From Lentzea waywayandensis (lineage in GTDB: Bacteria > Actinomycetota > Actinomycetes > Mycobacteriales > Pseudonocardiaceae), in contig NZ_FOYL01000018.1 of the NCBI RefSeq assembly GCF_900115955.1, positions 1-64,000 on the forward strand: a stretch of 64,000 bases of DNA. The letters run 5' to 3'. The translations under genes and the position numbers were made by a program. A model generated the notes under the pieces. That model was not told the DNA's origin, made no database searches, and saw nothing but the letters and a program-made list of their open reading frames with translations. Positions 1 to 64,000 of this stretch are shown piece by piece. Every line of letters starts with the position of its first letter. Position 1 is the first letter of the stretch.

Positions 1-177
<177 letters not shown>

Positions 178-368
178 GATTGTGTTTGATCGCTCCAGAC
201 GGAATATGTCTGGCATCAATCTAGTCTTGCCTCAAAGGAACTACCTCGACGAGGAGGTAATTCATATATTACTGGCTGTGTTTCGGCACGCTGTTGAGTT
301 CTCAAAGAACACGCGCTCACCGGTTCCAGTCTCCGTTTCCGGAGGCTTTCTCTCGGGGCTGTGTTTGA
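178..368 (-). other. rRNA operon leader
   Basis: Transcribed leader between the rRNA promoter and mature 16S. On the minus strand positions 310-291 read GTTCTTTGAGAACTCAACAG, an element found in the rRNA leaders of many actinomycetes, where it contributes to antitermination/processing. The rest holds AT-richer patches (around 261-272) and no plausible gene. Confidence 0.75.
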
Positions 369-398
369 AGCTTATTTGGTCTCGCTGCCCGGTGTCAA
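369..398 (-). promoter_or_regulatory. rRNA promoter candidate, proximal
   Basis: On the minus strand a perfect -35 hexamer TTGACA (398-393) is followed after 18 bases by TAAGCT (374-369), an acceptable actinobacterial -10. It lies directly upstream of the conserved leader element, as expected for a strong rRNA promoter. Transcription start was not determined. Confidence 0.6.
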
Positions 399-491
399 AT
401 CGGCCTCTTGGAGGCTCTTTATCTTCCGGTTTTTTGGCCAGGCCCGTTCCGGTCTGTATTTCCCGGCCCGCTTCGCTCTGACATGGAGAAC

Positions 492-519
492 ATTACACGG
501 GCCTGTTTCGATCTCCAAA
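492..519 (-). promoter_or_regulatory. rRNA promoter candidate, distal
   Basis: A second possible promoter on the minus strand: TTTGGA (519-514), 16-base spacer, TGTAAT (497-492). Tandem promoters are usual for actinobacterial rRNA operons; the -35 match here is weak, so this is a tentative call. Confidence 0.35.
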
Positions 520-525
520 TCGGGG

Positions 526-560
526 GTCCTGGTGACCGCCAAACGTGCGATCACCAGGAC
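526..560 (-). terminator. Intrinsic terminator after the PL6 lyase gene
   Basis: A perfect 10-bp stem (GTCCTGGTGA at 526-535 with TCACCAGGAC at 551-560) lies 12 bases past the lyase stop codon, between that gene and the rRNA promoters on the same strand. It would insulate the rRNA operon from read-through. No T-run follows, as is common in actinobacteria. Confidence 0.6.
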
Positions 561-571
561 AAATGCGTTCG

Positions 572-1918
572 TCAGGGCGCGGAGACCCCGACATCGGCCT
601 TCGTCAGCGGCTTCCGCACCGCCGACGAGTTGTACTCATCCGCCCCGACATCAGGCTTGCCCGAACGCGCCTGCGGGTCGAAGTCACGCGTCACATAGGA
701 GTAGGTGCCTGCCGACGCGTCGATGGCCGGGCTACCGGAAGCAAGCCGGAACAGTCCGTTGGCGTCCTTCACCAGCTTCGGGTCCACGGACTTGTAACCG
801 GACGCCGGCATGCTGCCTCCGGTGCCACCCCAGATGACGTTGCCTTCGTACTTCACGGTCGAACCGGCGTGCATGGAGACGACGCCACCGGAAGAACCCT
901 TGATGACGTTGTTCGCGAGCACGCAGTCCTTCGGCTTGAAATCCCCGCCGTCGCTGTCCACCACCTCGCCGGTGCCGATCAGCGTGTTGAACGCGACCGT
1001 CACGCGGTCAGGACGATCGTGCAGCTTCGAGTCGGGGCCGCTGTCGGCCTCCTTGCCCGAGCCGAACACGATCGCGCGGTCCTTGGTGGTCTCCACGTAG
1101 TTGTTGATGACCTTGTGGTCGTTTCCGTGGAAGCGGATGCCGCTGTTGAACAGCAGGTTGCCCTCGACCGTGGTGCGGTGGCCGTGACGCAGGACGATGT
1201 AGCCCTTGCTGTTGCGGATCGTGTTGTAGCGGACGATGTTGTCCGACGACTTGATCGAGATGGCCTCGGCGTCGCCGTCCGCCTTCTCGAACAGGTTGTG
1301 CTCGACGATCGCGTTCGCCGACTTCGACTGCTTGTGGCTGTAGCCGAGCCGGATCGACTCACCGCCGTTCGCGCCGGTGAACTGGTGGTTGTAGAAGTAG
1401 TTGTGGTGGATCCACGACCGCTTGGCGATCTCGCTGCCGGGGCCGGTGATCTGGAGGTAGACGCCCTCGTTGGTCCGGTTCTGGAACGTGTTGTGGTCGA
1501 TCTGGACGTCGTCGGCGCTCACGCTGAGCGAAGCGCCGTCCTTGTTCCCCGAGTACGTGTTGCGGGTGATGCGCGTGGCCTGCGCTTCCGCGGGGACCGA
1601 GAGCGTGCTGGTTCCGTTGAAGACGAAGCCCTCGATTGTCACGTCTCGAACGGCTCCGAGTTCGAAGCCGCCGCGGGTGAACACCGTGCCGCCGACGGTC
1701 TGCGCGGCGACGGTGATGCCCGACCTGGTGATCTTGATGGGCTGGTCGGCGGTGTGCAGGCCTCGGGCGAGCACGATGCGCTGACCGGCTCGCGCGGTGT
1801 CGAGGGCGGCCTGCAGGGAGGACACGCTCGAGACGCTGACGACAGCCGCGTGGGCCGGCACGTGGACGAAGGACGACAGCAGGGCGGCCGCGCCGACTGC
1901 GGCCAGTGATCGGATCAT
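572..1918 (-). CDS. Secreted polysaccharide lyase family 6 (chondroitinase B/alginate lyase-like)
   Basis: 448 aa. An ATG start at 1918 was chosen because it begins a good signal peptide (residues 1-24, cleavage after AHA) and has GGAG just upstream; the frame is open further upstream but over the Nudix gene. The body is a right-handed parallel beta-helix with repeated N-x-F/N-T-F turns. PL6 hallmarks are visible: NGGESIRLGYSH near residues 184-195, then SIKSSDN with the likely catalytic Lys near 223 and LRHGHRT with the catalytic Arg near 244. PL6 enzymes cleave uronic-acid polysaccharides (alginate, dermatan sulphate) by beta-elimination; the actual substrate cannot be read from the sequence. 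It is monocistronic, between a Nudix gene and the rRNA operon. Confidence 0.85.
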   Translation of the reverse strand: MIRSLAAVGAAALLSSFVHVPAHAAVVSVSSVSSLQAALDTARAGQRIVLARGLHTADQPIKITRSGITVAAQTVGGTVFTRGGFELGAVRDVTIEGFVFNGTSTLSVPAEAQATRITRNTYSGNKDGASLSVSADDVQIDHNTFQNRTNEGVYLQITGPGSEIAKRSWIHHNYFYNHQFTGANGGESIRLGYSHKQSKSANAIVEHNLFEKADGDAEAISIKSSDNIVRYNTIRNSKGYIVLRHGHRTTVEGNLLFNSGIRFHGNDHKVINNYVETTKDRAIVFGSGKEADSGPDSKLHDRPDRVTVAFNTLIGTGEVVDSDGGDFKPKDCVLANNVIKGSSGGVVSMHAGSTVKYEGNVIWGGTGGSMPASGYKSVDPKLVKDANGLFRLASGSPAIDASAGTYSYVTRDFDPQARSGKPDVGADEYNSSAVRKPLTKADVGVSAP

Positions 1919-1919
1919 T

Positions 1920-1947
1920 CGCCAACTCCATAGGAGGCAAGTTGGCG
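1920..1947 (-). promoter_or_regulatory. Leader hairpin covering the lyase ribosome-binding site
   Basis: Inverted repeat with 8-bp arms (CGCCAACT at 1920-1927, AGTTGGCG at 1940-1947) ending one base before the lyase ATG. On the minus strand the loop contains CTCC-TAT-GGAG, which can pair internally, so the GGAG Shine-Dalgarno would be inside the hairpin. Translational control is inferred from position only. Confidence 0.4.
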
Positions 1948-1962
1948 GCGGTAGAGCGGAAT

Positions 1963-2397
1963 CTACCGCAAGATTCCGGCAGGTGGGGCAGTTCGATACA
2001 AACCGAGGGCCGTATCGAGGGACGGCACGCGGTCCAGTTGTCCGACCTCTGACACGGGGAACCACTGCGCGAGGTCGGTCGAGCCGCCCACCTCGTTGCG
2101 CAGCTCGCCGCCCACGATCCGCACCTCGTACATGATGCGAAGCGCGTGGTAGTCGCGGTCCGGCTCCTCTCGGAACTCGGAGTCGATACCGAGCAGGCGG
2201 AGCACCTCGACGGTGTAGCCGGTCTCCTCCTCGACCTCCCGGATGACCCCGTCGTACGGGTGCTCGCCGTGGTCGATGCCGCCTCCGGGCAGGATCCAAC
2301 GTTTGCCCTTTGGGCCAATCCAGCGCGCCAGCAGGATCTCGTCGTCGTCGTTGATGCACACCCCGTACGCGGCCACGCGCTGCTTCTTCGCCCTCAT
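1963..2397 (-). CDS. Nudix hydrolase
   Basis: 144 aa, the usual length for a single-domain Nudix hydrolase. The Nudix box G-x5-E-x7-REVEEETGY is intact at residues 39-61, with the metal-binding glutamates in REVEEE. These enzymes hydrolyse nucleoside diphosphates linked to another moiety; the substrate (8-oxo-dGTP, ADP-ribose, other) is not determinable here. Transcribed away from the divergent SPFH gene, with about 70 bases of shared upstream DNA that includes a perfect palindrome at 2430-2443. Confidence 0.9.
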   Translation of the reverse strand: MRAKKQRVAAYGVCINDDDEILLARWIGPKGKRWILPGGGIDHGEHPYDGVIREVEEETGYTVEVLRLLGIDSEFREEPDRDYHALRIMYEVRIVGGELRNEVGGSTDLAQWFPVSEVGQLDRVPSLDTALGLYRTAPPAGILR

Positions 2398-2429
2398 GCG
2401 ATCCAGCCTAACTGGCGATCACCCCGGAA

Positions 2430-2443
2430 AAGTGATATCACTT
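2430..2443. promoter_or_regulatory. 14-bp perfect palindrome, operator candidate
   Basis: AAGTGATATCACTT is its own reverse complement and is followed at 2443-2450 by TAGATACT, which looks like a degenerate further half-site. It lies 26 bases upstream of the SPFH start and 33 bases upstream of the divergent Nudix start. Since the SPFH gene is translationally coupled to a ribbon-helix-helix protein, autoregulation by that protein is the likely reading (inference). Confidence 0.55.
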
Positions 2444-2469
2444 AGATACTACTTCGACAGGGGGTCCGG

Positions 2470-3402
2470 ATGAGCGCGGCGCTGGAGACGACGGTGCATA
2501 TGCCTGCACCGGTGGTGCGTGAGAAGCACGCACGGGACGTGACCGGTCTTCCGATGTTCTTCGCAGGATTGGCGGTGTACGCGGTGGGCGTGTGGCTGCT
2601 GGTCGACGGCGTGATCGGCAAGGCCGCGGACGGCGGTGACCCGTCCGGGGCGATCATCGTGATCATGGTGCTGCTGTTCCTCGCGGGATCGCTGATCATG
2701 AAGGGGCTGTTCACCGTCGCGCCGGGTGAGGCGCGGGTGCTCCAGTTCCTCGGCCGTTACGTGGGCACGGTGCGCACGGATGGTCTGAGGTGGGCGAACC
2801 CGCTCACCACGCGGGAGAAGATCTCGACCCGGATCCGCAACCACGAGACCCAGACGCTGAAGGTCAACGACGCGGACGGCAACCCGATCGAGATCGCGGC
2901 CGTGGTCGTGTGGCAGGTCGAGGACACTGCGCGCGCACGGTTCGAGGTCGACGACTTCGTGCGGTTCGTCGGCATCCAGACCGAGACCGCCGTACGGCAC
3001 ATCGCGAACAGCTACCCGTACGACAACCACGAGGAGACCGGTCTGTCGCTGCGGGAGAACGCGGACGAGATCACCGAGACGCTCGCGATCGAGATCTCGG
3101 CACGCGTGCAGTCCGCCGGCGTGAAGGTGATCGAGTCACGGCTCACCCACCTCGCGTACGCACCGGAGATCGCCCACGCCATGTTGCAACGCCAGCAGGC
3201 GAGTGCGGTCGTGGCGGCACGGACCCGGATCGTCGAGGGCGCCGTCGGCATGGTCGAGCTCGCGCTGGATCGGCTCGCCGAGCACGACGTCGTGGAGCTC
3301 GACGAGGAACGCAAGGCGGCGATGGTGTCGAACCTGCTCGTCGTCCTGTGCGGTGACCGATCCACCCAGCCCGTGGTGAACGCGGGATCGCTCTACACCT
3401 GA
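2470..3402 (+). CDS. SPFH/Band 7 (prohibitin-like) membrane protein
   Basis: 310 aa. The N-terminal 30 residues are cytoplasmic, followed by two hydrophobic segments (about 27-48 and 57-77) and then a Band 7 domain beginning at [20 protein letters not shown] and running to the [17 protein letters not shown] helix near residue 240, typical of stomatin/prohibitin oligomerisation regions. Such proteins form ring or cage assemblies in the membrane. The stop codon shares one base with the start of the next gene (TGATG), so expression of the two is coupled. The coupling to a DNA-binding protein suggests a membrane-state sensor or a stress module, but the function is unknown. Confidence 0.85.
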
Positions 3403-3626
3403 TGGCTGAGCGCAAAAACGTTCTGCTCAGGCTGGACCCGGCGGTGCACGACGCGTTGAGCAGGTGGGCGAACGACGAGCTGCGCAGCACCAACGCGCAG
3501 ATCGAGTTCCTGCTGCGGCGTGCACTGGCGGAGGCGGGCCGGCTGCCCAGCGAGGCGAAGAAGATTCCTCGCCGCGGCAGGCCCCCCAAGAACCCGGAAC
3601 CTGAAGAGCCTCCGGAACAGGCGTAG
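3402..3626 (+). CDS. Ribbon-helix-helix (CopG/Arc-type) DNA-binding protein with AT-hook-like tail
   Basis: 74 aa. The N-terminus KNVLLRLDPAVHDALSRWA followed by STNAQIEFLLRRAL is a ribbon-helix-helix fold of the Arc/HicB-antitoxin type. The tail carries PRRGRPPKNP, an AT-hook-like GRP motif, followed by an acidic/proline end. Starts within the SPFH stop codon (TGATG). It most likely represses its own operon through the palindrome at 2430-2443; it could also be read as an antitoxin, but no toxin gene is adjacent. Confidence 0.8.
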   Translation: MAERKNVLLRLDPAVHDALSRWANDELRSTNAQIEFLLRRALAEAGRLPSEAKKIPRRGRPPKNPEPEEPPEQA

Positions 3627-3777
3627 TTCCTGTTCCGGAACTCCCTGGACGCAAGGCACTGAACAGGCGTTTCACCAGCATGAAAACGCTGTCATCGAGT
3701 TCAGCCGTTCGGGGGTGTCTTGGCTGACTCCTCCACGCGATGGTGTGCGGCGGGCGCACCGGGAACGTGGAGGAGTC

Positions 3778-6042
3778 TTGTCTTTGTTCTCCCGCAAGCG
3801 CGCTGGACTCGGCGTGCTGGGCGTTGCTGTGGTGATTGCCTCGCTGACACCGGCCGGTGGTCTGGCGGCAGGTAGAGAGATCTATTTGGACAGTCGGGCG
3901 TCAACGGAGCGGCGGGTCGAGGACCTGCTGCGCAGAATGACGGTCGAGGAGAAGATCGGGCAGATGGCCCAGATCCGCGTCGGGAAGCTGCGCGGTGACT
4001 GCAACAACGTCAACGGGCCGTTGGTCGACTCCTGTCTGAAGACGGTGCTCGCGGACGCGCACGTGGGCTCGATCCTCTCCGGCGGCGGTGACGCGCCGCT
4101 CGACAACACGCCCAAGGCGTGGGCCGAGATGAACAACGCGATCCAGCGCTATGCGTTGGAGAACAACAGGTTGAAGATCCCGATCATCTACGGCGCGGAC
4201 GGCGTGCACGGGCACAACAACGTCATCTCCGCGACGATGTTCCCGCACCAGATCGGGCTCGGCGCGACGTGGGATCCCGGGCTTCAGGAGAAGATCGGCG
4301 TGTCCGCGTCGAAGGCGTTGCGCGCCACCGGTGTCTTCTGGAATTTCGCACCGGTCTCCGACATCGCGCGGGACACGCGCTGGGGCCGTTTCTACGAGAC
4401 CTACAGCGAGGACCCGTTCCTGTCCGGGCAACTGGCGGCGGCGAACGTGCGCGGGCAGCAGTCCAAGGTGGACGACACCGCGCAGCTGACCGCGACGGCG
4501 AAGCACTTCGCCGGGTACTCGGCGCCGGCGAACGGGCACGACCGCGCGGCGGCGCAGATTCCGATCCGGCAGTTGCAGGACCTCGTGCTGCCGTCGTTCC
4601 AGGCGCAGTTCGACGCGGGCGTGAAGACCGTGATGATCAACTCCGGCTCGCTCAACGGTGTGCCGGTGCACGCGTCGAAGTACATGTTGCAGACCCAGCT
4701 GCGCGACAGGATGGGCTTCAAGGGCGTCGCGGTCTCGGACTGGCAGGACATGAAGTACCTGGTGGACCGGCACAAGGTCGCGCCCGACTACAAGACGGCG
4801 ATCGCGATGAGCGTCAACGCCGGTGTGGACATGGCGATGGAACCGTCGAACGCGGCCGAGTTCACGTCGTTGCTGCTGGCGAACGTCCGCGACGGTTCCG
4901 TGTCGCGCGGCCGGATCGACCAGGCCGTGCGGCGGGTGCTGAAGCTCAAGTTCGACCTGGGGCTGTTCGAGAAGCCGTACGTGGACCCGGCGAAGGCCGA
5001 CGGCAACGTGGTGAACGTGGATCGCTCGCTGGCGCGCCAGGCGGCCGCCGAGGGCACGGTGCTGCTGAAGAACGACGGCGTGCTGCCGTTGTCCTCCGCT
5101 GCCAAGAAGATCGTCGTGACCGGTGAGACCGCGGACGACGTGCGTCGCCAGCTCGGCGGCTGGACCGTCGAGTGGCAGGGCGTGCCGGACGACTCGCCGT
5201 TGCCGCCGACCGCGACCGTGCTGACCGGTGTGCGCGAGGCCGTTCCCGGTGCGTCTGTCGTGCACGCACCGACTCAGGCCGCGGCGGTGGCTGAGGCGGA
5301 CGGTGCGGACGCGGTCGTCGTCGTCTTGGGTGAGAAGCCCGGTGCGGAGGGTCCTGCCGACACGGAGAACCCGGTGCTGACGCCCGAGCAGCAGGCGTGG
5401 GTGGACGCGGTGCAGGCGACCGGCAAGCCGGTGGTCGTGGTGCTGCTGACCGCGCGTCCGCAGGTGCTCGGTGCGGCGGCGGACGCGAACGCGCTGGTCG
5501 CGGGCTGGTTGCCGGGCAGCGAGGGTGGCCGGGCGATCGCCGACGTGCTGTTCGGCGCGGTGAACCCGAGCGGCAAGCTGCCCGTGTCGTGGCCGAAGGC
5601 GCTGGGCGACCCGACGCTGACCTACGACCAGCTGCCGGGGGCGAACACCTCGGCGGGCGCGAAGTACGACCCGCTCTACGCTTTCGGGCACGGGCTGTCG
5701 TACACGTCGTTCACGACCTCGGGGACCTCGGTGTCCGTTGATCGTCAGAACGGCGTGGTGAAGTTCACGGTGGCGAACACCGGTGGGCGTGCGGGCACCG
5801 TTGTGGTGCCGGTCTACGTGCGTCAGCCGGCGTCCCCGGTGCTCACGCCGGACGCCCGGCTGGTGGGCTTCACGCACGTGGAACTCGCTGCTGGTCAGTC
5901 GAAGCAGGTCGAGGTGTCGTTCAAGCTCGCGCAGCTGGCCCTGACCGTCGGTGACGTGGACGGTGACGGACGGCGTGAGATCGCCCGCGGCGGTTACGAG
6001 GCCGTGGTGGGTGCCGAGAAGGCCACCTTCACGGTGCGCTGA
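3778..6042 (+). CDS. Secreted GH3 beta-glucosidase/exo-beta-glucanase
   Basis: 754 aa from a TTG at 3778; GGAGGAG at 3769-3775 precedes it, and the TTG at 3784 would have even better spacing, so the exact start is open by two codons. A signal peptide (SRKR then a hydrophobic run to about residue 30) indicates export. The GH3 N-terminal barrel contains GADGVHGHN, GRFYETYSEDP, KHFAGY and the nucleophile in VSDWQD (Asp near 321), resembling plant-type beta-glucan exohydrolases. The C-terminal GH3 sandwich (GEKPGAEG) and a fibronectin-III-like domain complete it. It would release glucose from beta-glucans outside the cell. A weak dyad TGAAAACGCTGTCA at 3680-3693 could be a regulator site. Confidence 0.88.
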   Translation: MSLFSRKRAGLGVLGVAVVIASLTPAGGLAAGREIYLDSRASTERRVEDLLRRMTVEEKIGQMAQIRVGKLRGDCNNVNGPLVDSCLKTVLADAHVGSILSGGGDAPLDNTPKAWAEMNNAIQRYALENNRLKIPIIYGADGVHGHNNVISATMFPHQIGLGATWDPGLQEKIGVSASKALRATGVFWNFAPVSDIARDTRWGRFYETYSEDPFLSGQLAAANVRGQQSKVDDTAQLTATAKHFAGYSAPANGHDRAAAQIPIRQLQDLVLPSFQAQFDAGVKTVMINSGSLNGVPVHASKYMLQTQLRDRMGFKGVAVSDWQDMKYLVDRHKVAPDYKTAIAMSVNAGVDMAMEPSNAAEFTSLLLANVRDGSVSRGRIDQAVRRVLKLKFDLGLFEKPYVDPAKADGNVVNVDRSLARQAAAEGTVLLKNDGVLPLSSAAKKIVVTGETADDVRRQLGGWTVEWQGVPDDSPLPPTATVLTGVREAVPGASVVHAPTQAAAVAEADGADAVVVVLGEKPGAEGPADTENPVLTPEQQAWVDAVQATGKPVVVVLLTARPQVLGAAADANALVAGWLPGSEGGRAIADVLFGAVNPSGKLPVSWPKALGDPTLTYDQLPGANTSAGAKYDPLYAFGHGLSYTSFTTSGTSVSVDRQNGVVKFTVANTGGRAGTVVVPVYVRQPASPVLTPDARLVGFTHVELAAGQSKQVEVSFKLAQLALTVGDVDGDGRREIARGGYEAVVGAEKATFTVR

Positions 6043-6167
6043 GCTGGCCTGATATCCTTCGTCGTCGTGAACGCGCGGCTCTCCGCCGTGGAGGAGACCT
6101 GGCCCTTGTGGCCGGTGCCGACATAGCGCGTCACGAACTCCGGTTTCGACAAGAAGGGTGATGTCGC

Positions 6168-6434
6168 ATGGCGAACATCAAGTCCCAGCTCAAGCGGATC
6201 AAGACCAACGAGAAGGCTCGCCTTCGCAACAAGTCGGTCAAGTCGTCCCTGAAGACGGCTGTCCGCAAGTTCCGCGAGGCTGCCGAGGCCGGTGACAAGG
6301 CGAAGGCCCTGGAGCTGCTGCAGGACGCGTCCCGCAAGCTCGACAAGGCCGCCAGCAAGGGCGTCATCCACGCCAACCAGGCCGCCAACAAGAAGTCGGC
6401 GATGGCGCTGCGCGCGAACTCCCTCGAGGGCTGA
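6168..6434 (+). CDS. rpsT: 30S ribosomal protein S20
   Basis: 88 aa, full length: [19 protein letters not shown] at the N-terminus, lysine/arginine-rich helices and the [13 protein letters not shown] segment identify S20, which binds the 5' domain of 16S rRNA. The gene has GAAGGG upstream of its ATG and a strong hairpin terminator 28 bases after the stop. Its position beside holA matches other actinobacteria. The 125-bp region before it is presumably its promoter/leader; no clear element was identified there. Confidence 0.98.
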
Positions 6435-6462
6435 TCTCGCTCGTAGAGCTTCGAACTTCTGC

Positions 6463-6498
6463 AAAGGGCTCCATCTCCTCCGGGAGGTGGAGCCCTTT
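6463..6498 (+). terminator. rpsT terminator
   Basis: AAAGGGCTCCA (6463-6473) pairs perfectly with TGGAGCCCTTT (6488-6498), with a further GGAGG/CCTCC pairing possible inside the loop. Lies immediately after rpsT and before the methyltransferase gene. Confidence 0.8.
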
Positions 6499-6532
6499 CG
6501 CATGCGGCCTCGGGCACGGTAGGCGTAGCTCC

Positions 6533-7342
6533 ATGGAATCGCTTCCGCGCATCGACTTCGTCGAGCTGCACGATCTCGACGGCACGCCGGCCGTGTTGCG
6601 CACGCTGCACACGGAGTCCATCACGACCATTTACCGGCTGACGGACGCCGCGCGCGAGTACTCCCGCCCGTTGGCACTGGCCCTGCGGTCGGGCGCGGAC
6701 CACCGGATCGTCGACCTCTGCGCCGGTTCGGGCGGGCCGGTGCCGCTGATCCAGCGGCGGCTGCACGCGGAGGGCGTCCACACCCAGGTCACGCTGACGG
6801 ACCTGGTGCCGAACGTGCCCGCCTTCGAACGCGTCGCCGCAGCGAACCGGCGGCGGCTGCCGGATCCGTGCTGCTCGGTGGACCACATGCCGTCGTCGGT
6901 CGACGCCACGGACTGCCGGTTGGAAGGGACGCGGACGATCTACGGCGCCTTCCACCACTTCCCGCCCGCGCTGGCCGCGCGCATGCTGCAGAACGCCGTC
7001 GACACCCGGCAGCCGATGGTCGTCGTGGACACCAAGCGGTCGTGGCTCTACGTGCTGGTGTTCCCGTTCTTCCTCACGCTGGCCGTGCTGCTGGCGGCTC
7101 CGTTCCAGCGCAATCCCCTGCCGCGCTACCTGCTGCGGCTGGCACTGACCTACGTCGTGCCGGTGCTGCCGTTCATGATGTTCTGGGACAGCGTCGTGTC
7201 GTTCCTGCGCATGTACGGGCGTGCGGAACTGCGGCGGATGGTCGACGGCCTGAACGGCACCGAGTCGTTCACGTGGACGATCGGCGTCGAACCCGGCTTC
7301 ACCGGAGCCCAGTACCTGATCGGGATCCCACGCCGACAGTGA
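6533..7342 (+). CDS. Class I SAM-dependent methyltransferase-like protein with membrane segments
   Basis: 269 aa. Motif I (VDLCAGSGGP, about residues 60-69) with a following acidic TLTDLVPN strand marks a Rossmann-fold methyltransferase. The second half contains two hydrophobic stretches (around 170-190 and 200-222) that look like membrane helices, unusual for this fold and suggesting a lipid or membrane-bound substrate. It lies on the plus strand, abutting holA tail to tail with no gap. Substrate unknown. Confidence 0.65.
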   Translation: MESLPRIDFVELHDLDGTPAVLRTLHTESITTIYRLTDAAREYSRPLALALRSGADHRIVDLCAGSGGPVPLIQRRLHAEGVHTQVTLTDLVPNVPAFERVAAANRRRLPDPCCSVDHMPSSVDATDCRLEGTRTIYGAFHHFPPALAARMLQNAVDTRQPMVVVDTKRSWLYVLVFPFFLTLAVLLAAPFQRNPLPRYLLRLALTYVVPVLPFMMFWDSVVSFLRMYGRAELRRMVDGLNGTESFTWTIGVEPGFTGAQYLIGIPRRQ

Positions 7343-8320
7343 TCAGCGGCGGCTGTGCGCGGCCACGATCCGGAGCACGGCACGTTCGAGCGCGTAGTCG
7401 GCGTCGGCCGCCACACCCTTCACGTCGGCGTTGAGCCCCGCGACCACCTGCATCGCGTCGGCGAGCCCCGCCTGGTCCCAGCCGCGCGACTGGGCCTGCG
7501 CCTTCTTGATCTTCCACGGCGGCATGCCGAGCGGACCGGCCAGGCTGAACGGGTCGGCGCGGCCCACGGCGGACACGCGCGCGACCGTGCGCACCGCGTC
7601 CGCCAGCGCGTCCGCGACCAGCACGTGCGGCACGCCGAGCTGCATGGCCCAGCGCAGCGCCTCCATGGCGCCCGCCCGATCACCGACGACGGCCTTCTCC
7701 GCGACGGCGAACCCCGTCACCTCGGCCTTGCCCTGGTGGTAGCGGCGGATCTCCTCGACCGTCACCTTGCCGTCGGTGTCGGAGACGAGTTGCGACGAGG
7801 CCGCGGCGAGCTCGCGCAGGTTCGTGCCCACGGCGTCGATGAGCGTGGCGACGGCCTCCGGATCGATCTTGCCGCCCGCCCGCCGCACCTCGTTGCGCAC
7901 GAACGCCTCGCGCTCGGCGGACTTGGTGACCTTGGCGCATTCCGTGACCGCGGCACCGGCCTTCTTCAGCTGTCCGGGCAGGTCCTTGGCCGCCTTGCTG
8001 CGACCACCGCCCGTGTGCACGACGACGAGCGTGACCCCGTCCGCGGGCGTCTTGACGTAGGAGAGCACCGTGTCGGCGACCTCCTTGCTGATGTCCTGCC
8101 CGTTCTGCAGGACGATCACGCGACCCTCCGCGAACAGCGACGGGCTCACCAGTTCGGCCAGCTCGGGAGCCGTGAGATCAGTCACCTGGACGCGGGTCAG
8201 GTCGGCCGTCGAATCGACCTCGCGGGCGGCCTCGAGAGCCGCCCGAACAGCACGTTCGACCAGCAACTCCTCCTCGCCGATGACGAGGTGCAGTGACTCC
8301 GGTGCGCTCACGCTCCGCAT
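7343..8320 (-). CDS. holA: DNA polymerase III subunit delta
   Basis: 325 aa from ATG 8320 (a GTG at 8311, giving MSAPESLHLVIG, is equally plausible and closer to family starts). Typical features: N-terminal LHLVIGEEELLVERA, the central GVTLVVVHTGGGRSKAAK strand of the AAA-like domain, and the C-terminal helical collar. Delta opens the sliding clamp within the clamp-loader complex during replication. In other actinobacteria holA directly follows comEC on the same strand; here thrC and two other genes lie between them. Confidence 0.92.
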   Translation of the reverse strand: MRSVSAPESLHLVIGEEELLVERAVRAALEAAREVDSTADLTRVQVTDLTAPELAELVSPSLFAEGRVIVLQNGQDISKEVADTVLSYVKTPADGVTLVVVHTGGGRSKAAKDLPGQLKKAGAAVTECAKVTKSAEREAFVRNEVRRAGGKIDPEAVATLIDAVGTNLRELAAASSQLVSDTDGKVTVEEIRRYHQGKAEVTGFAVAEKAVVGDRAGAMEALRWAMQLGVPHVLVADALADAVRTVARVSAVGRADPFSLAGPLGMPPWKIKKAQAQSRGWDQAGLADAMQVVAGLNADVKGVAADADYALERAVLRIVAAHSRR

Positions 8321-8400
8321 CTTCCCACGTCCCGAATCGTGGACGGTTGTGGCTGACCAACGGACAGGTGCCGTAGGTTGGTAGCCACAACTGAACACCG

Positions 8401-8531
8401 CTCATCCAGAGGGGCAGAGGGAACGGCCCGACGAAGCCCCGGCAACCGGCGTCACCGCTATGCGCAGAACTGTGCGCACACGACGATCACGGTGCCAATT
8501 CCGACCCGTTCGATTTCGCGGGAAAGATGAG
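8401..8531 (+). ncRNA. SAM-I (S-box) riboswitch
   Basis: The whole aptamer core is readable: P1 CTCATC (8401-8406) with GATGAG (8526-8531); CAGAGGGGCAGAGGGA; CGGCCCGACGAAGCC followed by CCGGCAACC; and GGTGCCAATTCCGACCCG (about 8491-8508) before AAAGATGAG. These match the S-box consensus in order and spacing. The 3' strand of P1 overlaps the GAGGAG Shine-Dalgarno of thrC (8529-8534), so SAM binding, by stabilising P1, would hide the ribosome-binding site (mechanism inferred). No separate terminator hairpin is seen. Confidence 0.93.
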
Positions 8532-8544
8532 GAGATACCTCGCG

Positions 8545-9810
8545 ATGACTGCTGTCTCTGTGCCTACGAGCACCAAGTTCGACCTCGGCCCCGCCCGCGC
8601 ACTGCTGTGCCGTGAGTGCGGAAATGAAACCCCTCTCGCTCCTGAGTACGCCTGTCTCGAGTGTTTCGGGCCGCTGGAAGTGGCCTACGACTTCGGGAAG
8701 ATCCGGCGCGAGGACATCGAGGCCGGCCCCAGGTCGATCTGGCGCTACCGCGGCCTTCTCCCTGTTCCGTCCACTGTGGAACAGCACCCGAACACCGATC
8801 CCGGCGGCACCCGTCTGGTCGAGGCGCACAACCTCGCCAAGGCCCTGGGCGTCCGCAAGATCTGGGTGAAGGATGACACCGGCAACCCCACCCACTCGTT
8901 CAAGGACCGCGTCGTCGGCGTCGCGCTCGCCGCCGCCCGTGAACTCGGCTTCAAGGTGCTGGCCTGCCCGTCCACCGGCAACCTGGCGAACGCCGTCGCC
9001 GCGGCCGCCGCCCGTGCGGGCTGGAAGTCGGTCGTTCTCGTTCCCTCCAATCTCGAGCGCGCCAAGATCCTCATGAGCGCGGTGTACGAAGGCGACCTGA
9101 TCGCCGTCGACGGCAACTACGACGACGTGAACCGCCTCGCCCAGGAGCTCGCCGCGGAGAACGAGGACTGGGCGTTCGTGAACGTCAACGTCCGCCCGTA
9201 CTACGCGGAAGGCTCGAAGACGCTCGGCTACGAGGTCGCCGAACAGCTCGGCTGGCGCCTGCCCGACCAGATCGTCGTGCCGATCGCGTCCGGCTCGCAG
9301 CTCACCAAGGTCGACAAGGCGTTCCGCGAACTCGGCCAGCTCGACCTGGTCGAAGCCACGCCGTACAAGGTCTACGGCGCGCAGGCCACCGGCTGCTCCC
9401 CGATCTCCGCCGCCTTCAAGGCGGGCCACGACGTCATCCGCCCGGTCCGCCCGGACACGATCGCGCGCTCGCTGGCGATCGGCGCCCCGGCCGACGGCCC
9501 GTACGTGCTCGACGCCGTGCGCCGCACCAACGGCGCCATCGACGACGTCACCGACGAAGAGGTCGTCGAGGGCATCAAGCTGCTCGCCCGCACCGAGGGC
9601 ATCTTCGCCGAGACCGCCGGCGGCGTGACCGTCGCGACGGCGAAGAAGCTGTTCGAGTCGGGCCAGCTCGACCCGGACGCCGAGACCGTGCTGCTGATCA
9701 CCGGCGACGGCCTCAAGACCCTCGACGCGCTCGGCGACACGATCGGCCCGCGCGCGACGGTCCCGCCGTCCGCCGAGGCCGTCATCAAGGCACTGGGTTC
9801 ACCTCGTTAG
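8545..9810 (+). CDS. thrC: Threonine synthase
   Basis: 421 aa. Converts O-phosphohomoserine to threonine using pyridoxal phosphate. The PLP lysine is in NPTHSFKDR (Lys about 120), with the phosphate-binding STGNLANAV loop and PIASGSQL. The N-terminus carries a CRECG ... CLECFGPLEV zinc-ribbon-like segment common in actinobacterial and archaeal enzymes. ATG 8545 was preferred over 8527, because the latter lies inside the riboswitch P1 helix and has no ribosome-binding site. A GC-rich terminator follows. It stands alone here, away from thrB and hom. Confidence 0.96.
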   Translation: MTAVSVPTSTKFDLGPARALLCRECGNETPLAPEYACLECFGPLEVAYDFGKIRREDIEAGPRSIWRYRGLLPVPSTVEQHPNTDPGGTRLVEAHNLAKALGVRKIWVKDDTGNPTHSFKDRVVGVALAAARELGFKVLACPSTGNLANAVAAAAARAGWKSVVLVPSNLERAKILMSAVYEGDLIAVDGNYDDVNRLAQELAAENEDWAFVNVNVRPYYAEGSKTLGYEVAEQLGWRLPDQIVVPIASGSQLTKVDKAFRELGQLDLVEATPYKVYGAQATGCSPISAAFKAGHDVIRPVRPDTIARSLAIGAPADGPYVLDAVRRTNGAIDDVTDEEVVEGIKLLARTEGIFAETAGGVTVATAKKLFESGQLDPDAETVLLITGDGLKTLDALGDTIGPRATVPPSAEAVIKALGSPR

Positions 9811-9821
9811 TCACCTCCCTC

Positions 9822-9853
9822 CGGTTCGGGGACGCGCGTGCGTCCCCGAACCG
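9822..9853 (+). terminator. thrC terminator
   Basis: CGGTTCGGGGAC (9822-9833) pairs perfectly with GTCCCCGAACCG (9842-9853) around an 8-base loop, 11 bases after the thrC stop. Strong GC hairpin without a T-run. Confidence 0.8.
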
Positions 9854-9891
9854 CGTTGTGCGTGATCGTCGGCTCCTGCCATATTCCGGGC

Positions 9892-10395
9892 GTGGACCTG
9901 TGCCCAAGCTGCTCCGCGCCGCTGACCGGCCGGACCCTCCGCCAAGCCTCGCCTGAGGACCCGCTTCGCGCGCGCCGCAAGGACATTCGTGAGCTTCGGC
10001 GATGCGGAAACTGCTGTCACGTTGCCTGGCGACACGAAGGCGGCACGGGTCCGTGGTCCGATGGCGGATCGCTTCCCGAGCACGACTACCTGTTCGCGAC
10101 GCTACGACCACTGCCTGAGCCGTGGGCGGTGATCGCTGACAAGGACACCAGGGTTGCTCTGGAAGAGCAGTTGCGTACCGAGGTCGCGAACGGACACCCG
10201 TTGTTCGGCAAGACGATCATCGCGATCGCTCGCTGCGATGCCTGCGACGAGGTGGTGTTCGGTGTCGAGGAGGACCCGGCGTGGTTCGCTCAGGTCCACC
10301 TCACGTGGGGATCGGCTCCCGACCGCCCTCCGTGGCCCGACAGCAGACGCCTTTCCCTGCCGTTGGCCGACAGTCTTCTCGGCCACCATCACTGA
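9892..10395 (+). CDS. Uncharacterised zinc-ribbon-like protein
   Basis: 167 aa from GTG 9892, chosen because earlier in-frame GTGs fall in the thrC terminator; the ribosome-binding site is poor. It has cysteine pairs CPSC at the N-terminus, CGNC about 40 residues later and a third pair in RCDACDEV, suggesting zinc binding. The middle region (EHDYLFATLRPLPEPWAVI) looks like a compact soluble domain. No recognisable family. It ends 10 bases before the stop of the convergent 151-residue hypothetical gene. Confidence 0.6.
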   Translation: MDLCPSCSAPLTGRTLRQASPEDPLRARRKDIRELRRCGNCCHVAWRHEGGTGPWSDGGSLPEHDYLFATLRPLPEPWAVIADKDTRVALEEQLRTEVANGHPLFGKTIIAIARCDACDEVVFGVEEDPAWFAQVHLTWGSAPDRPPWPDSRRLSLPLADSLLGHHH

Positions 10396-13145
10396 ACGCG
10401 CCGGCTCACAGGGAGATCGCGTCCGTCTTGAGCCAGCCCGTGCGCGGGAAGCGTTGCAGGCCGTCCACGACGTGTGGCCCGACCGGTTCCACGTTCGCGC
10501 GCCACGCCACGATCCGTTGCGGCCACGGGGCTTCCGCCTTGAGCGCGTTGTAGTGGTAGTCGTGCCAGACGTCCGGCGCGATCCGCAGACCGTCGTCGAA
10601 CACGTGCTCCGCGGCGAGGTCGTACGCCTCCTCCGGAGTCGCGGCCTTCGTCGGCGGCAGCACATGTGTGGTCGTCGCCCGGTACGTGACGGCGCGTGTG
10701 TCGTCTTCGAGCGTTTCGCAGACGTAGTAACCGAAATCGGGTTTGAGCTCGTCGTGCGGCCACGGCGTCGCCGAGTAGTTCGTCTGCCACAGCGCCCATG
10801 CGAGCCCTTGCGTGCCACCGGGAATCGGGTAGCGCGCGTTGAACAACCTGACCCAGACCATCTCTTCTCCTTCGTACGATTCGGTTTCCCGGCAAGACCG
10901 CCAGGTCTCCGTCCTTGTCCGTGCGCAACACCAACGCGCCTCCCGTCCGCAACACGTCGATGACGTGCGGACTCGGGTGCCCGTACCTGTTGCCCGTGCC
11001 GACGCTCACCAGCGCCACTCGCGGCCGCACCGCCTTGAGGAACGCGGGCAGCGAGTACCGCGAACCGTGGTGTGGCACCTTGAGCACCTCGGCGTTCAGG
11101 TCCCGCTCCCCCAGCAACGCCGCCTGGCCGGCCAGTTCGACGTCACCGGTGAGCAACACCCGGCCTGCCCTCGTGTGCGCCTTGAGCACGAGCGAGTAGT
11201 CGTTCACCGTCGTGTTCTCGTCCTGGGCGACCGGCGGCCGCCTCGGTCCCAGCACCTCCAACTCCAGTCCGGGCAGGGCGAACCGCTCGCCCGCCTTCGG
11301 CTCCACCACCCGCACGTGCTGAGCGCGGGCTCGTTCGCCGACCTCCCTCCACGCCCACGCGGGCTCCTTGAGCGGCCCGACCGCGACCGCTCCCACCGCA
11401 CGTCCGGTGAGCACGGCGTCGAGACCGCCGATGTGATCCGCGTGCAGGTGCGTCAACACCACCAGCGGGATCTTCTTGATTCCCAACGTCTTCAGGCACC
11501 GATCGGCGGCGCCGGGATCGGGCCCGGTGTCGACCACGACCGCCGTGTCCGCCGTGTCGGTGGCCAGGACCAGCGCATCGCCCTGCCCCACGTCGCAGCT
11601 GACGACCTTCCACCCGTCGGGTGGCCAGACCGGCGCCACGACTCTCACCGGCACCAGCACCACGAACACGCCGACGAGCACCGCGACGACCAACGTCCGC
11701 GTCTTCTTGAACCGCAGCAACAACACGACCGCGGCCGTGACGGCGGCCAGCGCGATCGCCCCGGCCCAGCCGTCCGGCCAGCCGACCGCCGCACCGGGCA
11801 CGGACGCCGCCTGCCGTCCGACCTGGATCAGCCAGGTCACCGCGGGCCCGGCCACGTGGGTGATGACCTCGGCCGCGCGGGGCGAGAGCGGGGCGATGGC
11901 CGCCGCCATCACACCCAGCACCGTCGCCGGCGCGACCACCGGCCCGGCGACCAGGTTGGCCACCACCGACACCAGGCTCACCTGCCCGGACAGCCCCGCC
12001 ACCAAAGGAGCCGTGGCAAGGCTCGCGGCCATCGGCACGACAATCGCTTCGGCCAGCCCGTTCGGCACGCCACGCCGTTTGAGCGCCCGCGCCCACCTCG
12101 GCGCGACGAGTACCAACGCCGCCGTCGCCACCACGGACAACGCGAACCCGGGATCACCACCCAGCGCCGGATCGTGAAGCACCAGAACGAACACCGCCGT
12201 CGCGAGGCTCGGCACCGCGGACCGCTGCCGTCCCAGCACCAACGCCAGCAACGCGACGGCACCCATGACCGCGGCCCGGAGGACGCTCGGCTCCGGCCCG
12301 GCCAGGATCACGAACCCGACCAGCGCGGCCATGGCGGCCAAAGCCGCCGGACGTGGACCGAGCCGCCTGGTCAGGAGATAGACCGCGCCGCACACGATGG
12401 CCAGGTTCGCGCCGCTCACGGCGAGCAGGTGGGAGAGGCCCGCTGTGCGGAACTCGTCCACGATGCGCGGCACCATCTGCTCGGTGTCGCCCACCACGAG
12501 CGCCGGCAGAAGTCCGGCTTCCTCGTCGTCGAGCACTGTGCTGGCCTGCCGCAGGCCGTCACGGAGTTCGTCGGCCCACGTCTGCCAGACCGGCGGCGGT
12601 CGTGGGTTGCCCGGCGGACCTCGTACCCGCAGCAACGCCGACGCGAGGTCGCCGCCTCTCGGTGGGGCGAGCGTGCCTTTGACCGTGACCTTCTGGCCCG
12701 GCAACAGATCCCGCCACTTGGCCGCCGGGGCCAGCAGGACCAGCTGGGCGCCGTTCGCCGTCGCTCTGATCACGACGTTCTCCACGCCTGCCTGGGTTCC
12801 GCCGAAACCCGCGGCTCGGATTCCCTTCGGTCTGGTGGTGAGCTCGACGGTGAGGGTGGTGCTGCGGCCTTCGTTGGCGGCCAGGCGGAGTGGGTGGGAC
12901 TCGGCTCGCAGAACGTGGCCGCCTACCCAGGCTGCCGCCAGCGGGCCGGAGATCAGGAGGGCTATCGCGCACGTCTTGGTCCACCACGCTCTTCGCCAGG
13001 CGGCGAGGCCGATGGCTCCTGCTGCCAGGCCGGTGATCGCCGCTGCCTGCCAGCTCAGGAAGAGGCCGGCCACGGCTGTGGTCCACACCGCGGCGGCCGC
13101 CGGGACCAGGCGGTAGTCGTGGGCTATCGAGTGCTTGCGAGACAC
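10389..13145 (-). CDS. comEC: ComEC/Rec2-type DNA uptake channel protein
   Basis: 918 aa from GTG 13145. N-terminal membrane helices and an OB-like segment, the competence domain (LSHLLAVSGANLAIV), more helices, then a metallo-beta-lactamase-like domain with SCDVGQGDA, THLHADHIGGLD and PHHGS. ComEC imports single-stranded DNA in transformation. The recognisable protein ends near LAVLPGNRIV (about 10880); the last 155 residues are arginine-rich, lie in a different frame over the 10406-10861 gene and look non-coding. Either the native stop has been lost by frameshift/sequence error or the protein has a long random extension. Partner comEA lies upstream after an 808-bp gap. Confidence 0.88.
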   Translation of the reverse strand: MSRKHSIAHDYRLVPAAAAVWTTAVAGLFLSWQAAAITGLAAGAIGLAAWRRAWWTKTCAIALLISGPLAAAWVGGHVLRAESHPLRLAANEGRSTTLTVELTTRPKGIRAAGFGGTQAGVENVVIRATANGAQLVLLAPAAKWRDLLPGQKVTVKGTLAPPRGGDLASALLRVRGPPGNPRPPPVWQTWADELRDGLRQASTVLDDEEAGLLPALVVGDTEQMVPRIVDEFRTAGLSHLLAVSGANLAIVCGAVYLLTRRLGPRPAALAAMAALVGFVILAGPEPSVLRAAVMGAVALLALVLGRQRSAVPSLATAVFVLVLHDPALGGDPGFALSVVATAALVLVAPRWARALKRRGVPNGLAEAIVVPMAASLATAPLVAGLSGQVSLVSVVANLVAGPVVAPATVLGVMAAAIAPLSPRAAEVITHVAGPAVTWLIQVGRQAASVPGAAVGWPDGWAGAIALAAVTAAVVLLLRFKKTRTLVVAVLVGVFVVLVPVRVVAPVWPPDGWKVVSCDVGQGDALVLATDTADTAVVVDTGPDPGAADRCLKTLGIKKIPLVVLTHLHADHIGGLDAVLTGRAVGAVAVGPLKEPAWAWREVGERARAQHVRVVEPKAGERFALPGLELEVLGPRRPPVAQDENTTVNDYSLVLKAHTRAGRVLLTGDVELAGQAALLGERDLNAEVLKVPHHGSRYSLPAFLKAVRPRVALVSVGTGNRYGHPSPHVIDVLRTGGALVLRTDKDGDLAVLPGNRIVRRRRDGLGQVVQRALPDSRWHARARMGAVADELLGDAVAARRAQTRFRLLRLRNARRRHTRRHVPGDDHTCAAADEGRDSGGGVRPRRGARVRRRSADRAGRLARLPLQRAQGGSPVAATDRGVARERGTGRATRRGRPATLPAHGLAQDGRDLPVSRRVQ
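10406..10861 (-). CDS. Uncharacterised protein overlapping the comEC 3' end
   Basis: 151 aa. Composition is that of a real soluble protein (many Trp, Tyr, Asn: YSATPWPHDELKPDFGYYV, APDVWHDYHYNAL), and the ATG at 10861 has AAGGAGAAG directly upstream, an excellent ribosome-binding site. No family recognised. It lies wholly inside the extended comEC frame, in another reading frame on the same strand, which argues that the comEC tail there is not native. Confidence 0.65.
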   Translation of the reverse strand: MVWVRLFNARYPIPGGTQGLAWALWQTNYSATPWPHDELKPDFGYYVCETLEDDTRAVTYRATTTHVLPPTKAATPEEAYDLAAEHVFDDGLRIAPDVWHDYHYNALKAEAPWPQRIVAWRANVEPVGPHVVDGLQRFPRTGWLKTDAISL

Positions 13146-13953
13146 CGGGGCCTCCCCTGGCGGGTGGGAGGTCTCGGCTCAGGGCTGGGGCTGCCTTGGC
13201 GGGGTTGCGGGAGCGTCGGAGGGCCTGGCCGTGAGTGGCGCGGGAGAGCTTGCGGCTGGATCTGGGGGCGTCGGGATGTGGGGTGGTGCCAGGCGGTGTC
13301 GATGCGTGAGTGGCGGGTGATGCGGACCGAGGGCATGGCTGACTCCGATCGGTGAGTTGGGGCGGGTGCCATGGGGCCGCTGCCCGGGGACGAGTGCGGA
13401 CCGGCGGCCGATCCGGGTGGGGAATCACGGCGCGGGCGGGCGGGCCCTGCTGGTTTTCGTTGGGCTGGCAGGCGAGTTCCAGGGCCGCGGCACGTTGCCG
13501 GGGAGAAGGTCTGCGGCCGGAGGAACGGATCGGGCGGCAGGGCGTGGGCACGCGGTTGATTTCGCAGGGCCGGCAAACAGATTCAGGGGTGCACGGTTGC
13601 CGCGCACAGGCGGCAAGGTCGCTGGTGGAGAGCCGCTGGGCTGGGGAGCGGAGCGGGTGGCGCCGGGCGCGGTGGTACGGGTGGGGGCGCTGGGCTGGCG
13701 AACGGAGCGGGTGTCGCCAGGCGCGGTGGTGCGGGTGGAGGCGCTGGGAAGGCTTCGGTCAGCAGGTGGCGGAGGGCTGTCGTCAGTGGGCGGGATCGGC
13801 GGCGGGGTGGGGTTGGGGAGCGGTGGACTGGGAAGGCGACGGCCAGCCGGCGGACGGGGTGGTTGTGGTCGGCTGGGAGGAGTGACGGGCTCGTCAGGTG
13901 GCGGTACTGGGCCCTGGCGCGGTGGTAGAGGGCCAGGGCTTTGGCGGCGAGGG
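13146..13953. other. 808-bp low-complexity spacer between comEA and comEC
   Basis: In relatives comEA and comEC are adjacent. Here they are separated by a G-rich (plus strand) stretch with open frames in several phases on both strands, mostly proline/alanine/arginine-rich when read on the comEA strand. A tandem repeat lies at 13635-13742. One minus-strand frame starts within the comEA stop codon and is listed separately; the rest shows no convincing gene. Confidence 0.5.
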
Positions 13954-13957
13954 TCAT
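13583..13957 (-). CDS. Possible Pro/Ala-rich small protein coupled to comEA
   Basis: 124 aa if translated. The ATG at 13957 overlaps the comEA stop (ATGA), a typical coupling signal. The first half (MTLAAKALALYHRARAQYRH and onward) has high third-position GC like real genes here; the second half is a proline/alanine repeat (PAPP, PAPFASPAP, PAPLPSPA) encoded by the 54-bp tandem repeat. No family recognised; could equally be chance in GC-rich DNA. Confidence 0.3.
   Translation of the reverse strand: MTLAAKALALYHRARAQYRHLTSPSLLPADHNHPVRRLAVAFPVHRSPTPPRRRSRPLTTALRHLLTEAFPAPPPAPPRLATPAPFASPAPPPVPPRPAPPAPLPSPAALHQRPCRLCAATVHP
13635..13742. repeat. 54-bp tandem repeat, two full copies
   Basis: Units 13635-13688 and 13689-13742 both begin GCTGGGCTGG and carry the shared core GGAGCGGGTG ... 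GGCGCGGTGGT .. CGGGTGG; a third copy begins GCTGGGAAGG at 13743 and decays. The 54-bp period (18 codons) keeps any reading frame through it open. Confidence 0.75.
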
Positions 13958-14652
13958 GTGTGGACCAGTTCGGCCAGCCTGGCCAGCTTCGAGTCGCCGA
14001 TGCCTTCTACGTCGCGGAGTTGGTCGACCGAGGCGAAGGGGCCTTTGCGGGTGCGGTGGTCGACGATGCGCTGAGCCGTCACCGGGCCCACGCCGGGGAG
14101 GGTGTCGAGTTCGGTCGCCGTGGCGGAGTTCAGGTTCAGCTTCGGCTGGGACGCGCCGGCCTGTGCCGCACCGCCCTGGGGCGGGGGTGGGATACCCACC
14201 GCTATCTGTTCGCCGTCGGTGAGTTTGCGGGCCAGGTTCAGGTCGTGGAGGTCGGTGCCCGGTTTCATGCCTCCGGCCAGGCGGATGGCGTCGGCCACCC
14301 GTGCGCCCGACGGTGCGGTGATCAGGCCTGGGGTGGCCACCTCACCGATCACGTTCACGACGAGTTCGGGGGCCGGGGCCGAGGTGCTCACCAGTGCCAG
14401 GTCCGGGGCGGGCTCGGCGGCAGGGCTCTGCCACCAGCTGCCCAGGCCTATCACCGCGCACGCCATGGCCACGCCCACAGCGAGCAGGCCTCGGCGTGGG
14501 AGGCGCGGCAGGCGGAAGCGGTGGCGAGGCGGGCCGTGTTCGTCCGAGTCCTCTGATCGTGCGTAGACCAGGGTCGGGTCGGCTCTCACCTTGTCGGCCA
14601 GGGCGGCGAGGCGTTCGGTCGGGAGGGTGTCCTGGTGGGAGCGGGGGAACAT
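13954..14652 (-). CDS. comEA: ComEA-type competence DNA-binding protein
   Basis: 232 aa. Cytoplasmic N-terminus, one membrane helix (GLLAVGVAMACAVIGLGSWW, about 54-74), a SLBB-like domain (VVNVIGEVATPGLITAPSG), then the C-terminal helix-hairpin-helix pair (LNLNSATATELDTLPGVGP and VEGIGDSKLARL). It captures double-stranded DNA outside the membrane and hands it to ComEC. The 87 bases upstream separate it from degV on the same strand. Confidence 0.93.
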   Translation of the reverse strand: MFPRSHQDTLPTERLAALADKVRADPTLVYARSEDSDEHGPPRHRFRLPRLPRRGLLAVGVAMACAVIGLGSWWQSPAAEPAPDLALVSTSAPAPELVVNVIGEVATPGLITAPSGARVADAIRLAGGMKPGTDLHDLNLARKLTDGEQIAVGIPPPPQGGAAQAGASQPKLNLNSATATELDTLPGVGPVTAQRIVDHRTRKGPFASVDQLRDVEGIGDSKLARLAELVHT

Positions 14653-14739
14653 GCGAGCGACGTTACGGAGCGGGGTGGGCGGGGAGGTGGGGTTGGCTCC
14701 GGGGCTGTGGATTACTCGCGGGTTGTGGACAGGTCGCGA

Positions 14740-15633
14740 TCACTCGGGCCGCGAAGACGCGGAATTGTCGGGGGTCTGTGGGAGACTGTCCGGCCCTCCC
14801 GGCAGCACCACGACGCCCAGCACGCCTGGGCCCGTGTGCGCGCCGATCACCGCGCCCACCTCCGAGATCACGCATCCCGTCGAGCCGGGCAGCCGTTCGT
14901 CCAGCCGGGTCGCCAGTTCCGCGGCGCGTTCGGGAGCGGCCAGGTGGTGCACGGCCAGTCCGACCGGGCCGTCACCCGCCGCTGCCGCCGCCAGGTCGAC
15001 CAGACGGCCCACGGCACGGCTGATCGTGCGCACCTTCTCCAGCGGCACGATCCGGCCGTCGTCCATGTGCAGCAACGGTTTCACGGCCAGCGCGGTCCCC
15101 ACCAGCGCCGCCGCCGTGCCGATCCGGCCGCCTCGGCGCAGGTGCTCCAGCGTCTCGAGGCAGAAGAACATCCGGGTCTGGGAAGCGGCCGAGGAAGCGG
15201 CGTCCTCCACCTCGGCGGGCGAACGTCCAGCCGCTATGGCCGCGCACGCGCGCAACACCGAAAACCCGAGTCCCATGCCCGTCGACCGCGAGTCGACGAC
15301 GCGAATCCGGGAGGAATCGACCTCCTCGGCCGCCAGCCGTGCGGCCTCCCACGTCCCGGACAGCTCGCGAGAGAGATGCACGGACACGACCGCATCGGAG
15401 GACGACAAAACCTCGCGGTAGACGGCGGCCACCTCGCCAGGCGTGGGACGCGACGTGGTCACCCGGCGGTGCTCGGCGAGGGCGGCGGCCAGTTCGAAGG
15501 GACCGAAGTCGACGCCGTCGAGGCGTCCGGCACCGTCCACCGCCACGTGCAGCGGCACGACAGTGATCGCATGGCGCTTCGCGAACCCCTCAGGCAGGTA
15601 TGCCGTCGAGTCGGTGACGATGGAGATGCGCAC
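14740..15633 (-). CDS. DegV family fatty-acid-binding protein
   Basis: 297 aa from GTG 15633 (MRISIVTDSTAYLPEG), although the frame is open far upstream through the next gene. DegV features: TDST near the N-terminus, the TTSRPTPGEV ligand-loop motif, DSRSTGMG, and the LRRGGRIG helix. DegV proteins bind a fatty acid; in Gram-positives they can feed fatty-acid kinase systems. The order degV-octT-gpgP-rsfS matches mycobacteria. The upstream gene stops 20 bases before this start. Confidence 0.9.
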   Translation of the reverse strand: MRISIVTDSTAYLPEGFAKRHAITVVPLHVAVDGAGRLDGVDFGPFELAAALAEHRRVTTSRPTPGEVAAVYREVLSSSDAVVSVHLSRELSGTWEAARLAAEEVDSSRIRVVDSRSTGMGLGFSVLRACAAIAAGRSPAEVEDAASSAASQTRMFFCLETLEHLRRGGRIGTAAALVGTALAVKPLLHMDDGRIVPLEKVRTISRAVGRLVDLAAAAAGDGPVGLAVHHLAAPERAAELATRLDERLPGSTGCVISEVGAVIGAHTGPGVLGVVVLPGGPDSLPQTPDNSASSRPE

Positions 15634-15653
15634 GAGCGACGAGCCTACGGGGC

Positions 15654-16385
15654 TCACTCCTCCGAGGGCCTCAACGCCACGGGCGAGATGGTGTCCAACG
15701 AAGAGATCAACTCCGCCATCGCCTTGCCCACCAGCTCGTGCCCCTCCCAGCCCCAGTGCATCCCGTCCGGATTTCCGGCACCGGACCGCACGTGCTCCCC
15801 GATCACGGCGGGCAGGTTCAGCAACGGCACACCCGCACCCGCGGCCCACCCGCGCACAGCGGCAACCGCAGCCGCGTGCCCCTGATGCGCATACGCGTAC
15901 GTAGCCGCGCGGTGCACCGACGGCACGATCCCGACCGCCGGCATCGTGTACTGAAGATTGCGGACCGACTGGTGCATGTCCCGCAGATAGCGCGCAGTCA
16001 GCGCAGGAGGCAGCGACGCGCGCGTGTAAGGCGCCAACCGCGGCTGCACGGCCTGATAGCCCGCACGCACCCAACGCCGCAGCCAGTCCGGCCGCAGATA
16101 ACGCAGCCCCTCGCGCAGATACGTCGGCAACGGCGAGGGCAGCGTGTCCATGCTGCCCACCGCGAACACCAGCACGTCCGTGCGGGGCAGCAACGACCAG
16201 ATTCGCGGGTCCCCGGTCAACGCCCACCAGGCGTCCCGCGCCGTCCACCCGAACCCGGCCGCCAGCTCCGCCGATCCACCCAGCGCCTCGGCACAGATGT
16301 TGTGCCACAGGCGTGGATGATCAGCGGGCAGCGGCCCGGAAGGCCCGAAGAACGACAGCGAGTCCCCGAGGACGAGCAGTCTCAA
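15654..16385 (-). CDS. octT: SGNH/GDSL hydrolase-fold acyltransferase, OctT-like
   Basis: 243 aa. LVLGDSLSFFG at the N-terminus is block I of GDSL/SGNH enzymes with the catalytic serine; DGMHWGWEGH near the C-terminus gives the Asp-x-x-His. The TTG start overlaps the stop of the phosphatase gene (TTGA). In mycobacteria the gene in this place, next to gpgP, is diglucosylglycerate octanoyltransferase OctT of methylglucose lipopolysaccharide synthesis. The assignment here rests on fold plus synteny, not on a measured similarity. Confidence 0.75.
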   Translation of the reverse strand: MRLLVLGDSLSFFGPSGPLPADHPRLWHNICAEALGGSAELAAGFGWTARDAWWALTGDPRIWSLLPRTDVLVFAVGSMDTLPSPLPTYLREGLRYLRPDWLRRWVRAGYQAVQPRLAPYTRASLPPALTARYLRDMHQSVRNLQYTMPAVGIVPSVHRAATYAYAHQGHAAAVAAVRGWAAGAGVPLLNLPAVIGEHVRSGAGNPDGMHWGWEGHELVGKAMAELISSLDTISPVALRPSEE

Positions 16386-16987
16386 CGCGTGGTGCCCGCG
16401 TTGTACGACGACAGCCGCCACCGGTCGTTGCGGCGGGTGAACACGGTCCAGTGGCAGTTCGAGATGCCGCCGAGCTGCGACCAGTTCGCCACCGGCAGCT
16501 CCAGCAGCCGCCCGGTCAACGCGCTGATCAGGCCACCGTGCGCGCACAGCAGCACGGTCCCGGAGAACTCCGCGTCCACCTCGTTGACCACCTGGATGGC
16601 CCGCTCGGCCACCTCGACGCGCGACTCGCCGTCCGGCGGCGCGAAGGTCGGATCGGTGCGCCACACCGTGACCGCACCCGGCCACTCCCGTTCGACCTCG
16701 ACCACGTTCAGGCCCTGCCACTTGCCCAGGTGGGTCTCGCGCAGCCGTTCGTCGATCCGCAACGGAACGTCCGTCGACGAGGTGAACACCCCGGCGGTGT
16801 TGCGCGCGCGTTGCAGGTCGGAGGCCACGACGATCTCCGGTTCGAACCCGGCGAGCACCGGCACGGCGAACCTGGCCTGGTTCAAGCCGGTCTCGGTGAG
16901 CGCCGAGTCCAGATGACCCTGCAGGCGACCTGTCGCGTTGTAGTCGGTCTCACCGTGCCGCCACAGCACGAGCCGGCTCAGGGCCAT
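16382..16987 (-). CDS. gpgP: Histidine phosphatase, glucosyl-3-phosphoglycerate phosphatase-like
   Basis: 201 aa. The phosphohistidine motif LWRHGETDYN (His about 11) and the second-histidine segment LLCAHGGLISAL place it in the phosphoglycerate-mutase-like phosphatases. Gene order rsfS-gpgP-octT is as in mycobacteria, where GpgP dephosphorylates glucosyl-3-phosphoglycerate. Overlaps octT by four bases and follows rsfS by 8 bases, so the three are almost certainly one operon. The precise substrate is inferred. Confidence 0.85.
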   Translation of the reverse strand: MALSRLVLWRHGETDYNATGRLQGHLDSALTETGLNQARFAVPVLAGFEPEIVVASDLQRARNTAGVFTSSTDVPLRIDERLRETHLGKWQGLNVVEVEREWPGAVTVWRTDPTFAPPDGESRVEVAERAIQVVNEVDAEFSGTVLLCAHGGLISALTGRLLELPVANWSQLGGISNCHWTVFTRRNDRWRLSSYNAGTTR

Positions 16988-16995
16988 CAGCTACC

Positions 16996-17379
16996 TCATT
17001 CAGCCGTGGAGTCGGCGGGGACGTCCGCTTCGAACTCGATGCGCGGGCAGTCCTTCCACAGCCGCTCCAGGCCGTAGAAGCTGCGCTCCTCGACGTGCTG
17101 CACGTGCACCACGACGTCGACGAAGTCCAGCAGCACCCAACGGCCCTCGCGGGCCCCTTCGCGGCGCACCGGCTTCGTGCCGGCCTCCCGCAGCTTCTCC
17201 TCGATGTTGTCGACGATCGCGCCGACCTGCCGCTCGTTGGGAGCGGACGCGATCACGAACACGTCGGTGATCACGAGCTGGTCGGAGACGTCGAGCACCG
17301 TCACGTCGTGCGCCTTCTTGTCGGCCGCTGCGTTCGCCGCGACCAGCGCCAGCCGTCGTGCCTCGTCGGTGGCTGCCAC
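16996..17379 (-). CDS. rsfS: Ribosomal silencing factor RsfS
   Basis: 127 aa from GTG 17379, which has AGGAG five bases upstream; the longer frame lacks such a site. Conserved core: DVTVLDVSDQLVITDVFVIAS, then GREGRW-type segment (REGAREGRWVLLDF) and FYGLERLW. RsfS binds L14 and blocks subunit joining during starvation. Normally directly downstream of nadD; here a cold-shock gene lies between them. Confidence 0.95.
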   Translation of the reverse strand: MAATDEARRLALVAANAAADKKAHDVTVLDVSDQLVITDVFVIASAPNERQVGAIVDNIEEKLREAGTKPVRREGAREGRWVLLDFVDVVVHVQHVEERSFYGLERLWKDCPRIEFEADVPADSTAE

Positions 17380-17473
17380 GTCACTCCTCTGACTTCCGGC
17401 GAGCGTCGATACGCCCACACGAGTTACTGAGGGTACCGGCGCGCGCCAACGGGTACTTCACACCCACGCATGA

Positions 17474-17505
17474 CGAAGGCCACCTCAGCGCCCTGAGGTG
17501 GCCTT
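17474..17505 (-). terminator. Terminator after the cold-shock gene
   Basis: GAAGGCCACCTCAG (17474-17487) pairs perfectly with CTGAGGTGGCCTTC (17492-17505) around a 4-base loop, 16 bases past the cold-shock stop. It separates the csp unit from rsfS on the same strand. Confidence 0.85.
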
Positions 17506-17521
17506 CACCGGTGCCGAAGCC

Positions 17522-17725
17522 TTAGAGCGGGCGGACCTGCTGGGCCTGCGGCCCCTTCTGGCCCTGTCCGACCTCGAACTCGACCTTCTGGTTCTCTTCG
17601 AGCGAACGGAAACCCTTGGACTGGATCTCCGAGTAGTGCACGAAGACGTCAGCCGAGCCGTCGTCGGGCGCGATGAAGCCGAAGCCCTTTTCGGCGTTGA
17701 ACCACTTCACGGTGCCTGTAGCCAA
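17522..17725 (-). CDS. Cold-shock domain protein
   Basis: 67 aa, the standard length: [20 protein letters not shown] with RNP1 (KGFGFI) and RNP2 (DVFVHYSEI). A TTG start is needed for that length, preceded by GGAAGG at 6 bases; an upstream GTG in frame is less likely. Binds single-stranded nucleic acid as an RNA chaperone. A leader of at least 85 bases separates it from nadD, usual for csp genes whose mRNA folding responds to temperature. Confidence 0.95.
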
Positions 17726-17810
17726 AGTCTTGCCTTCCACGAACCAGCAACAACCCGCTGATTGTTGCTCCCCGAGCGCTCGGATGCACGCAAAATCCAC
17801 TCGAACGTGG

Positions 17811-18392
17811 TTACGACTCGGAGTACAGGCCTGTTTTAGCGATGTATTGGACGACACCGTCGGGGACCAGGTACCAAACGGGCTGACCGGATGCAGTACG
17901 CGCGCGGCATCCGGTCGACGAGATCGCCATGGCAGGCACCTCGACGAGCGACACGGACCCCGGCGGCAGATGGCGGTCGTTCAACGTGTAGCCCGGACGG
18001 GTGACTCCGATGAAGTGAGCCAACTCGAACGCGTCCGCCGCGCGTTTCCACGACAGGATCTGCTCCAGCGCGTCCGCGCCCGTGATGAAGAACAGGTCGG
18101 CGTCCGGGTACTGCTTCTTGAGGTCTGAGAGCGTGTCCACGGTGTACGTGGGGCCCTCGCGGTCGATGTCGACCCTGCTGACCGAGAAGCGGGGGTTGGA
18201 GGCCGTGGCGATGACCGTCATCAGGTAGCGGTCCTCGGCGGCGGAGACCGCCCGCGACGACTTCTGCCAGGGCTGTCCGGTCGGCACGAAGATCACGCGG
18301 TCCAGGTCGAACCTGGCCTGCACTTCGCTGGCGGCCACGAGGTGGCCGTGGTGAACGGGATCGAACGTGCCGCCCATGACGCCGATGCGCAT
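17811..18392 (-). CDS. nadD: Nicotinate-nucleotide adenylyltransferase
   Basis: 193 aa. The nucleotidyltransferase motif [12 protein letters not shown] (HxGH type) is at the N-terminus and ISSTGCRAR, the ISSTxxR motif, near the C-terminus. Makes nicotinic acid adenine dinucleotide from NaMN and ATP in NAD synthesis. ATG 18392 was chosen; a TTG one codon earlier is also open. No clear ribosome-binding site is visible. Same strand as csp and rsfS. Confidence 0.95.
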
Positions 18393-18404
18393 CAAAACAG
18401 CGTA

Positions 18405-18573
18405 GACCGGCGTCGGGCCGCTCCCATGGCCTGACGCCGGTCGTGCTGATCACACCGCACGGCCCAGGGGGAGAACGGGCCGTTCGGGTCGCGGCTTACC
18501 CCGAAGCAAAGCCGCGCGCACTGGAGGAACGCGCGGACCGGTCCCCCATTACGCGGGTTGGCCCAAGATTTTT
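18405..18573 (+). ncRNA. Structured intergenic region, possible plus-strand sRNA
   Basis: The 182 bases between nadD and the P450 gene hold a chain of inverted repeats: a perfect 10-bp stem (18405-18414 with 18433-18442), GAACGG/CCGTTC at 18472-18484, GCGGCTT/AAGCCGC around 18491-18515 and CCGCGCG/CGCGCGG after it. On the plus strand a last GC stem (about 18533-18565, with wobble pairs) is followed by AAGATTTTT, like an intrinsic terminator. Flanking genes are both minus-strand, so nothing known would need it. No Rfam family was recognised. Confidence 0.3.
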
Positions 18574-18574
18574 C

Positions 18575-19744
18575 TCACCAGGCCACGACGAGCCTCAGCG
18601 GGCCTCTGACCAGCGAACCCTTGCGGAACTCGACGGGCTCCGCGAGCCGCAGACCGGGCATCCGGCGCAGCAACGCGCCGAGCGCCACCTGAAGTTCCAT
18701 CCTGGCGAGCTGCGAGCCGAGGCAGAAGTGGATGCCGTGGCCGAACTGCAGGTGCTGGCCGACCTCGCGTTCCAGGTCCAGCTCGGCGCTGTCGGCGTAC
18801 ATCGCCTCGTCGTGGTTCGCCGACGACACGACCACCAGCACGGCGTCGCCTTCCTTCACCAGCGCGTTGCCGACCTGGACGTCCTCGGTCGCGATGCGGG
18901 GGAAGCCGGCGCCGCTGCCCAGCGGGATGAACCGCAGCAGTTCCTCGATCGCGTTCGGCAGCATCTCGGGGTGGTCCTGGAGGCGCTTCATGGCGTCCGG
19001 GTGGTCGAACAGCGTCACGACGCTGTTCGCGAGCATGTTCGCCGTCGTCTCGTGTCCCGCGACCAGCAACGTGATGCCGAACCGGACGAGTTCGTCCTCG
19101 CTGAGCCTGTCATCGTTGTCACGGGCGGCGACGAGCGCGCTCATCAAGTCGTCCGTGGGATGCGTACGGCGTTTCGCGACGAGGTCGGTGAAGTACGCGT
19201 GCAGCTTCATCACGCCGTCCATCGCCTCTTCGGGCGTGTAGCCGCCGACCGTGGACAGTGCCTGGTTCGACCACTTGCGGAAGTCGGCGCGGTCTTCGAA
19301 CGGCACGCCGAGCAGCTCGCAGATGATCGTGATCGGGAACGGCATGGTGAAGCCCTCGACCAGGTCACCGGGGTTGTCCAGGCGGTCGAGCAGCTCGTCG
19401 GTGATCTGCTGGGCGCGCGGCCGCAGCTCCTCGATCCGGCGCACCGTGAACGCCTTGGACACCAGCCGGCGCATGCGCGCGTGGTCCGCGCCGTCGTGCG
19501 TGAGGATCGATCCGCCCGGTGCGATGAGGGGCTGCATCCGCGGCACGTCCTGGCCGACCGTCCGCGCACGGCTGAAGCGCGGGTCGCCCAGGACGAACTT
19601 CGTCTCTTCGTAGGACGTGACGAGCCAACCCTCGCCGCCGTACGGGTACGTCACGCGCGAGACGGGCTCATCACGCCGTAGACGTTCATAGGTCGGATCG
19701 AGGGTCAGGCCGTCAGTTTCGGAGAACGGGTAGGTGGGAGCCAT
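18575..19744 (-). CDS. Cytochrome P450 (bacterial class I type)
   Basis: 389 aa, soluble actinobacterial P450 length. I-helix oxygen-binding AGHETT (about 232-237), ExxR in IEELLRF, and heme-ligand loop FGHGIHFCLG (Cys near 341) are all intact. It needs a ferredoxin and reductase, neither of which is adjacent. Lies 16 bases downstream of proA on the same strand, so probably cotranscribed with it; substrate unknown. Confidence 0.93.
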   Translation of the reverse strand: MAPTYPFSETDGLTLDPTYERLRRDEPVSRVTYPYGGEGWLVTSYEETKFVLGDPRFSRARTVGQDVPRMQPLIAPGGSILTHDGADHARMRRLVSKAFTVRRIEELRPRAQQITDELLDRLDNPGDLVEGFTMPFPITIICELLGVPFEDRADFRKWSNQALSTVGGYTPEEAMDGVMKLHAYFTDLVAKRRTHPTDDLMSALVAARDNDDRLSEDELVRFGITLLVAGHETTANMLANSVVTLFDHPDAMKRLQDHPEMLPNAIEELLRFIPLGSGAGFPRIATEDVQVGNALVKEGDAVLVVVSSANHDEAMYADSAELDLEREVGQHLQFGHGIHFCLGSQLARMELQVALGALLRRMPGLRLAEPVEFRKGSLVRGPLRLVVAW

Positions 19745-19760
19745 GTCTCCGAACGTAGAG

Positions 19761-21026
19761 CTACGCCTTCGGGCGTGTGTGTCCTTCGCCCCACACGACC
19801 CATTTAGAGGACGTCAGCTCGGTCAGGCCCATCGGACCGCGGGCGTGCAGCTTCTGCGTGGAGATGCCGATCTCCGCGCCCATGCCGAACTCCGCGCCGT
19901 CCGTGAAGGCCGTGGAGGCGTTGACGAACACCGCCGCCGCGTCCACACGGGCCGTGAACCTGCGTGCTGCCGCCACGTCGTTCGTGACGATGGCCTCGCT
20001 GTGACCGGAGCCGTACGTCGCGATGTGCTTCACCGCTTCGTCCAGCGAGCCGACGACCTTCGCCGCGATGTCGAGGCTCAGGTACTCGGTGCCCCAGTCT
20101 GCGTCGTTGGCCTCGACGACATCGGGCTGGAGCGCGAACTGCTCGTCGCCGTGGACGGTCACGCTCTCCTGCTGCAACGCCTTGGTGATGCGCGGGACGA
20201 ACTCCTGCGCGACGTCCTTGTGCACCAGAAGAGACTCCGCCGCGTTGCACACGCTCGTGCGGCGCGTCTTGGCGTTGAGGACGATCGCCTCGGCCATGTC
20301 GAGGTCGGCGTGCGCGTCCACGTAGACGTGGCAGTTGCCGACGCCGGTCTCGATCGTGGGAACCGTGGCCTGCTCGACGACGGCGTTGATCAGACCCGAG
20401 CCACCACGCGGAATCACCAGATCCACCAGGCCGCGCGCGGTGATGAGGTGCGTGACGGACGCACGGTCGTGGCACGGCAGGAGCTGCACGCAGTCGGCCG
20501 GCAGATTCACGCTTTCGAGTGCGTCGCGCAGGACGGCGACGAGCGTGGTGTTGGAGTGCTCGGCGGTCGAGGAACCCCGCAGCAGCGCGGCGTTGCCCGA
20601 CTTCAGCGCGAGACCGGCGGCGTCGACCGTGACGTTCGGGCGGGCCTCGTAGACCATGCCGACGACGCCCATCGGGACGCGGACCTGCTTGAGCTCCAGC
20701 CCGTTTGGGAGGATGCCGCCGGTGATCACCTGGCCGACCGGGTCGGCAAGTCCCGCAACGGTTTCCAGGCCGACGGCCACGGCGTCGACGCGGGCTTCGG
20801 TCAAGGTCAGGCGATCCAGGATGTTGTCCGGGAGACCTGCTGCCTTGCCGGCTTCGAGGTCCTTCTGGTTGGCCTCGATGATCTCTGGCGCGCGCTTGCG
20901 GAGCGCGGCGGCCATCTCGAGGAGCGCGGTGTCCTTGCGCTCGCGAGTGGCGAGGACTAGTTCGTCGGCGGCGACACGGGCGCGGCGAGCTGCCGCGTGC
21001 ACCTGGTCGCGCAGGTCATCAGTCAC
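19761..21026 (-). CDS. proA: Glutamate-5-semialdehyde dehydrogenase (gamma-glutamyl phosphate reductase)
   Basis: 421 aa from GTG 21026. Conserved [16 protein letters not shown], catalytic cysteine in [10 protein letters not shown], and the [14 protein letters not shown]-terminus. Reduces gamma-glutamyl phosphate in proline synthesis; its partner proB lies about 10 kb away at 30683-31810, rather than adjacent as in many bacteria. Divergent from the RqlH gene with 62 bases between starts. Confidence 0.97.
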
Positions 21027-21088
21027 GCCACACAGCTTACGACCTGCGACAATCACAATTGTCAGACCCGCCTGGCAGGCTTGCCGCC

Positions 21089-23305
21089 ATGGATGACGAC
21101 ATCGCGAGTTCGCGTCGGTCGTCCGGCACGAGCATTCGGCCGGACGACCGACTTCCCGGCGAACTCGCCGCCGTCTGCGAAGCAGCGGCCGACAAGCACG
21201 GCCTGGCAAGCTTGCCCCTCATGGACGACATCGCGTTGCGAGAACTGGCGGAGGAACGGCTCCGGGCACTGGCGGGCCCGGAGGCGGTGCTGCGCGAGGA
21301 CCAGTGGACCGCGATCCACACCCTGGTGGCCCAGCGCCGCCGAGCTCTCGTCGTCCAGCGCACGGGCTGGGGCAAGTCGGCCGTGTACTTCATCGCCACG
21401 GCGTTGCTGCGTCAGCTCGGTGAGGGCCCCACGATCATCGTGTCGCCGTTGCTCGCGTTGATGCGCAACCAGATCGACGCGGCGGCGCGGGCCGGTGTGC
21501 ACGCGGTGACGATCAACTCGGCGAACCCCGGCGAGTGGGACGCCGTGCAGGAGCAGGTCGCGGCCGGGGAGGTCGACGTGCTCCTGGTGAGTCCGGAACG
21601 GCTGAACAACCCTGATTTCCGCGATGCGGTGCTGCCGTCGCTGACGGCGTCCGCGGGCTTGCTCGTCGTCGACGAGGCGCACTGCATCTCGGACTGGGGC
21701 CACGACTTCCGGCCCGACTACCGCAGGCTGCGGACGTTGCTGACGGAGCTGCCGTCTGGCGTGCCGGTGCTGGCGACGACGGCGACGGCCAATGACAGGG
21801 TGGTCCACGACGTCACCGAGCAGCTGGGGCTCGGCGCCGACGAGGGCACCCTGGTGCTGCGCGGGCCGCTGGACCGCGACAGCCTGCGTCTGTCGGTCGC
21901 TCTGCTGCCCACGGCGGAGTCCCGCCTCGGGTGGCTCGCCGAACAGCTCGACCGCATGCCCGGTTCCGGGATCATCTACACGCTCACGGTCGCGGCGGCG
22001 GACGACATCGCGGCGTACCTCGCCTCACGCGGTTTCGCGGTGGCCGCGTACTCGGGCAAGACCGAGCCCGCCGAACGGGAACGCGCCGAGGAGGACCTGC
22101 TCGGCAACAAGGTCAAGGCACTCGTCGCCACCTCCGCTCTCGGCATGGGTTTCGACAAGCCGGACCTGGGGTTCGTCGTGCACGTCGGCGCCCCGTCCTC
22201 CCCGATCGCGTACTACCAGCAGATCGGCCGGGCCGGCCGCGGCGTCGAACGGGCCGAGGTGGTCCTGCTGCCCGGCCACGAGGACCGCGACATCTGGGCG
22301 TACTTCACGTCGCTGGCGTTCCCGCCCGAGGTGGTGGTGCGGCAGGTGCTGTCCGCGCTCGACGGCGCGAGCAAACCGCTCTCGACGGCGGCGCTGGAAC
22401 CGATGGTCGAGCTGTCGCGCGGCAGGCTCGAGGTGGTGCTGAAGGTGCTGGACGTCGACGGCGCGGTCCGGCGCGTACGTGGCGGCTGGGAGTCGACGGG
22501 CCGGCCGTGGGAGTACGACGGTGAGCGGTACGCGCGCATCGCGGAGGCGCGCAAGGCCGAGCAGCAGGTGATGATCGAGTACCAGCGCACCGGTTCGTGC
22601 CGGATGAAGTTCCTCCAGGACCAGCTCGACGACCCGACCTCGCACGACTGCGGGCGTTGCGACAACTGCACCGGCGAGCGGTTGTCGGTCGAGGTGTCCG
22701 AGGTGGCGGCGGAGGCCGCTCGCGAACGGCTGATGCGCCCCGGACTGGACGTGGCGCCGCGCAAGATGTGGCCGACGGGCATGGGCGCGATCGGCGTCCC
22801 GCTGTCCGGCAAGATCCCGCCGGGCGAGGTGGCCGCCACCGGCCGGGCGCTCGGCCGCCTCACCGACATCGGCTGGGGCAACCGGCTGCGCGACCTGCTC
22901 GCGGACGGCGCCGACCGCGAGATCCCGGACGACGTGTTCGCGGCCTGCGTGAAGGTGCTGACGGCGTGGGGCTGGGACGAACGGCCGGTCGGCGTGGTGA
23001 CGGTCGGCTCGCGTCGGCGGCCTGAGCTGGTCGGCAGTTTCGGCCAGAAGATCGCGTCGATCGGGCGGTTGCCGTTCCTGGGCACCGTGTGGCTCGGCGA
23101 GTCGACGCACCGGGCCAACAGCGCCCAGCGCCTCGCCGGGCTCGTGCGGGCCGGCGAGGCGCCGGACCTGTCCGGTGTGGACGGTCCGGTTCTGTTGGTG
23201 GACGACCACATCGACACCGGGTGGACGATGACGGTCGCGGCTCGGATGCTCAGGAAGGAGGGGGTGTCCGCGGTGCTGCCGTTCGCGCTGGCGGTGACGA
23301 ACTGA
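21089..23305 (+). CDS. RqlH-like RecQ-family helicase with C-terminal phosphoribosyltransferase domain
   Basis: 738 aa from ATG 21089 (a TTG at 21059 adds 10 residues). Superfamily 2 helicase: [11 protein letters not shown] (Walker A, about 91-101), [15 protein letters not shown] (about 195-209), ATTATAN, QIGRAGR. A Cys-rich zinc site follows (CRMKF then CGRCDNC, about 504-535). The end carries [13 protein letters not shown] (about 705-717), a ComF-like phosphoribosyltransferase PRPP loop. HRDC and a clear RQC domain are absent. This architecture is that described for mycobacterial RqlH, a 3'-5' DNA helicase. The role of the transferase-like domain is unknown. Confidence 0.9.
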
Positions 23306-23319
23306 CCCCCTCCGGAGCC

Positions 23320-23434
23320 AGTGGTGTGGCCCGGAACGTTGCGGGTGAATTCGCGGTCAGACGGGTGAGTCGTGGTGCCGCGAGGCGCCCTTCTGAACGT
23401 GAACACGCCCGTCAACGGGCCGGGTCACACCACT
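23320..23434. repeat. Long-range inverted repeat between convergent genes
   Basis: Arms AGTGGTGTGGCCCGG (23320-23334) and CCGGGTCACACCACT (23420-23434) are complementary with one mismatch across 85 bases, and a small perfect hairpin GCCCGTCAACGGGC lies at 23407-23420. The right arm overlaps the stop of the convergent surface-protein gene. It could act as a bidirectional terminator. Confidence 0.4.
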
Positions 23435-25652
23435 AGCAGTTGTGGATGGCCGAGGTCGCGGACGACACCACCAGGTCCACGCCGGGCAGGGTGATGTGGG
23501 CGCCGTTGACCTTGAGGCCGCCGGGTACCGGGACCTGTTCGTTGATCACGATCTTGCCGCCGGGCAACGAGATCGTGGTGTTGGGTGCCGTTGTGACGGC
23601 GACGGGGACGCCGGCGACCGTCAGCGTGCCGATGGTGACGTTGCCGGTCGTGGTGCCGCAGGTGCTGCGGGAGGTGGCCACCACGTCTCGCAGGGCTACC
23701 AGGCTGATGCCCAGTTCCGCCACGGACGTGCGAGCGGTTGACGTGCCGGGGGCCAGGGTCGTGGTCACCGACGTGCACAACGCCCAGGCTCCTACCGGGG
23801 CCGAGACCGTTGCGGCGCAGGGTGGTGCGGTGGTGGTGGCTCGGGCCGTGCGGACTTCGCCGGTGTCCGGAGTGGGCGCGACGGTGAGGCCCGCTGCCTT
23901 GCCGGAGAGGCCGAAGCCTCGGCCGGTCATGTGTCGCAGGCCGAGGGTGGCGGAGGTGTTGCTTGGTTCGTAGAACTGGTCGCCGGTGAACGTCGCTGTC
24001 GCGGACACGGTCGCGGCGGCGTTGAGCGGTTGGTCCGTGGAGGTGATCGTGCACTCCGCCAGGCCTGCGGCGTCGGTGGTGTCCACACAGGACTGGGTGC
24101 CACCGAGAGTGAGCTGGATGCTGCGTCCGGCTATCGGGGTGGCGTCGTCTTCGGTCAGTGTGGCCGCCAGGCGGGCCGGTTCGGCGTTGGCCGCTGTGGT
24201 GGCGCCGGTGTAGGTCAGGCTGGTTTCTTCTTTGGTCACCGCGAAATCTGTGGTGGCTGCGGACGGGAGCAGGGCTTTGCTGCCGTCGAACGTCGCGGTC
24301 AACTGGTAGGTGCCTGCCGGTTCGCCGGGTGTCAGAGCGCAGGAGGCCACGCCGTCCGCGTTCGTGGTGCCTGTGCAGGTTTCGGTGTTGTTCAGCTTGA
24401 ACGTCACGGGCTGGGACGCGACCGGGGTGCCGGGGCTGGTCAGAGTGAGGCGGGCGGACACCGTTGCGGGGTCGTGGAAGTCGCCGGTCAGGGCACCGGT
24501 GTAAGTGAGCGTGGTCGGTTTGCGGGTGACGGCGAACTGGACTTCGGTGCTCGACGGCTGGTGGGTCACGTCGCCGCCGTAGCCGATCGCCAGCGGGTAG
24601 TTGCCCGCGGACTCGGCCGGGGTGATCGAGCAGGTCGCCCGGCCGTCGGCGTTGGTGGTGCCTACGCAGGTCTCGTTGGCGTTGAGGCGGAACACCAGTG
24701 AGGCGTTGGGCACCGGGCCACTGGCAGCGGTGAGGCGGGCGGAGAGGGTCACCGGGTCGCCGGTGAAGCCGGACGTGGGGCCGGTGTAGGTGATCGTGGT
24801 GGACTCGACCAGGTAGCTGATGGTCACGGACGGCTCGTCGGCCGTTTCGCCGGCGGAGAAGTTCGAGACGCCGGCGCCTGCTCGGGCTGAGCCGTGGCCG
24901 CCGTCGCCGCCGTCCACCGCAACGATCAGCGGGGTCGGCGCCTGGGCGCCGGATGCGCCGCCTCCGCCGCCGTACCAGCCACCGCCGCCTCCTCCACCGC
25001 CGCCACCGCCCGCGGTCGCGGGGTTTCCTGGCGCGCCTACTCCGGCGAGGCCGAAGATGCCTGGGAAGCCGGGGAATCCGCCTGGCCCGGGGATGCCGGG
25101 CGCGCCGCCGTTGTTGTCACCGCCGTTGCCTCCGTCGTTGCCCGAGAGGCAGCCGATCGCGAAGCAACGCCCGCCGCCGCCTCCGCCGCCTGGAGCCACG
25201 ATCACCTTGTCGCACGACTGTCCTGAGCAGATCCGCACGTCGCTCGCGCCACCGCCGGCGCCGCCCGCGAACGGTGTGCCGAAGCCGCCGGACGCGCCAC
25301 CGCCGTAGCCGGGGTCGCCGCCGGTCGCGCCGTTGCCGTTGCCGCCGTTCTGGCCCACGCCGACCACCAGTTGTGTCACGCCCGCGGAGACGGCCAGGTC
25401 GGCCTCGGCGCGGTGGCCCGGTCTGCCGCTGGGGGCCGAGTCGTCGCCGCCGTCCGCGCCCTTGCCGCCGCGTCCGCCGATGGCGACGACGTGGAGTTTC
25501 TTGACGCCCGCGGGGATCGTGTAGGTCTGTTCACCGCCGGTGGGGTGGAACGTCTTCGAGACGTAGTGGTCGGCGACTGCCGATGGAGCGAACACGACGC
25601 TCGCGCCTACAAGGCCGACGGTGAGTGCCATCGCGAGCCTGGCTCGGGACAT
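23433..25652 (-). CDS. Secreted glycine-rich protein with three Ig-like repeats and a choice-of-anchor-type C-terminus
   Basis: 739 aa. Signal peptide (about 1-27, cleaved near SAVA). Then a fimbrial/adhesin-like segment (TFHPTGGEQTYTIPAGVKKL), a glycine-rich region of some 200 residues with runs of up to 12 Gly, and three or four Ig-like repeats of about 95 residues, each with the pattern TITYTGPTSG ... ETCVGTTNADGRATCSITP. The C-terminal 150 residues end in VVSSATSAIHNC and resemble the actinobacterial choice-of-anchor P domain. Likely displayed or secreted; function unknown. Composition resembles mycobacterial PE-PGRS proteins without the PE domain. Confidence 0.8.
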   Translation of the reverse strand: MSRARLAMALTVGLVGASVVFAPSAVADHYVSKTFHPTGGEQTYTIPAGVKKLHVVAIGGRGGKGADGGDDSAPSGRPGHRAEADLAVSAGVTQLVVGVGQNGGNGNGATGGDPGYGGGASGGFGTPFAGGAGGGASDVRICSGQSCDKVIVAPGGGGGGGRCFAIGCLSGNDGGNGGDNNGGAPGIPGPGGFPGFPGIFGLAGVGAPGNPATAGGGGGGGGGGGWYGGGGGASGAQAPTPLIVAVDGGDGGHGSARAGAGVSNFSAGETADEPSVTISYLVESTTITYTGPTSGFTGDPVTLSARLTAASGPVPNASLVFRLNANETCVGTTNADGRATCSITPAESAGNYPLAIGYGGDVTHQPSSTEVQFAVTRKPTTLTYTGALTGDFHDPATVSARLTLTSPGTPVASQPVTFKLNNTETCTGTTNADGVASCALTPGEPAGTYQLTATFDGSKALLPSAATTDFAVTKEETSLTYTGATTAANAEPARLAATLTEDDATPIAGRSIQLTLGGTQSCVDTTDAAGLAECTITSTDQPLNAAATVSATATFTGDQFYEPSNTSATLGLRHMTGRGFGLSGKAAGLTVAPTPDTGEVRTARATTTAPPCAATVSAPVGAWALCTSVTTTLAPGTSTARTSVAELGISLVALRDVVATSRSTCGTTTGNVTIGTLTVAGVPVAVTTAPNTTISLPGGKIVINEQVPVPGGLKVNGAHITLPGVDLVVSSATSAIHNC

Positions 25653-25817
25653 CGAGGATGTGCCTTCCGTGCTGAGGGTCCCCCGACCCGGCCAAAGGGT
25701 CTCGCAAAGTGGTTCGGGATGACACGATCTTCACCCGAACGCGAATCGATGTGAGCCGTTTGGCCGCAAGAGCATTGGCCGACCAGCAGGGCGGCGACGT
25801 GTGGCACTGTCAGCGCC
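25653..25817. promoter_or_regulatory. Divergent promoter region of the surface protein and P450
   Basis: 165 bases between two divergent starts. It holds an inverted repeat GTTCGGG (25712-25718) / CCCGAAC (25734-25740) and no gene. The -35/-10 elements could not be assigned confidently. Confidence 0.3.
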
Positions 25818-27002
25818 ATGATTCCGGACGTCGTGCGGTACCGGCAGGCCGACCTTCTCTCCGGTCTGCACCGGCGGTTCGGGCCGGTCGTGCGGGTGGG
25901 GCCGTACACCTACCTGCTCGGGCCCGAGGCGAATCAGTTCGTGTTCGCCCACTCCGAGCTGTTCGAGGTGGAGGCGGCGTTCCAGTCGCTGGTGCCGGTG
26001 GACGGGCCCACGTCGTTGATCGTGAGCGACGGCGAGGACCACAAGCGGCGGCGCCGGTTCGTGCAGCCCGCGTTGGCACATCGGCAGATCGCGAGCTACG
26101 TGCCGGTCATGCGGGCCAACGCCGAGGCGACGATCGACGCGTGGCGGCCGGGCGAGACCGTCGACGCCTACCAGGAGTTCCGCAGGGCGATCCGGCGCAG
26201 CACGATCCACGCGCTGTTCGGCGAGGAACTGGCGCAGGAGTCGGACTTCTTCGGCGCGCACCTCCAGGTGCTGATCAACCTGATCGACCGGAACCCGGCG
26301 GTCGTCAAGGTGCTCAGAACGATGAAGTCACCGGGCTGGCGCAACGCGATGCGGGCGCGCCGAGCCGTTGACGCGCGGGTGTACAAGGCGATCGAGGAGA
26401 CGCGTCAGGGCAAGACGGCCGGTGACGTGCTCACCTCTCTCGTGCAGGGCGACGGGCTGAGCGACCTGGAGGTGCGCGACCAGATCGTCACGCTGATCGC
26501 GGCCGGGTACGAGACGACCAGCGGCGCGATGGCGTGGGCGGTGTTCAACCTGTTGCGGCACAACGGGGTCTGGGAGCGAGCACAGCAGGACGACGACTAC
26601 CTGGCCAACGTCGTCAACGAGACGCTCAGGCTGTACCCGCCGGCGGTCGTCTCGGCACGGGTCGCCGCTGCGCCGTTCGAGTTCGCCGGGAAGAAGATCA
26701 AGCAGGGCACGTTCCTGCTGTACAGCCCGTACGTCACGCACCGGCTGGCCGAGGTGTTCCCGGACCCGCTGAAGTTCGACCCGGATCGCTGGGAGACCAA
26801 GCCGGCGCCGCACGAGTTCCTGCCGTTCGGCGGCGGCCCGCACCGCTGCGTCGGCGCCGGGCTCGCCACGACCGAGCTGACCGTGATGCTGAAAGCGTTG
26901 CTGCAACGGCCGAAGCCCGAACTGCTCCCCCAGCGCCTCACGCCGACAGGTCTGGCCGCGATGCGCCCCAAGAACGGCCTCAAAATCCGAGCAGCAGGAT
27001 GA
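25818..27002 (+). CDS. Cytochrome P450
   Basis: 394 aa. I-helix AGYETTSGAM, ExxR in NETLRLYPP, and heme loop FGGGPHRCVGAGLA (Cys about 342). The ETLRLYPP and PDPLKFDPDRW segments resemble the eukaryote-like/CYP102-type subgroup rather than the P450 at 18575-19744. The N-terminus is shorter than usual but the start is constrained by a stop upstream. Its 3' end overlaps the convergent DUF1772 gene by 23 bases. Confidence 0.92.
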   Translation: MIPDVVRYRQADLLSGLHRRFGPVVRVGPYTYLLGPEANQFVFAHSELFEVEAAFQSLVPVDGPTSLIVSDGEDHKRRRRFVQPALAHRQIASYVPVMRANAEATIDAWRPGETVDAYQEFRRAIRRSTIHALFGEELAQESDFFGAHLQVLINLIDRNPAVVKVLRTMKSPGWRNAMRARRAVDARVYKAIEETRQGKTAGDVLTSLVQGDGLSDLEVRDQIVTLIAAGYETTSGAMAWAVFNLLRHNGVWERAQQDDDYLANVVNETLRLYPPAVVSARVAAAPFEFAGKKIKQGTFLLYSPYVTHRLAEVFPDPLKFDPDRWETKPAPHEFLPFGGGPHRCVGAGLATTELTVMLKALLQRPKPELLPQRLTPTGLAAMRPKNGLKIRAAG

Positions 27003-27390
27003 CCGTCGAGGCGATGCTGGCCACCGCGCGCACGTGGTTCCAGATCGTCCAGGTGCGCAGGTACTCGGGCCAGTAGGCGTCGTCGGTCCGTTCGAGCCGG
27101 TTGTTCATCGGCACGTTGACGAACATCGTCAGCAGGAACGACCCTGCGAGGTAGATCAGGCCGCCGACGATCCGTCCCTGGAAGACCTCGATGCCGCACA
27201 GGACGGCGGTACCGAGGAACACCAGCAGGAACAACGGGTTCTGAATGCGCACGTTGATCCGGCGCATGGCCGCTCGGGCCTGTTCGGCGGGCAGGTCGGC
27301 GAGACCGGGCATGACGGCGACGGAGAAGGCGAAGAACAGGCCGGCCATCAGGCCGGTAGCGGTGGCTGCGATCAGCGTGATTGTCCCCAT
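26980..27390 (-). CDS. DUF1772/anthrone oxygenase family membrane protein
   Basis: 136 aa with four hydrophobic helices: ITLIAATATGLMAGLFFAFS, NPLFLLVFLGTAVLCG, GGLIYLAGSFLLTMFVNV and ASIASTVILLL. The VPMNNRLE segment after helix 3 is characteristic of DUF1772, which includes fungal and bacterial anthrone oxygenases. ATG 27390 chosen. Convergent with the P450 and divergent from the AraC gene, which may regulate it. Confidence 0.8.
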   Translation of the reverse strand: MGTITLIAATATGLMAGLFFAFSVAVMPGLADLPAEQARAAMRRINVRIQNPLFLLVFLGTAVLCGIEVFQGRIVGGLIYLAGSFLLTMFVNVPMNNRLERTDDAYWPEYLRTWTIWNHVRAVASIASTVILLLGF

Positions 27391-27472
27391 GGCGCTAACT
27401 CTGACCGGTGGGCACCGGACTCTCAATGACAATTCATCGCGCGAGCTTGCTCGTTCGTCCAGAATCAACACC

Positions 27473-28372
27473 ATGACGGACGCGCTGGGCGAGGCACTGC
27501 ACCTGTTGAGGATGTCCGGCACCTTCTACTGCCGCAACGAGCTCACCGAGCCGTGGGGCGCGACGATGCCCGACATGGCGGACTGCCTGTGGTTCCACGT
27601 CCTGACCAGCGGCCGGTGCGACGTCGAGGTCGACGGCCAGGTCACCTCGCTCGAACCCGGCGACGTGCTGCTCGTCCCCGGTGGGCAGCGCCACCGGCTC
27701 TTCTACGGCGAGGCGGAGTCGCCGGTCGTCACGACGCTGCCGCACGAGTTCGAGACCGACAACTACGCGATCCTGCGGCACGGTGGCGGCGGCGCGGTGA
27801 CGCACCTCGTGTGTGGTGCGGTCCGTTTCGACCATCCAGCCGCGAAGCACCTCATCAGCGTGCTGCCGAACGTGCTGTACGTGCGCCGCGCCGACGACAT
27901 GCGCGCCACGATCGACCTGATGGCCATCGAGTCACAGGCCGTGCGCCCCGGCGGCGAGGCGGTCGTCACCAGGCTCGCGGACGTGCTGGTGATCCAGACG
28001 ATCCGCTCGTGGCTGGCCAACGACCCGGCCGCGCGCACCGGCTGGCTCGGCGCGTTGCAGGACCAGCAGATCGGGCAGGCACTCGCGCTGATCCACCGCG
28101 ATCCTGCCCAGCCGTGGACCGTCGAACGCCTCGCGCACCAGACCGCCATGTCCCGGTCGGCGTTCGCGGCGCGGTTCACCGAACTCGTCGGCGAACCGGC
28201 CATGCGCTACGTCACGCGGTGGCGCATGCACGTGGCGATGAACAAGTTGAAAGACCGCGACAGCACGGTCAGCGAGATCGCCCGCGGCCTCGGCTACGAG
28301 TCGGAGGCCGCGTTCAGCCGGGCGTTCAAACGGATCGTCGGGGTGTCGCCCGGTCAGGCGCGGGTGGGCTGA
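27473..28372 (+). CDS. AraC-family transcriptional regulator with cupin domain
   Basis: 299 aa from ATG 27473. N-terminal cupin (GRCDVEVDGQVTSLEPGDVLLVPGGQRHR split across residues 45-75) and C-terminal double helix-turn-helix (WTVERLAHQTAMSRSAFAARF and STVSEIARGLGYESEAAFSR). Shares an 82-bp upstream region with the divergent DUF1772 gene, the most likely target. Its 3' end overlaps the convergent VOC gene by 19 bases. Confidence 0.92.
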   Translation: MTDALGEALHLLRMSGTFYCRNELTEPWGATMPDMADCLWFHVLTSGRCDVEVDGQVTSLEPGDVLLVPGGQRHRLFYGEAESPVVTTLPHEFETDNYAILRHGGGGAVTHLVCGAVRFDHPAAKHLISVLPNVLYVRRADDMRATIDLMAIESQAVRPGGEAVVTRLADVLVIQTIRSWLANDPAARTGWLGALQDQQIGQALALIHRDPAQPWTVERLAHQTAMSRSAFAARFTELVGEPAMRYVTRWRMHVAMNKLKDRDSTVSEIARGLGYESEAAFSRAFKRIVGVSPGQARVG

Positions 28373-28737
28373 AGCAGGTCCCAGCGGTTGCCGTAGAGGT
28401 CCTCGAACACGGCTACGCGACCGTAGATCTCGTCGCGCGGCTCCTCGCGGAAGTGCACGCCGAACGCGACCATCCGGGCGTGGTCGCGGTCGAAGTCGTC
28501 GGTGTTCAGGAAGAACCCGACGCGGCCACCGGTCTGGTCGCCCACTCGTGCCTGCTGCAGACCTGTGTCAGCCTGTGCCAGCAACAACGACGCCCCGTCG
28601 CCCGCCGACACCACGACCCAGCGCTTGTCGCCCTGCGGAGTGTCCTCGACCAGCGTGAACCCGAGTCCGTCCACGTAGAAGCGGATCGCCTCGTCGTAGT
28701 CGCGGACCACCAACGTCACCAAACCAATAGATCGCAC
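28354..28737 (-). CDS. VOC (glyoxalase-fold) protein
   Basis: 127 aa from GTG 28737. Two beta-alpha-beta-beta-beta modules: VTLVVRDYDEAIRFYVDGLGF and GRVGFFLNTDDFDRDHARMVAFGVHF, ending in VAVFEDLYGNRWDLLQP. The metal-ligand histidine usual at the first strand is absent (VTLVV), while the C-terminal glutamate (FEDLYGN) is present. Likely a small-molecule binding or dioxygenase-like protein; substrate unknown. Confidence 0.85.
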   Translation of the reverse strand: MRSIGLVTLVVRDYDEAIRFYVDGLGFTLVEDTPQGDKRWVVVSAGDGASLLLAQADTGLQQARVGDQTGGRVGFFLNTDDFDRDHARMVAFGVHFREEPRDEIYGRVAVFEDLYGNRWDLLQPTRA

Positions 28738-28775
28738 GGCGATGAGTATCGCTTCCCGGGAAGGTCTACTCGCAC

Positions 28776-29363
28776 ATGGCTGACTCACTCGTACTTCTGC
28801 ACCCCGGCGGTGCGGACCCCTCGGCGTTCGGACCGCAGTTCGACGCTCTCGCCGACTTCGCTCTGCACGCGCCGCATCGCGTCAACCAGGCCACTCAGGA
28901 CCACACCGAGATGGCCTTGGAAACCATCCAGTTCCTGGAGAAGACCGGACCCGCTCACCTGCTCGGGTGCAGCGACGGCGCCACGGTCGCGCTCCTCACG
29001 GCCGTGCTGAGACCTGATCTCGTGCAACGACTTGTGGTCGTGTGCGGCGTCTATCACCACGACGGCTGGGACCCGGCCACGGAACTGACGCCGATGCACC
29101 ACCGTTCGCCCGCACTGACCGGAACAGATCTCGGGAAGTTGCCGAACCGGACGCTGATCATGATCGGTGACGACGACGAGGTGACGCTGGAGCACGCCAC
29201 CGCCATGTACCGGGCGCTGCCGAATGCCGAGCTGGCAGTCGTTCCTGGCACGTCACATGGGCTGCTGCACGAGAAACCCGCGCTGTGCAACGCGATGATT
29301 ACTGAGTTCCTCGCGAAGGAGCCAGTTCCGACGATTGCCCCAATACGGCGCGCCAGCGCATAA
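28776..29363 (+). CDS. Alpha/beta hydrolase
   Basis: 195 aa, short for the family. LLHPGGADPSAFGPQ gives the oxyanion-hole strand; nucleophile elbow GCSDGAT (Ser about 67), acid in MIGDDDEVT and His in VPGTSHGLLHE form the triad. Divergent from the VOC gene with 38 bases between starts. No cap domain is evident. Confidence 0.85.
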   Translation: MADSLVLLHPGGADPSAFGPQFDALADFALHAPHRVNQATQDHTEMALETIQFLEKTGPAHLLGCSDGATVALLTAVLRPDLVQRLVVVCGVYHHDGWDPATELTPMHHRSPALTGTDLGKLPNRTLIMIGDDDEVTLEHATAMYRALPNAELAVVPGTSHGLLHEKPALCNAMITEFLAKEPVPTIAPIRRASA

Positions 29364-29424
29364 CGATCCGCCCCGCGCTGGACTGGTTACTCGTTCAAAA
29401 CACTGTGTGTGATTGGGTGCGTCT

Positions 29425-30690
29425 ATGGCGGTTACTTCGGAGACGCATCGACTGCCCGTACGCACGCTCGTCGCGTCAAGCGCCGGCAACGCGGTCGAGT
29501 GGTACGACTGGGGCATCTACACGGCTTTCAGCATCTACTTCGCGACGCAGATCTTCCCCTCCGGCAACGAGGCCGCCGCGCTGCTGAGCACGTTCGCGAC
29601 GTTCGCGCTCGCCTTCTTCTTCCGCCCGCTCGGCGGTTATCTGCTGGGCCGGTTCGCGGACATCCGGGGACGCCGGACCGCGATGCTGCTGACGATCGTG
29701 CTGATGTCCGGCGGCTCGGTCGCGATCGGGCTGCTGCCGACGTTCGAGCAGGTCGGCTGGCTCTCACCGGCGCTGCTGGTGCTCGCCCGCGTCGCGCAGG
29801 GCATGGCGCTGGGCGGCGAGGTGTCGAACGCGTCGGCGTACCTGGCGGAGATCGCGCCCGCTTCCCACCGCGGCCGGTACTCGTCGTTCTTCTACATCTC
29901 GACGGGTGCGGCGGTGCTGGTCGCGTCGCTGCTCGGGTTCTTCCTGTCGCGCAACCTCGACAAGGCCGCGATGGCCTCCTACGGCTGGCGCGTGCCGTTC
30001 CTGATCGGTGGCGTGCTCGGCCTGATCGGGCTGTGGCTGCGGCGGGAACTCAAGGAGACCGAGCAGTTCGAGGAGAACAAGGCCAAGGCCGAAAGCCTGC
30101 GCAACCCGTTGATGATGACCCTCAAGGAGCATCCGAAGGCCGTCGGGCAGCTCATCGGCATCACGCTGCTCTCGACGCTGAGCTTCTACACGTTCTTCAG
30201 CGCGCTGACGCCGTTCGCGGTGAAGACCAAGGGCGCCAACGACATCGACGTGTTCCTGGCGCTGTCGATCGGCACGGTCGTGTTCATCGCGTTGCAGTAC
30301 CCGATGGGGTGGATGGCGGACCGCTACGGCCGCAAACCTCAGATGCTCGTGTGGTCGGCGGCGATGGCGTTGCTGGTGGTGCCGCTGTCGAGCCTGGTCA
30401 AACCCGGACTGGCGAACCTCGTGATCGTGTTCGCCGTGGGGCTCGGGCTCTACACCGCGATCACGTCGATCGCGCCCGCGATCATGAGCGAGCTGTTCCC
30501 GACCGAACTGCGCGGGCTCGGCATCGGCGCTTGGTACAACCTGACCGTCGCGGTGTTCGGCGGTACCGCCCCGCTGGTCATCCAGGCCGTGGGCGGCACC
30601 GTCTTCTTCTGGTACGTCGCGATCAGCGCGGTGATCACGTTCCTCGTCGTCCTCACGTTGCCGGAGACGAAGGGCGTGGAACTCACCTAG
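29425..30690 (+). CDS. MFS transporter, metabolite:H+ symporter type
   Basis: 421 aa, 12 predicted membrane helices. [13 protein letters not shown] at helix 1, [10 protein letters not shown] between helices 2 and 3, and [14 protein letters not shown] mark the MHS subfamily (KgtP/ProP-like) that imports organic acids or osmolytes by proton symport. ATG 29425 chosen; a TTG four codons earlier is open. Its end overlaps proB tail to tail by 8 bases. Substrate unknown. Confidence 0.9.
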
Positions 30691-31810
30691 CCAGTGGCAC
30701 CAGGTCGTCCGCGTGCACGACCTCGCGGCGTTGCTCCTCCGGCAGGTCGTGGGTCTTGCGGCCGATCAACGACGGCAGTTCCGCGGCGTCGTAGCCGACC
30801 ACGCCGCGGGCCACGATCTCGCCTGCCAAGCTGACCAGCTCCACGACGTCGCCGGCCTCGAAGTCGCCGTCCACACCGGTGATTCCGGCGGCCAGCAGCG
30901 AACGACGCCTGCCCACGACCGCGGCGACCGCGCCGTCGTCGAGGTGCAGGCGGCCGTTGGCGTCGGTGGCGTAGCCGAGCCAGAAGCGGCGCGCGGTGAG
31001 GCGCGAACCCGTGGCGGCGAACGCCGTGCCGACGTCGGCGGTGGTCAGTGCACGACCCGCTTCGGCGGAACCGGTCAGCAGCACCGGGATGCCCGCGGAC
31101 GAGGCCAGGCGAGCCGCGGCGAGTTTGGAGGCCATGCCGCCGGTGCCGAGGCCGGACGCACCCACCGTGCCGGCCTGCACACCGTCCACATCGGACGCTG
31201 ACGCGACCTCGGAGATGCGCACGGCTCCCGGCTTGCGCGGGTCGCCCGAGTAGAGAGCGTCCACGTCCGACAGCAGGAACAACGCGTCGGCGCCGACGAG
31301 GTGGGCGACCAACGCCGCGAGACGGTCGTTGTCACCGAAGCGGATCTCTTCGGTGGCAACGGTGTCGTTCTCGTTCACGACCGGGACCGCGCCGAGTGCC
31401 AGCAGACGCGAGAACGTGCGCTGGGCGTTGCGGTAGTGGGCTCGGCGCACCACGTCGTCGGCGGTCAGCAGGACTTGACCGACGGTCAACGAGTAGCGGC
31501 CGAACGAGTTCGCGTAGGCGTGCGCGAGAGTCAGCTGCCCCACGCTCGCAGCGGCCTGCTGGGTGGCGAGGTCACGCGGGCGGCGAGACAGCTTCAACGG
31601 CGCCAGACCGGCGGCGATCGCACCCGACGACACGAGCACGACCTGGCTGCCCGCGGCGGCACGGGCGGCGAGGGCGTCGACCAGCGCGTCCAAACGCGCC
31701 GGGTCGAGCCCACCTTCCGCTGTGGTCAAAGAAGAAGAACCGACCTTGACCACGATGCGGTTCGCCGAGGCGACCGCGTTTCGAGCTTGTGAGACCACGG
31801 GGGCCGTCAC
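30683..31810 (-). CDS. proB: Glutamate 5-kinase
   Basis: 375 aa from GTG 31810; the GAGGAG ribosome-binding site is encoded by the last codons of obgE. Kinase domain: [50 protein letters not shown]. The C-terminal 90 residues form a PUA domain. First step of proline synthesis, feeding ProA. Typical obgE-proB coupling. Confidence 0.97.
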
Positions 31811-31814
31811 AGAT

Positions 31815-33266
31815 TTACTCCTCGTTGAAGTCGTCGCCGTAGTCACCGGGCGCGCGGCGGGCCTTCTTCAGGGCCTTGCGCTCGTGGGCGCCGATGCGGT
31901 CGTTCTGCTCGAGACGGATGTCCGTGCCACGTCCGGTCATCGTCATCGCGATGCCGGCCGGGGTGGTCGGTTCCCAGTCGAAGATCAGGTCGCCGATGGT
32001 GACCTGGCAACCGGGGACGGCGCCCATCTTCACGAGCTTGTCCTCGACGCCCAGCCTGTTGAGGCGGTCCGCGAGGTAACCGACGGCTTCGTCGTTGGAG
32101 AAGTCGGTCTGGCGGATCCAGCGCTCGGGGCGTTCGCCCTTCACGATGAAGCCACCCTCGACCGAGGGGTCCTCGGTCACGGTGAAGCCCTGGTCGTCCA
32201 CGGCGGTCGGCCGCAGCACGATTCGGGTGGATTCCTTCTTGGGCTGGGCGGCGCGGTACTCGCGCACGACCTCGCCCAGCTTGAACGTCAGCTCCCGCAG
32301 GCCCTGGCGGGACACCGTCGACACCTCGAAGACCGGCAGGCCACGGGCCTCGATCTCCGGGCGGACGATGTCGGCGAGGTCCTGGGCGTCCGGGATGTCG
32401 ACCTTGTTGAGGATCACCACGCGCGGACGGTCCTCGAAGTTGCCGCCCAGCGCGGGCGTGTACTCCGAGAGTTCCTTCTCCAGCGCGTCGATGTCCGCGA
32501 TCGGGTCGCGGCCCGGCTCGTACGTCGCGCAGTCGACGACGTGCGCGAGCACCGCGGTGCGCTCGATGTGGCGCAGGAAGTCGAGGCCGAGGCCCTTGCC
32601 CTGCGACGCACCGGGGATCAGGCCGGGGACGTCCGCCATCGTGAAGATGGTCTCGCCCGCGGTGATCACGCCGAGGTTCGGGACCAGCGTCGTGAACGGG
32701 TAGTCGGCGATCTTCGGTTTGGCCGCGGACAGCACCGAGATCAGCGACGACTTGCCGGCCGACGGGAAGCCGAGCAGGCCGACGTCCGCGACGGACTTGA
32801 GCTCCAGCACCAGATCACGCGTCTCGCCCGGCTCACCGAGCAACGCGAAACCGGGCGCCTTGCGGGCCTTGGACGCGAGCGAGGCGTTGCCCAGACCGCC
32901 ACGGCCACCGGCCGCCGCGATGAGCTGCGTGCCCTCGCCGACGAGGTCGGCCACGATCTCGCCGGACTCGGTCAGCACGACGGTGCCGTCCGGGACGCGC
33001 AGGATCAGGTCGTCGCCGTTGGCGCCGTCGCGGTTCGCACCGGCACCGGCCTTGCCGCTGGTGGCGGAGGCGTGCGGGCGGAAGTGGAAGTCCAGCAGGG
33101 TGTGCACCTGCGAGTCGACGACGAGGATGACGTTGCCGCCACTGCCTCCGTTGCCGCCGTCCGGACCGCCGAGCGGCTTGAACTTCTCGCGGTGCACTGA
33201 AGCACACCCGTTGCCCCCGTTGCCGGCGGCAGCGTGGATCACCACCCGGTCTACGAAGCGGGCCAC
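31815..33266 (-). CDS. obgE: Obg GTPase
   Basis: 483 aa from GTG 33266 with AGAGGAAG upstream. Glycine-rich Obg domain ([13 protein letters not shown]), G domain with [10 protein letters not shown] (G1), DVPGLI (G3) and LNKVD (G4), then an actinobacterial C-terminal OCT domain ending in an acidic DYGDDFNEE tail. Involved in 50S maturation and stress control. Part of the rplU-rpmA-obgE-proB run. Confidence 0.97.
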
Positions 33267-33301
33267 GGAAATACTTCCTCTCAAAAGGACTTGAACAAGC
33301 A

Positions 33302-33340
33302 ACGAGGGGCGGTGCCGGATGACCGGTCCCGCCCCTCGCA
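33302..33340 (-). terminator. Hairpin between rpmA and obgE
   Basis: GAGGGGCGG (33304-33312) pairs with CCGCCCCTC at the other arm (about 33329-33338), with inner CCGG/CCGG pairing possible. Lies in the 106-base rpmA-obgE gap and could partly terminate or process the ribosomal-protein message so that obgE-proB is made at a lower level. Confidence 0.65.
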
Positions 33341-33372
33341 GAGGTCTAACTACGTTCCAGGAGCGGTCTTTC

Positions 33373-33630
33373 TCAGACCGCGACCGGAACGATGTTGACG
33401 GTCTTGCGACCGCGCTTCGTACCGAACTCCACCGCACCGGGCAGCAGGGCGAACAGCGTGTCGTCCTTGCCGATGCCGACGCCGACGCCGGGGTGGAACT
33501 TGGTGCCGCGCTGGCGGATCAGGATCTCGCCGGCCTTGACGACCTGACCGCCGAACCGCTTCACACCCAGGTACTGGGCGTTGGAGTCACGGCCGTTGCG
33601 GGAACTGGACGCACCCTTTTTGTGTGCCAT
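33373..33630 (-). CDS. rpmA: 50S ribosomal protein L27
   Basis: 85 aa: [20 protein letters not shown], full length, with the conserved N-terminal extension near the peptidyl-transferase centre and no cleavable Firmicutes-type leader. Follows rplU by 14 bases. Confidence 0.98.
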
Positions 33631-33644
33631 GAGAAGTCAGGTCC

Positions 33645-33956
33645 TCACTTACCGGTGATGCCGGTGACCTCGACGCGGGTCAGCTTCTGCCTGTGACCCT
33701 GGCGCTTGTGGTAACCGGTCTTGTTCTTGAACTTGTGGATGCGAATCTTCGGGCCCTTGGTGTGCTCGACCAGCTTGCCGGTCACCGAGAACTTCTCCAG
33801 GGCCGCAGCGTCAGCGGTGACGTCAGTGCCGTCGACCACGAGCAGCGCCTGGAGGGAGATTTCGGTGCCCGGCTCGCCCTCGAGCTTCTCGACCTCGACG
33901 ATGTCGCCGACAGCGACCTTGTACTGCTTGCCGCCGGTCTTGACGATCGCGTACAT
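33645..33956 (-). CDS. rplU: 50S ribosomal protein L21
   Basis: 103 aa: [14 protein letters not shown], and [16 protein letters not shown] near the C-terminus identify L21. First gene of the rplU-rpmA operon; a promoter candidate lies about 115 bases upstream. Confidence 0.98.
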
Positions 33957-34070
33957 CAGGACGGAAGTCTCCTGCTACTCGATGGTGACGGGCCGCGCGC
34001 CAACCCGTCTGCGAAGGAAAACAGCAGAGGGGGCACACGACAGGACCCGTCGGATGGCGGGCCGTCCACA

Positions 34071-34100
34071 AGGTTACGGGAGTGGGTACTGCCGGAGCAA
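34071..34100 (-). promoter_or_regulatory. rplU promoter candidate
   Basis: On the minus strand TTGCTC (34100-34095), 18-base spacer, TAACCT (34076-34071). It would start transcription about 105 bases before rplU, after the rne terminator at 34151-34186. The leader in between (33957-34063) shows no identified autoregulatory fold. Confidence 0.5.
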
Positions 34101-34150
34101 ACTGGGGTGCCCCGATCACGTTCCCGCAGGCTGTGCGGTCCCTCACAAGC

Positions 34151-34186
34151 GAAAACCGGGGCCGCCCGCAGGCGACCCCGGTTCTC
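34151..34186 (-). terminator. rne terminator
   Basis: GAAAACCGGGG..GCC (from 34151) pairs with the CCCCGGTTCTC arm ending at 34186, giving a stem of at least 9 bp (AACCGGGG/CCCCGGTT) 12 bases after the rne stop codon. On the minus strand it separates rne from rplU. Confidence 0.8.
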
Positions 34187-34197
34187 ACTTTCTCGCG

Positions 34198-37197
34198 TCA
34201 GTCCTCCTGGACCGGCGGTCCCGCGGGCCGCGACACGGCGCGGCGCCTGCGGGTGGTGGTGACCACCGGTGCGGGCATCTGGACCTCAGGCTGCTTGGGC
34301 ACCTCGACGACGATCGGCGCGGGCGCCTCCGCGGCCGGGGCACCGGCGGCGCGCTTGGCCGCACGACGCCGCGGACGGGCCGCGGGAGGCTCCACAGCGG
34401 CCACAGGGGCCACGGCGACGGGCTCGGGGGCGGAGACCGGCTGCGGGGCCGCCACGGGCTCCTGCTCGGGCTCGACCACCAGCACGGGCCGCTGGGCACC
34501 GATGCGTCCCGTCACGAGCGGCCTCGCGACCTCGACCGGGGCCTCTTCGACGACCGGTTCGACGAGCTCCTCGGCCGCCTCCTCGATCACCTCGGGCTCG
34601 GCGTCGGTGACGACGGGCTCGAGCTCGACGGGCTCCGGGTCCTCCGCGACCTCGTGCGGCACGTGACCGTTGAGCGCCTGCTCCTCGACCACGACCGCGT
34701 CGACCACGGCCTGCGGCTCCTTGTCCCGGCCACGGCGACGACGGCGACGACGGCCGTGGGCCTCGTGCTCCTGGTCGGCCGCGACCACGTCCTCGGAGGT
34801 GTCCTCGGGCTCACCGAGCTCGATGACCTCGGGCTCGACCGGGGCCTCGGGCGCCTCGACGGACGCCTCGACGATCTCGGGGGTGTCGGCCGCCTGCTCG
34901 CCGCCACCCTTGTTGCGACGCGACTTGCGGCCACCGCTCTGCTGCTGCGGCTGCGACTGCTGCTGGCCGCCACCGTTGCCACCGCCGTGCGAGTGCACGG
35001 GCTCGGTGGACACGACGACGCCACGGCCGCGGCAGTGCTCACACGTCTGGCTGAACGCCTCGAGCAGGCCGGTGCCGACCCGCTTGCGGGTCATCTGCAC
35101 GAGACCCAGCGAGGTGACCTCGGCGACCTGGTGACGCGTGCGGTCGCGGCCGAGGCACTCGGTCAGGCGGCGCAGCACCAGGTCGCGGTTCGACTCCAGG
35201 ACCATGTCGATGAAGTCGATGACGATGATGCCGCCGATGTCGCGCAGCCGGAGCTGGCGGACGATCTCCTCCGCCGACTCCAGGTTGTTGCGCGTGACGG
35301 TCTCTTCGAGGTTGCCGCCGGAACCGGTGAACTTGCCGGTGTTGACGTCGATGACCGTCATCGCCTCGGTGCGGTCGATGATCAGGTAACCACCCGACGG
35401 CAGCCAGACCTTGCGGTCGAGCGCCTTCATCAGCTGCTCGTCGATGCGGTACTCGACGAACGCGTCGTTGTTGCCGACGTGCTTCTTCAGGCGGTCCTGC
35501 AGGTCCGGCGCCACGTGGCGGACGTAGGAGTCGATGACCTCCCACGCCTCGTCGCCCTGGACGACGAGCTGGGCGAAGTCCTCGGTGAACAGGTCGCGGA
35601 CGACCTTCACCAGCAGGTCCGGCTCTTCGTAGAGCAGCGTCGGCGCCTTGGTGGAGGTGCTGTCGGACTTCTCCTTGATGACCTTCCACTGAGCCTGCAG
35701 ACGCGTGACGTCGCGGCCCAGCTCCTCCTCGGCGATGCCTTCGGAGGCGGTGCGGATGATCACGCCGGCGTCCTCGGGGACGACGCGCTTGAGGATGTCC
35801 TTGAGGCGCTTGCGCTCGTTGTCCGGCAGCTTGCGGCTGATGCCGGTGGCACCGCCGCCCGGCACGTACACGAGGAAGCGGCCGGGGAGGCTGATCTGCG
35901 TGGTGAGGCGGGCGCCCTTGTGGCCGACCGGGTCCTTGGTGACCTGGACGAGCACGCTGTCGCCGCTGGAGAGCGCCTGCTCGATCTTGCGGGACTTGCC
36001 CTCGAGACCGGCGGCGTCCCAGTCGACCTCACCGGCGTAGAGCACGGCGTTGCGGCCGCGGCCGATGTCGATGAACGCGGCTTCCATGCTCGGCAGCACG
36101 TTCTGCACGCGGCCGAGGTAGACGTTGCCCACGATCGAGCCGGAGCCCGACGACGTGACGAAGTGTTCGACCAGCACGCCGTCTTCCAGCACGCCGATCT
36201 GGGTGCGGTCGCCGCGTTCGCGGACGACCATCGTGCGGGCCACTGCCTCACGGCGGGCCAGGAACTCGGCCTCGGTGAGCACCGGGGCACGGCGGCGGCC
36301 GGCCTCGCGACCGTCACGACGGCGCTGGCGCTTGGCCTCCAGGCGCGTCGAGCCGCGGATGCTGCGCACCTCGCTCTGCGCGGCCTCGGAGTCGGCCTTG
36401 TCGTCGCGCGCGTCCCGCGTCTCGCGGACGTGCACGACCGTGTTCGGCGGGTCGTCCTCGGACGTGACCTCGTCCTCCGCGCCGGTCTTGCGGCGACGGC
36501 GGCGACGGCGGCGACGGGTCGAGCTCTCGTCACCCTCGTCCTCGGCCTCGGCGGCGTCATCGCTCTCGGCGGGCTCGGAGGCGTCCGTCTCGGCCGCAGC
36601 CTCGTCGGTCTCCTCGCCGCCCTCGGCGTCCGTGCCCTTGCCACGACCCCGGCCACGACGGCCACGGCGGCGACGACGACGGCTGTCGGACTCGTCGTCA
36701 CCGTCCGCCTCGGCGTCGGTCTCGGCGGCTTCGGCTGCCTCGAGCTCGTCCGCGGCGATCTCGCCGACGGACTTCTCCTCGGCGACCGGCTCCTCCTCGA
36801 CGACGAACGGCGAGGGCGGTGCCTTCGGCCGTTCGATCGGCGCGGGCGGCAGGAACACCGCGCTCGGCGCGGCGAAGATCGGCGCGAGCGCCGGTGCCTC
36901 GAACGCCGGGATCGCGGGCGCCTCGTAGTCCTCGGTGACCTCACCGGTGACCACGTCGTCCCAGTCGACGAGTGTCTCGGCGACCTTCAGCGCGACGTCG
37001 CGGCTGACGCTCGACTGCGCGCTCTTGGGGACCTCACCGAGGTCCGCCAGCGCCGTCATCACGTCCTTGCTGCTGACGTCCAGCAGTTTCGCCAGGGCAT
37101 GGACCCGCAACTTGTCCGGCAGGTCCGCCAGTTCAGGGCGTGCGGCAACCACGCCCTGCCCGCCGGTGACACCGGCAGGCTTGTCCTTGTTCGACAT
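34198..37197 (-). CDS. rne: Ribonuclease E/G
   Basis: 999 aa from ATG 37197 with GGAGGAG five bases upstream. Order: an IF2-N-like helical domain (LRVHALAKLLDVSSKDVMTA, about 30-75); a long acidic/arginine-rich disordered region with [12 protein letters not shown]-type blocks (about 120-300); the catalytic core from about 315, with S1 domain, DNase-I-like site residues in VIDVNTGKF (about 615) and IVIDFIDM (about 654), and zinc-link CEHCRGRG (about 717); then a 280-residue acidic/basic tail ending in arginine/proline blocks. Main endonuclease of mRNA decay and rRNA processing. The 228-base leader fits autoregulation. Confidence 0.96.
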   Translation of the reverse strand: MSNKDKPAGVTGGQGVVAARPELADLPDKLRVHALAKLLDVSSKDVMTALADLGEVPKSAQSSVSRDVALKVAETLVDWDDVVTGEVTEDYEAPAIPAFEAPALAPIFAAPSAVFLPPAPIERPKAPPSPFVVEEEPVAEEKSVGEIAADELEAAEAAETDAEADGDDESDSRRRRRRGRRGRGRGKGTDAEGGEETDEAAAETDASEPAESDDAAEAEDEGDESSTRRRRRRRRRKTGAEDEVTSEDDPPNTVVHVRETRDARDDKADSEAAQSEVRSIRGSTRLEAKRQRRRDGREAGRRRAPVLTEAEFLARREAVARTMVVRERGDRTQIGVLEDGVLVEHFVTSSGSGSIVGNVYLGRVQNVLPSMEAAFIDIGRGRNAVLYAGEVDWDAAGLEGKSRKIEQALSSGDSVLVQVTKDPVGHKGARLTTQISLPGRFLVYVPGGGATGISRKLPDNERKRLKDILKRVVPEDAGVIIRTASEGIAEEELGRDVTRLQAQWKVIKEKSDSTSTKAPTLLYEEPDLLVKVVRDLFTEDFAQLVVQGDEAWEVIDSYVRHVAPDLQDRLKKHVGNNDAFVEYRIDEQLMKALDRKVWLPSGGYLIIDRTEAMTVIDVNTGKFTGSGGNLEETVTRNNLESAEEIVRQLRLRDIGGIIVIDFIDMVLESNRDLVLRRLTECLGRDRTRHQVAEVTSLGLVQMTRKRVGTGLLEAFSQTCEHCRGRGVVVSTEPVHSHGGGNGGGQQQSQPQQQSGGRKSRRNKGGGEQAADTPEIVEASVEAPEAPVEPEVIELGEPEDTSEDVVAADQEHEAHGRRRRRRRGRDKEPQAVVDAVVVEEQALNGHVPHEVAEDPEPVELEPVVTDAEPEVIEEAAEELVEPVVEEAPVEVARPLVTGRIGAQRPVLVVEPEQEPVAAPQPVSAPEPVAVAPVAAVEPPAARPRRRAAKRAAGAPAAEAPAPIVVEVPKQPEVQMPAPVVTTTRRRRAVSRPAGPPVQED

Positions 37198-37425
37198 GCA
37201 GCTCCTCCACCCCCGGGCGCGTCCCGTGAGGACGCGGCCGCGCAGGGGCCTCTCTTGTCTCTCTCCACCGCTGCTCGCGGCGGGAATCCTTGCCTCGCGC
37301 GCAGTGGCGTGGCGCCTCACTGGGCGCACGCTTGCGCAGGTCCCACGACGACGCCGCTGTCAGCGCCGCTCCTCCTGTTTGCGCGTTGCGGCCGGGCCAG
37401 ACCAAACCGACACCGTCGGCGCTCG

Positions 37426-38151
37426 TCAGGACTCTCTGTCCTGCTGGAGCGGGTCCACCAGCCTGCCCTCGCCGTCGAGCCGTCCCTGCGCCATCCGGGT
37501 TGCTCTCGCAGGTACCGGCGGCACGAGATCGGCCACGACGCGAAGCGCATTCAGCACGTCGTCGGGTCGCACGGTAGGCGTTACCTGCCGTACGACCGTC
37601 ATGAGTATCCCACACGGTCGTGACAAAGCGGTGTCATCGTGTCCGGCGTCGCTCGAACGTGGTTCGACCAGCGCTGACACGACGGCGGGCCGCACGTCGA
37701 GCATCTTCGTGCCGTTCTTGGTGAGCCGCTCGACCTCGACGGACTCTGCCTCGAGGAAGACGCTCACCGCCTTCGCGAGCTCATCGGGCTCGACACCGTC
37801 GAGCTCGATCCGCCATTCGCTCGCGTCGATGCGCTCGGTGAGGTTGCCACCGCGCGCCTGGACTATGTCGACGACGTCGATGCCGGGTGGCAACGCCTCG
37901 TCGAGCGCGATCCTGAGCGCCTCCGGGTCGAGCTCCTCGACCACCGACACCTCGACGTACTCCGCCTCGCTGGCGACGCCGGTCGGCGCGGCGCCGACCC
38001 ACGACACCTTCGGGTGAGGGCTGAACCCCTGCGAGTACGCCATGGGTACGCCTGCCCTGCGCAGCGCACGTTCGAACGTGCGAGCGATGTCGCGGTGCGA
38101 AGTGAAACGCAGCCTCCCCCGCTTGGTGTAGCGAAGGCGCAGCTTCTGCAC
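37426..38151 (-). CDS. TIGR03936/DUF2344 family, radical-SAM-associated protein
   Basis: 241 aa: QKLRLRYTKRGRLRFTSHRDIARTFERALRRAG and YSQGFSPHPK in two short blocks are the DUF2344 signature. The start codon is GTG 38151; the frame continues upstream, and a CTG preceded by GGGGAG about 45 bases earlier is possible. It normally pairs with the TIGR03960 radical SAM gene, found here at 40515-42476, but two plus-strand genes lie between them. The function of the pair is not established. Confidence 0.92.
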   Translation of the reverse strand: MQKLRLRYTKRGRLRFTSHRDIARTFERALRRAGVPMAYSQGFSPHPKVSWVGAAPTGVASEAEYVEVSVVEELDPEALRIALDEALPPGIDVVDIVQARGGNLTERIDASEWRIELDGVEPDELAKAVSVFLEAESVEVERLTKNGTKMLDVRPAVVSALVEPRSSDAGHDDTALSRPCGILMTVVRQVTPTVRPDDVLNALRVVADLVPPVPARATRMAQGRLDGEGRLVDPLQQDRES

Positions 38152-38354
38152 GGCGACGGCCGACGGGTTGTTGGGCAGGTTGCGGCTCAGCGGTGCTCCC
38201 CTTGGTGTTCCGACGGGTGAGCGGTCCCATCGGCGCAGGCTGTTCGTCCAGTAGGACGGTACCGTGAACCTGATTCAGAACGTTCAGCTTGTCTAGATCG
38301 TTGCGCGTGGCTACGGTCCGGCTGACTGGACGCCCTGCCGACTGGAGGTCCCTG

Positions 38355-39785
38355 GTGCCTCTGCCCCACCGCGCTCGAGGGGCGGCGATGACCGCACTGC
38401 TCGTCGCCGGGTGTCTGGCGGCATCCCTGCCCGCCGGCGCGGAACCGGACCCGGCACCCGTGACGGCGTCCTGCATCCAGCCAGGTCCACTGCTGCGCTA
38501 CCTGGTGGTGTTTCCGCAGTCCACGCCCGCTGAGACGGCGAACGCGGAGATCACCGAGGCGTGCGGTCTGACCACCGTCTACTACCCGCAGATCTCGGTC
38601 GCGGTGGCCACCTCGCCCGACCCCGGCTTCCTCCGGTTGATCGGCCCGGAACGCGCCTACAGCGCCCAGGGCGAGAGCATCGCCAAGCGGTCGGTGAAGC
38701 GGAAGAAGGACGACACGGAGCTGTTCCGGCCCTCGGGCGTGCGCTCGGCCGAACAATGGGACATGGATCTCATCAAGGCGCCGGCCGCGCACGAGATCAC
38801 CACGGGTTCCAAGTCCGTCGTCGTGGGCGTCCTGGACTCCGGCGTCGACGCCCGCCACCCCGATCTCGTCGGCGCGCTGGCCCCCGAACTGTCCGCGGGG
38901 TGCCTGACCGGCAAGCCCGACACGTCGCCGTCCGCGTGGATCCCGACGACCTCCGCCCACGGCACGCACGTCGCCGGCACCATCGCCGCCGCTGATGACG
39001 GCCGCGGCACCACGGGCGTCGCACCGGGCGTGCGCATCGCGTCCGTGAAGGTCGTGGACGACGACGGCTTCATCTACCCCGAGTACGCGGTGTGCGGCTT
39101 CATGTGGGCCGCCTCGCAGAACATGACGATCACCAACAACAGCTACTTCATCGACCCGTACCTGTTCACGTGCCAGAGCGAGCCTGGTCAGCGCATCATC
39201 TACGAGGCCGTGCGTCGTGCCGTGGACTACGCGACCTCGCGCAACGTGCTGACGGTCGCCGCCGCCGGAAACGCCGCAGCGGACCTGTCCCGGCCGGGGC
39301 GCGACTCGATGTCGCCGACGAACGGCGAGGCTCAGACGCGACCGGTGGACTCGACGTGCGTGGTGCTTCCGGCGCAGCTCAAGAACGTGGTGGGCGTGTC
39401 GGCGGTCGAGTCGACCAAGACCAAGGCCGGGTACAGCTCGTACGGGCTGGGCGCGATCGACGTGACGGCACCGGGTGGCGATCCGCGCACCCCGACCGGA
39501 TGCGTGCTGTCGACCGTGCCGTCCGGCTACGACTACTCGTGCGGCACGTCGATGGCGACGCCGCACGCGACCGGGGTGGCGGCGCTGATCGCGTCCACGC
39601 ATCCGGAGACCGACGCGGTGTCGTTGGGGCGCATGTTGAACGCGCAGGCCGAGACGCTGGCCTGCCCTGGTGACTACGACCTGAACGGGACGGGTGTGCA
39701 GGACGCGTTCTGCACCGGGTACTCGGAGTACAACTCGTTCTACGGTCACGGACTCGTGGACGCGCTGGCCGCCGTCACGAAGTGA
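38355..39785 (+). CDS. Secreted subtilisin-family (S8) serine protease
   Basis: 476 aa from GTG 38355 with GGAGG six bases upstream. Signal peptide to about residue 34 (AGAEPD), then a pro-region. Catalytic triad: Asp in GVLDSGVDARHPDL, His in HGTHVAGTIAA, Ser in GTSMATPHATGVAAL; the oxyanion Asn in AAAGNAAAD. No C-terminal membrane anchor, so it is released, unlike ESX mycosins. Overlaps the PhzF gene by four bases (GTGA). Confidence 0.93.
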   Translation: MPLPHRARGAAMTALLVAGCLAASLPAGAEPDPAPVTASCIQPGPLLRYLVVFPQSTPAETANAEITEACGLTTVYYPQISVAVATSPDPGFLRLIGPERAYSAQGESIAKRSVKRKKDDTELFRPSGVRSAEQWDMDLIKAPAAHEITTGSKSVVVGVLDSGVDARHPDLVGALAPELSAGCLTGKPDTSPSAWIPTTSAHGTHVAGTIAAADDGRGTTGVAPGVRIASVKVVDDDGFIYPEYAVCGFMWAASQNMTITNNSYFIDPYLFTCQSEPGQRIIYEAVRRAVDYATSRNVLTVAAAGNAAADLSRPGRDSMSPTNGEAQTRPVDSTCVVLPAQLKNVVGVSAVESTKTKAGYSSYGLGAIDVTAPGGDPRTPTGCVLSTVPSGYDYSCGTSMATPHATGVAALIASTHPETDAVSLGRMLNAQAETLACPGDYDLNGTGVQDAFCTGYSEYNSFYGHGLVDALAAVTK

Positions 39786-40525
39786 TCGTCAACGCCTGTC
39801 TGCGCGACGGAACGGGCGGCAGTCCGACTCTCGTCGTGGACGACGGGGATTTCAGCGATGCCGAACGCCGGGCGCTGCCTGTCCGGTACGGCGTTTCGCA
39901 CGCTGTGTTCGTCGGGGCGGGCGGGGTGCTGAGGTTCTTCACATCCGAGGGCGAACTGCCTGGCTGCGGGCACGGAACCGTTGCCGCGCTTGCGGTTCTG
40001 GCCGCGGACGGCGAACGCGAGTTCACGCTTCGAACGGGCGGGAGGACGTTCCGCGGCACGGCGACGCTGGTGCCGGACGGCGTCGAGGCCGCCTTCGATC
40101 CGGGACCGATCCAGGTCCGGCCCGCCACGCCGACCGAACTGGCCGCAGTCGTGGGCGCGTTGGGCGCAGACGGCACGTGTGTGATCGCGACGCTGGGACG
40201 GCCGCGGGTGCTCATCGAGGTGCCCGACGTCGCGGCCTTGACGCCGGATCTCGCCCTGCTGCGCGCGGCGACCGACGAGTTCGGCCTGCTGGGGTGCTAC
40301 GCCTACAGCTCAGGGCCCGGCCGGTACGCGGCTCGGATGTTCGCGCCGTCCATCGGTGTGCCGGAGGACATCGCCAACGCCAACAGCACAGCTTGCCTCG
40401 CGGCTCATCTGGCCGCGGACGTCGCCGTCGACATGGGTGACTCGCTCGGCCGGCCCGCCACCATCACGGCCACGGTCGCGGGACCAGGCGTGATGGTGGG
40501 CGGGATCTCGGCCGTTACGGCGTGA
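39782..40525 (+). CDS. PhzF family isomerase/epimerase-like protein
   Basis: 247 aa from a GTG inside the protease stop. FFTSEGELPGCGHGTVAALAVLA is the PhzF N-domain signature with GELPxCGH; the second domain repeats a similar fold with NANSTACLAAHL. PhzF relatives isomerise dihydro-hydroxyanthranilate or related compounds. The head of the protein is slightly shortened relative to the family. Convergent with the radical SAM gene, 11-base tail overlap. Translational coupling to a protease is unusual. Confidence 0.85.
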   Translation: MIVNACLRDGTGGSPTLVVDDGDFSDAERRALPVRYGVSHAVFVGAGGVLRFFTSEGELPGCGHGTVAALAVLAADGEREFTLRTGGRTFRGTATLVPDGVEAAFDPGPIQVRPATPTELAAVVGALGADGTCVIATLGRPRVLIEVPDVAALTPDLALLRAATDEFGLLGCYAYSSGPGRYAARMFAPSIGVPEDIANANSTACLAAHLAADVAVDMGDSLGRPATITATVAGPGVMVGGISAVTA

Positions 40526-42476
40526 GAGCGGGGTTCTTCACCGGCGAGCCGACGCCGACCGGGGAGATCGGCAGCAGCTTGCGACCCGTCGGACCGACCT
40601 CGATGTCCGTGCCCATCGCCGGGCAGACACCGCAGTCGAAGCACGGGGTCCAGCGGCAGTCGTCCTGCTCGCGCTCGTCGAGCGCGTCCTGCCAGTCGGC
40701 CCAGAGCCATTCCTTGTCGAGGCCCGAGTCGAGGTGGTCCCAGGGCAGGACCTCCAGTTCCTCGCGCTCGCGGGTGGTGAACCAGGCGAGGTCGACGCCG
40801 AGCGGCTCCAGCTGTTCCGCCGCCTTCGCGGTCCAGCGGTCGTAGGAGAAGTGCTCGCTCCAGCCGTCGAACCGGCCACCGTCGCGCCACACGGCCTCGA
40901 TGACCTTGCCGATGCGGCGGTCACCCCGGCTGAGCAGGCCTTCGATGAGGCTCGGCTTGCCGTCGTGGTAGCGCATGCCGATGTTGCGGCCGAGGCTGCG
41001 GTCGCTGTTCACGGCGTCGCGGAGCTTCTTCAGCCGGTCGTCGACCACGTCCGGGTCGCACTGCGCGGCCCACTGGAACGGCGTGTGCGGCTTGGGCACG
41101 AACCCGCCGATCGAGATGGTGCAGCGGACGTCGTTGCGGCCGCTGGCCTGCCGGCCCGCGCGGATGACGTTCTTCGCCATCTCCGCGATCTGCAGGACGT
41201 CCTCGTCCTCCTCGGTCGGGAGGCCGCACATGAAGTAGAGCTTCACCTGCCGCCAGCCGTTGGAGAACGCGGCCGACACCGTCCGGATGAGGTCCTCTTC
41301 GGACACCATCTTGTTGATGACGCGGCGCATCCGCTCACTGCCGCCCTCGGGCGCGAAGGTCAGACCCGAGCGCCTTCCGTTGCGGGACAACTCGTTCGCG
41401 AGATCGATGTTGAACGCGTCGACGCGGGTGCTCGGCAGGCTCAGGCCCGTGTTCGTGCCCTCGTAGCGGTCCGCGAGGCCCTTGGTGATCTCGGCGATCT
41501 CGCTGTGGTCGGCACTGGACAGGGACAGCAGCCCGACCTCTTCGAAGCCGGTCGCCGCCAGGCCCTTCTGGACCATCGCGCCGATGCCCTCGATGGACCG
41601 CTCGCGCACCGGGCGGGTGATCATGCCCGCCTGGCAGAAGCGGCAGCCGCGCGTGCAGCCGCGGAAGATCTCGACGCTCATCCGCTCGTGGACGCTCTCG
41701 GCGAGCGGCACCAGCGGCTGCTTCGGGTACGGCCACGCGTCGAGGTCCATCGTGGTGCGCTTGAAGACGCGGTACGGGACCCGGTCGCGGTTCGGCACGA
41801 CGCGCTGGATGCGGCCGTCCGGCAGGTACTCCACGTCATAGAAGCGCGGGATGTACACGCCGCCGGTCTCGGCGAGCCTGGTCAGGACCTCGTCACGGCC
41901 GCCGGGGCTGCCCTCGGCCTTCCACGCCCTGACGATCTCGGTGATCTCCAGAACGGCCTCTTCGCCGTCGCCCAGCACCGCCGCGTCCACGAACTCGGAG
42001 ATCGGCTCGGGGTTGAACGCCGCGTGCCCACCGGCGACCACGATCGGGTCGTCCTCGGTGCGGTCCTTGGCGTGCAGCGGGATGCCGGCGAGGTCCAGCG
42101 CCGTGAGCATGTTCGTGTAGCCCAGCTCCGTCGCGAAGCTGATGCCCATCAGGTCGAACGCCTTCACCGGGCGGTGGCCGTCCACCGTGAACTGCGGGAC
42201 GTCGTGCTCACGCATGAGCTTCTCGAGGTCCGGCCACACGGCGTACGTGCGCTCGGCGAGCACGTCCGGCAGCTCGTTGAGGATCTCGTAGAGGATCATG
42301 ACGCCCTGGTTGGGCAGCCCGACCTCGTACGCGTCGGGGTACATCAAAGCCCAGCGCACGGACGCCGCGTCCCAGTCCTTGACGGTCGCGTTGAGCTCCC
42401 CGCCGACGTACTGCACCGGCTTCGAGATCCGCGGCAGCAGTGGCTCCAACCTGGGGAAAACAGACTCGACACTCAC
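40515..42476 (-). CDS. TIGR03960 family B12-binding/radical SAM protein
   Basis: 653 aa from GTG 42476. N-terminal cobalamin-binding-like domain (PDAYEVGLPNQGVMILYEIL, then GGHAAFNPEP), radical SAM CxxxCxxC in FRGCTRGCRFCQAG (about 270-283), and a C-terminal Cys cluster (CFDCGVCPAMG). Paired in most actinobacteria with the DUF2344 gene (37426-38151). Possible RNA or cofactor modification; reaction not known. Confidence 0.93.
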   Translation of the reverse strand: MSVESVFPRLEPLLPRISKPVQYVGGELNATVKDWDAASVRWALMYPDAYEVGLPNQGVMILYEILNELPDVLAERTYAVWPDLEKLMREHDVPQFTVDGHRPVKAFDLMGISFATELGYTNMLTALDLAGIPLHAKDRTEDDPIVVAGGHAAFNPEPISEFVDAAVLGDGEEAVLEITEIVRAWKAEGSPGGRDEVLTRLAETGGVYIPRFYDVEYLPDGRIQRVVPNRDRVPYRVFKRTTMDLDAWPYPKQPLVPLAESVHERMSVEIFRGCTRGCRFCQAGMITRPVRERSIEGIGAMVQKGLAATGFEEVGLLSLSSADHSEIAEITKGLADRYEGTNTGLSLPSTRVDAFNIDLANELSRNGRRSGLTFAPEGGSERMRRVINKMVSEEDLIRTVSAAFSNGWRQVKLYFMCGLPTEEDEDVLQIAEMAKNVIRAGRQASGRNDVRCTISIGGFVPKPHTPFQWAAQCDPDVVDDRLKKLRDAVNSDRSLGRNIGMRYHDGKPSLIEGLLSRGDRRIGKVIEAVWRDGGRFDGWSEHFSYDRWTAKAAEQLEPLGVDLAWFTTREREELEVLPWDHLDSGLDKEWLWADWQDALDEREQDDCRWTPCFDCGVCPAMGTDIEVGPTGRKLLPISPVGVGSPVKNPALTP

Positions 42477-42520
42477 ACGACCAGAGTAACGGCCCCCACA
42501 GGCGTGGGCCGAATCGCGCC

Positions 42521-43363
42521 TCAGTCCAGCAACAACGTGCCCAATCGACGTGCCGCCACCACCGTTCCGACGGCCGCCAGCACCGCGAAGTACGCGACGT
42601 GACCGAGCATGCCCCAGCCGACAACGCCCAGCGTGAGGCCCCGCATCAGCTCGATGGCGTGGTAGAGCGGCGTCCACGTCACCACGGTCTGCAACCAGCC
42701 CGGATACACCGACAGCGGGTAGAACGTCGTCGAGAACAGGAACAACGGCAACACCGCGAGCTGCACGAGGTCGAAGTCCTGCCACGACCGCATGAACGTC
42801 GTCGCCGCCATGCCCACCGCGGCGAACGCGAACGCCACCAGCAACGCCGCCGGCAACGCGAGCAACGCCCACGGCGAGAAGATCAGCCCCATCCCAAGCA
42901 TGACCGCGAGGAACCCGGCCGAGTACAGGCCACCCCTGATGAGCGCCCAGGCGATCTCGCCGATCGCGATGTCCATCGGCCCCATCGGCGTCGTGAGCAT
43001 CGCGTCGTACAGCTTCACGTACTTGAACTTGAAGAACACGTTGAACGTCGCGTCGTACACGGCCCCGTTCATCGCGCTCGCCGCCAGCAGCGCGGGCGCC
43101 ACGAACGCCGCGTAGCTGATCGGCCGCCCGTCCGGCCCGGCCACCGCCGTCACCATCTGCCCGAACCCGAGCCCCAGCGACCACAGGAACAGCACGGGCT
43201 CGAACGCCCCGCCGACCAGCACGAACCACGCGCGCCGGTTCACGATCGCAGCGCGTTCGACGAGCATGCTCGCCTTGCCGCCGTAGAGCCCCGGCGGAAT
43301 CACGCGCCACAACAGCCCCACGCTGGCGGGCACGGCCTTCTCGCGATCGAGGGTCTGCGTCAT
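42521..43363 (-). CDS. ABC-2 type transporter permease
   Basis: 280 aa, six hydrophobic helices. PVLFLWSLGLGFGQMV, AMNGAVYDATFNVFFKFKYVK split across helix 2 and LTTPMGPMDIAIGEIAWA are ABC-2 permease features. Its ATG overlaps the stop of the next permease by four bases. Forms a heteromeric exporter with 43360-44133 and the ATPase. Confidence 0.92.
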   Translation of the reverse strand: MTQTLDREKAVPASVGLLWRVIPPGLYGGKASMLVERAAIVNRRAWFVLVGGAFEPVLFLWSLGLGFGQMVTAVAGPDGRPISYAAFVAPALLAASAMNGAVYDATFNVFFKFKYVKLYDAMLTTPMGPMDIAIGEIAWALIRGGLYSAGFLAVMLGMGLIFSPWALLALPAALLVAFAFAAVGMAATTFMRSWQDFDLVQLAVLPLFLFSTTFYPLSVYPGWLQTVVTWTPLYHAIELMRGLTLGVVGWGMLGHVAYFAVLAAVGTVVAARRLGTLLLD

Positions 43364-44133
43364 ACCGCCAGCCTCCGGTGGAAGAACTTCACGCCGAGCG
43401 CGATGCCCGCGGCCGTCAGCGCCGTCAGGTACGCGAGGTGCCCCAACGCCGGTAAGAGGTCCAATGTGCCGAACGTCGTGCCTCTCGCGAGCTCGATGCC
43501 GTGCCACGCGGGCGTCAGCCACACCACCGGCAACAACCAGTCCGGCAGTTGGCTGACCGGGAAGAACGCCCCGGTGAACAGCGTCATCGGCATCATCACG
43601 AACCGGAAGATCGTGGTGAAGCCGTCCGGCTTGTCCAACGTCGCGCTGTAGGCGACCAACGGCGCACTGAACGCCAACGCCGCCACCGTCGCAACCGGAA
43701 TCGACACGAGGATGCCGGGCCCCGCCGCCGCGCCGAGGACGACCGCGATCCCCACGAACACCGCGGACCGCACGAACATCTGCGACCCGATCCACAACAT
43801 CTGCCCGTAGAGCACCTGCGCGGGCGTGATCGGCGTGGCCACCATCCCGACGTACGACTTCTGCCACAGAAACGCCGACATGATCGCGTACGTCGACTCG
43901 AACGTCGCCCCCTGCAACGCCGTCACGACGACCAGCGCGGGCGCGAGGTACTCCAGATACGGCACCCCGCCGATCAACGCCGTCGACTGCACCTGCGACC
44001 CGAACCCGAGCCCCAGCGCGAGCAGGAACAACACGGGCGTCAGAAAGCTCGACACGACCGTGGCCCGCCAGTTGCGCCGGTACCACGTCCAGTGCTTCTC
44101 GAACCCGAACCAGGAGGCCCTGAGCGTCTGCAT
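43360..44133 (-). CDS. ABC-2 type transporter permease
   Basis: 257 aa, six helices; SFLTPVLFLLALGLGFGSQV and MVATPITPAQVLYGQMLW match the ABC-2 family and the second permease. Starts within the ATPase stop (TGATG). The ATPase/permease/permease arrangement resembles daunorubicin-resistance or nodulation-type exporters; cargo unknown. Confidence 0.92.
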   Translation of the reverse strand: MQTLRASWFGFEKHWTWYRRNWRATVVSSFLTPVLFLLALGLGFGSQVQSTALIGGVPYLEYLAPALVVVTALQGATFESTYAIMSAFLWQKSYVGMVATPITPAQVLYGQMLWIGSQMFVRSAVFVGIAVVLGAAAGPGILVSIPVATVAALAFSAPLVAYSATLDKPDGFTTIFRFVMMPMTLFTGAFFPVSQLPDWLLPVVWLTPAWHGIELARGTTFGTLDLLPALGHLAYLTALTAAGIALGVKFFHRRLAV

Positions 44134-45047
44134 CAGTCCACCAACGTCCGGCCGGTGAGCCGTAGGAACACGTCCTCCAGCGAACTGCGCCGCACGAGAC
44201 TCTGCACCGGCGCAACCCCGTGCTCATGGACTCTTTGGAGGGTCGCTTCGCCGTCCTGCGTGTAGAGCAGCAACCGATCCGGCAGCACTTCGACCCGCTC
44301 CGCGAACCTCTCCAGGTCCGGTTTCTCCGCGCCGGGCTGGAACCGCAACTCCAGCACCTCCCTGGTGGAGTACCTGTTGATCAGCTCGCTGGGCGACCCT
44401 TCCGCCGCGATCCGTCCACCGTCCATCACCACGAGCCGGTCGCACAGCTGCTCGGCCTCGTCCATGTAATGCGTGGTGATGATGAGCGTGACACCGTCCT
44501 GCTTGAGCCGGAACAGCCTGTCCCACAACAGATGCCGCGCCTGCGGATCCAACCCGGTCGTCGGCTCGTCAAGCAGCAGCAACTCCGGATCGTTCACAAG
44601 GGACCTGGCGATCGTGAGCCGCCGCTTCATCCCGCCGCTGAGCGGCTCGACCTCGTGATCGGCCCGGTCGGCCAGCTGCGCGAACTCCAGCAACTCCGCG
44701 GCCTTCTCCCGGCACTTCTGCCGCGACATCCCGAAGTACCGCCCGTAGATCTGCAGGTTCTGCCGAACCGTCAGCTCAGTGTCGAGGTTGTCGAGCTGCG
44801 GCACCACCCCGAGCCGAGCCCGGATCAGCGGCCCTTGTGTGGCCGGATCCATGCCCAGCACCTTGAGCTCGCCACCGCTCCGCCCGGACACGCACGAGAT
44901 CATCCGCATGGTCGACGACTTCCCCGCCCCGTTGGGCCCGAGAAACCCGAACGCCTCACCTCTGCGCACCTCGACGTCGATGCCGCGCACGGCCTCAAAC
45001 GACCCGAAGTGCTTGGTCAGAGCCTTGGCCTCAACGAGGTTGTCCAC
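44133..45047 (-). CDS. ABC transporter ATP-binding protein (DrrA/NodI-like)
   Basis: 304 aa from GTG 45047 (in-frame starts up to 45089 exist). Walker A GPNGAGKSST, Q-loop PQLDNLD, signature LSGGMKRRL, Walker B LLLLDEPTTGLD, H-loop TTHYMDEA. The C-terminal extension (RRSSLEDVFLRLTGRTL) is typical of drug-exporter DrrA-type ATPases. First gene of the operon; 55 bases separate it from the divergent GNAT gene. Confidence 0.94.
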   Translation of the reverse strand: MDNLVEAKALTKHFGSFEAVRGIDVEVRRGEAFGFLGPNGAGKSSTMRMISCVSGRSGGELKVLGMDPATQGPLIRARLGVVPQLDNLDTELTVRQNLQIYGRYFGMSRQKCREKAAELLEFAQLADRADHEVEPLSGGMKRRLTIARSLVNDPELLLLDEPTTGLDPQARHLLWDRLFRLKQDGVTLIITTHYMDEAEQLCDRLVVMDGGRIAAEGSPSELINRYSTREVLELRFQPGAEKPDLERFAERVEVLPDRLLLYTQDGEATLQRVHEHGVAPVQSLVRRSSLEDVFLRLTGRTLVD

Positions 45048-45102
45048 CCGCCCGACGTTAACGAACAGGTCTGACAATTCTCGACGCAATTACGATCGCC
45101 CC

Positions 45103-45693
45103 ATGCCCACGACGACCCTGCACTGGCTCTCGGAAGCCGACGACCACCTCCGCACCGAGATCCACGCAGTCGTGCACGACGTGGTAGCGGCAGGCGGCGC
45201 GGTCGGCTACCACGAACCGCCAACCCACGAACGCATCTCGACCTGGCTGGACACCGTCCTGAAACAGGTCCGCGAAGGTGACGCAGCCTTCGCCGTCGCA
45301 CTCGTCGACGGCGTGGTGCGCGCCGTGGGCCTGTGGCGCCGAGGCTCGACCGCCGTCTTCCAGCACCGAGCCGAAATCCAGCAGATCATGGCCCACCCTT
45401 CGGCCCGCGGCCTGGGCCTCGGCAAGCTGGTGATGGAGGGCTTGATCGCCAACGCCCGCGAGCAGGCCGTCGAGATCCTCTCGCTAGGCGTGCGCGGCAA
45501 CAACCACGGCGCCATCGAACTCTACGAGTCCTTGGGCTTCCGGGAATGCGGCCGCATGCCGAACGCGATCGCCGTAGGAACCGAGCGCTGGGACGACGTG
45601 TGGATGTACCTGCCGCTCGGCTACCCGGAGGGCACGTCACTGAACGGCGCGGCGGCGGGTGGACTGGGCGGCAGCCCACGACGAGGAGCCTGA
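45103..45693 (+). CDS. GNAT family N-acetyltransferase
   Basis: 196 aa from ATG 45103. Acetyl-CoA loop ARGLGLGKLVMEGLI and C-terminal GAIELYESLGFRECGRMP are GNAT motifs A and B. The C-terminus ends in a glycine-rich tail. Divergent from the ABC exporter, with which it may be co-regulated as a resistance function (inference). Confidence 0.9.
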   Translation: MPTTTLHWLSEADDHLRTEIHAVVHDVVAAGGAVGYHEPPTHERISTWLDTVLKQVREGDAAFAVALVDGVVRAVGLWRRGSTAVFQHRAEIQQIMAHPSARGLGLGKLVMEGLIANAREQAVEILSLGVRGNNHGAIELYESLGFRECGRMPNAIAVGTERWDDVWMYLPLGYPEGTSLNGAAAGGLGGSPRRGA

Positions 45694-45794
45694 TCCAGCC
45701 CGCGAAGCCGAAGTCGAGCAGTCAGAGCGCGCAATCACGGCAAACGCCGCCCACCCGCGATGCCGAAGGCGAGCCGTCCTTACCGTGCGGTCTG

Positions 45795-45938
45795 GGTGGG
45801 GTGGTTTCGTCACGAGTCGTGCCACAGCTCTTGCTGCATGCAAGGAGGGGTGTCAACTCGACACGCTTTTCGTCGAGTTGACACCCCTCCTTGCATGTGG
45901 CCCGCTCTTGGCTCGGCTCGTGACGAAACCACCCCACC
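45795..45938. repeat. 144-bp near-palindromic hairpin element
   Basis: Outer arms 45795-45816 and 45917-45938 are perfect 22-bp inverted repeats (core GGTTTCGTCACGAG). Inner arms 45837-45862 and 45872-45897 are perfect 26-bp inverted repeats (core AGGAGGGGTGTCAACTCGAC) around the 9-base loop ACGCTTTTC. Between the arms 20 and 19 bases are mostly unpaired. Sits between convergent genes in a 471-bp gap with no gene of its own. Could be a REP/MITE-like mobile hairpin or a strong bidirectional terminator. Confidence 0.9.
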
Positions 45939-46037
45939 AACGCAACCACCAAAGCAACGCGCCTCCGCCCAAAGCACCAGGCGTGCCATCAACCCACGCA
46001 CGGCGTAGGCCCCGGTTTTGGATCAGATTGGCGGGGT

Positions 46038-46054
46038 CTGGGGCGGAGCCCCAG
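46038..46054. repeat. Small GC hairpin
   Basis: CTGGGG-CGGAG-CCCCAG, a 6-bp stem with a 5-base loop, of a kind scattered through actinobacterial intergenic DNA. About 110 bases past the stop of the convergent hypothetical gene; the rest of 45939-46164 shows nothing recognisable. Confidence 0.55.
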
Positions 46055-46164
46055 GAAGCAGCGCAACCTGAACGCCCGCAACCCAACCACCTACGGACTC
46101 GCAACGCGCACCCGCCAACGAAACAGGGGGACGACCCACGCAACGACCGCGCACGCCGAAGGCG

Positions 46165-46692
46165 TCACACCCGATCAGGCCGAACCACAATGACGCTGAC
46201 CGTGTAATCCCCCCAAAGCGTGGTGTGGATCAACATCCGAGAGTCCAAGGACAACGCCGAAAACTCAGGAACCCAAAGCTCCCGGCCGTCCTCCTCGAAC
46301 AACCACCCCCGCAACTGCCCGCAAGCACCACCGGCAACGGACAGGCCTACTTCTCCGTCCCCCACCCGGCCCGACAACCGAACCCGAGCCCACCGGGGCT
46401 CCCCATCGACAGCACCGGGATCCCGCAAATCAACACAGAGCAGAAACTCACGCCGCTCATCGAAGAGCTCGTACGAGGTGGCCATCCGCCACCACTCGGC
46501 GTTGATCCGGGAAACGAACTCAGGGTCGTCGATGCTGACCGCGGACGAGTCGAAGCGCCCATGCTCACGCAGGCTGGAGGCGGCGCCACGATCAGGCGGC
46601 GTGGGCAGCTCAGGCTGCTGTTCCCACAGCCCGAGGAACACGAGTCCCGCTCTGGCGAGATCGTCAGCAAGCTCGGCTTCAGTCAACGGCAC
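46165..46692 (-). CDS. Uncharacterised protein
   Basis: 175 aa. Soluble, slightly acidic, with high third-position GC consistent with coding. Readable landmarks: ELADDLARAGLVFLGLWEQQ at the start and RELWVPEFSALSLDS near the end. No family recognised. Lies about 90 bases downstream of ndk's convergent partner region, on the same strand as ndk; possibly cotranscribed past it only if ndk lacks a terminator. Confidence 0.6.
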   Translation of the reverse strand: MPLTEAELADDLARAGLVFLGLWEQQPELPTPPDRGAASSLREHGRFDSSAVSIDDPEFVSRINAEWWRMATSYELFDERREFLLCVDLRDPGAVDGEPRWARVRLSGRVGDGEVGLSVAGGACGQLRGWLFEEDGRELWVPEFSALSLDSRMLIHTTLWGDYTVSVIVVRPDRV

Positions 46693-46780
46693 AGCCCGAA
46701 AATAGCGAGTGGCCCCAACCGATTTTGCCGGCCAGGGCCACTCACGAACATCAAAGGTTCAACCCTCGAAGGTCGAACCC

Positions 46781-47191
46781 TCAGAGGTTCGGGAACCAGA
46801 TCTTGATCTCGCGCTCCGCCGACTCGGCCGAGTCCGACCCGTGCACCAGGTTGTACTGGACCTCGGTCCCGAAGTCGCCACGAATCGTGCCGGGCGTCGC
46901 CTTCTCGATGGGGTCGGTCCCACCGGCGAGCTGACGGAAGGCCGGGATCGCCCGGACACCCTCCACCACGATGGCAACGAGCGGCCCACCGGTGATGAAG
47001 TCGACGAGGTCGCCGTAGAACGACTTGCCGTCGTGCTCCGCGTAGTGCTGCTCAGCGGTGGCGCGGTCGGCGGTGCGCAGCTCCAGGGCGGCGAGCTTGA
47101 GGCCCTTGCGCTCGATGCGGGCGATCACCTCGCCAACGAGACCACGGGCAACGCCATCGGGCTTAACGAGAACCAGGGTGCGCTCGGACAC
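46781..47191 (-). CDS. ndk: Nucleoside diphosphate kinase
   Basis: 136 aa from GTG 47191 with AAGGAG ten bases upstream; the longer open frame runs through repeats and is not used. [13 protein letters not shown], catalytic His in [12 protein letters not shown], and the EREIKIWFP end are diagnostic. Balances NTP pools. Neighbour of rne in mycobacteria too, though further away here. Confidence 0.97.
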
Positions 47192-47242
47192 GACGGTGTG
47201 ACTCCTTGAAGAACAGGTACGGGATGTGGGCAACAGGGTAGC

Positions 47243-47297
47243 CACCCGCCCGGCCAGGCCTGTGCCTGACCACCCGTCCGGCCAAGCCTGGCCTGAC
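47243..47297. repeat. Tandem duplication, 28/27 bp
   Basis: Units 47243-47270 and 47271-47297 both read CACCCG..CCGGCCA.GCCTG..GCCTGAC with three differences including one deletion. Located between ndk and the divergent membrane-protein gene, adjoining the 18-bp repeats. Confidence 0.7.
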
Positions 47298-47315
47298 CTC
47301 GCTGTCTCGGCGGCG

Positions 47316-47465
47316 GACGACATGGCGGCGGTGAACGGCATGGCGGCGGCGAACGGCACGGCGGCGGTCGACGACGCGGCGGCGGCGATGGACGGCACGA
47401 CGGCAGTGGACGGCACGACGGCGGCGAACGACGCAGCGGCGACGGACGACGCGGCGGCGGACGAT
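47316..47465. repeat. 18-bp minisatellite, about eight degenerate copies
   Basis: Units of the form GGC-A(T/C)G-GCG-GCG-G(T/C)G-AAC recur every 18 bases (one unit is 21), e.g. GGCATGGCGGCGGCGAAC, GGCACGGCGGCGGTCGAC. Every frame stays open; in one plus frame it reads as [18 protein letters not shown] hexapeptides. It fills most of the 311-bp gap between ndk and the divergent membrane protein. Probably not translated. Confidence 0.75.
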
Positions 47466-47502
47466 CTGACCGGGCAGACCCGGTAAGCCATAGTTCTGCG
47501 TC

Positions 47503-48120
47503 ATGAGCGCAAAGCACACGGGGTCCGCTCTGACCGGCGCCGCTGTCCTGTTCGTCCTCCTGCGGCTCCTCGCCGTCAGCCACTACGACTGGCACACGGC
47601 GTTCGCGCTCCTCCACACACTCGAACTGGACGACGCGCCTGGGCTGTTCCTCGGCACGTTCATGGCCGACGACCGCATCAGCACGGTTCTGCTGATGATC
47701 GTCACGCCGGCGACGTTCTTCTTCTACTTCCGCACGCGCAAGGATCCCGAGCGTGCGAACACGACGGCGCTTCTCACGTTGATCGTGCTCATCGCGCTGA
47801 TGGTGTCCCACACGCTCACGTACCACCGTTGGTGGCTCGCGCTCGGGGCCGTGGCGATCGGTGCGGCCATGGTGCTGGCCATTCGCAACGCGCGGTGGTT
47901 GCTCAAGTGGTTCGCCTGGCTGCTGGCCGGGTCTGCGCTGGCGGTCGCCGCCATCGTCAGCACGCCATGGGTACCCAAGGAGCGGATCAACGACGCCGAG
48001 GAGGTCTACGTGTTCGAGACGAGCCCCGGCTTCCTGAAAGTCCTGGGCGCACACGACCGCAAGTTCCGGATCTTGCGCACGGAAGACGTCCGGAAGCGCG
48101 AAGAGCTGGCCGATCACTGA
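47503..48120 (+). CDS. Uncharacterised multipass membrane protein
   Basis: 205 aa, about five hydrophobic helices (ALTGAAVLFVLLRLLAV, TVLLMIVTPATFFFYF, TALLTLIVLIALMVS, WLALGAVAIGAAMVLAI, AWLLAGSALAVAAIV) and a soluble C-terminal 50 residues with EEVYVFETSPGFLKVL. No family recognised. Divergent from ndk; the region before it is repetitive. Confidence 0.7.
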   Translation: MSAKHTGSALTGAAVLFVLLRLLAVSHYDWHTAFALLHTLELDDAPGLFLGTFMADDRISTVLLMIVTPATFFFYFRTRKDPERANTTALLTLIVLIALMVSHTLTYHRWWLALGAVAIGAAMVLAIRNARWLLKWFAWLLAGSALAVAAIVSTPWVPKERINDAEEVYVFETSPGFLKVLGAHDRKFRILRTEDVRKREELADH

Positions 48121-48160
48121 CGATTTCCATAGACATTGGATAAATACAAGAATATTGTGC

Positions 48161-48193
48161 CACACGATCTGGAATGCTTCACTCGATCGTGTG
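48161..48193. promoter_or_regulatory. Inverted repeat in an AT-rich spacer
   Basis: CACACGATC (48161-48169) and GATCGTGTG (48185-48193) are perfect 9-bp arms around 15 bases. The flanking TAAATACAAGAATATTG is unusually AT-rich for this genome. It could be the terminator of the membrane protein or an operator for the downstream operon. Confidence 0.45.
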
Positions 48194-48273
48194 ATTTCGG
48201 GCGTGCCCGTACGACTCCTGCGGGTAGGAAGTAACGGCGGCGGTCGCTCTTCAGATGAGCGGGAAGTGCCCAT

Positions 48274-48303
48274 TGGGCGGTGATTCGGCCAGGATTCCGC
48301 CCA
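48274..48303 (+). promoter_or_regulatory. Leader hairpin of the roadblock operon
   Basis: TGGGCGG (48274-48280) pairs with CCGCCCA (48297-48303), 16-base loop, ending about 28 bases before the probable CTG start of the next gene. Whether it is a leader structure or an operator is not decidable here. Confidence 0.4.
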
Positions 48304-48331
48304 GTAATCCCGAATTAACCCGGAGTGACTT

Positions 48332-49159
48332 CTGAAACGCGACTACCGAGCCGCATTCGACGTCCTCGCACACGCCTTGGCGCAATGCCACATTGATCAG
48401 TTCACCGGAGCATTGCGCGTCGCGGGCAACGCGGGCGGGCTGTTCCACCTGCGCGACGGCGCGGTGATCGCGGTGGACAGCGCGGGCTCACCTGGAGTGG
48501 AGGTGCTGCTGCTGGGCTCGGTCAGGGTCAGTGCGGAGGACTGGAACGCGGCGCTGGTGGAGAGCGTCGAGACGGGGTCGCTTCAGGCGGCGCTCATCGC
48601 TCGCGGGCACCTCGGGCCCGACGAGATCCAGGCCGTAGCCCTGGCCGCCATGCAGGACGGCGCGTTCGCCGTTGCAGCCGGTGACGTCGAAAGATGCGTC
48701 GTCGAAGACGACACAGAAGAACCCCTGCTGCCCTCGGCCGAGGGTGTCGCGCCGGAGGTGTTGCTGGCGGACACGGCCGATCGGCTGGACGCGATCGCCT
48801 CACTGCCGGTCCCGTTGTCGCCCTACCGGGACCGCGTGGTGGCCGCCCGCGGAGCCGAGCCGTCCAGCGCGGAACGGCGGGAGATCATCGCGCACGCCAC
48901 CGGAAGACGCAGTGCACGAGACGTGGCTTTCGCGATCGGACGGAGTCTGCACTCGGTCACCGTCGAGGTCTCCCGAATGCTCGATGAAGGACTGCTGGAA
49001 ATCGCCCCGCCGGCGACCGCGTTCAGTTTTTCACACTGGGGCCTGCCCTCGTTGCGCCCCCGTACAGAAACAGGGCAGACCAGCGGAAAGGAACTGCATT
49101 GGACTACGACGCCCTGGCCGCCGAACTGCGGAAGCTTCGAGAAAACGTCGCCGGAGTGA
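48332..49159 (+). CDS. DUF4388-like sensor protein with winged-helix segment
   Basis: 275 aa if started at CTG 48332, which has CGGAG six bases upstream and is directly preceded by an in-frame stop; the next standard start is TTG 48377 but removes conserved-looking sequence. The N-terminal domain (FTGALRVAGNAGGLFHLRDGAVIAV in short blocks) resembles DUF4388/PATAN-like domains; the C-terminal ATGRRSARDVAFAIGRSL ... VSRMLDEGLLEI looks like a winged helix. Overlaps the next gene by 61 bases, so strongly coupled. Function unknown; a ligand- or partner-sensing adaptor is plausible. Confidence 0.65.
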   Translation: MKRDYRAAFDVLAHALAQCHIDQFTGALRVAGNAGGLFHLRDGAVIAVDSAGSPGVEVLLLGSVRVSAEDWNAALVESVETGSLQAALIARGHLGPDEIQAVALAAMQDGAFAVAAGDVERCVVEDDTEEPLLPSAEGVAPEVLLADTADRLDAIASLPVPLSPYRDRVVAARGAEPSSAERREIIAHATGRRSARDVAFAIGRSLHSVTVEVSRMLDEGLLEIAPPATAFSFSHWGLPSLRPRTETGQTSGKELHWTTTPWPPNCGSFEKTSPE

Positions 49160-49485
49160 CCGACACGGTGCTGGCCGCGTCCGACGGAATTCCCATTCTC
49201 ACCGATGTTGCGAAGAACGTCGAGCCAGCACACATCTCCGCGCTCGCCGCCGCCGACCTCGGCATCGCACGCCAGGCGGCGGAGGTGATCGGCCTGGGCA
49301 AGCTCAACCAGACCGTGGTGTTCGGCAGCAACGGCTACATGGCCGTGTACGCCGTCAGCAGGACGGCGCTGATGGTCGTGCTCGGGGACAACGGACTGAA
49401 CCTCGGGCGTCTGCTTCACGAGTCCAGGCCCGCGATCGAGCGAATCGGCTCGATCATGGCGCCCACCGCACCGTCCACCGAATAA
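49099..49485 (+). CDS. Roadblock/LC7 domain protein
   Basis: 128 aa from TTG 49099 (GGAAAGGAA upstream). LRENVAGVTDTVLAASDGIPIL and YMAVYAVSRTALMVVLGD are typical of MglB/roadblock proteins, which act as GTPase-activating partners of small Ras-like GTPases. No GTPase gene is present nearby, unlike Streptomyces conservons. Embedded between the sensor gene and a second roadblock-like gene. Confidence 0.88.
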   Translation: MDYDALAAELRKLRENVAGVTDTVLAASDGIPILTDVAKNVEPAHISALAAADLGIARQAAEVIGLGKLNQTVVFGSNGYMAVYAVSRTALMVVLGDNGLNLGRLLHESRPAIERIGSIMAPTAPSTE

Positions 49486-49617
49486 AAATGGTCGCAGCAC
49501 ATGTCCGAATTGGGTTCATTGCTCTCGGCAATGTGGAGACGTGTCCGCATGCGATCGAGGAGCGAGAAACCGGTCACGTCGCCTCGATCACCAGTTGACA
49601 TAGAGGAGTGGAGTCTG

Positions 49618-49989
49618 ATGAACATCGATATCGCAATGAAAGAGGCCATGGCCATCTCCGGCGCCGTCGGCGTCGCGCTGGTCGACTACGACAGCGGGAT
49701 GTCGCTCGGTACCAGCGGCGGAGGTGACTGGCTGAACCTGGAGGTCGCGGCGGCCGGGAACACCGAGGTCGTCCGCTCGAAGCTCCGCGTGATGCAGACC
49801 CTCGGCCTGAGCGACACCATCGAGGACATCCTGATCACGCTGCACCGCCAGTACCACCTGATCCGGCTGATGAGCGGCATGAAATCCAGAGGCTCGCTCT
49901 TCCTGTACCTCGTGCTGGAAAGGGAATCGTCGAACCTCGCGCTGGCCCGGCACCACCTCAAGCGCATCGAGTCCGAGCTGCAGATCTAG
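49618..49989 (+). CDS. Second roadblock-like protein
   Basis: 123 aa from ATG 49618 (TGGAG upstream). IDIAMKEAMAISGAVGVALVDYDSGMSLG is a divergent roadblock-type start, followed by two long helices (NTEVVRSKLRVMQTL and SSNLALARHHLKRIESEL). Lies 132 bases after the first roadblock gene; that spacer contains no gene. A strong terminator follows. Confidence 0.8.
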   Translation: MNIDIAMKEAMAISGAVGVALVDYDSGMSLGTSGGGDWLNLEVAAAGNTEVVRSKLRVMQTLGLSDTIEDILITLHRQYHLIRLMSGMKSRGSLFLYLVLERESSNLALARHHLKRIESELQI

Positions 49990-49998
49990 TCGCACCAA

Positions 49999-50040
49999 AA
50001 AAGGGTGTCGGAGCCGCCGAACCGGCCCCGGCACCCTTTT
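49999..50040. terminator. Bidirectional terminator
   Basis: AAAAGGGTGTCGG (from 49999) pairs with CCGGCACCCTTTT (to 50040), one G-U pair, with A-run and T-run on either side. Ends both the roadblock operon and the convergent exporter gene. Confidence 0.85.
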
Positions 50041-50053
50041 CCCGTGTTTTCGG

Positions 50054-51496
50054 TCAATGCACCAGAACGGGTCCGGAATCCCGCGACACGGTGACCTGCC
50101 GCAGCACGAACACCGCCAGGCCCAAAGCCACTGCCACGAGCACGGCCGAGATCCAGAACGCCAGGTGGAAGCCCGAGGTCAGCGCCTCCAGCCGGCCGAC
50201 GCCCGACGCCAGCAGCGACGACGTGTAGCTGGTCGAGGTCGTGGCCAGCACGGCGAGCCCCAGAGCACCGCCCACCTGCGCGGTCGTGTTCACCAGACCG
50301 GACGCGAGGCCCGCCTCGTCGTGGGAGGCACCGGACATCGCCAGCGTCATCAGCGCCGGGAACGACAGGCCAAGGCCGATGCCCAGCGGCGCGACGGCGG
50401 GCAGGATGTGCGCAAGGTACGAGCCGTCGACCGGCACCTGCGTGAACACCACCATGCCGACCAGCATGAACAGCAGGCCCACGATCAGCATGTTGCGCTC
50501 GCCGAACCGGGAGTTCAGGCGCGCCGACAGCGACACCGAGAACACCGCGATCGCACCGGCGACGGGCATGAACGCCAGGCCGATCTGCAACGGCGTGTAC
50601 TGGAGCACGAGCTGCATGTAGAGCGTGCCGAGGAAGAACAGCCCGAACATGCCGGCGACCATCGAGATCTGCACGAGGTTCGCGCCGGTCACGTTGCGGG
50701 ACTTGAACACCCGCAACGGCAGCAACGGCTTCGCGGCAGTCCGTTGGCGCAGCACGAATCCAACGAGCAGGGCCACCGCCACGGCGCCCAGCCCCAGCGT
50801 GTGGACCGAGCCGAAGCCGTAGTGCTCCGCCTTGACGATCGTGTAGACGCCGAGCATCACCGCGGCGACGATCAGCAGCGCGCCGAGAACGTCCGCACCC
50901 TCGCGCAGGCCGAGGCCGACGGAGTCAGGAACCAGACGCACGGCGGCGACAGCGGCCACGATGCCGATCGGGATGTTCACGAAGAAGATCCAGTGCCACG
51001 ACATGGCGTCGGTCAGCACACCGCCGAGCAACAGGCCGAGGGACGCGCCCGCCGCCGCGACGAAGCTGAACACACCGATGGCGCGCCTCTGCTCGTCAGG
51101 CTCGGGGAACATCGTCACGACCATGCCCAGCGTCACGGACGTGGCCAGCGCACCGCCCGCGCCCTGCACGAAGCGCGACACGATCAGCATCTCGGCGCTG
51201 AGGGACAAGCCGCACAGCAGCGACGCGACCGTGAAGACGCCGAGGCCGATCAGGAACACCTTCTTGTGCCCGATCAAGTCGCCCAGGCGACCCGCGAGCA
51301 GCAGCAGACCGCCGTAGGCGATCAGGTACGCGTTCACGACCCAGGCCAGACCGGCCTGGCCGAACTTGAGGTCTTCTTCGATCGCGGGCAGCGCGACGTT
51401 CACGATCGTCTGGTCCAGCACGATCATCAACATCCCTGCGCACAGCACGATCAGCGCGAGCCAGCGCGAATCCGTCTTCGGTCCCCCTGAAGTCAT
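50054..51496 (-). CDS. DHA2-family drug exporter (MFS, 14 helices)
   Basis: 480 aa. LDQTIVNVALPAIEEDL (motif D1), GRLGDLIGHKKVF (motif A), and 14 hydrophobic segments place it with EmrB/QacA-like drug:H+ antiporters. Transcribed after the MarR gene on the same strand; a 24-bp inverted repeat sits 16 bases upstream of its ATG, so it probably has its own promoter repressed by MarR. Confidence 0.93.
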   Translation of the reverse strand: MTSGGPKTDSRWLALIVLCAGMLMIVLDQTIVNVALPAIEEDLKFGQAGLAWVVNAYLIAYGGLLLLAGRLGDLIGHKKVFLIGLGVFTVASLLCGLSLSAEMLIVSRFVQGAGGALATSVTLGMVVTMFPEPDEQRRAIGVFSFVAAAGASLGLLLGGVLTDAMSWHWIFFVNIPIGIVAAVAAVRLVPDSVGLGLREGADVLGALLIVAAVMLGVYTIVKAEHYGFGSVHTLGLGAVAVALLVGFVLRQRTAAKPLLPLRVFKSRNVTGANLVQISMVAGMFGLFFLGTLYMQLVLQYTPLQIGLAFMPVAGAIAVFSVSLSARLNSRFGERNMLIVGLLFMLVGMVVFTQVPVDGSYLAHILPAVAPLGIGLGLSFPALMTLAMSGASHDEAGLASGLVNTTAQVGGALGLAVLATTSTSYTSSLLASGVGRLEALTSGFHLAFWISAVLVAVALGLAVFVLRQVTVSRDSGPVLVH

Positions 51497-51511
51497 AAGA
51501 GGAACCGTAGC

Positions 51512-51535
51512 AGATAGTTTTGTACGGGACTATCT
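51512..51535. promoter_or_regulatory. MarR-type operator candidate, exporter promoter
   Basis: AGATAGT (51512-51518) and ACTATCT (51529-51535) are perfect 7-bp arms separated by 10 bases (TTTGTACGGG). It sits in the 40-bp gap between marR and the exporter. The same core (GGGACTATC, AGTTTTGT) recurs upstream of marR at 52045-52074. Confidence 0.7.
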
Positions 51536-51536
51536 T

Positions 51537-52025
51537 CTACCCAACTGCATGACGTAGAGCACGCTTGCGCGGCGGCTTCTCACACGGCACGACGGTGCTC
51601 AGGCGGCCTTCCACCAACCTCGTCAGACCCTTGACCAGGCCTTCCCGCTCGTCACCCGGCAACGAGCCGAGCACGCTGCCCACGACTTCCGCGTACACGT
51701 CGTCGGCCTTCGCCACAATCTCGCGCCCCGAGTCGGTCACGACCACAACGCGCGCACGGCGGTCCGTCGGCGACGGCTTGCGCTCGGCGTAACCAGCGGA
51801 TTCGAGCGCGTCCATCGTCACGACCATGGTCGTCTTGTCGATGTCGACCACGTCGGCGATCTCGGTCTGCGTGAGCCCTGCGTCCAGAGCGACGGACAAC
51901 ACGCAGCGGGCTCGCGGAGTCAGTCCGATCTCCGCGAGCCTCGCCGTCAGCTCTGTCTCCAGCGCGTGCGACGTCCGATGCAGCAGCATCATCAGGTCAG
52001 TACACCCCGTCGTGCCCATGGGCAC
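51537..52025 (-). CDS. MarR-family transcriptional regulator
   Basis: 162 aa from GTG 52025 (ATG 52019 also possible). Winged helix-turn-helix LTQTEIADVVDIDKTTMVVTMDALESAG with the wing PSPTDRRARVVVVT. Likely represses itself and the adjacent exporter via the repeated operator. Inducing ligand unknown. Confidence 0.93.
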   Translation of the reverse strand: MPMGTTGCTDLMMLLHRTSHALETELTARLAEIGLTPRARCVLSVALDAGLTQTEIADVVDIDKTTMVVTMDALESAGYAERKPSPTDRRARVVVVTDSGREIVAKADDVYAEVVGSVLGSLPGDEREGLVKGLTRLVEGRLSTVVPCEKPPRKRALRHAVG

Positions 52026-52044
52026 TACGGTAGCAAACTACTCT

Positions 52045-52069
52045 GGAACAAAACTATTTCTCAGCGGGA

Positions 52070-52074
<5 letters not shown>
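52045..52074. promoter_or_regulatory. Second MarR operator candidate, marR promoter
   Basis: On the minus strand GATAGTCCCG is followed by AATAGTTTTGTTC; both halves match those at 51512-51535 but are arranged as direct rather than inverted repeats. It overlaps the last codons of the upstream amylase/pullulanase gene. Confidence 0.5.
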
Positions 52075-57469
<5,395 letters not shown>

Positions 57470-57493
57470 CGCGACCTCCTTGTCGCAAACTCT

Positions 57494-57508
57494 TGCAGGG
57501 TTGCTGCA
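57494..57508. promoter_or_regulatory. Operator candidate upstream of the amylase/pullulanase
   Basis: TGCAG-GGTTG-CTGCA, a 15-bp palindrome 25 bases before the start, with another CTGCAA at 57549-57554. Repeated TTGCAG/CTGCAA motifs are features of Streptomyces amylase promoters regulated by LacI-family MalR; equivalence here is inferred. Confidence 0.5.
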
Positions 57509-57563
57509 CGAAACCACGACAAACAGCGGGAAACAATACGTCGAGCACTGCAAATGTTTGCGA

Positions 57564-58805
57564 TCAGCCTGCCGGACGCTTGTAGGTGATCGCCATCCGC
57601 AGCGGATGTGAGCGCCACTCGTTGACCGCCATGCCGGCGATCAGGCCGATGCCCACGACGGACTCCCGGGTCGCGGGCGCGCTGCGGCTCGGCGAGCCGG
57701 CGAGCGGCCCTTCGGTGGGCGTCGGCGAGAACTGGGCGATGGCCATCGGCTGGCCCTCGTGCGGCTGCACGGCCAGCAGGACGTGCGGATCCGCCTGCTC
57801 GCCTTGGTTCTCGATCGGTTCGAGGGAGAGGTACTCGCCGCGTTCCGCCGCCTCACCGCACATCTGACCGGCCCACCGGAAGGCGTCCAGGACGTCCTCG
57901 TCCGAGAGTTCGGCGTCCGCCTCGTGCAACGTGACCTGGGTCAGGCGCGTGCCGTGCGCGGTCATCTCGCCGTTGGTGGTGAAGCGGTCGGGGATCATCA
58001 CCTCGCCCGTCTCGGGGTCGATCATGAGCATGTCGCGGAACCTGGTCTCGGCGAGCGGCGACCGGCCCATCAGGCCACGGCCGAGCATCTCCCGCAGCTT
58101 CGGGTCGCTCATCCGCCAGAACGTGGTCTGCTCGCCGATCTGCAGGCCGACGAAGTCCTTCACCGGCAGGCTCGGCAGCGCGGTGACCAGCGTCTGGCCG
58201 GCCGCGACCGGTGGCGGCGGCTGGACCTGGTACGGCGGCAGCGAGGCGAACTGCGGATCCACCTGGGCCGTGCGGACCACGTGATGCGCCCACGCCCGCG
58301 CACGCGCCAACGGGTGGTCAGGGAACCGTGCGTCGTGGCGCGGATCGTCGCCCGCGTGGAACGGCAGCACGCCCTGCAGTTCAGGCGCGTACGGGTGCGA
58401 CTTGGTCCAGTTCTGGAACCCGATCTCTGCGGCCAGGATGGCCTCGCGGGTGCCCGTCATGCCGCGTTCCATCGCCCCGAGCTGGAGCACGGCACTGCAG
58501 TTCGACTTGGGGATGGTGAAGGAGCAGACGAAGCCCTGCCCGTTCGGCTGGTCCGGCAGCGGCATCTTGACGATCCGCAGCAGCGCGGCCACCCCGGCGA
58601 GCTGGACGACGTGCGCCTCGATCAGGCAACCGGTCTCGCCGTGGATCAGGGCGAGGTGGTGCCTGAGCCTCGGCAGGTCGTCCAGCCCGGCGGGTAGATC
58701 CGGGACCACGCCGTAGTAGGTCAGTTCGGCCTGGTCACCGCTCGGGTGCTGCCAGGTGTTCTGGTCGAGCTGACGGAAGCCGGAGGTGTCGAACGAGATG
58801 GGCAC
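57564..58805 (-). CDS. Uncharacterised conserved protein
   Basis: 413 aa. Start MPISFDTSGFRQLDQNTWQH; no signal peptide or membrane helix. The sequence has two halves, the first ending near KSHPYAPELQGVLPFHAGDD and the second with a proline linker (QVQPPPPVAAGQ). It resembles proteins found near ESX loci in Pseudonocardiales only by location. Same strand as the pullulanase, 94 bases apart. No function can be assigned. Confidence 0.75.
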   Translation of the reverse strand: MPISFDTSGFRQLDQNTWQHPSGDQAELTYYGVVPDLPAGLDDLPRLRHHLALIHGETGCLIEAHVVQLAGVAALLRIVKMPLPDQPNGQGFVCSFTIPKSNCSAVLQLGAMERGMTGTREAILAAEIGFQNWTKSHPYAPELQGVLPFHAGDDPRHDARFPDHPLARARAWAHHVVRTAQVDPQFASLPPYQVQPPPPVAAGQTLVTALPSLPVKDFVGLQIGEQTTFWRMSDPKLREMLGRGLMGRSPLAETRFRDMLMIDPETGEVMIPDRFTTNGEMTAHGTRLTQVTLHEADAELSDEDVLDAFRWAGQMCGEAAERGEYLSLEPIENQGEQADPHVLLAVQPHEGQPMAIAQFSPTPTEGPLAGSPSRSAPATRESVVGIGLIAGMAVNEWRSHPLRMAITYKRPAG

Positions 58806-58826
58806 CCACCGACACTACGTCTCGTG

Positions 58827-60335
58827 TCAGGCGGCCCTGAGCGTTTTGGACCAGAGCGAAGCGCCTGTCGCGTCGCGCAGCCACACGGTGAGCTCGTGCT
58901 GCGACGCCTTGACCTCGCCGAAGTGCTGGAACCCGTCCAGCGGCGTGGTGTTGGCGGCGGGCGGGGCGTGCACGAAAACGGCCTGCGGGCCGAACGTCGG
59001 GTCGAGCGTGTTGGGGCCGAACGCGCCGGCGTGCAGCGGGCCGGACACGAACTCCCAGAACGGGTCGAAGTCGCCCACGGCCGCGCGGTCGGGCGAGTAG
59101 TGGTGCGCGGCGGTGTAGTGGACGTCGGCGGTCAGCCAGACGGTGTTGCGGACGCGGCGGCGCTTGAGTTCCCTGAGCACCCACGCGATCTCGTGCTCAC
59201 GGCCGTTGGGCGTGCCCGGCAGGCCGTTCGCGACGCCCTCGATGTCGGTGCCGTCCGGGACGGTCAGGCCGATCGGCAGGTCCGCCGCGATGATCTTCCA
59301 CGTGGCGGTGCTGCGGCTGAGCCCGTCGACGAGCCACTTCGCCTGCTGGGCGCCGAGGATCACGCCCGGCTGGTCCTTGGGTGAGGTGTTGCGGTCCTTG
59401 TAGGTGCGCATGTCCAGCACGAAGATCTCGACGTTGCGGCCGTAGGAAAACTTCCGGTAGACGCGGCCGTCCACCGCGCGCTTCCGGTCGATCGGCATCC
59501 ACTCGTGGAACGCCTGGAAAGCGCGCTGTGCCAACACGTCCACGCGCTTCTCGGTGTACTGCGGGAGTTGCAGGATCTCGCCGGGGTACCAGTTGTTGGT
59601 AACTTCATGATCATCCCATTGCGCGAAGACCGGCACCTGGGAGGCGAAGCGCTTCACGTTGTCGTCGAGGAAGTTGTAGGCGAACTGGCCGCGGTACTCG
59701 TCGAGCGTCTCGGCCACCTTGGACTTCTCCGGCGTGACGACGTTGCGCCAGATCCGGCCGTCCGGGAGCGTCACGCTCGCCTGCATCGGGCCGTCGGAGT
59801 AGACGCTGTCGCCGCTGTGGATGAAGAAGTCGGGCCTGCGGTCGGCCATGGCTTTGAAGATCGGCATGCCGCCGATGTCGGGGTTGATGCCCCAGCCCTG
59901 GCCCGCGACGTCACCGGACCACACGAACCGCACGTCGTCGCGGCCGAGCGGGGCGGTGGTGAAGCTGCCCGTGACGGCCTCGCTGCAGGTGCGGCCGTGC
60001 AGGTCCTCGGCCGTGACGCGGTAGTAGGCGGGGCGGCCGGGCAGCAGGCTGGTCACCCTGACCTGCCCGGTTCCGCCGGTCTCCGGGGTGAGCAACGGGC
60101 CGCGGACGCGGCGGGACAAGCGGAACCCCGGGTCGTTGGACACCTCGACGAGCATCCGCGAGGGACGGTCGGCGCGCGTCCACACGATGCCGCCGTCCCA
60201 GGTGACGTCGCCGGACTGCACGCCGTGCGTGAGGATCGGGCGGTCGGTCTTCGCGAGGCTGATGCCCGAGGGCACCAGCGCCGCGGCCGTGCCGAATGCG
60301 CCTGCCTTGAACAACGTGCGACGGTCGAAGGTCAT
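58827..60335 (-). CDS. phoD: PhoD-like alkaline phosphatase, Tat-exported
   Basis: 502 aa. The twin-arginine signal DRRTLFKAGAFG begins the protein. Calcium/iron site motifs GDVAGQGWG, HSGDSVYSDGP and WDDHEVTNNW, and the late HYTAAHHYSPD segment, are those of PhoD phosphodiesterase/phosphatases. Acts outside the cell membrane to release phosphate. No Pho box was identified in the short upstream gap. Confidence 0.95.
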   Translation of the reverse strand: MTFDRRTLFKAGAFGTAAALVPSGISLAKTDRPILTHGVQSGDVTWDGGIVWTRADRPSRMLVEVSNDPGFRLSRRVRGPLLTPETGGTGQVRVTSLLPGRPAYYRVTAEDLHGRTCSEAVTGSFTTAPLGRDDVRFVWSGDVAGQGWGINPDIGGMPIFKAMADRRPDFFIHSGDSVYSDGPMQASVTLPDGRIWRNVVTPEKSKVAETLDEYRGQFAYNFLDDNVKRFASQVPVFAQWDDHEVTNNWYPGEILQLPQYTEKRVDVLAQRAFQAFHEWMPIDRKRAVDGRVYRKFSYGRNVEIFVLDMRTYKDRNTSPKDQPGVILGAQQAKWLVDGLSRSTATWKIIAADLPIGLTVPDGTDIEGVANGLPGTPNGREHEIAWVLRELKRRRVRNTVWLTADVHYTAAHHYSPDRAAVGDFDPFWEFVSGPLHAGAFGPNTLDPTFGPQAVFVHAPPAANTTPLDGFQHFGEVKASQHELTVWLRDATGASLWSKTLRAA

Positions 60336-60386
60336 GCGCGGTTTCTAGTCGCCGGTTCTGGCCAGTTCTGAAACCCGAGGTGAACT

Positions 60387-60814
60387 TCAGCAGCGCAGGT
60401 CGGTCCAGCCGCTGACGTAGCCGCCGCCTGGCACGGTCACGCTGGAGACCGCGCGGGTGCACTTGTTCAACGTGGCCGCTCCGGCGCCCCACAGCTCCTG
60501 CTTGTTCCCGCTGCGGAGGTCGCCGCCGGGGTACTCCTCGTCGCCGTCGATCACCGCGATCCAGTTCGAGACGCGGTAGGTGTGGCTCCTGGCGTAGGAG
60601 TCCCAGACCCAGGTGTAGGCGAAGTTCTTGCCGCACCCGGCGAACTGCTTGACCGACGCGATGGTCGCGCCCTGGTGCTTCACGTAGCCGGTGGTGCCGA
60701 TCTGCTTGGCAGAGGCACAGCCGGGACGGTCTCGGCGTGGGCGGTGCCCGAGCTCAGCCCGACGGTCAGCAGCGTCGCGGCCAGTGCGGCGGCGATGGCG
60801 AATGGCTTTCTCAC
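60387..60814 (-). pseudogene. Frameshifted small secreted protein
   Basis: A clean signal peptide (RKPFAIAAALAATLLTVGLS ... TAHA) starts at GTG 60814, but that frame ends 43 codons later. The mature part (GCASAKQIGTTGYVKHQGA ... WTDLRC) is in another frame, open to 60387. One missing base between about 60720 and 60740 would fuse the two into a secreted protein of about 140 aa with four cysteines in the mature part. Either a real frameshift or a sequencing error. Family unknown. Confidence 0.7.
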
Positions 60815-60858
60815 AGCCGCGACGCTGCGGCAGTCCGGTTATGCAGTGGTAAATCCCT

Positions 60859-61557
60859 TTACGTGAGGCGCTTGAGCCAGTCCGTGATGATCTGGCGCGA
60901 CGCCGGCGTGGCGTGCACCCACGTCTGATGGTTCTGGTCGGTGTACTTGACCACGAGCCAGCGGCCGTCCTCGAAGTCGATCGTGGTGAGGAAGGTCTTG
61001 GCGCGCTGTCTGCCCTCGCCGTCGCGCTTCGCCGCGTACAGCTTCGCCGTGCCCTGGCGGGGCTGGGCGAGCAGCTGGCGCAACGAGATCGACGGCGACG
61101 CCTTGCCGGGTTGGTGCACGTTGATCTCGGTCGCGCGCACGTTGATCGACGCGCCACGACCGGCCGGCACGTCCGGCAGCTGCATCGCGAGGACCTCCGG
61201 CGCGTTGTCCGGCCGGATCGGGTGCAGCTGCACGAACCCGTTGTCGTGCAGCGCAAGGACACCGTGCTGCGAGTTCGCCGCCACGACCACGGGCCTGGTC
61301 TCGTTCGGCGTGACCGCGATCCAGGCCGAGTAGTCGTGCTCCGCCTTGGCGATCAGGTGCAGCGTCCCACGGACGTCCGGGTGGTCGAGACCGACCCTGC
61401 GCAGCTCACCGATGACGTCGCGCTCGATGAGCACGCGTTCGTCCTCGGTCTCACCGGGCGAGTCGACGGACAGCGCCGGGTGGTACTCCCCCAGCTTCTC
61501 CTGCTTCCACAACACGTCGAAGGCGAGGTCGGACAGTTGGATGGACGACCGAAGCAC
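60859..61557 (-). CDS. EspG-type ESX secretion chaperone
   Basis: 232 aa from GTG 61557, one base after the PPE-like gene's stop. Starts QLSDLAFDVLWKQEKLGEYH; LRQLLAQPRQGTAKLYAA and RQIITDWLKRL are typical of EspG proteins that bind PPE substrates in the cytosol and deliver them to the type VII machine. Gene order WXG-like/lipoprotein/PPE-like/EspG supports the call. Confidence 0.85.
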   Translation of the reverse strand: MLRSSIQLSDLAFDVLWKQEKLGEYHPALSVDSPGETEDERVLIERDVIGELRRVGLDHPDVRGTLHLIAKAEHDYSAWIAVTPNETRPVVVAANSQHGVLALHDNGFVQLHPIRPDNAPEVLAMQLPDVPAGRGASINVRATEINVHQPGKASPSISLRQLLAQPRQGTAKLYAAKRDGEGRQRAKTFLTTIDFEDGRWLVVKYTDQNHQTWVHATPASRQIITDWLKRLT

Positions 61558-61558
61558 G

Positions 61559-62866
61559 TCACCCCCCGATCGTCGGCGGTGCGACCATCGGCATGTCACC
61601 GATGATCTCGTTCGTGTTCTCCTCGGTGATGAGGTAGTCGGCGGACTTGTGCTCCAAGTCGTCCTCGCCCTGGCCCTTCTGGCCGTGACCGCCCATCCCG
61701 CCCATGCCGGCCGCGCCACCCCGTCCGGCAGCGCCCGCCGCACCACGTCCGGCAGCGTTCGCGCCGGTCTCGCCCATGCCGCCGAACACACCGGCCTTGC
61801 CGCCGGGCTGCTGGGCGGACGTGCCGCCGGCCGTTCCGCTGCCGACGCCACCGAGGCCGCCGCTGCCGAACTTGCCCGCGCCGCCGGCTCCACCACCACC
61901 GAGCTTGCCTGCTCCGCCGGGGCCGCCGGCGCCTCCTGGCCCGCGACCGGTGCCGGTGCCACCAGGTCCGCCGGGGCCACCCGTGGTGGGGCGGACGGGC
62001 ACGCCGATGGGCGGGAGGCCCGTGTTGTTCGGCCGGTCGATCACGCTGCCGACCGGGGGCTTGCCGGTGAGGTTGTCGCCGACGACCGGGCGGCCGGTGT
62101 TGTTGGTGTTGCTGGTGTTCGTCGTGTCGGACGAACTGGTGCTGGTGGTGGTCTGGTCGCCGTTGGTGGTGGGCACGGTCCAGCCGGTGCCGGTCGTGCT
62201 CTGCGGCGTGCTCGTGGAGTTCGGAAGGCCCGACGTGGACGAGCGCGAGGTCGTGCTGCTGCTCGTCGTGGTCTTCTCCTCACCGTTGTTGCCACCGGTG
62301 TTGGCGATCTCGACCTGCAGCGTGTCGACCGTGACGCCGGGGAACTCCTTCGGCAGCTCACCCCGGTTGGTGTTGCTGGCGCTCTGGAACTCCGCGTAGA
62401 CCTCGCGGTTGTGCTTCTCTTCAGCGTTGTAGCTGTTGACCTTGTCCTCGGTGTCGGTGTCCCAAGGGGTCGCGTCGTCCCACAGGTTCGTGTCCGGCTT
62501 GGCCGCCGGCATGTCCTTGAGCTGGTTCTTGTTCAGGTTGAACTGGTAGACCTGGTTGGAGATCGAGTGATCCGCCTGCCGCAACGCGTCCTGCATCTGG
62601 ACCATGGCCTGGTGGATGGGGTTGGCGGCGGCCTGGGCGGCGTCCGCACTCGCCCCGGTCCACGACTCGCCGAGCGTCTCGCCGACCCGCTTGAGCCTGG
62701 CCTCGATGCCGGCGTAGCCGCGCTCCAGCGCCTGGGCGGTGGTCGCCGCGGCCTGCGCCGAGCCGGTGCCGGGACCGCTGGTCATCTGGGCGTAGATCTG
62801 CGCTCCCGAGAACCCCTCGGCTCTGGTGTTGTCCTCGGTGAAGCAACTGGGCGCGGGCCGTGTCAT
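61559..62866 (-). CDS. PPE/WXG100-like ESX substrate with Gly/Thr-rich tail
   Basis: 435 aa from ATG 62866, overlapping the lipoprotein stop by four bases. The N-terminal 170 residues are helical with a WTG motif (about 69-71) in LGESWTGASADAA, as in WXG100/PPE helical hairpins. A Thr/Ser/Asn-rich linker (about 215-280) and a glycine-rich tail (300-400) follow, ending ADYLITEENTNEIIGD and VAPPTIGG, a conserved C-terminus of such substrates in Pseudonocardiales. Expected to be exported by an ESX system outside the window. Confidence 0.8.
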   Translation of the reverse strand: MTRPAPSCFTEDNTRAEGFSGAQIYAQMTSGPGTGSAQAAATTAQALERGYAGIEARLKRVGETLGESWTGASADAAQAAANPIHQAMVQMQDALRQADHSISNQVYQFNLNKNQLKDMPAAKPDTNLWDDATPWDTDTEDKVNSYNAEEKHNREVYAEFQSASNTNRGELPKEFPGVTVDTLQVEIANTGGNNGEEKTTTSSSTTSRSSTSGLPNSTSTPQSTTGTGWTVPTTNGDQTTTSTSSSDTTNTSNTNNTGRPVVGDNLTGKPPVGSVIDRPNNTGLPPIGVPVRPTTGGPGGPGGTGTGRGPGGAGGPGGAGKLGGGGAGGAGKFGSGGLGGVGSGTAGGTSAQQPGGKAGVFGGMGETGANAAGRGAAGAAGRGGAAGMGGMGGHGQKGQGEDDLEHKSADYLITEENTNEIIGDMPMVAPPTIGG

Positions 62867-63468
62867 TTCGCACCTGCCTTGATCGTGGTGATGACGAGAT
62901 TCGCGAACTCGGTCACTGCGGCACACGGGTCGGCGTACTTCGGACTGCCTTGGTCGCTCTGGAACGAGATGTTCAACGCCTTCTCGCTGGAGACCCCCAC
63001 GAGCAGAGTGCAGAAGCCGTCCTTGCGACTGTCCGCGACGAGGGCGAGGTAGGCCGGGTAGCCCTGGACCGCCGGCTGAGTCTCGAACGTCTCGTACGTC
63101 GTGGTCGCGTTCGGGAGGATGGTGGAGAGGTTCGTGCCCTCCGGCAGGATCGTCACGCCGGGAGCCATCTTCGCCGGAGTGCTCGACCCCAGCCAGACGC
63201 AGGAAGCGCCAGGTGAGGTCGTGTTCACCCGTCCGTTCACCCCGGGCAGCCCGAACGCCTGCGCCTGAGCAGGTGTGACCATGCTGCACGGGGCCGCTTC
63301 GAAGGCCTTGACGTCGAGAGGATTCTCGATCTTGGGAGCTCCGCCGCTGTCGCCGGTGCTGCTCGACTGCGTGGCGGTCGTCGGCGTACCGGTCGTGCCA
63401 CCGCTCTCGCCGCAGCCGGCCAGCAATGCGAGTGCGGCAGTACCGACGACGATGCTTCGGATGCGCAA
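62863..63468 (-). CDS. DUF3558 lipoprotein
   Basis: 201 aa. Lipobox LLAGC with Cys at residue 19, a Thr/Ser-rich linker, then DUF3558 features: CSMVTPAQAQAFGLPG and SCVWLGS, with cysteine pairs. DUF3558 lipoproteins accompany ESX loci in actinobacteria; role unknown. Coupled to the PPE-like gene. Confidence 0.88.
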   Translation of the reverse strand: MRIRSIVVGTAALALLAGCGESGGTTGTPTTATQSSSTGDSGGAPKIENPLDVKAFEAAPCSMVTPAQAQAFGLPGVNGRVNTTSPGASCVWLGSSTPAKMAPGVTILPEGTNLSTILPNATTTYETFETQPAVQGYPAYLALVADSRKDGFCTLLVGVSSEKALNISFQSDQGSPKYADPCAAVTEFANLVITTIKAGAK

Positions 63469-63481
63469 CAGCTCAGTCCTT

Positions 63482-63778
63482 CTACTTGAGGTTGTCCCGA
63501 TTGCCCTGCTCGGTCTGCTCGTACTGGCGCAGCGTGGCTTTCAGGTTCTCGATCCTGGTGTCCAGCGTTCGCTGCAACCGCAGGTTGGACTCCTGGTGGC
63601 CCTTGCCCGCCGCGCTCGCCCAGTTCGCGTAGACCTGGCTCGGCATGTCCTTGCCCGCGCCTTTGACAGCGGTCAGGTCTTCACCGGACTGGTGAGCAAG
63701 GACGAGCTCGTCCTTGATGGACTCGTACTCCTTGATGGCAGCGCGCAGCGTCTCGAGATCGACCTTGGTCCCGCTCAT
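63482..63778 (-). CDS. Small ESX-associated helical protein
   Basis: 98 aa from ATG 63778 (GGGGAGGG upstream). Almost entirely helical and charged: KVDLETLRAAIKEYESIKDEL and TRIENLKATLRQYEQTEQ. Size fits WXG100/PE-type partners but the WXG motif is replaced by NWASAAG. First gene of the four-gene ESX operon; 13 bases from the lipoprotein gene. Confidence 0.75.
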   Translation of the reverse strand: MSGTKVDLETLRAAIKEYESIKDELVLAHQSGEDLTAVKGAGKDMPSQVYANWASAAGKGHQESNLRLQRTLDTRIENLKATLRQYEQTEQGNRDNLK

Positions 63779-63915
63779 CCCCAGTACCCTCCCCGCAGAT
63801 TCGTGCGTCAAACAGCATAGCGCCAGGTCGCGGGACCCGTCCCGGTTTCAAAGCACGATCGGGTGAACGACGAAGTCTTTTCGTCAGCCCTGACTTGTGA
63901 ATGTTCATTGCCGAA

Positions 63916-63945
63916 TTGCGCACTGCTTGCTCGTCGGCTTATTAG
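63916..63945 (+). promoter_or_regulatory. Promoter candidate for the truncated 3'-end gene
   Basis: TTGCGC (63916-63921), 18-base spacer, TATTAG (63940-63945), ending only 3-9 bases before the possible GTG starts at 63949 and 63955. Such spacing would give a leaderless or nearly leaderless transcript, common in actinobacteria. Confidence 0.4.
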
Positions 63946-63954
63946 GGTGTGCGC

Positions 63955-64000
63955 GTGCGCGCTCTCGCCTTCGGACTCGCCGCTGTTCTCGCCTTCCTCG
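63955..64000 (+). CDS. Start of a secreted or membrane protein (truncated by window end)
   Basis: From GTG 63955 the frame reads MRALAFGLAAVLAFL, a signal-peptide-like start, and runs off the end. GTG 63949 is also possible. Near an ESX cluster, a mycosin protease would fit, but 15 codons cannot decide it. Confidence 0.5.
   Translation, partial: MRALAFGLAAVLAFL

What the first reader, a model, noticed from the sequence alone, without database searches (positions are those of the whole stretch)
45795..45938. 144-bp near-perfect palindrome of unknown type between convergent genes
Two nested perfect inverted repeats (22 and 26 bp) make 48 base pairs of stem, far more than an intrinsic terminator needs. 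No transposase, att site or known RNA explains it. It may be a dispersed REP/MITE-like element or a structure that stalls replication or transcription.
Basis: seen in the sequence. Interest (0 to 1): 0.75.

Follow-up and report, generated by a model that had tools for sequence, protein, structure and literature searches.

The report
Replication-oriented giant-hairpin repeat in Lentzea
The palindrome is one of about 35 copies, in this genome, of a non-coding DNA element that can fold into a very long hairpin; the two arms change together as the element evolves, and most copies face the same way relative to chromosome replication.

Summary
In detail: 45795-45938 is a 144-nt near-perfect palindrome (22- and 26-bp perfect arms; fold z-score -16). 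It is not unique. It is the core of a ~310-345-bp unit (about 45755-46100) with 37 full-length places (at least 35 distinct copies) in this genome. BLAST finds the unit in 22 of 23 other genomes of the genus (inferred: Lentzea) and in 0 of 36 outside it. Across 68 palindromes 98.2% of pair cells pair and 41 of 62 pairs change on both sides. Between nearest stems, double Watson-Crick changes outnumber single changes 100:25, suggesting arm-templated correction. Copies evolve in concert. They face against the replication fork at 25 of 27 mapped sites here and 17 of 20 in a complete relative. A covariance model finds similar palindromes in other genera; 33 of 34 that I read have the same kind of loop on mostly unrelated stems. 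I found no target-duplication signal, RAYT, Rfam family, phage or plasmid match. Best reading: a resident hairpin-forming repeat maintained at DNA level through replication and conversion. Function and partner protein are unknown.

The parts
45755..45784 (+). left tag of the repeat unit (ends GAGCCGTCCTTACC), containing a GCCGAAGGC mini-hairpin
   Evidence: conserved in 33 of 34 aligned copies by eye, L037 being the exception; left limit of similarity near here
45795..45816 (+). outer 5' arm, 22 nt perfect
   Evidence: a few haplotypes that covary with the 3' arm
45817..45836 (+). 5' side of the conserved asymmetric middle region
   Evidence: 84% mean pairwise identity against 58% for the inner arm; pairs through G-U in the + sense
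45837..45862 (+). inner 5' arm, 26 nt perfect, with the conserved GTCAA
45863..45871 (+). apical loop ACGCTTTTC
   Evidence: with the GTCAA columns 98% identical across 68 palindromes; same type of loop in 33 of 34 palindromes read from G023 and four other genera
45872..45897 (+). inner 3' arm
45898..45916 (+). 3' side of the asymmetric middle region
   Evidence: 82% identity
45917..45938 (+). outer 3' arm, 22 nt perfect
45939..46075 (+). conserved right half (CA-rich; AGGCGTGCCATCAACC and GATCAGATTG blocks)
   Evidence: 37 matches in the genome, 20 in complete genome G001; 12 of those 20 have no full palindrome
46038..46054 (+). short hairpin CTGGGGCGGAGCCCCAG near the right end
   Evidence: pairs with both-side changes in the consensus fold
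45103..45693 (+). flanking GNAT acetyltransferase gene, used to find the orthologous site in 23 relatives
46781..47194 (-). flanking nucleoside diphosphate kinase gene (start approximate)
   Evidence: Pfam NDK

Best explanation
A copy of a resident interspersed non-coding repeat whose core can extrude as a very long hairpin. SHOWN: multicopy unit, strict arm covariation, conserved apex and asymmetric middle, concerted evolution, copies with internal deletions, and orientation mostly against the replication fork. INFERRED, most likely: the arms are kept complementary mainly by arm-templated correction at DNA level (template switching between the arms during replication, or repair of the extruded hairpin), and copies are further homogenised by gene conversion between loci. 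The apex and asymmetric middle are held by selection, presumably as the binding site of a cellular factor acting on the folded strand. GUESSED: the polarity exists because the better-folding strand is kept off the lagging-strand template, where hairpins provoke deletion, or because template switching is commoner on the leading strand.
For: 37 full-length places, each scoring 42-58 bits better in this sense than in reverse. 68 distinct palindromes: 98.2% of cells paired, 41/62 pairs with both-side changes, 0/500 shuffles as high. Inner 26 pairs: 1726 Watson-Crick cells, 19 G-U (18 at one boundary pair), 7 A-C, 8 other, so wobble intermediates do not build up. Spanning tree of 44 inner stems: 100 double changes to 25 single; 60:15 on the shortest edges. 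Template switching as a source of instantaneous compensatory change, and its leading-strand bias in E. coli, are in print (PMC8794818, abstract and passages). At seven shared sites the best paralogue in the same genome is always closer than the orthologue. Polarity 25/27, and 17/20 in G001. The + strand folds more stably in 62 of 68 with DNA parameters. Apex 98% identical, inner arm 58%. In other genera and the deep relative G023, 33 of 34 palindromes keep the loop type and 32 of 34 the GTCAAG/CTTGAC below it.
Against: Very strict purifying selection on an RNA or cruciform could also give mostly double changes. The G-U pairs of the middle region fit selection on a + strand RNA. If arm correction were purely mutational, the asymmetric middle should have been corrected too. 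14 of 44 inner stems have at least one non-Watson-Crick pair, and L147 is a mismatched chimera. In genus g48 the 12 scored copies of G109 lie on both strands, and in all 8 of them that I folded the other strand folds better, so neither polarity nor strand preference is universal. The polarity exceptions are L008, L009 and three copies in G001. No binding factor is identified. The cited paper itself calls the evidence for template switching in maintaining short stems circumstantial.
Confidence: 0.5

Rival explanations
1. A structured non-coding RNA or 3'-UTR element: the + strand is transcribed, often from the upstream gene, and the giant hairpin protects, processes or sequesters RNA; the covariation is ordinary RNA selection.
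For: The middle region pairs with G-U on the + strand (152 G-U against 4 A-C cells; outer helix 50 against 2); + strand folds better in 65 of 68 with RNA parameters; the left neighbour points towards the element on the same strand in 24 of 36 copies by a rough gene caller; further conserved hairpins.
Against: Inner stem almost free of G-U; no Rfam family at gathering score in 8 loci; no sigma-70-like promoter in 45500-46400; orientation follows the fork (25/27) more than the mapped neighbouring genes do (17/27 co-directional).
Confidence: 0.25
2. A bidirectional transcription terminator or insulator between convergent genes, which must fold on both strands and therefore tolerates no G-U.
For: This copy lies between convergent genes; 12 of 30 typed copies are convergent and 2 divergent; Watson-Crick arms suit folding on both strands; a small terminator-like site (5-pair stem plus GCTTTTCG) lies in the apex at 45850-45864, + strand.
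Against: 16 of 30 typed copies lie between tandem genes; no U-rich tail was reported after the full hairpin, and three weak sites against 1.7 expected is no excess; the long conserved right half and the fork polarity are unexplained.
Confidence: 0.1
3. A miniature mobile element moved as single-stranded DNA at the fork (IS200/IS605- or REP-like), which would give orientation relative to replication.
For: Dispersed, non-coding, hairpin-bearing, mostly fork-polar; Y1 transposases act on the lagging-strand template (PMC6006769, passages).
Against: One Y1_Tnp domain found, IS200-like, apparently not intact, on a contig whose only copy is a truncated one 0.9 Mb away; no target-duplication signal (such elements make none, so this is weak); at least seven sites shared with another species, so much of the family is inherited in place; fuzzy right boundary.
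Confidence: 0.12
4. An attC-like hairpin recombination site.
For: Variable complementary arms with conserved unpaired bases and strand polarity (resemblance recalled, not tested).
Against: Copies are scattered singly, and those I could place lie by core genes; attC end motifs and integrases were not searched for.
Confidence: 0.03

Closest known systems
ERIC and other intergenic palindromic repeats
   Same: dispersed, intergenic, palindromic, tens of copies (features of ERIC recalled; passages on such repeats in PMC3116915)
   Different: much longer stem, extreme both-side covariation, apex shared across genera, fork polarity; no sequence comparison with ERIC was run
REP/REPIN with RAYT transposase
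   Same: extragenic hairpins, several subfamilies per genome
   Different: no RAYT found; unit far longer than the 20-60 bp of a REP (PMC3116915, passage)
Template-switch-maintained hairpins (PMC8794818)
   Same: apparently instantaneous compensatory changes that keep stems perfect
   Different: that work concerns RNA genes; here a dispersed DNA repeat with 62 pairs
IS200/IS605-derived miniature elements
   Same: hairpins, orientation bias expected
   Different: no intact transposase or defined ends found

Membership tests
MITE | terminal inverted repeats at the very ends of the unit | tested here: not met
   similarity runs about 40 bp left and 130-170 bp right of the palindrome
MITE | target-site duplication | tested here: inconclusive
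   35 copies: longest shared flank match 5.63 nt on average, 5.92 between different copies; right end not sharply defined
MITE | related autonomous transposon in the genome | tested here: inconclusive
   one arm pattern, up to 2 mismatches: 32 arm matches in 16 known copies and 8 single hits elsewhere (reversed-pattern control 3) whose surroundings were not read; the second arm type was not searched
REP/RAYT | RAYT gene flanked by the repeats | tested here: not met
   PF01797 gives one IS200-like hit, not flanked by copies
Known RNA family (Rfam 15) | match at gathering score | tested here: not met
   8 loci, no match; below threshold only microRNA models and mcr7 sRNA, e.g. 63.7 bits against a cut-off of 268
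Intrinsic terminator | hairpin followed by U-rich tail | tested here: not met
   three weak sites reported, shuffles 1.7; one is a 5-pair stem inside the apex, none follows the full stem
Interspersed intergenic palindromic repeat (broad class) | dispersed, multicopy, extragenic, palindromic | tested here: met
   one truncated copy overlaps a called gene
Integron attC | cassette array and integrase | not tested
   neither was searched for

The most novel reading that the evidence does not exclude
A class of chromosomal DNA hairpin elements in Pseudonocardiaceae that carries a conserved apex (GTCAA...ACGCTTTTC...TTGAC) on freely changing arms, is rewritten arm-from-arm by template switching at replication forks, and in Lentzea is deployed with polarity against fork movement: a self-maintaining structural DNA element with a role in replication or chromosome maintenance.
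Probability: 0.25. Interest if true: 0.82.

Novelty: new variant of a known kind. Interest (0 to 1): 0.62.

Why it matters
How perfect helices stay perfect through evolution is an old question; template switching is a proposed answer whose evidence for maintenance is, in its authors' words, circumstantial (PMC8794818). Here dozens of parallel 62-pair hairpins per genome, with few wobble intermediates, shared sites and many copies with deletions, give a natural experiment to separate selection from templated correction. The fork polarity and the cross-genus apex point to an unknown factor acting on folded DNA or RNA. Such palindromes may also break assemblies: many matches in G003 begin within a few hundred bases of a contig end.

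Tried and rejected
Unique terminator: rejected, multicopy. RAYT-driven REP: rejected for lack of a RAYT. Phage or plasmid origin: no BLAST match in either collection; one apex pattern of another genus gave nothing in viral contigs; the Lentzea pattern was not scanned there. Known RNA: none. Generic hairpin apex: the apex motif occurs in a hairpin only once in the 64-kb window; two short free-standing hairpins with a similar apex exist elsewhere in the genome. Coding sequence: not tested formally; the covarying arms argue against it. Target duplications: no signal. Deletion junctions: of 15 deletion variants, the four with at least 89% match to a full copy share 1-3 nt at the junction, little more than chance; the other 11 fits are too poor to judge. 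Literature listings that showed nothing on this element: Lentzea + palindrom, the four-term ERIC search, the apex string (10 of 18 listed), intergenic repeat + compensatory mutations, Pseudonocardiaceae + repetitive + palindromic + intergenic. Papers: PMC8794818 abstract and passages; PMC3116915 and PMC6006769 passages; others only as listings.

Limits: the tool scores only part of its first-look candidates (12 to 150 per genome), so copy numbers in relatives are lower bounds; the list of 20 right halves in G001 is not complete either (a further remnant at its GNAT site, L168, was not in it). The gene callers use codon usage only and miss genes. Rows dropped: from 92 long HMM hits, 68 distinct palindromes were kept (duplicates, four without a readable loop, and L056 removed); the spanning tree also dropped rows with a gap in the stem. 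Fork mapping used 27 of 35 distinct full copies; 8 were not mapped. It assumes that G001 is circular with the terminus opposite dnaA; if linear, one copy (9.78 Mb) changes side.

Full report
OBSERVATION. The palindrome is real and at the stated place: perfect outer arms of 22 nt, perfect inner arms of 26 nt, a 9-nt loop, and between the two helices an asymmetric region that pairs partly. It heads the inverted repeats of the window and folds 16 standard deviations better than shuffles.

EXTENT AND COPY NUMBER. BLAST of 164 nt against the own genome gives many near-full-length matches, most at 80-98% identity. A covariance model of the palindrome finds 37 full-length places, three of which (on contigs C5, C7 and C10) look like one copy, plus one truncated copy and two short partial hits. 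Comparing flanks shows that the conserved unit runs from a 30-bp left tag to about 130-170 bp right of the palindrome. Of 36 copies (one of them truncated), 30 could be typed with a rough caller: 12 between convergent, 16 between tandem and 2 between divergent genes.

DISTRIBUTION. In a sample of 60 genomes, the own genome and 22 of 23 others of the genus match at E <= 1e-5, and 0 of 36 outside it. The palindrome model, on 249 genomes of the family, hits 34 genomes in 10 of 46 genera at E <= 0.01; G003 was missed there although BLAST finds it, so the filter loses copies. I read 34 palindromes: 10 from G023 (same genus, not found by BLAST) and 24 from four other genera (g4, g36, g43, g48). Their outer stems are unrelated in sequence to those of the window; 33 of 34 have an ACGCTT(T/C)(T/C)C-type loop and 32 of 34 have GTCAAG/CTTGAC around it; the exceptions are G060 (slightly different loop) and two copies in G153. 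The five other genera gave only weak hits (best E 3e-4 to 3e-3) that I did not read. The model itself favours this apex, so its frequency is biased upward, but a match over loop and flanking stem in otherwise unrelated palindromes is not expected by chance.

COVARIATION. On 68 distinct palindromes, 98.2% of 4205 cells pair, 41 of 62 pairs have changes on both sides and 548 cells differ on both sides from the commonest pair; none of 500 shuffles reaches this, and sliding one side by 1-3 columns drops pairing to 34-46%. The tool warns that relatedness inflates such shuffles. The inner 26 pairs hold 1726 Watson-Crick cells, 19 G-U (18 at one boundary pair), 7 A-C and 8 others. A spanning tree over 44 distinct inner stems has 100 double Watson-Crick changes and 25 single ones, 60 and 15 on edges of at most three pairs; for the outer helix, 26 and 20. 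If the two members of a pair mutated independently, nearest relatives should differ mostly by single changes. So either one arm is corrected from the other, or selection is very strict on both strands. In contrast the middle region uses G-U in the + sense (152 G-U, 4 A-C) and so does the outer helix (50 against 2), so the + strand, as RNA or single-stranded DNA, is the one that folds best in Lentzea (65 of 68 with RNA, 62 of 68 with DNA parameters). In genus g48 it is the other strand: 8 of 8 G109 copies. Variation is modular: inner arm 58% mean identity, apex 98%, middle 82-84%.

HISTORY. At the GNAT-ndk site, of 24 genomes of the genus (this one included) 9 hold a palindrome (one partly masked by N), 8 a collapsed or partial copy (one cut by a contig end), and 7 show none (one because the contig ends); this is my reading. 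Seven sites beside the same gene are shared by the own genome and complete genome G001. Their right halves are 64-79% identical, close to non-orthologous between-genome pairs (medians 68-76%); the best paralogue within a genome is closer at all seven (83-100%), while the median G001 paralogue is closer at four of seven. That is concerted evolution, or repeated replacement at old sites. Copies lacking part or all of the palindrome are common in relatives; in G001, 12 of 20 right halves have no full palindrome.

ORIENTATION. In G001 dnaA lies at 2.90 Mb. All 8 full copies there, and 9 of 12 right-half remnants, have their sense strand pointing against fork movement (17 of 20, P = 0.0026). Neighbouring genes of 27 copies of the own genome, located in G001, place 25 of 27 against the fork (P = 5.6e-6), whereas 17 of 27 of the same genes are co-directional (Fisher P = 3e-5). 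One exception, beside recR, is shared by both genomes. Counting the seven shared sites once gives 36 of 40. Neighbours include secY, rho, ftsZ, dapB, ribosomal protein genes and recR (Pfam domains; gene names are my reading). All 27 map within about 2.8 Mb of the origin, but mapping favours core genes; in G001 one of 20 lies beyond 3.2 Mb. The unit and its surroundings are CA-rich on the sense strand, so polarity could be tied to strand composition. In G109 the 12 scored copies lie on both strands (its origin was not located).

MECHANISM. I favour a resident hairpin repeat kept perfect by DNA-templated correction and homogenised between loci, with apex and middle recognised by an unidentified factor. 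Template switching is a published source of instantaneous compensatory change and of perfect stems, and is stated there to be commoner on the leading strand in E. coli (PMC8794818, abstract and passages). Correction, factor and reason for polarity are inferred. Rivals are listed with their evidence.

STATUS. As a dispersed intergenic palindromic repeat it belongs to a known broad kind; size, arm behaviour, cross-genus apex and polarity make it a distinct variant. I found no description in the searches named in Tried and rejected, which cover only open-licence papers.

Noticed in passing
L039:3043-3079 and L040:3053-3091 (contigs C20, C27 of the genome): free-standing short hairpins with nearly the same apex as the giant palindrome, without the rest of the unit
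   Followed up: partly
L220, L221, L222 (genus g43) and L231-L252 (genus g48): near the first palindrome there are further conserved blocks; in L220-L222 a second perfect hairpin with the same loop but GCAAG instead of GTCAAG
   Followed up: partly
L054, L165, L170 and other relatives: contig ends or runs of N fall within or next to the palindrome, as expected if it disturbs assembly
   Followed up: no
window 45699-45779 and many relatives: the left-tag motif GCGAAGCCGAAGGCGAGC recurs alone and in tandem, also in a form with exchanged mini-hairpin arms (GGCGAAGCC)
   Followed up: partly
L147:2763-2906: a palindrome with mismatched arms (18 of 26 inner pairs intact), probably a chimera of two variants
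   Followed up: partly
L043:1480-1962 (contig C24): the only Y1 transposase domain found in the genome, IS200-like, profile matched only to position 99 of 121
   Followed up: partly
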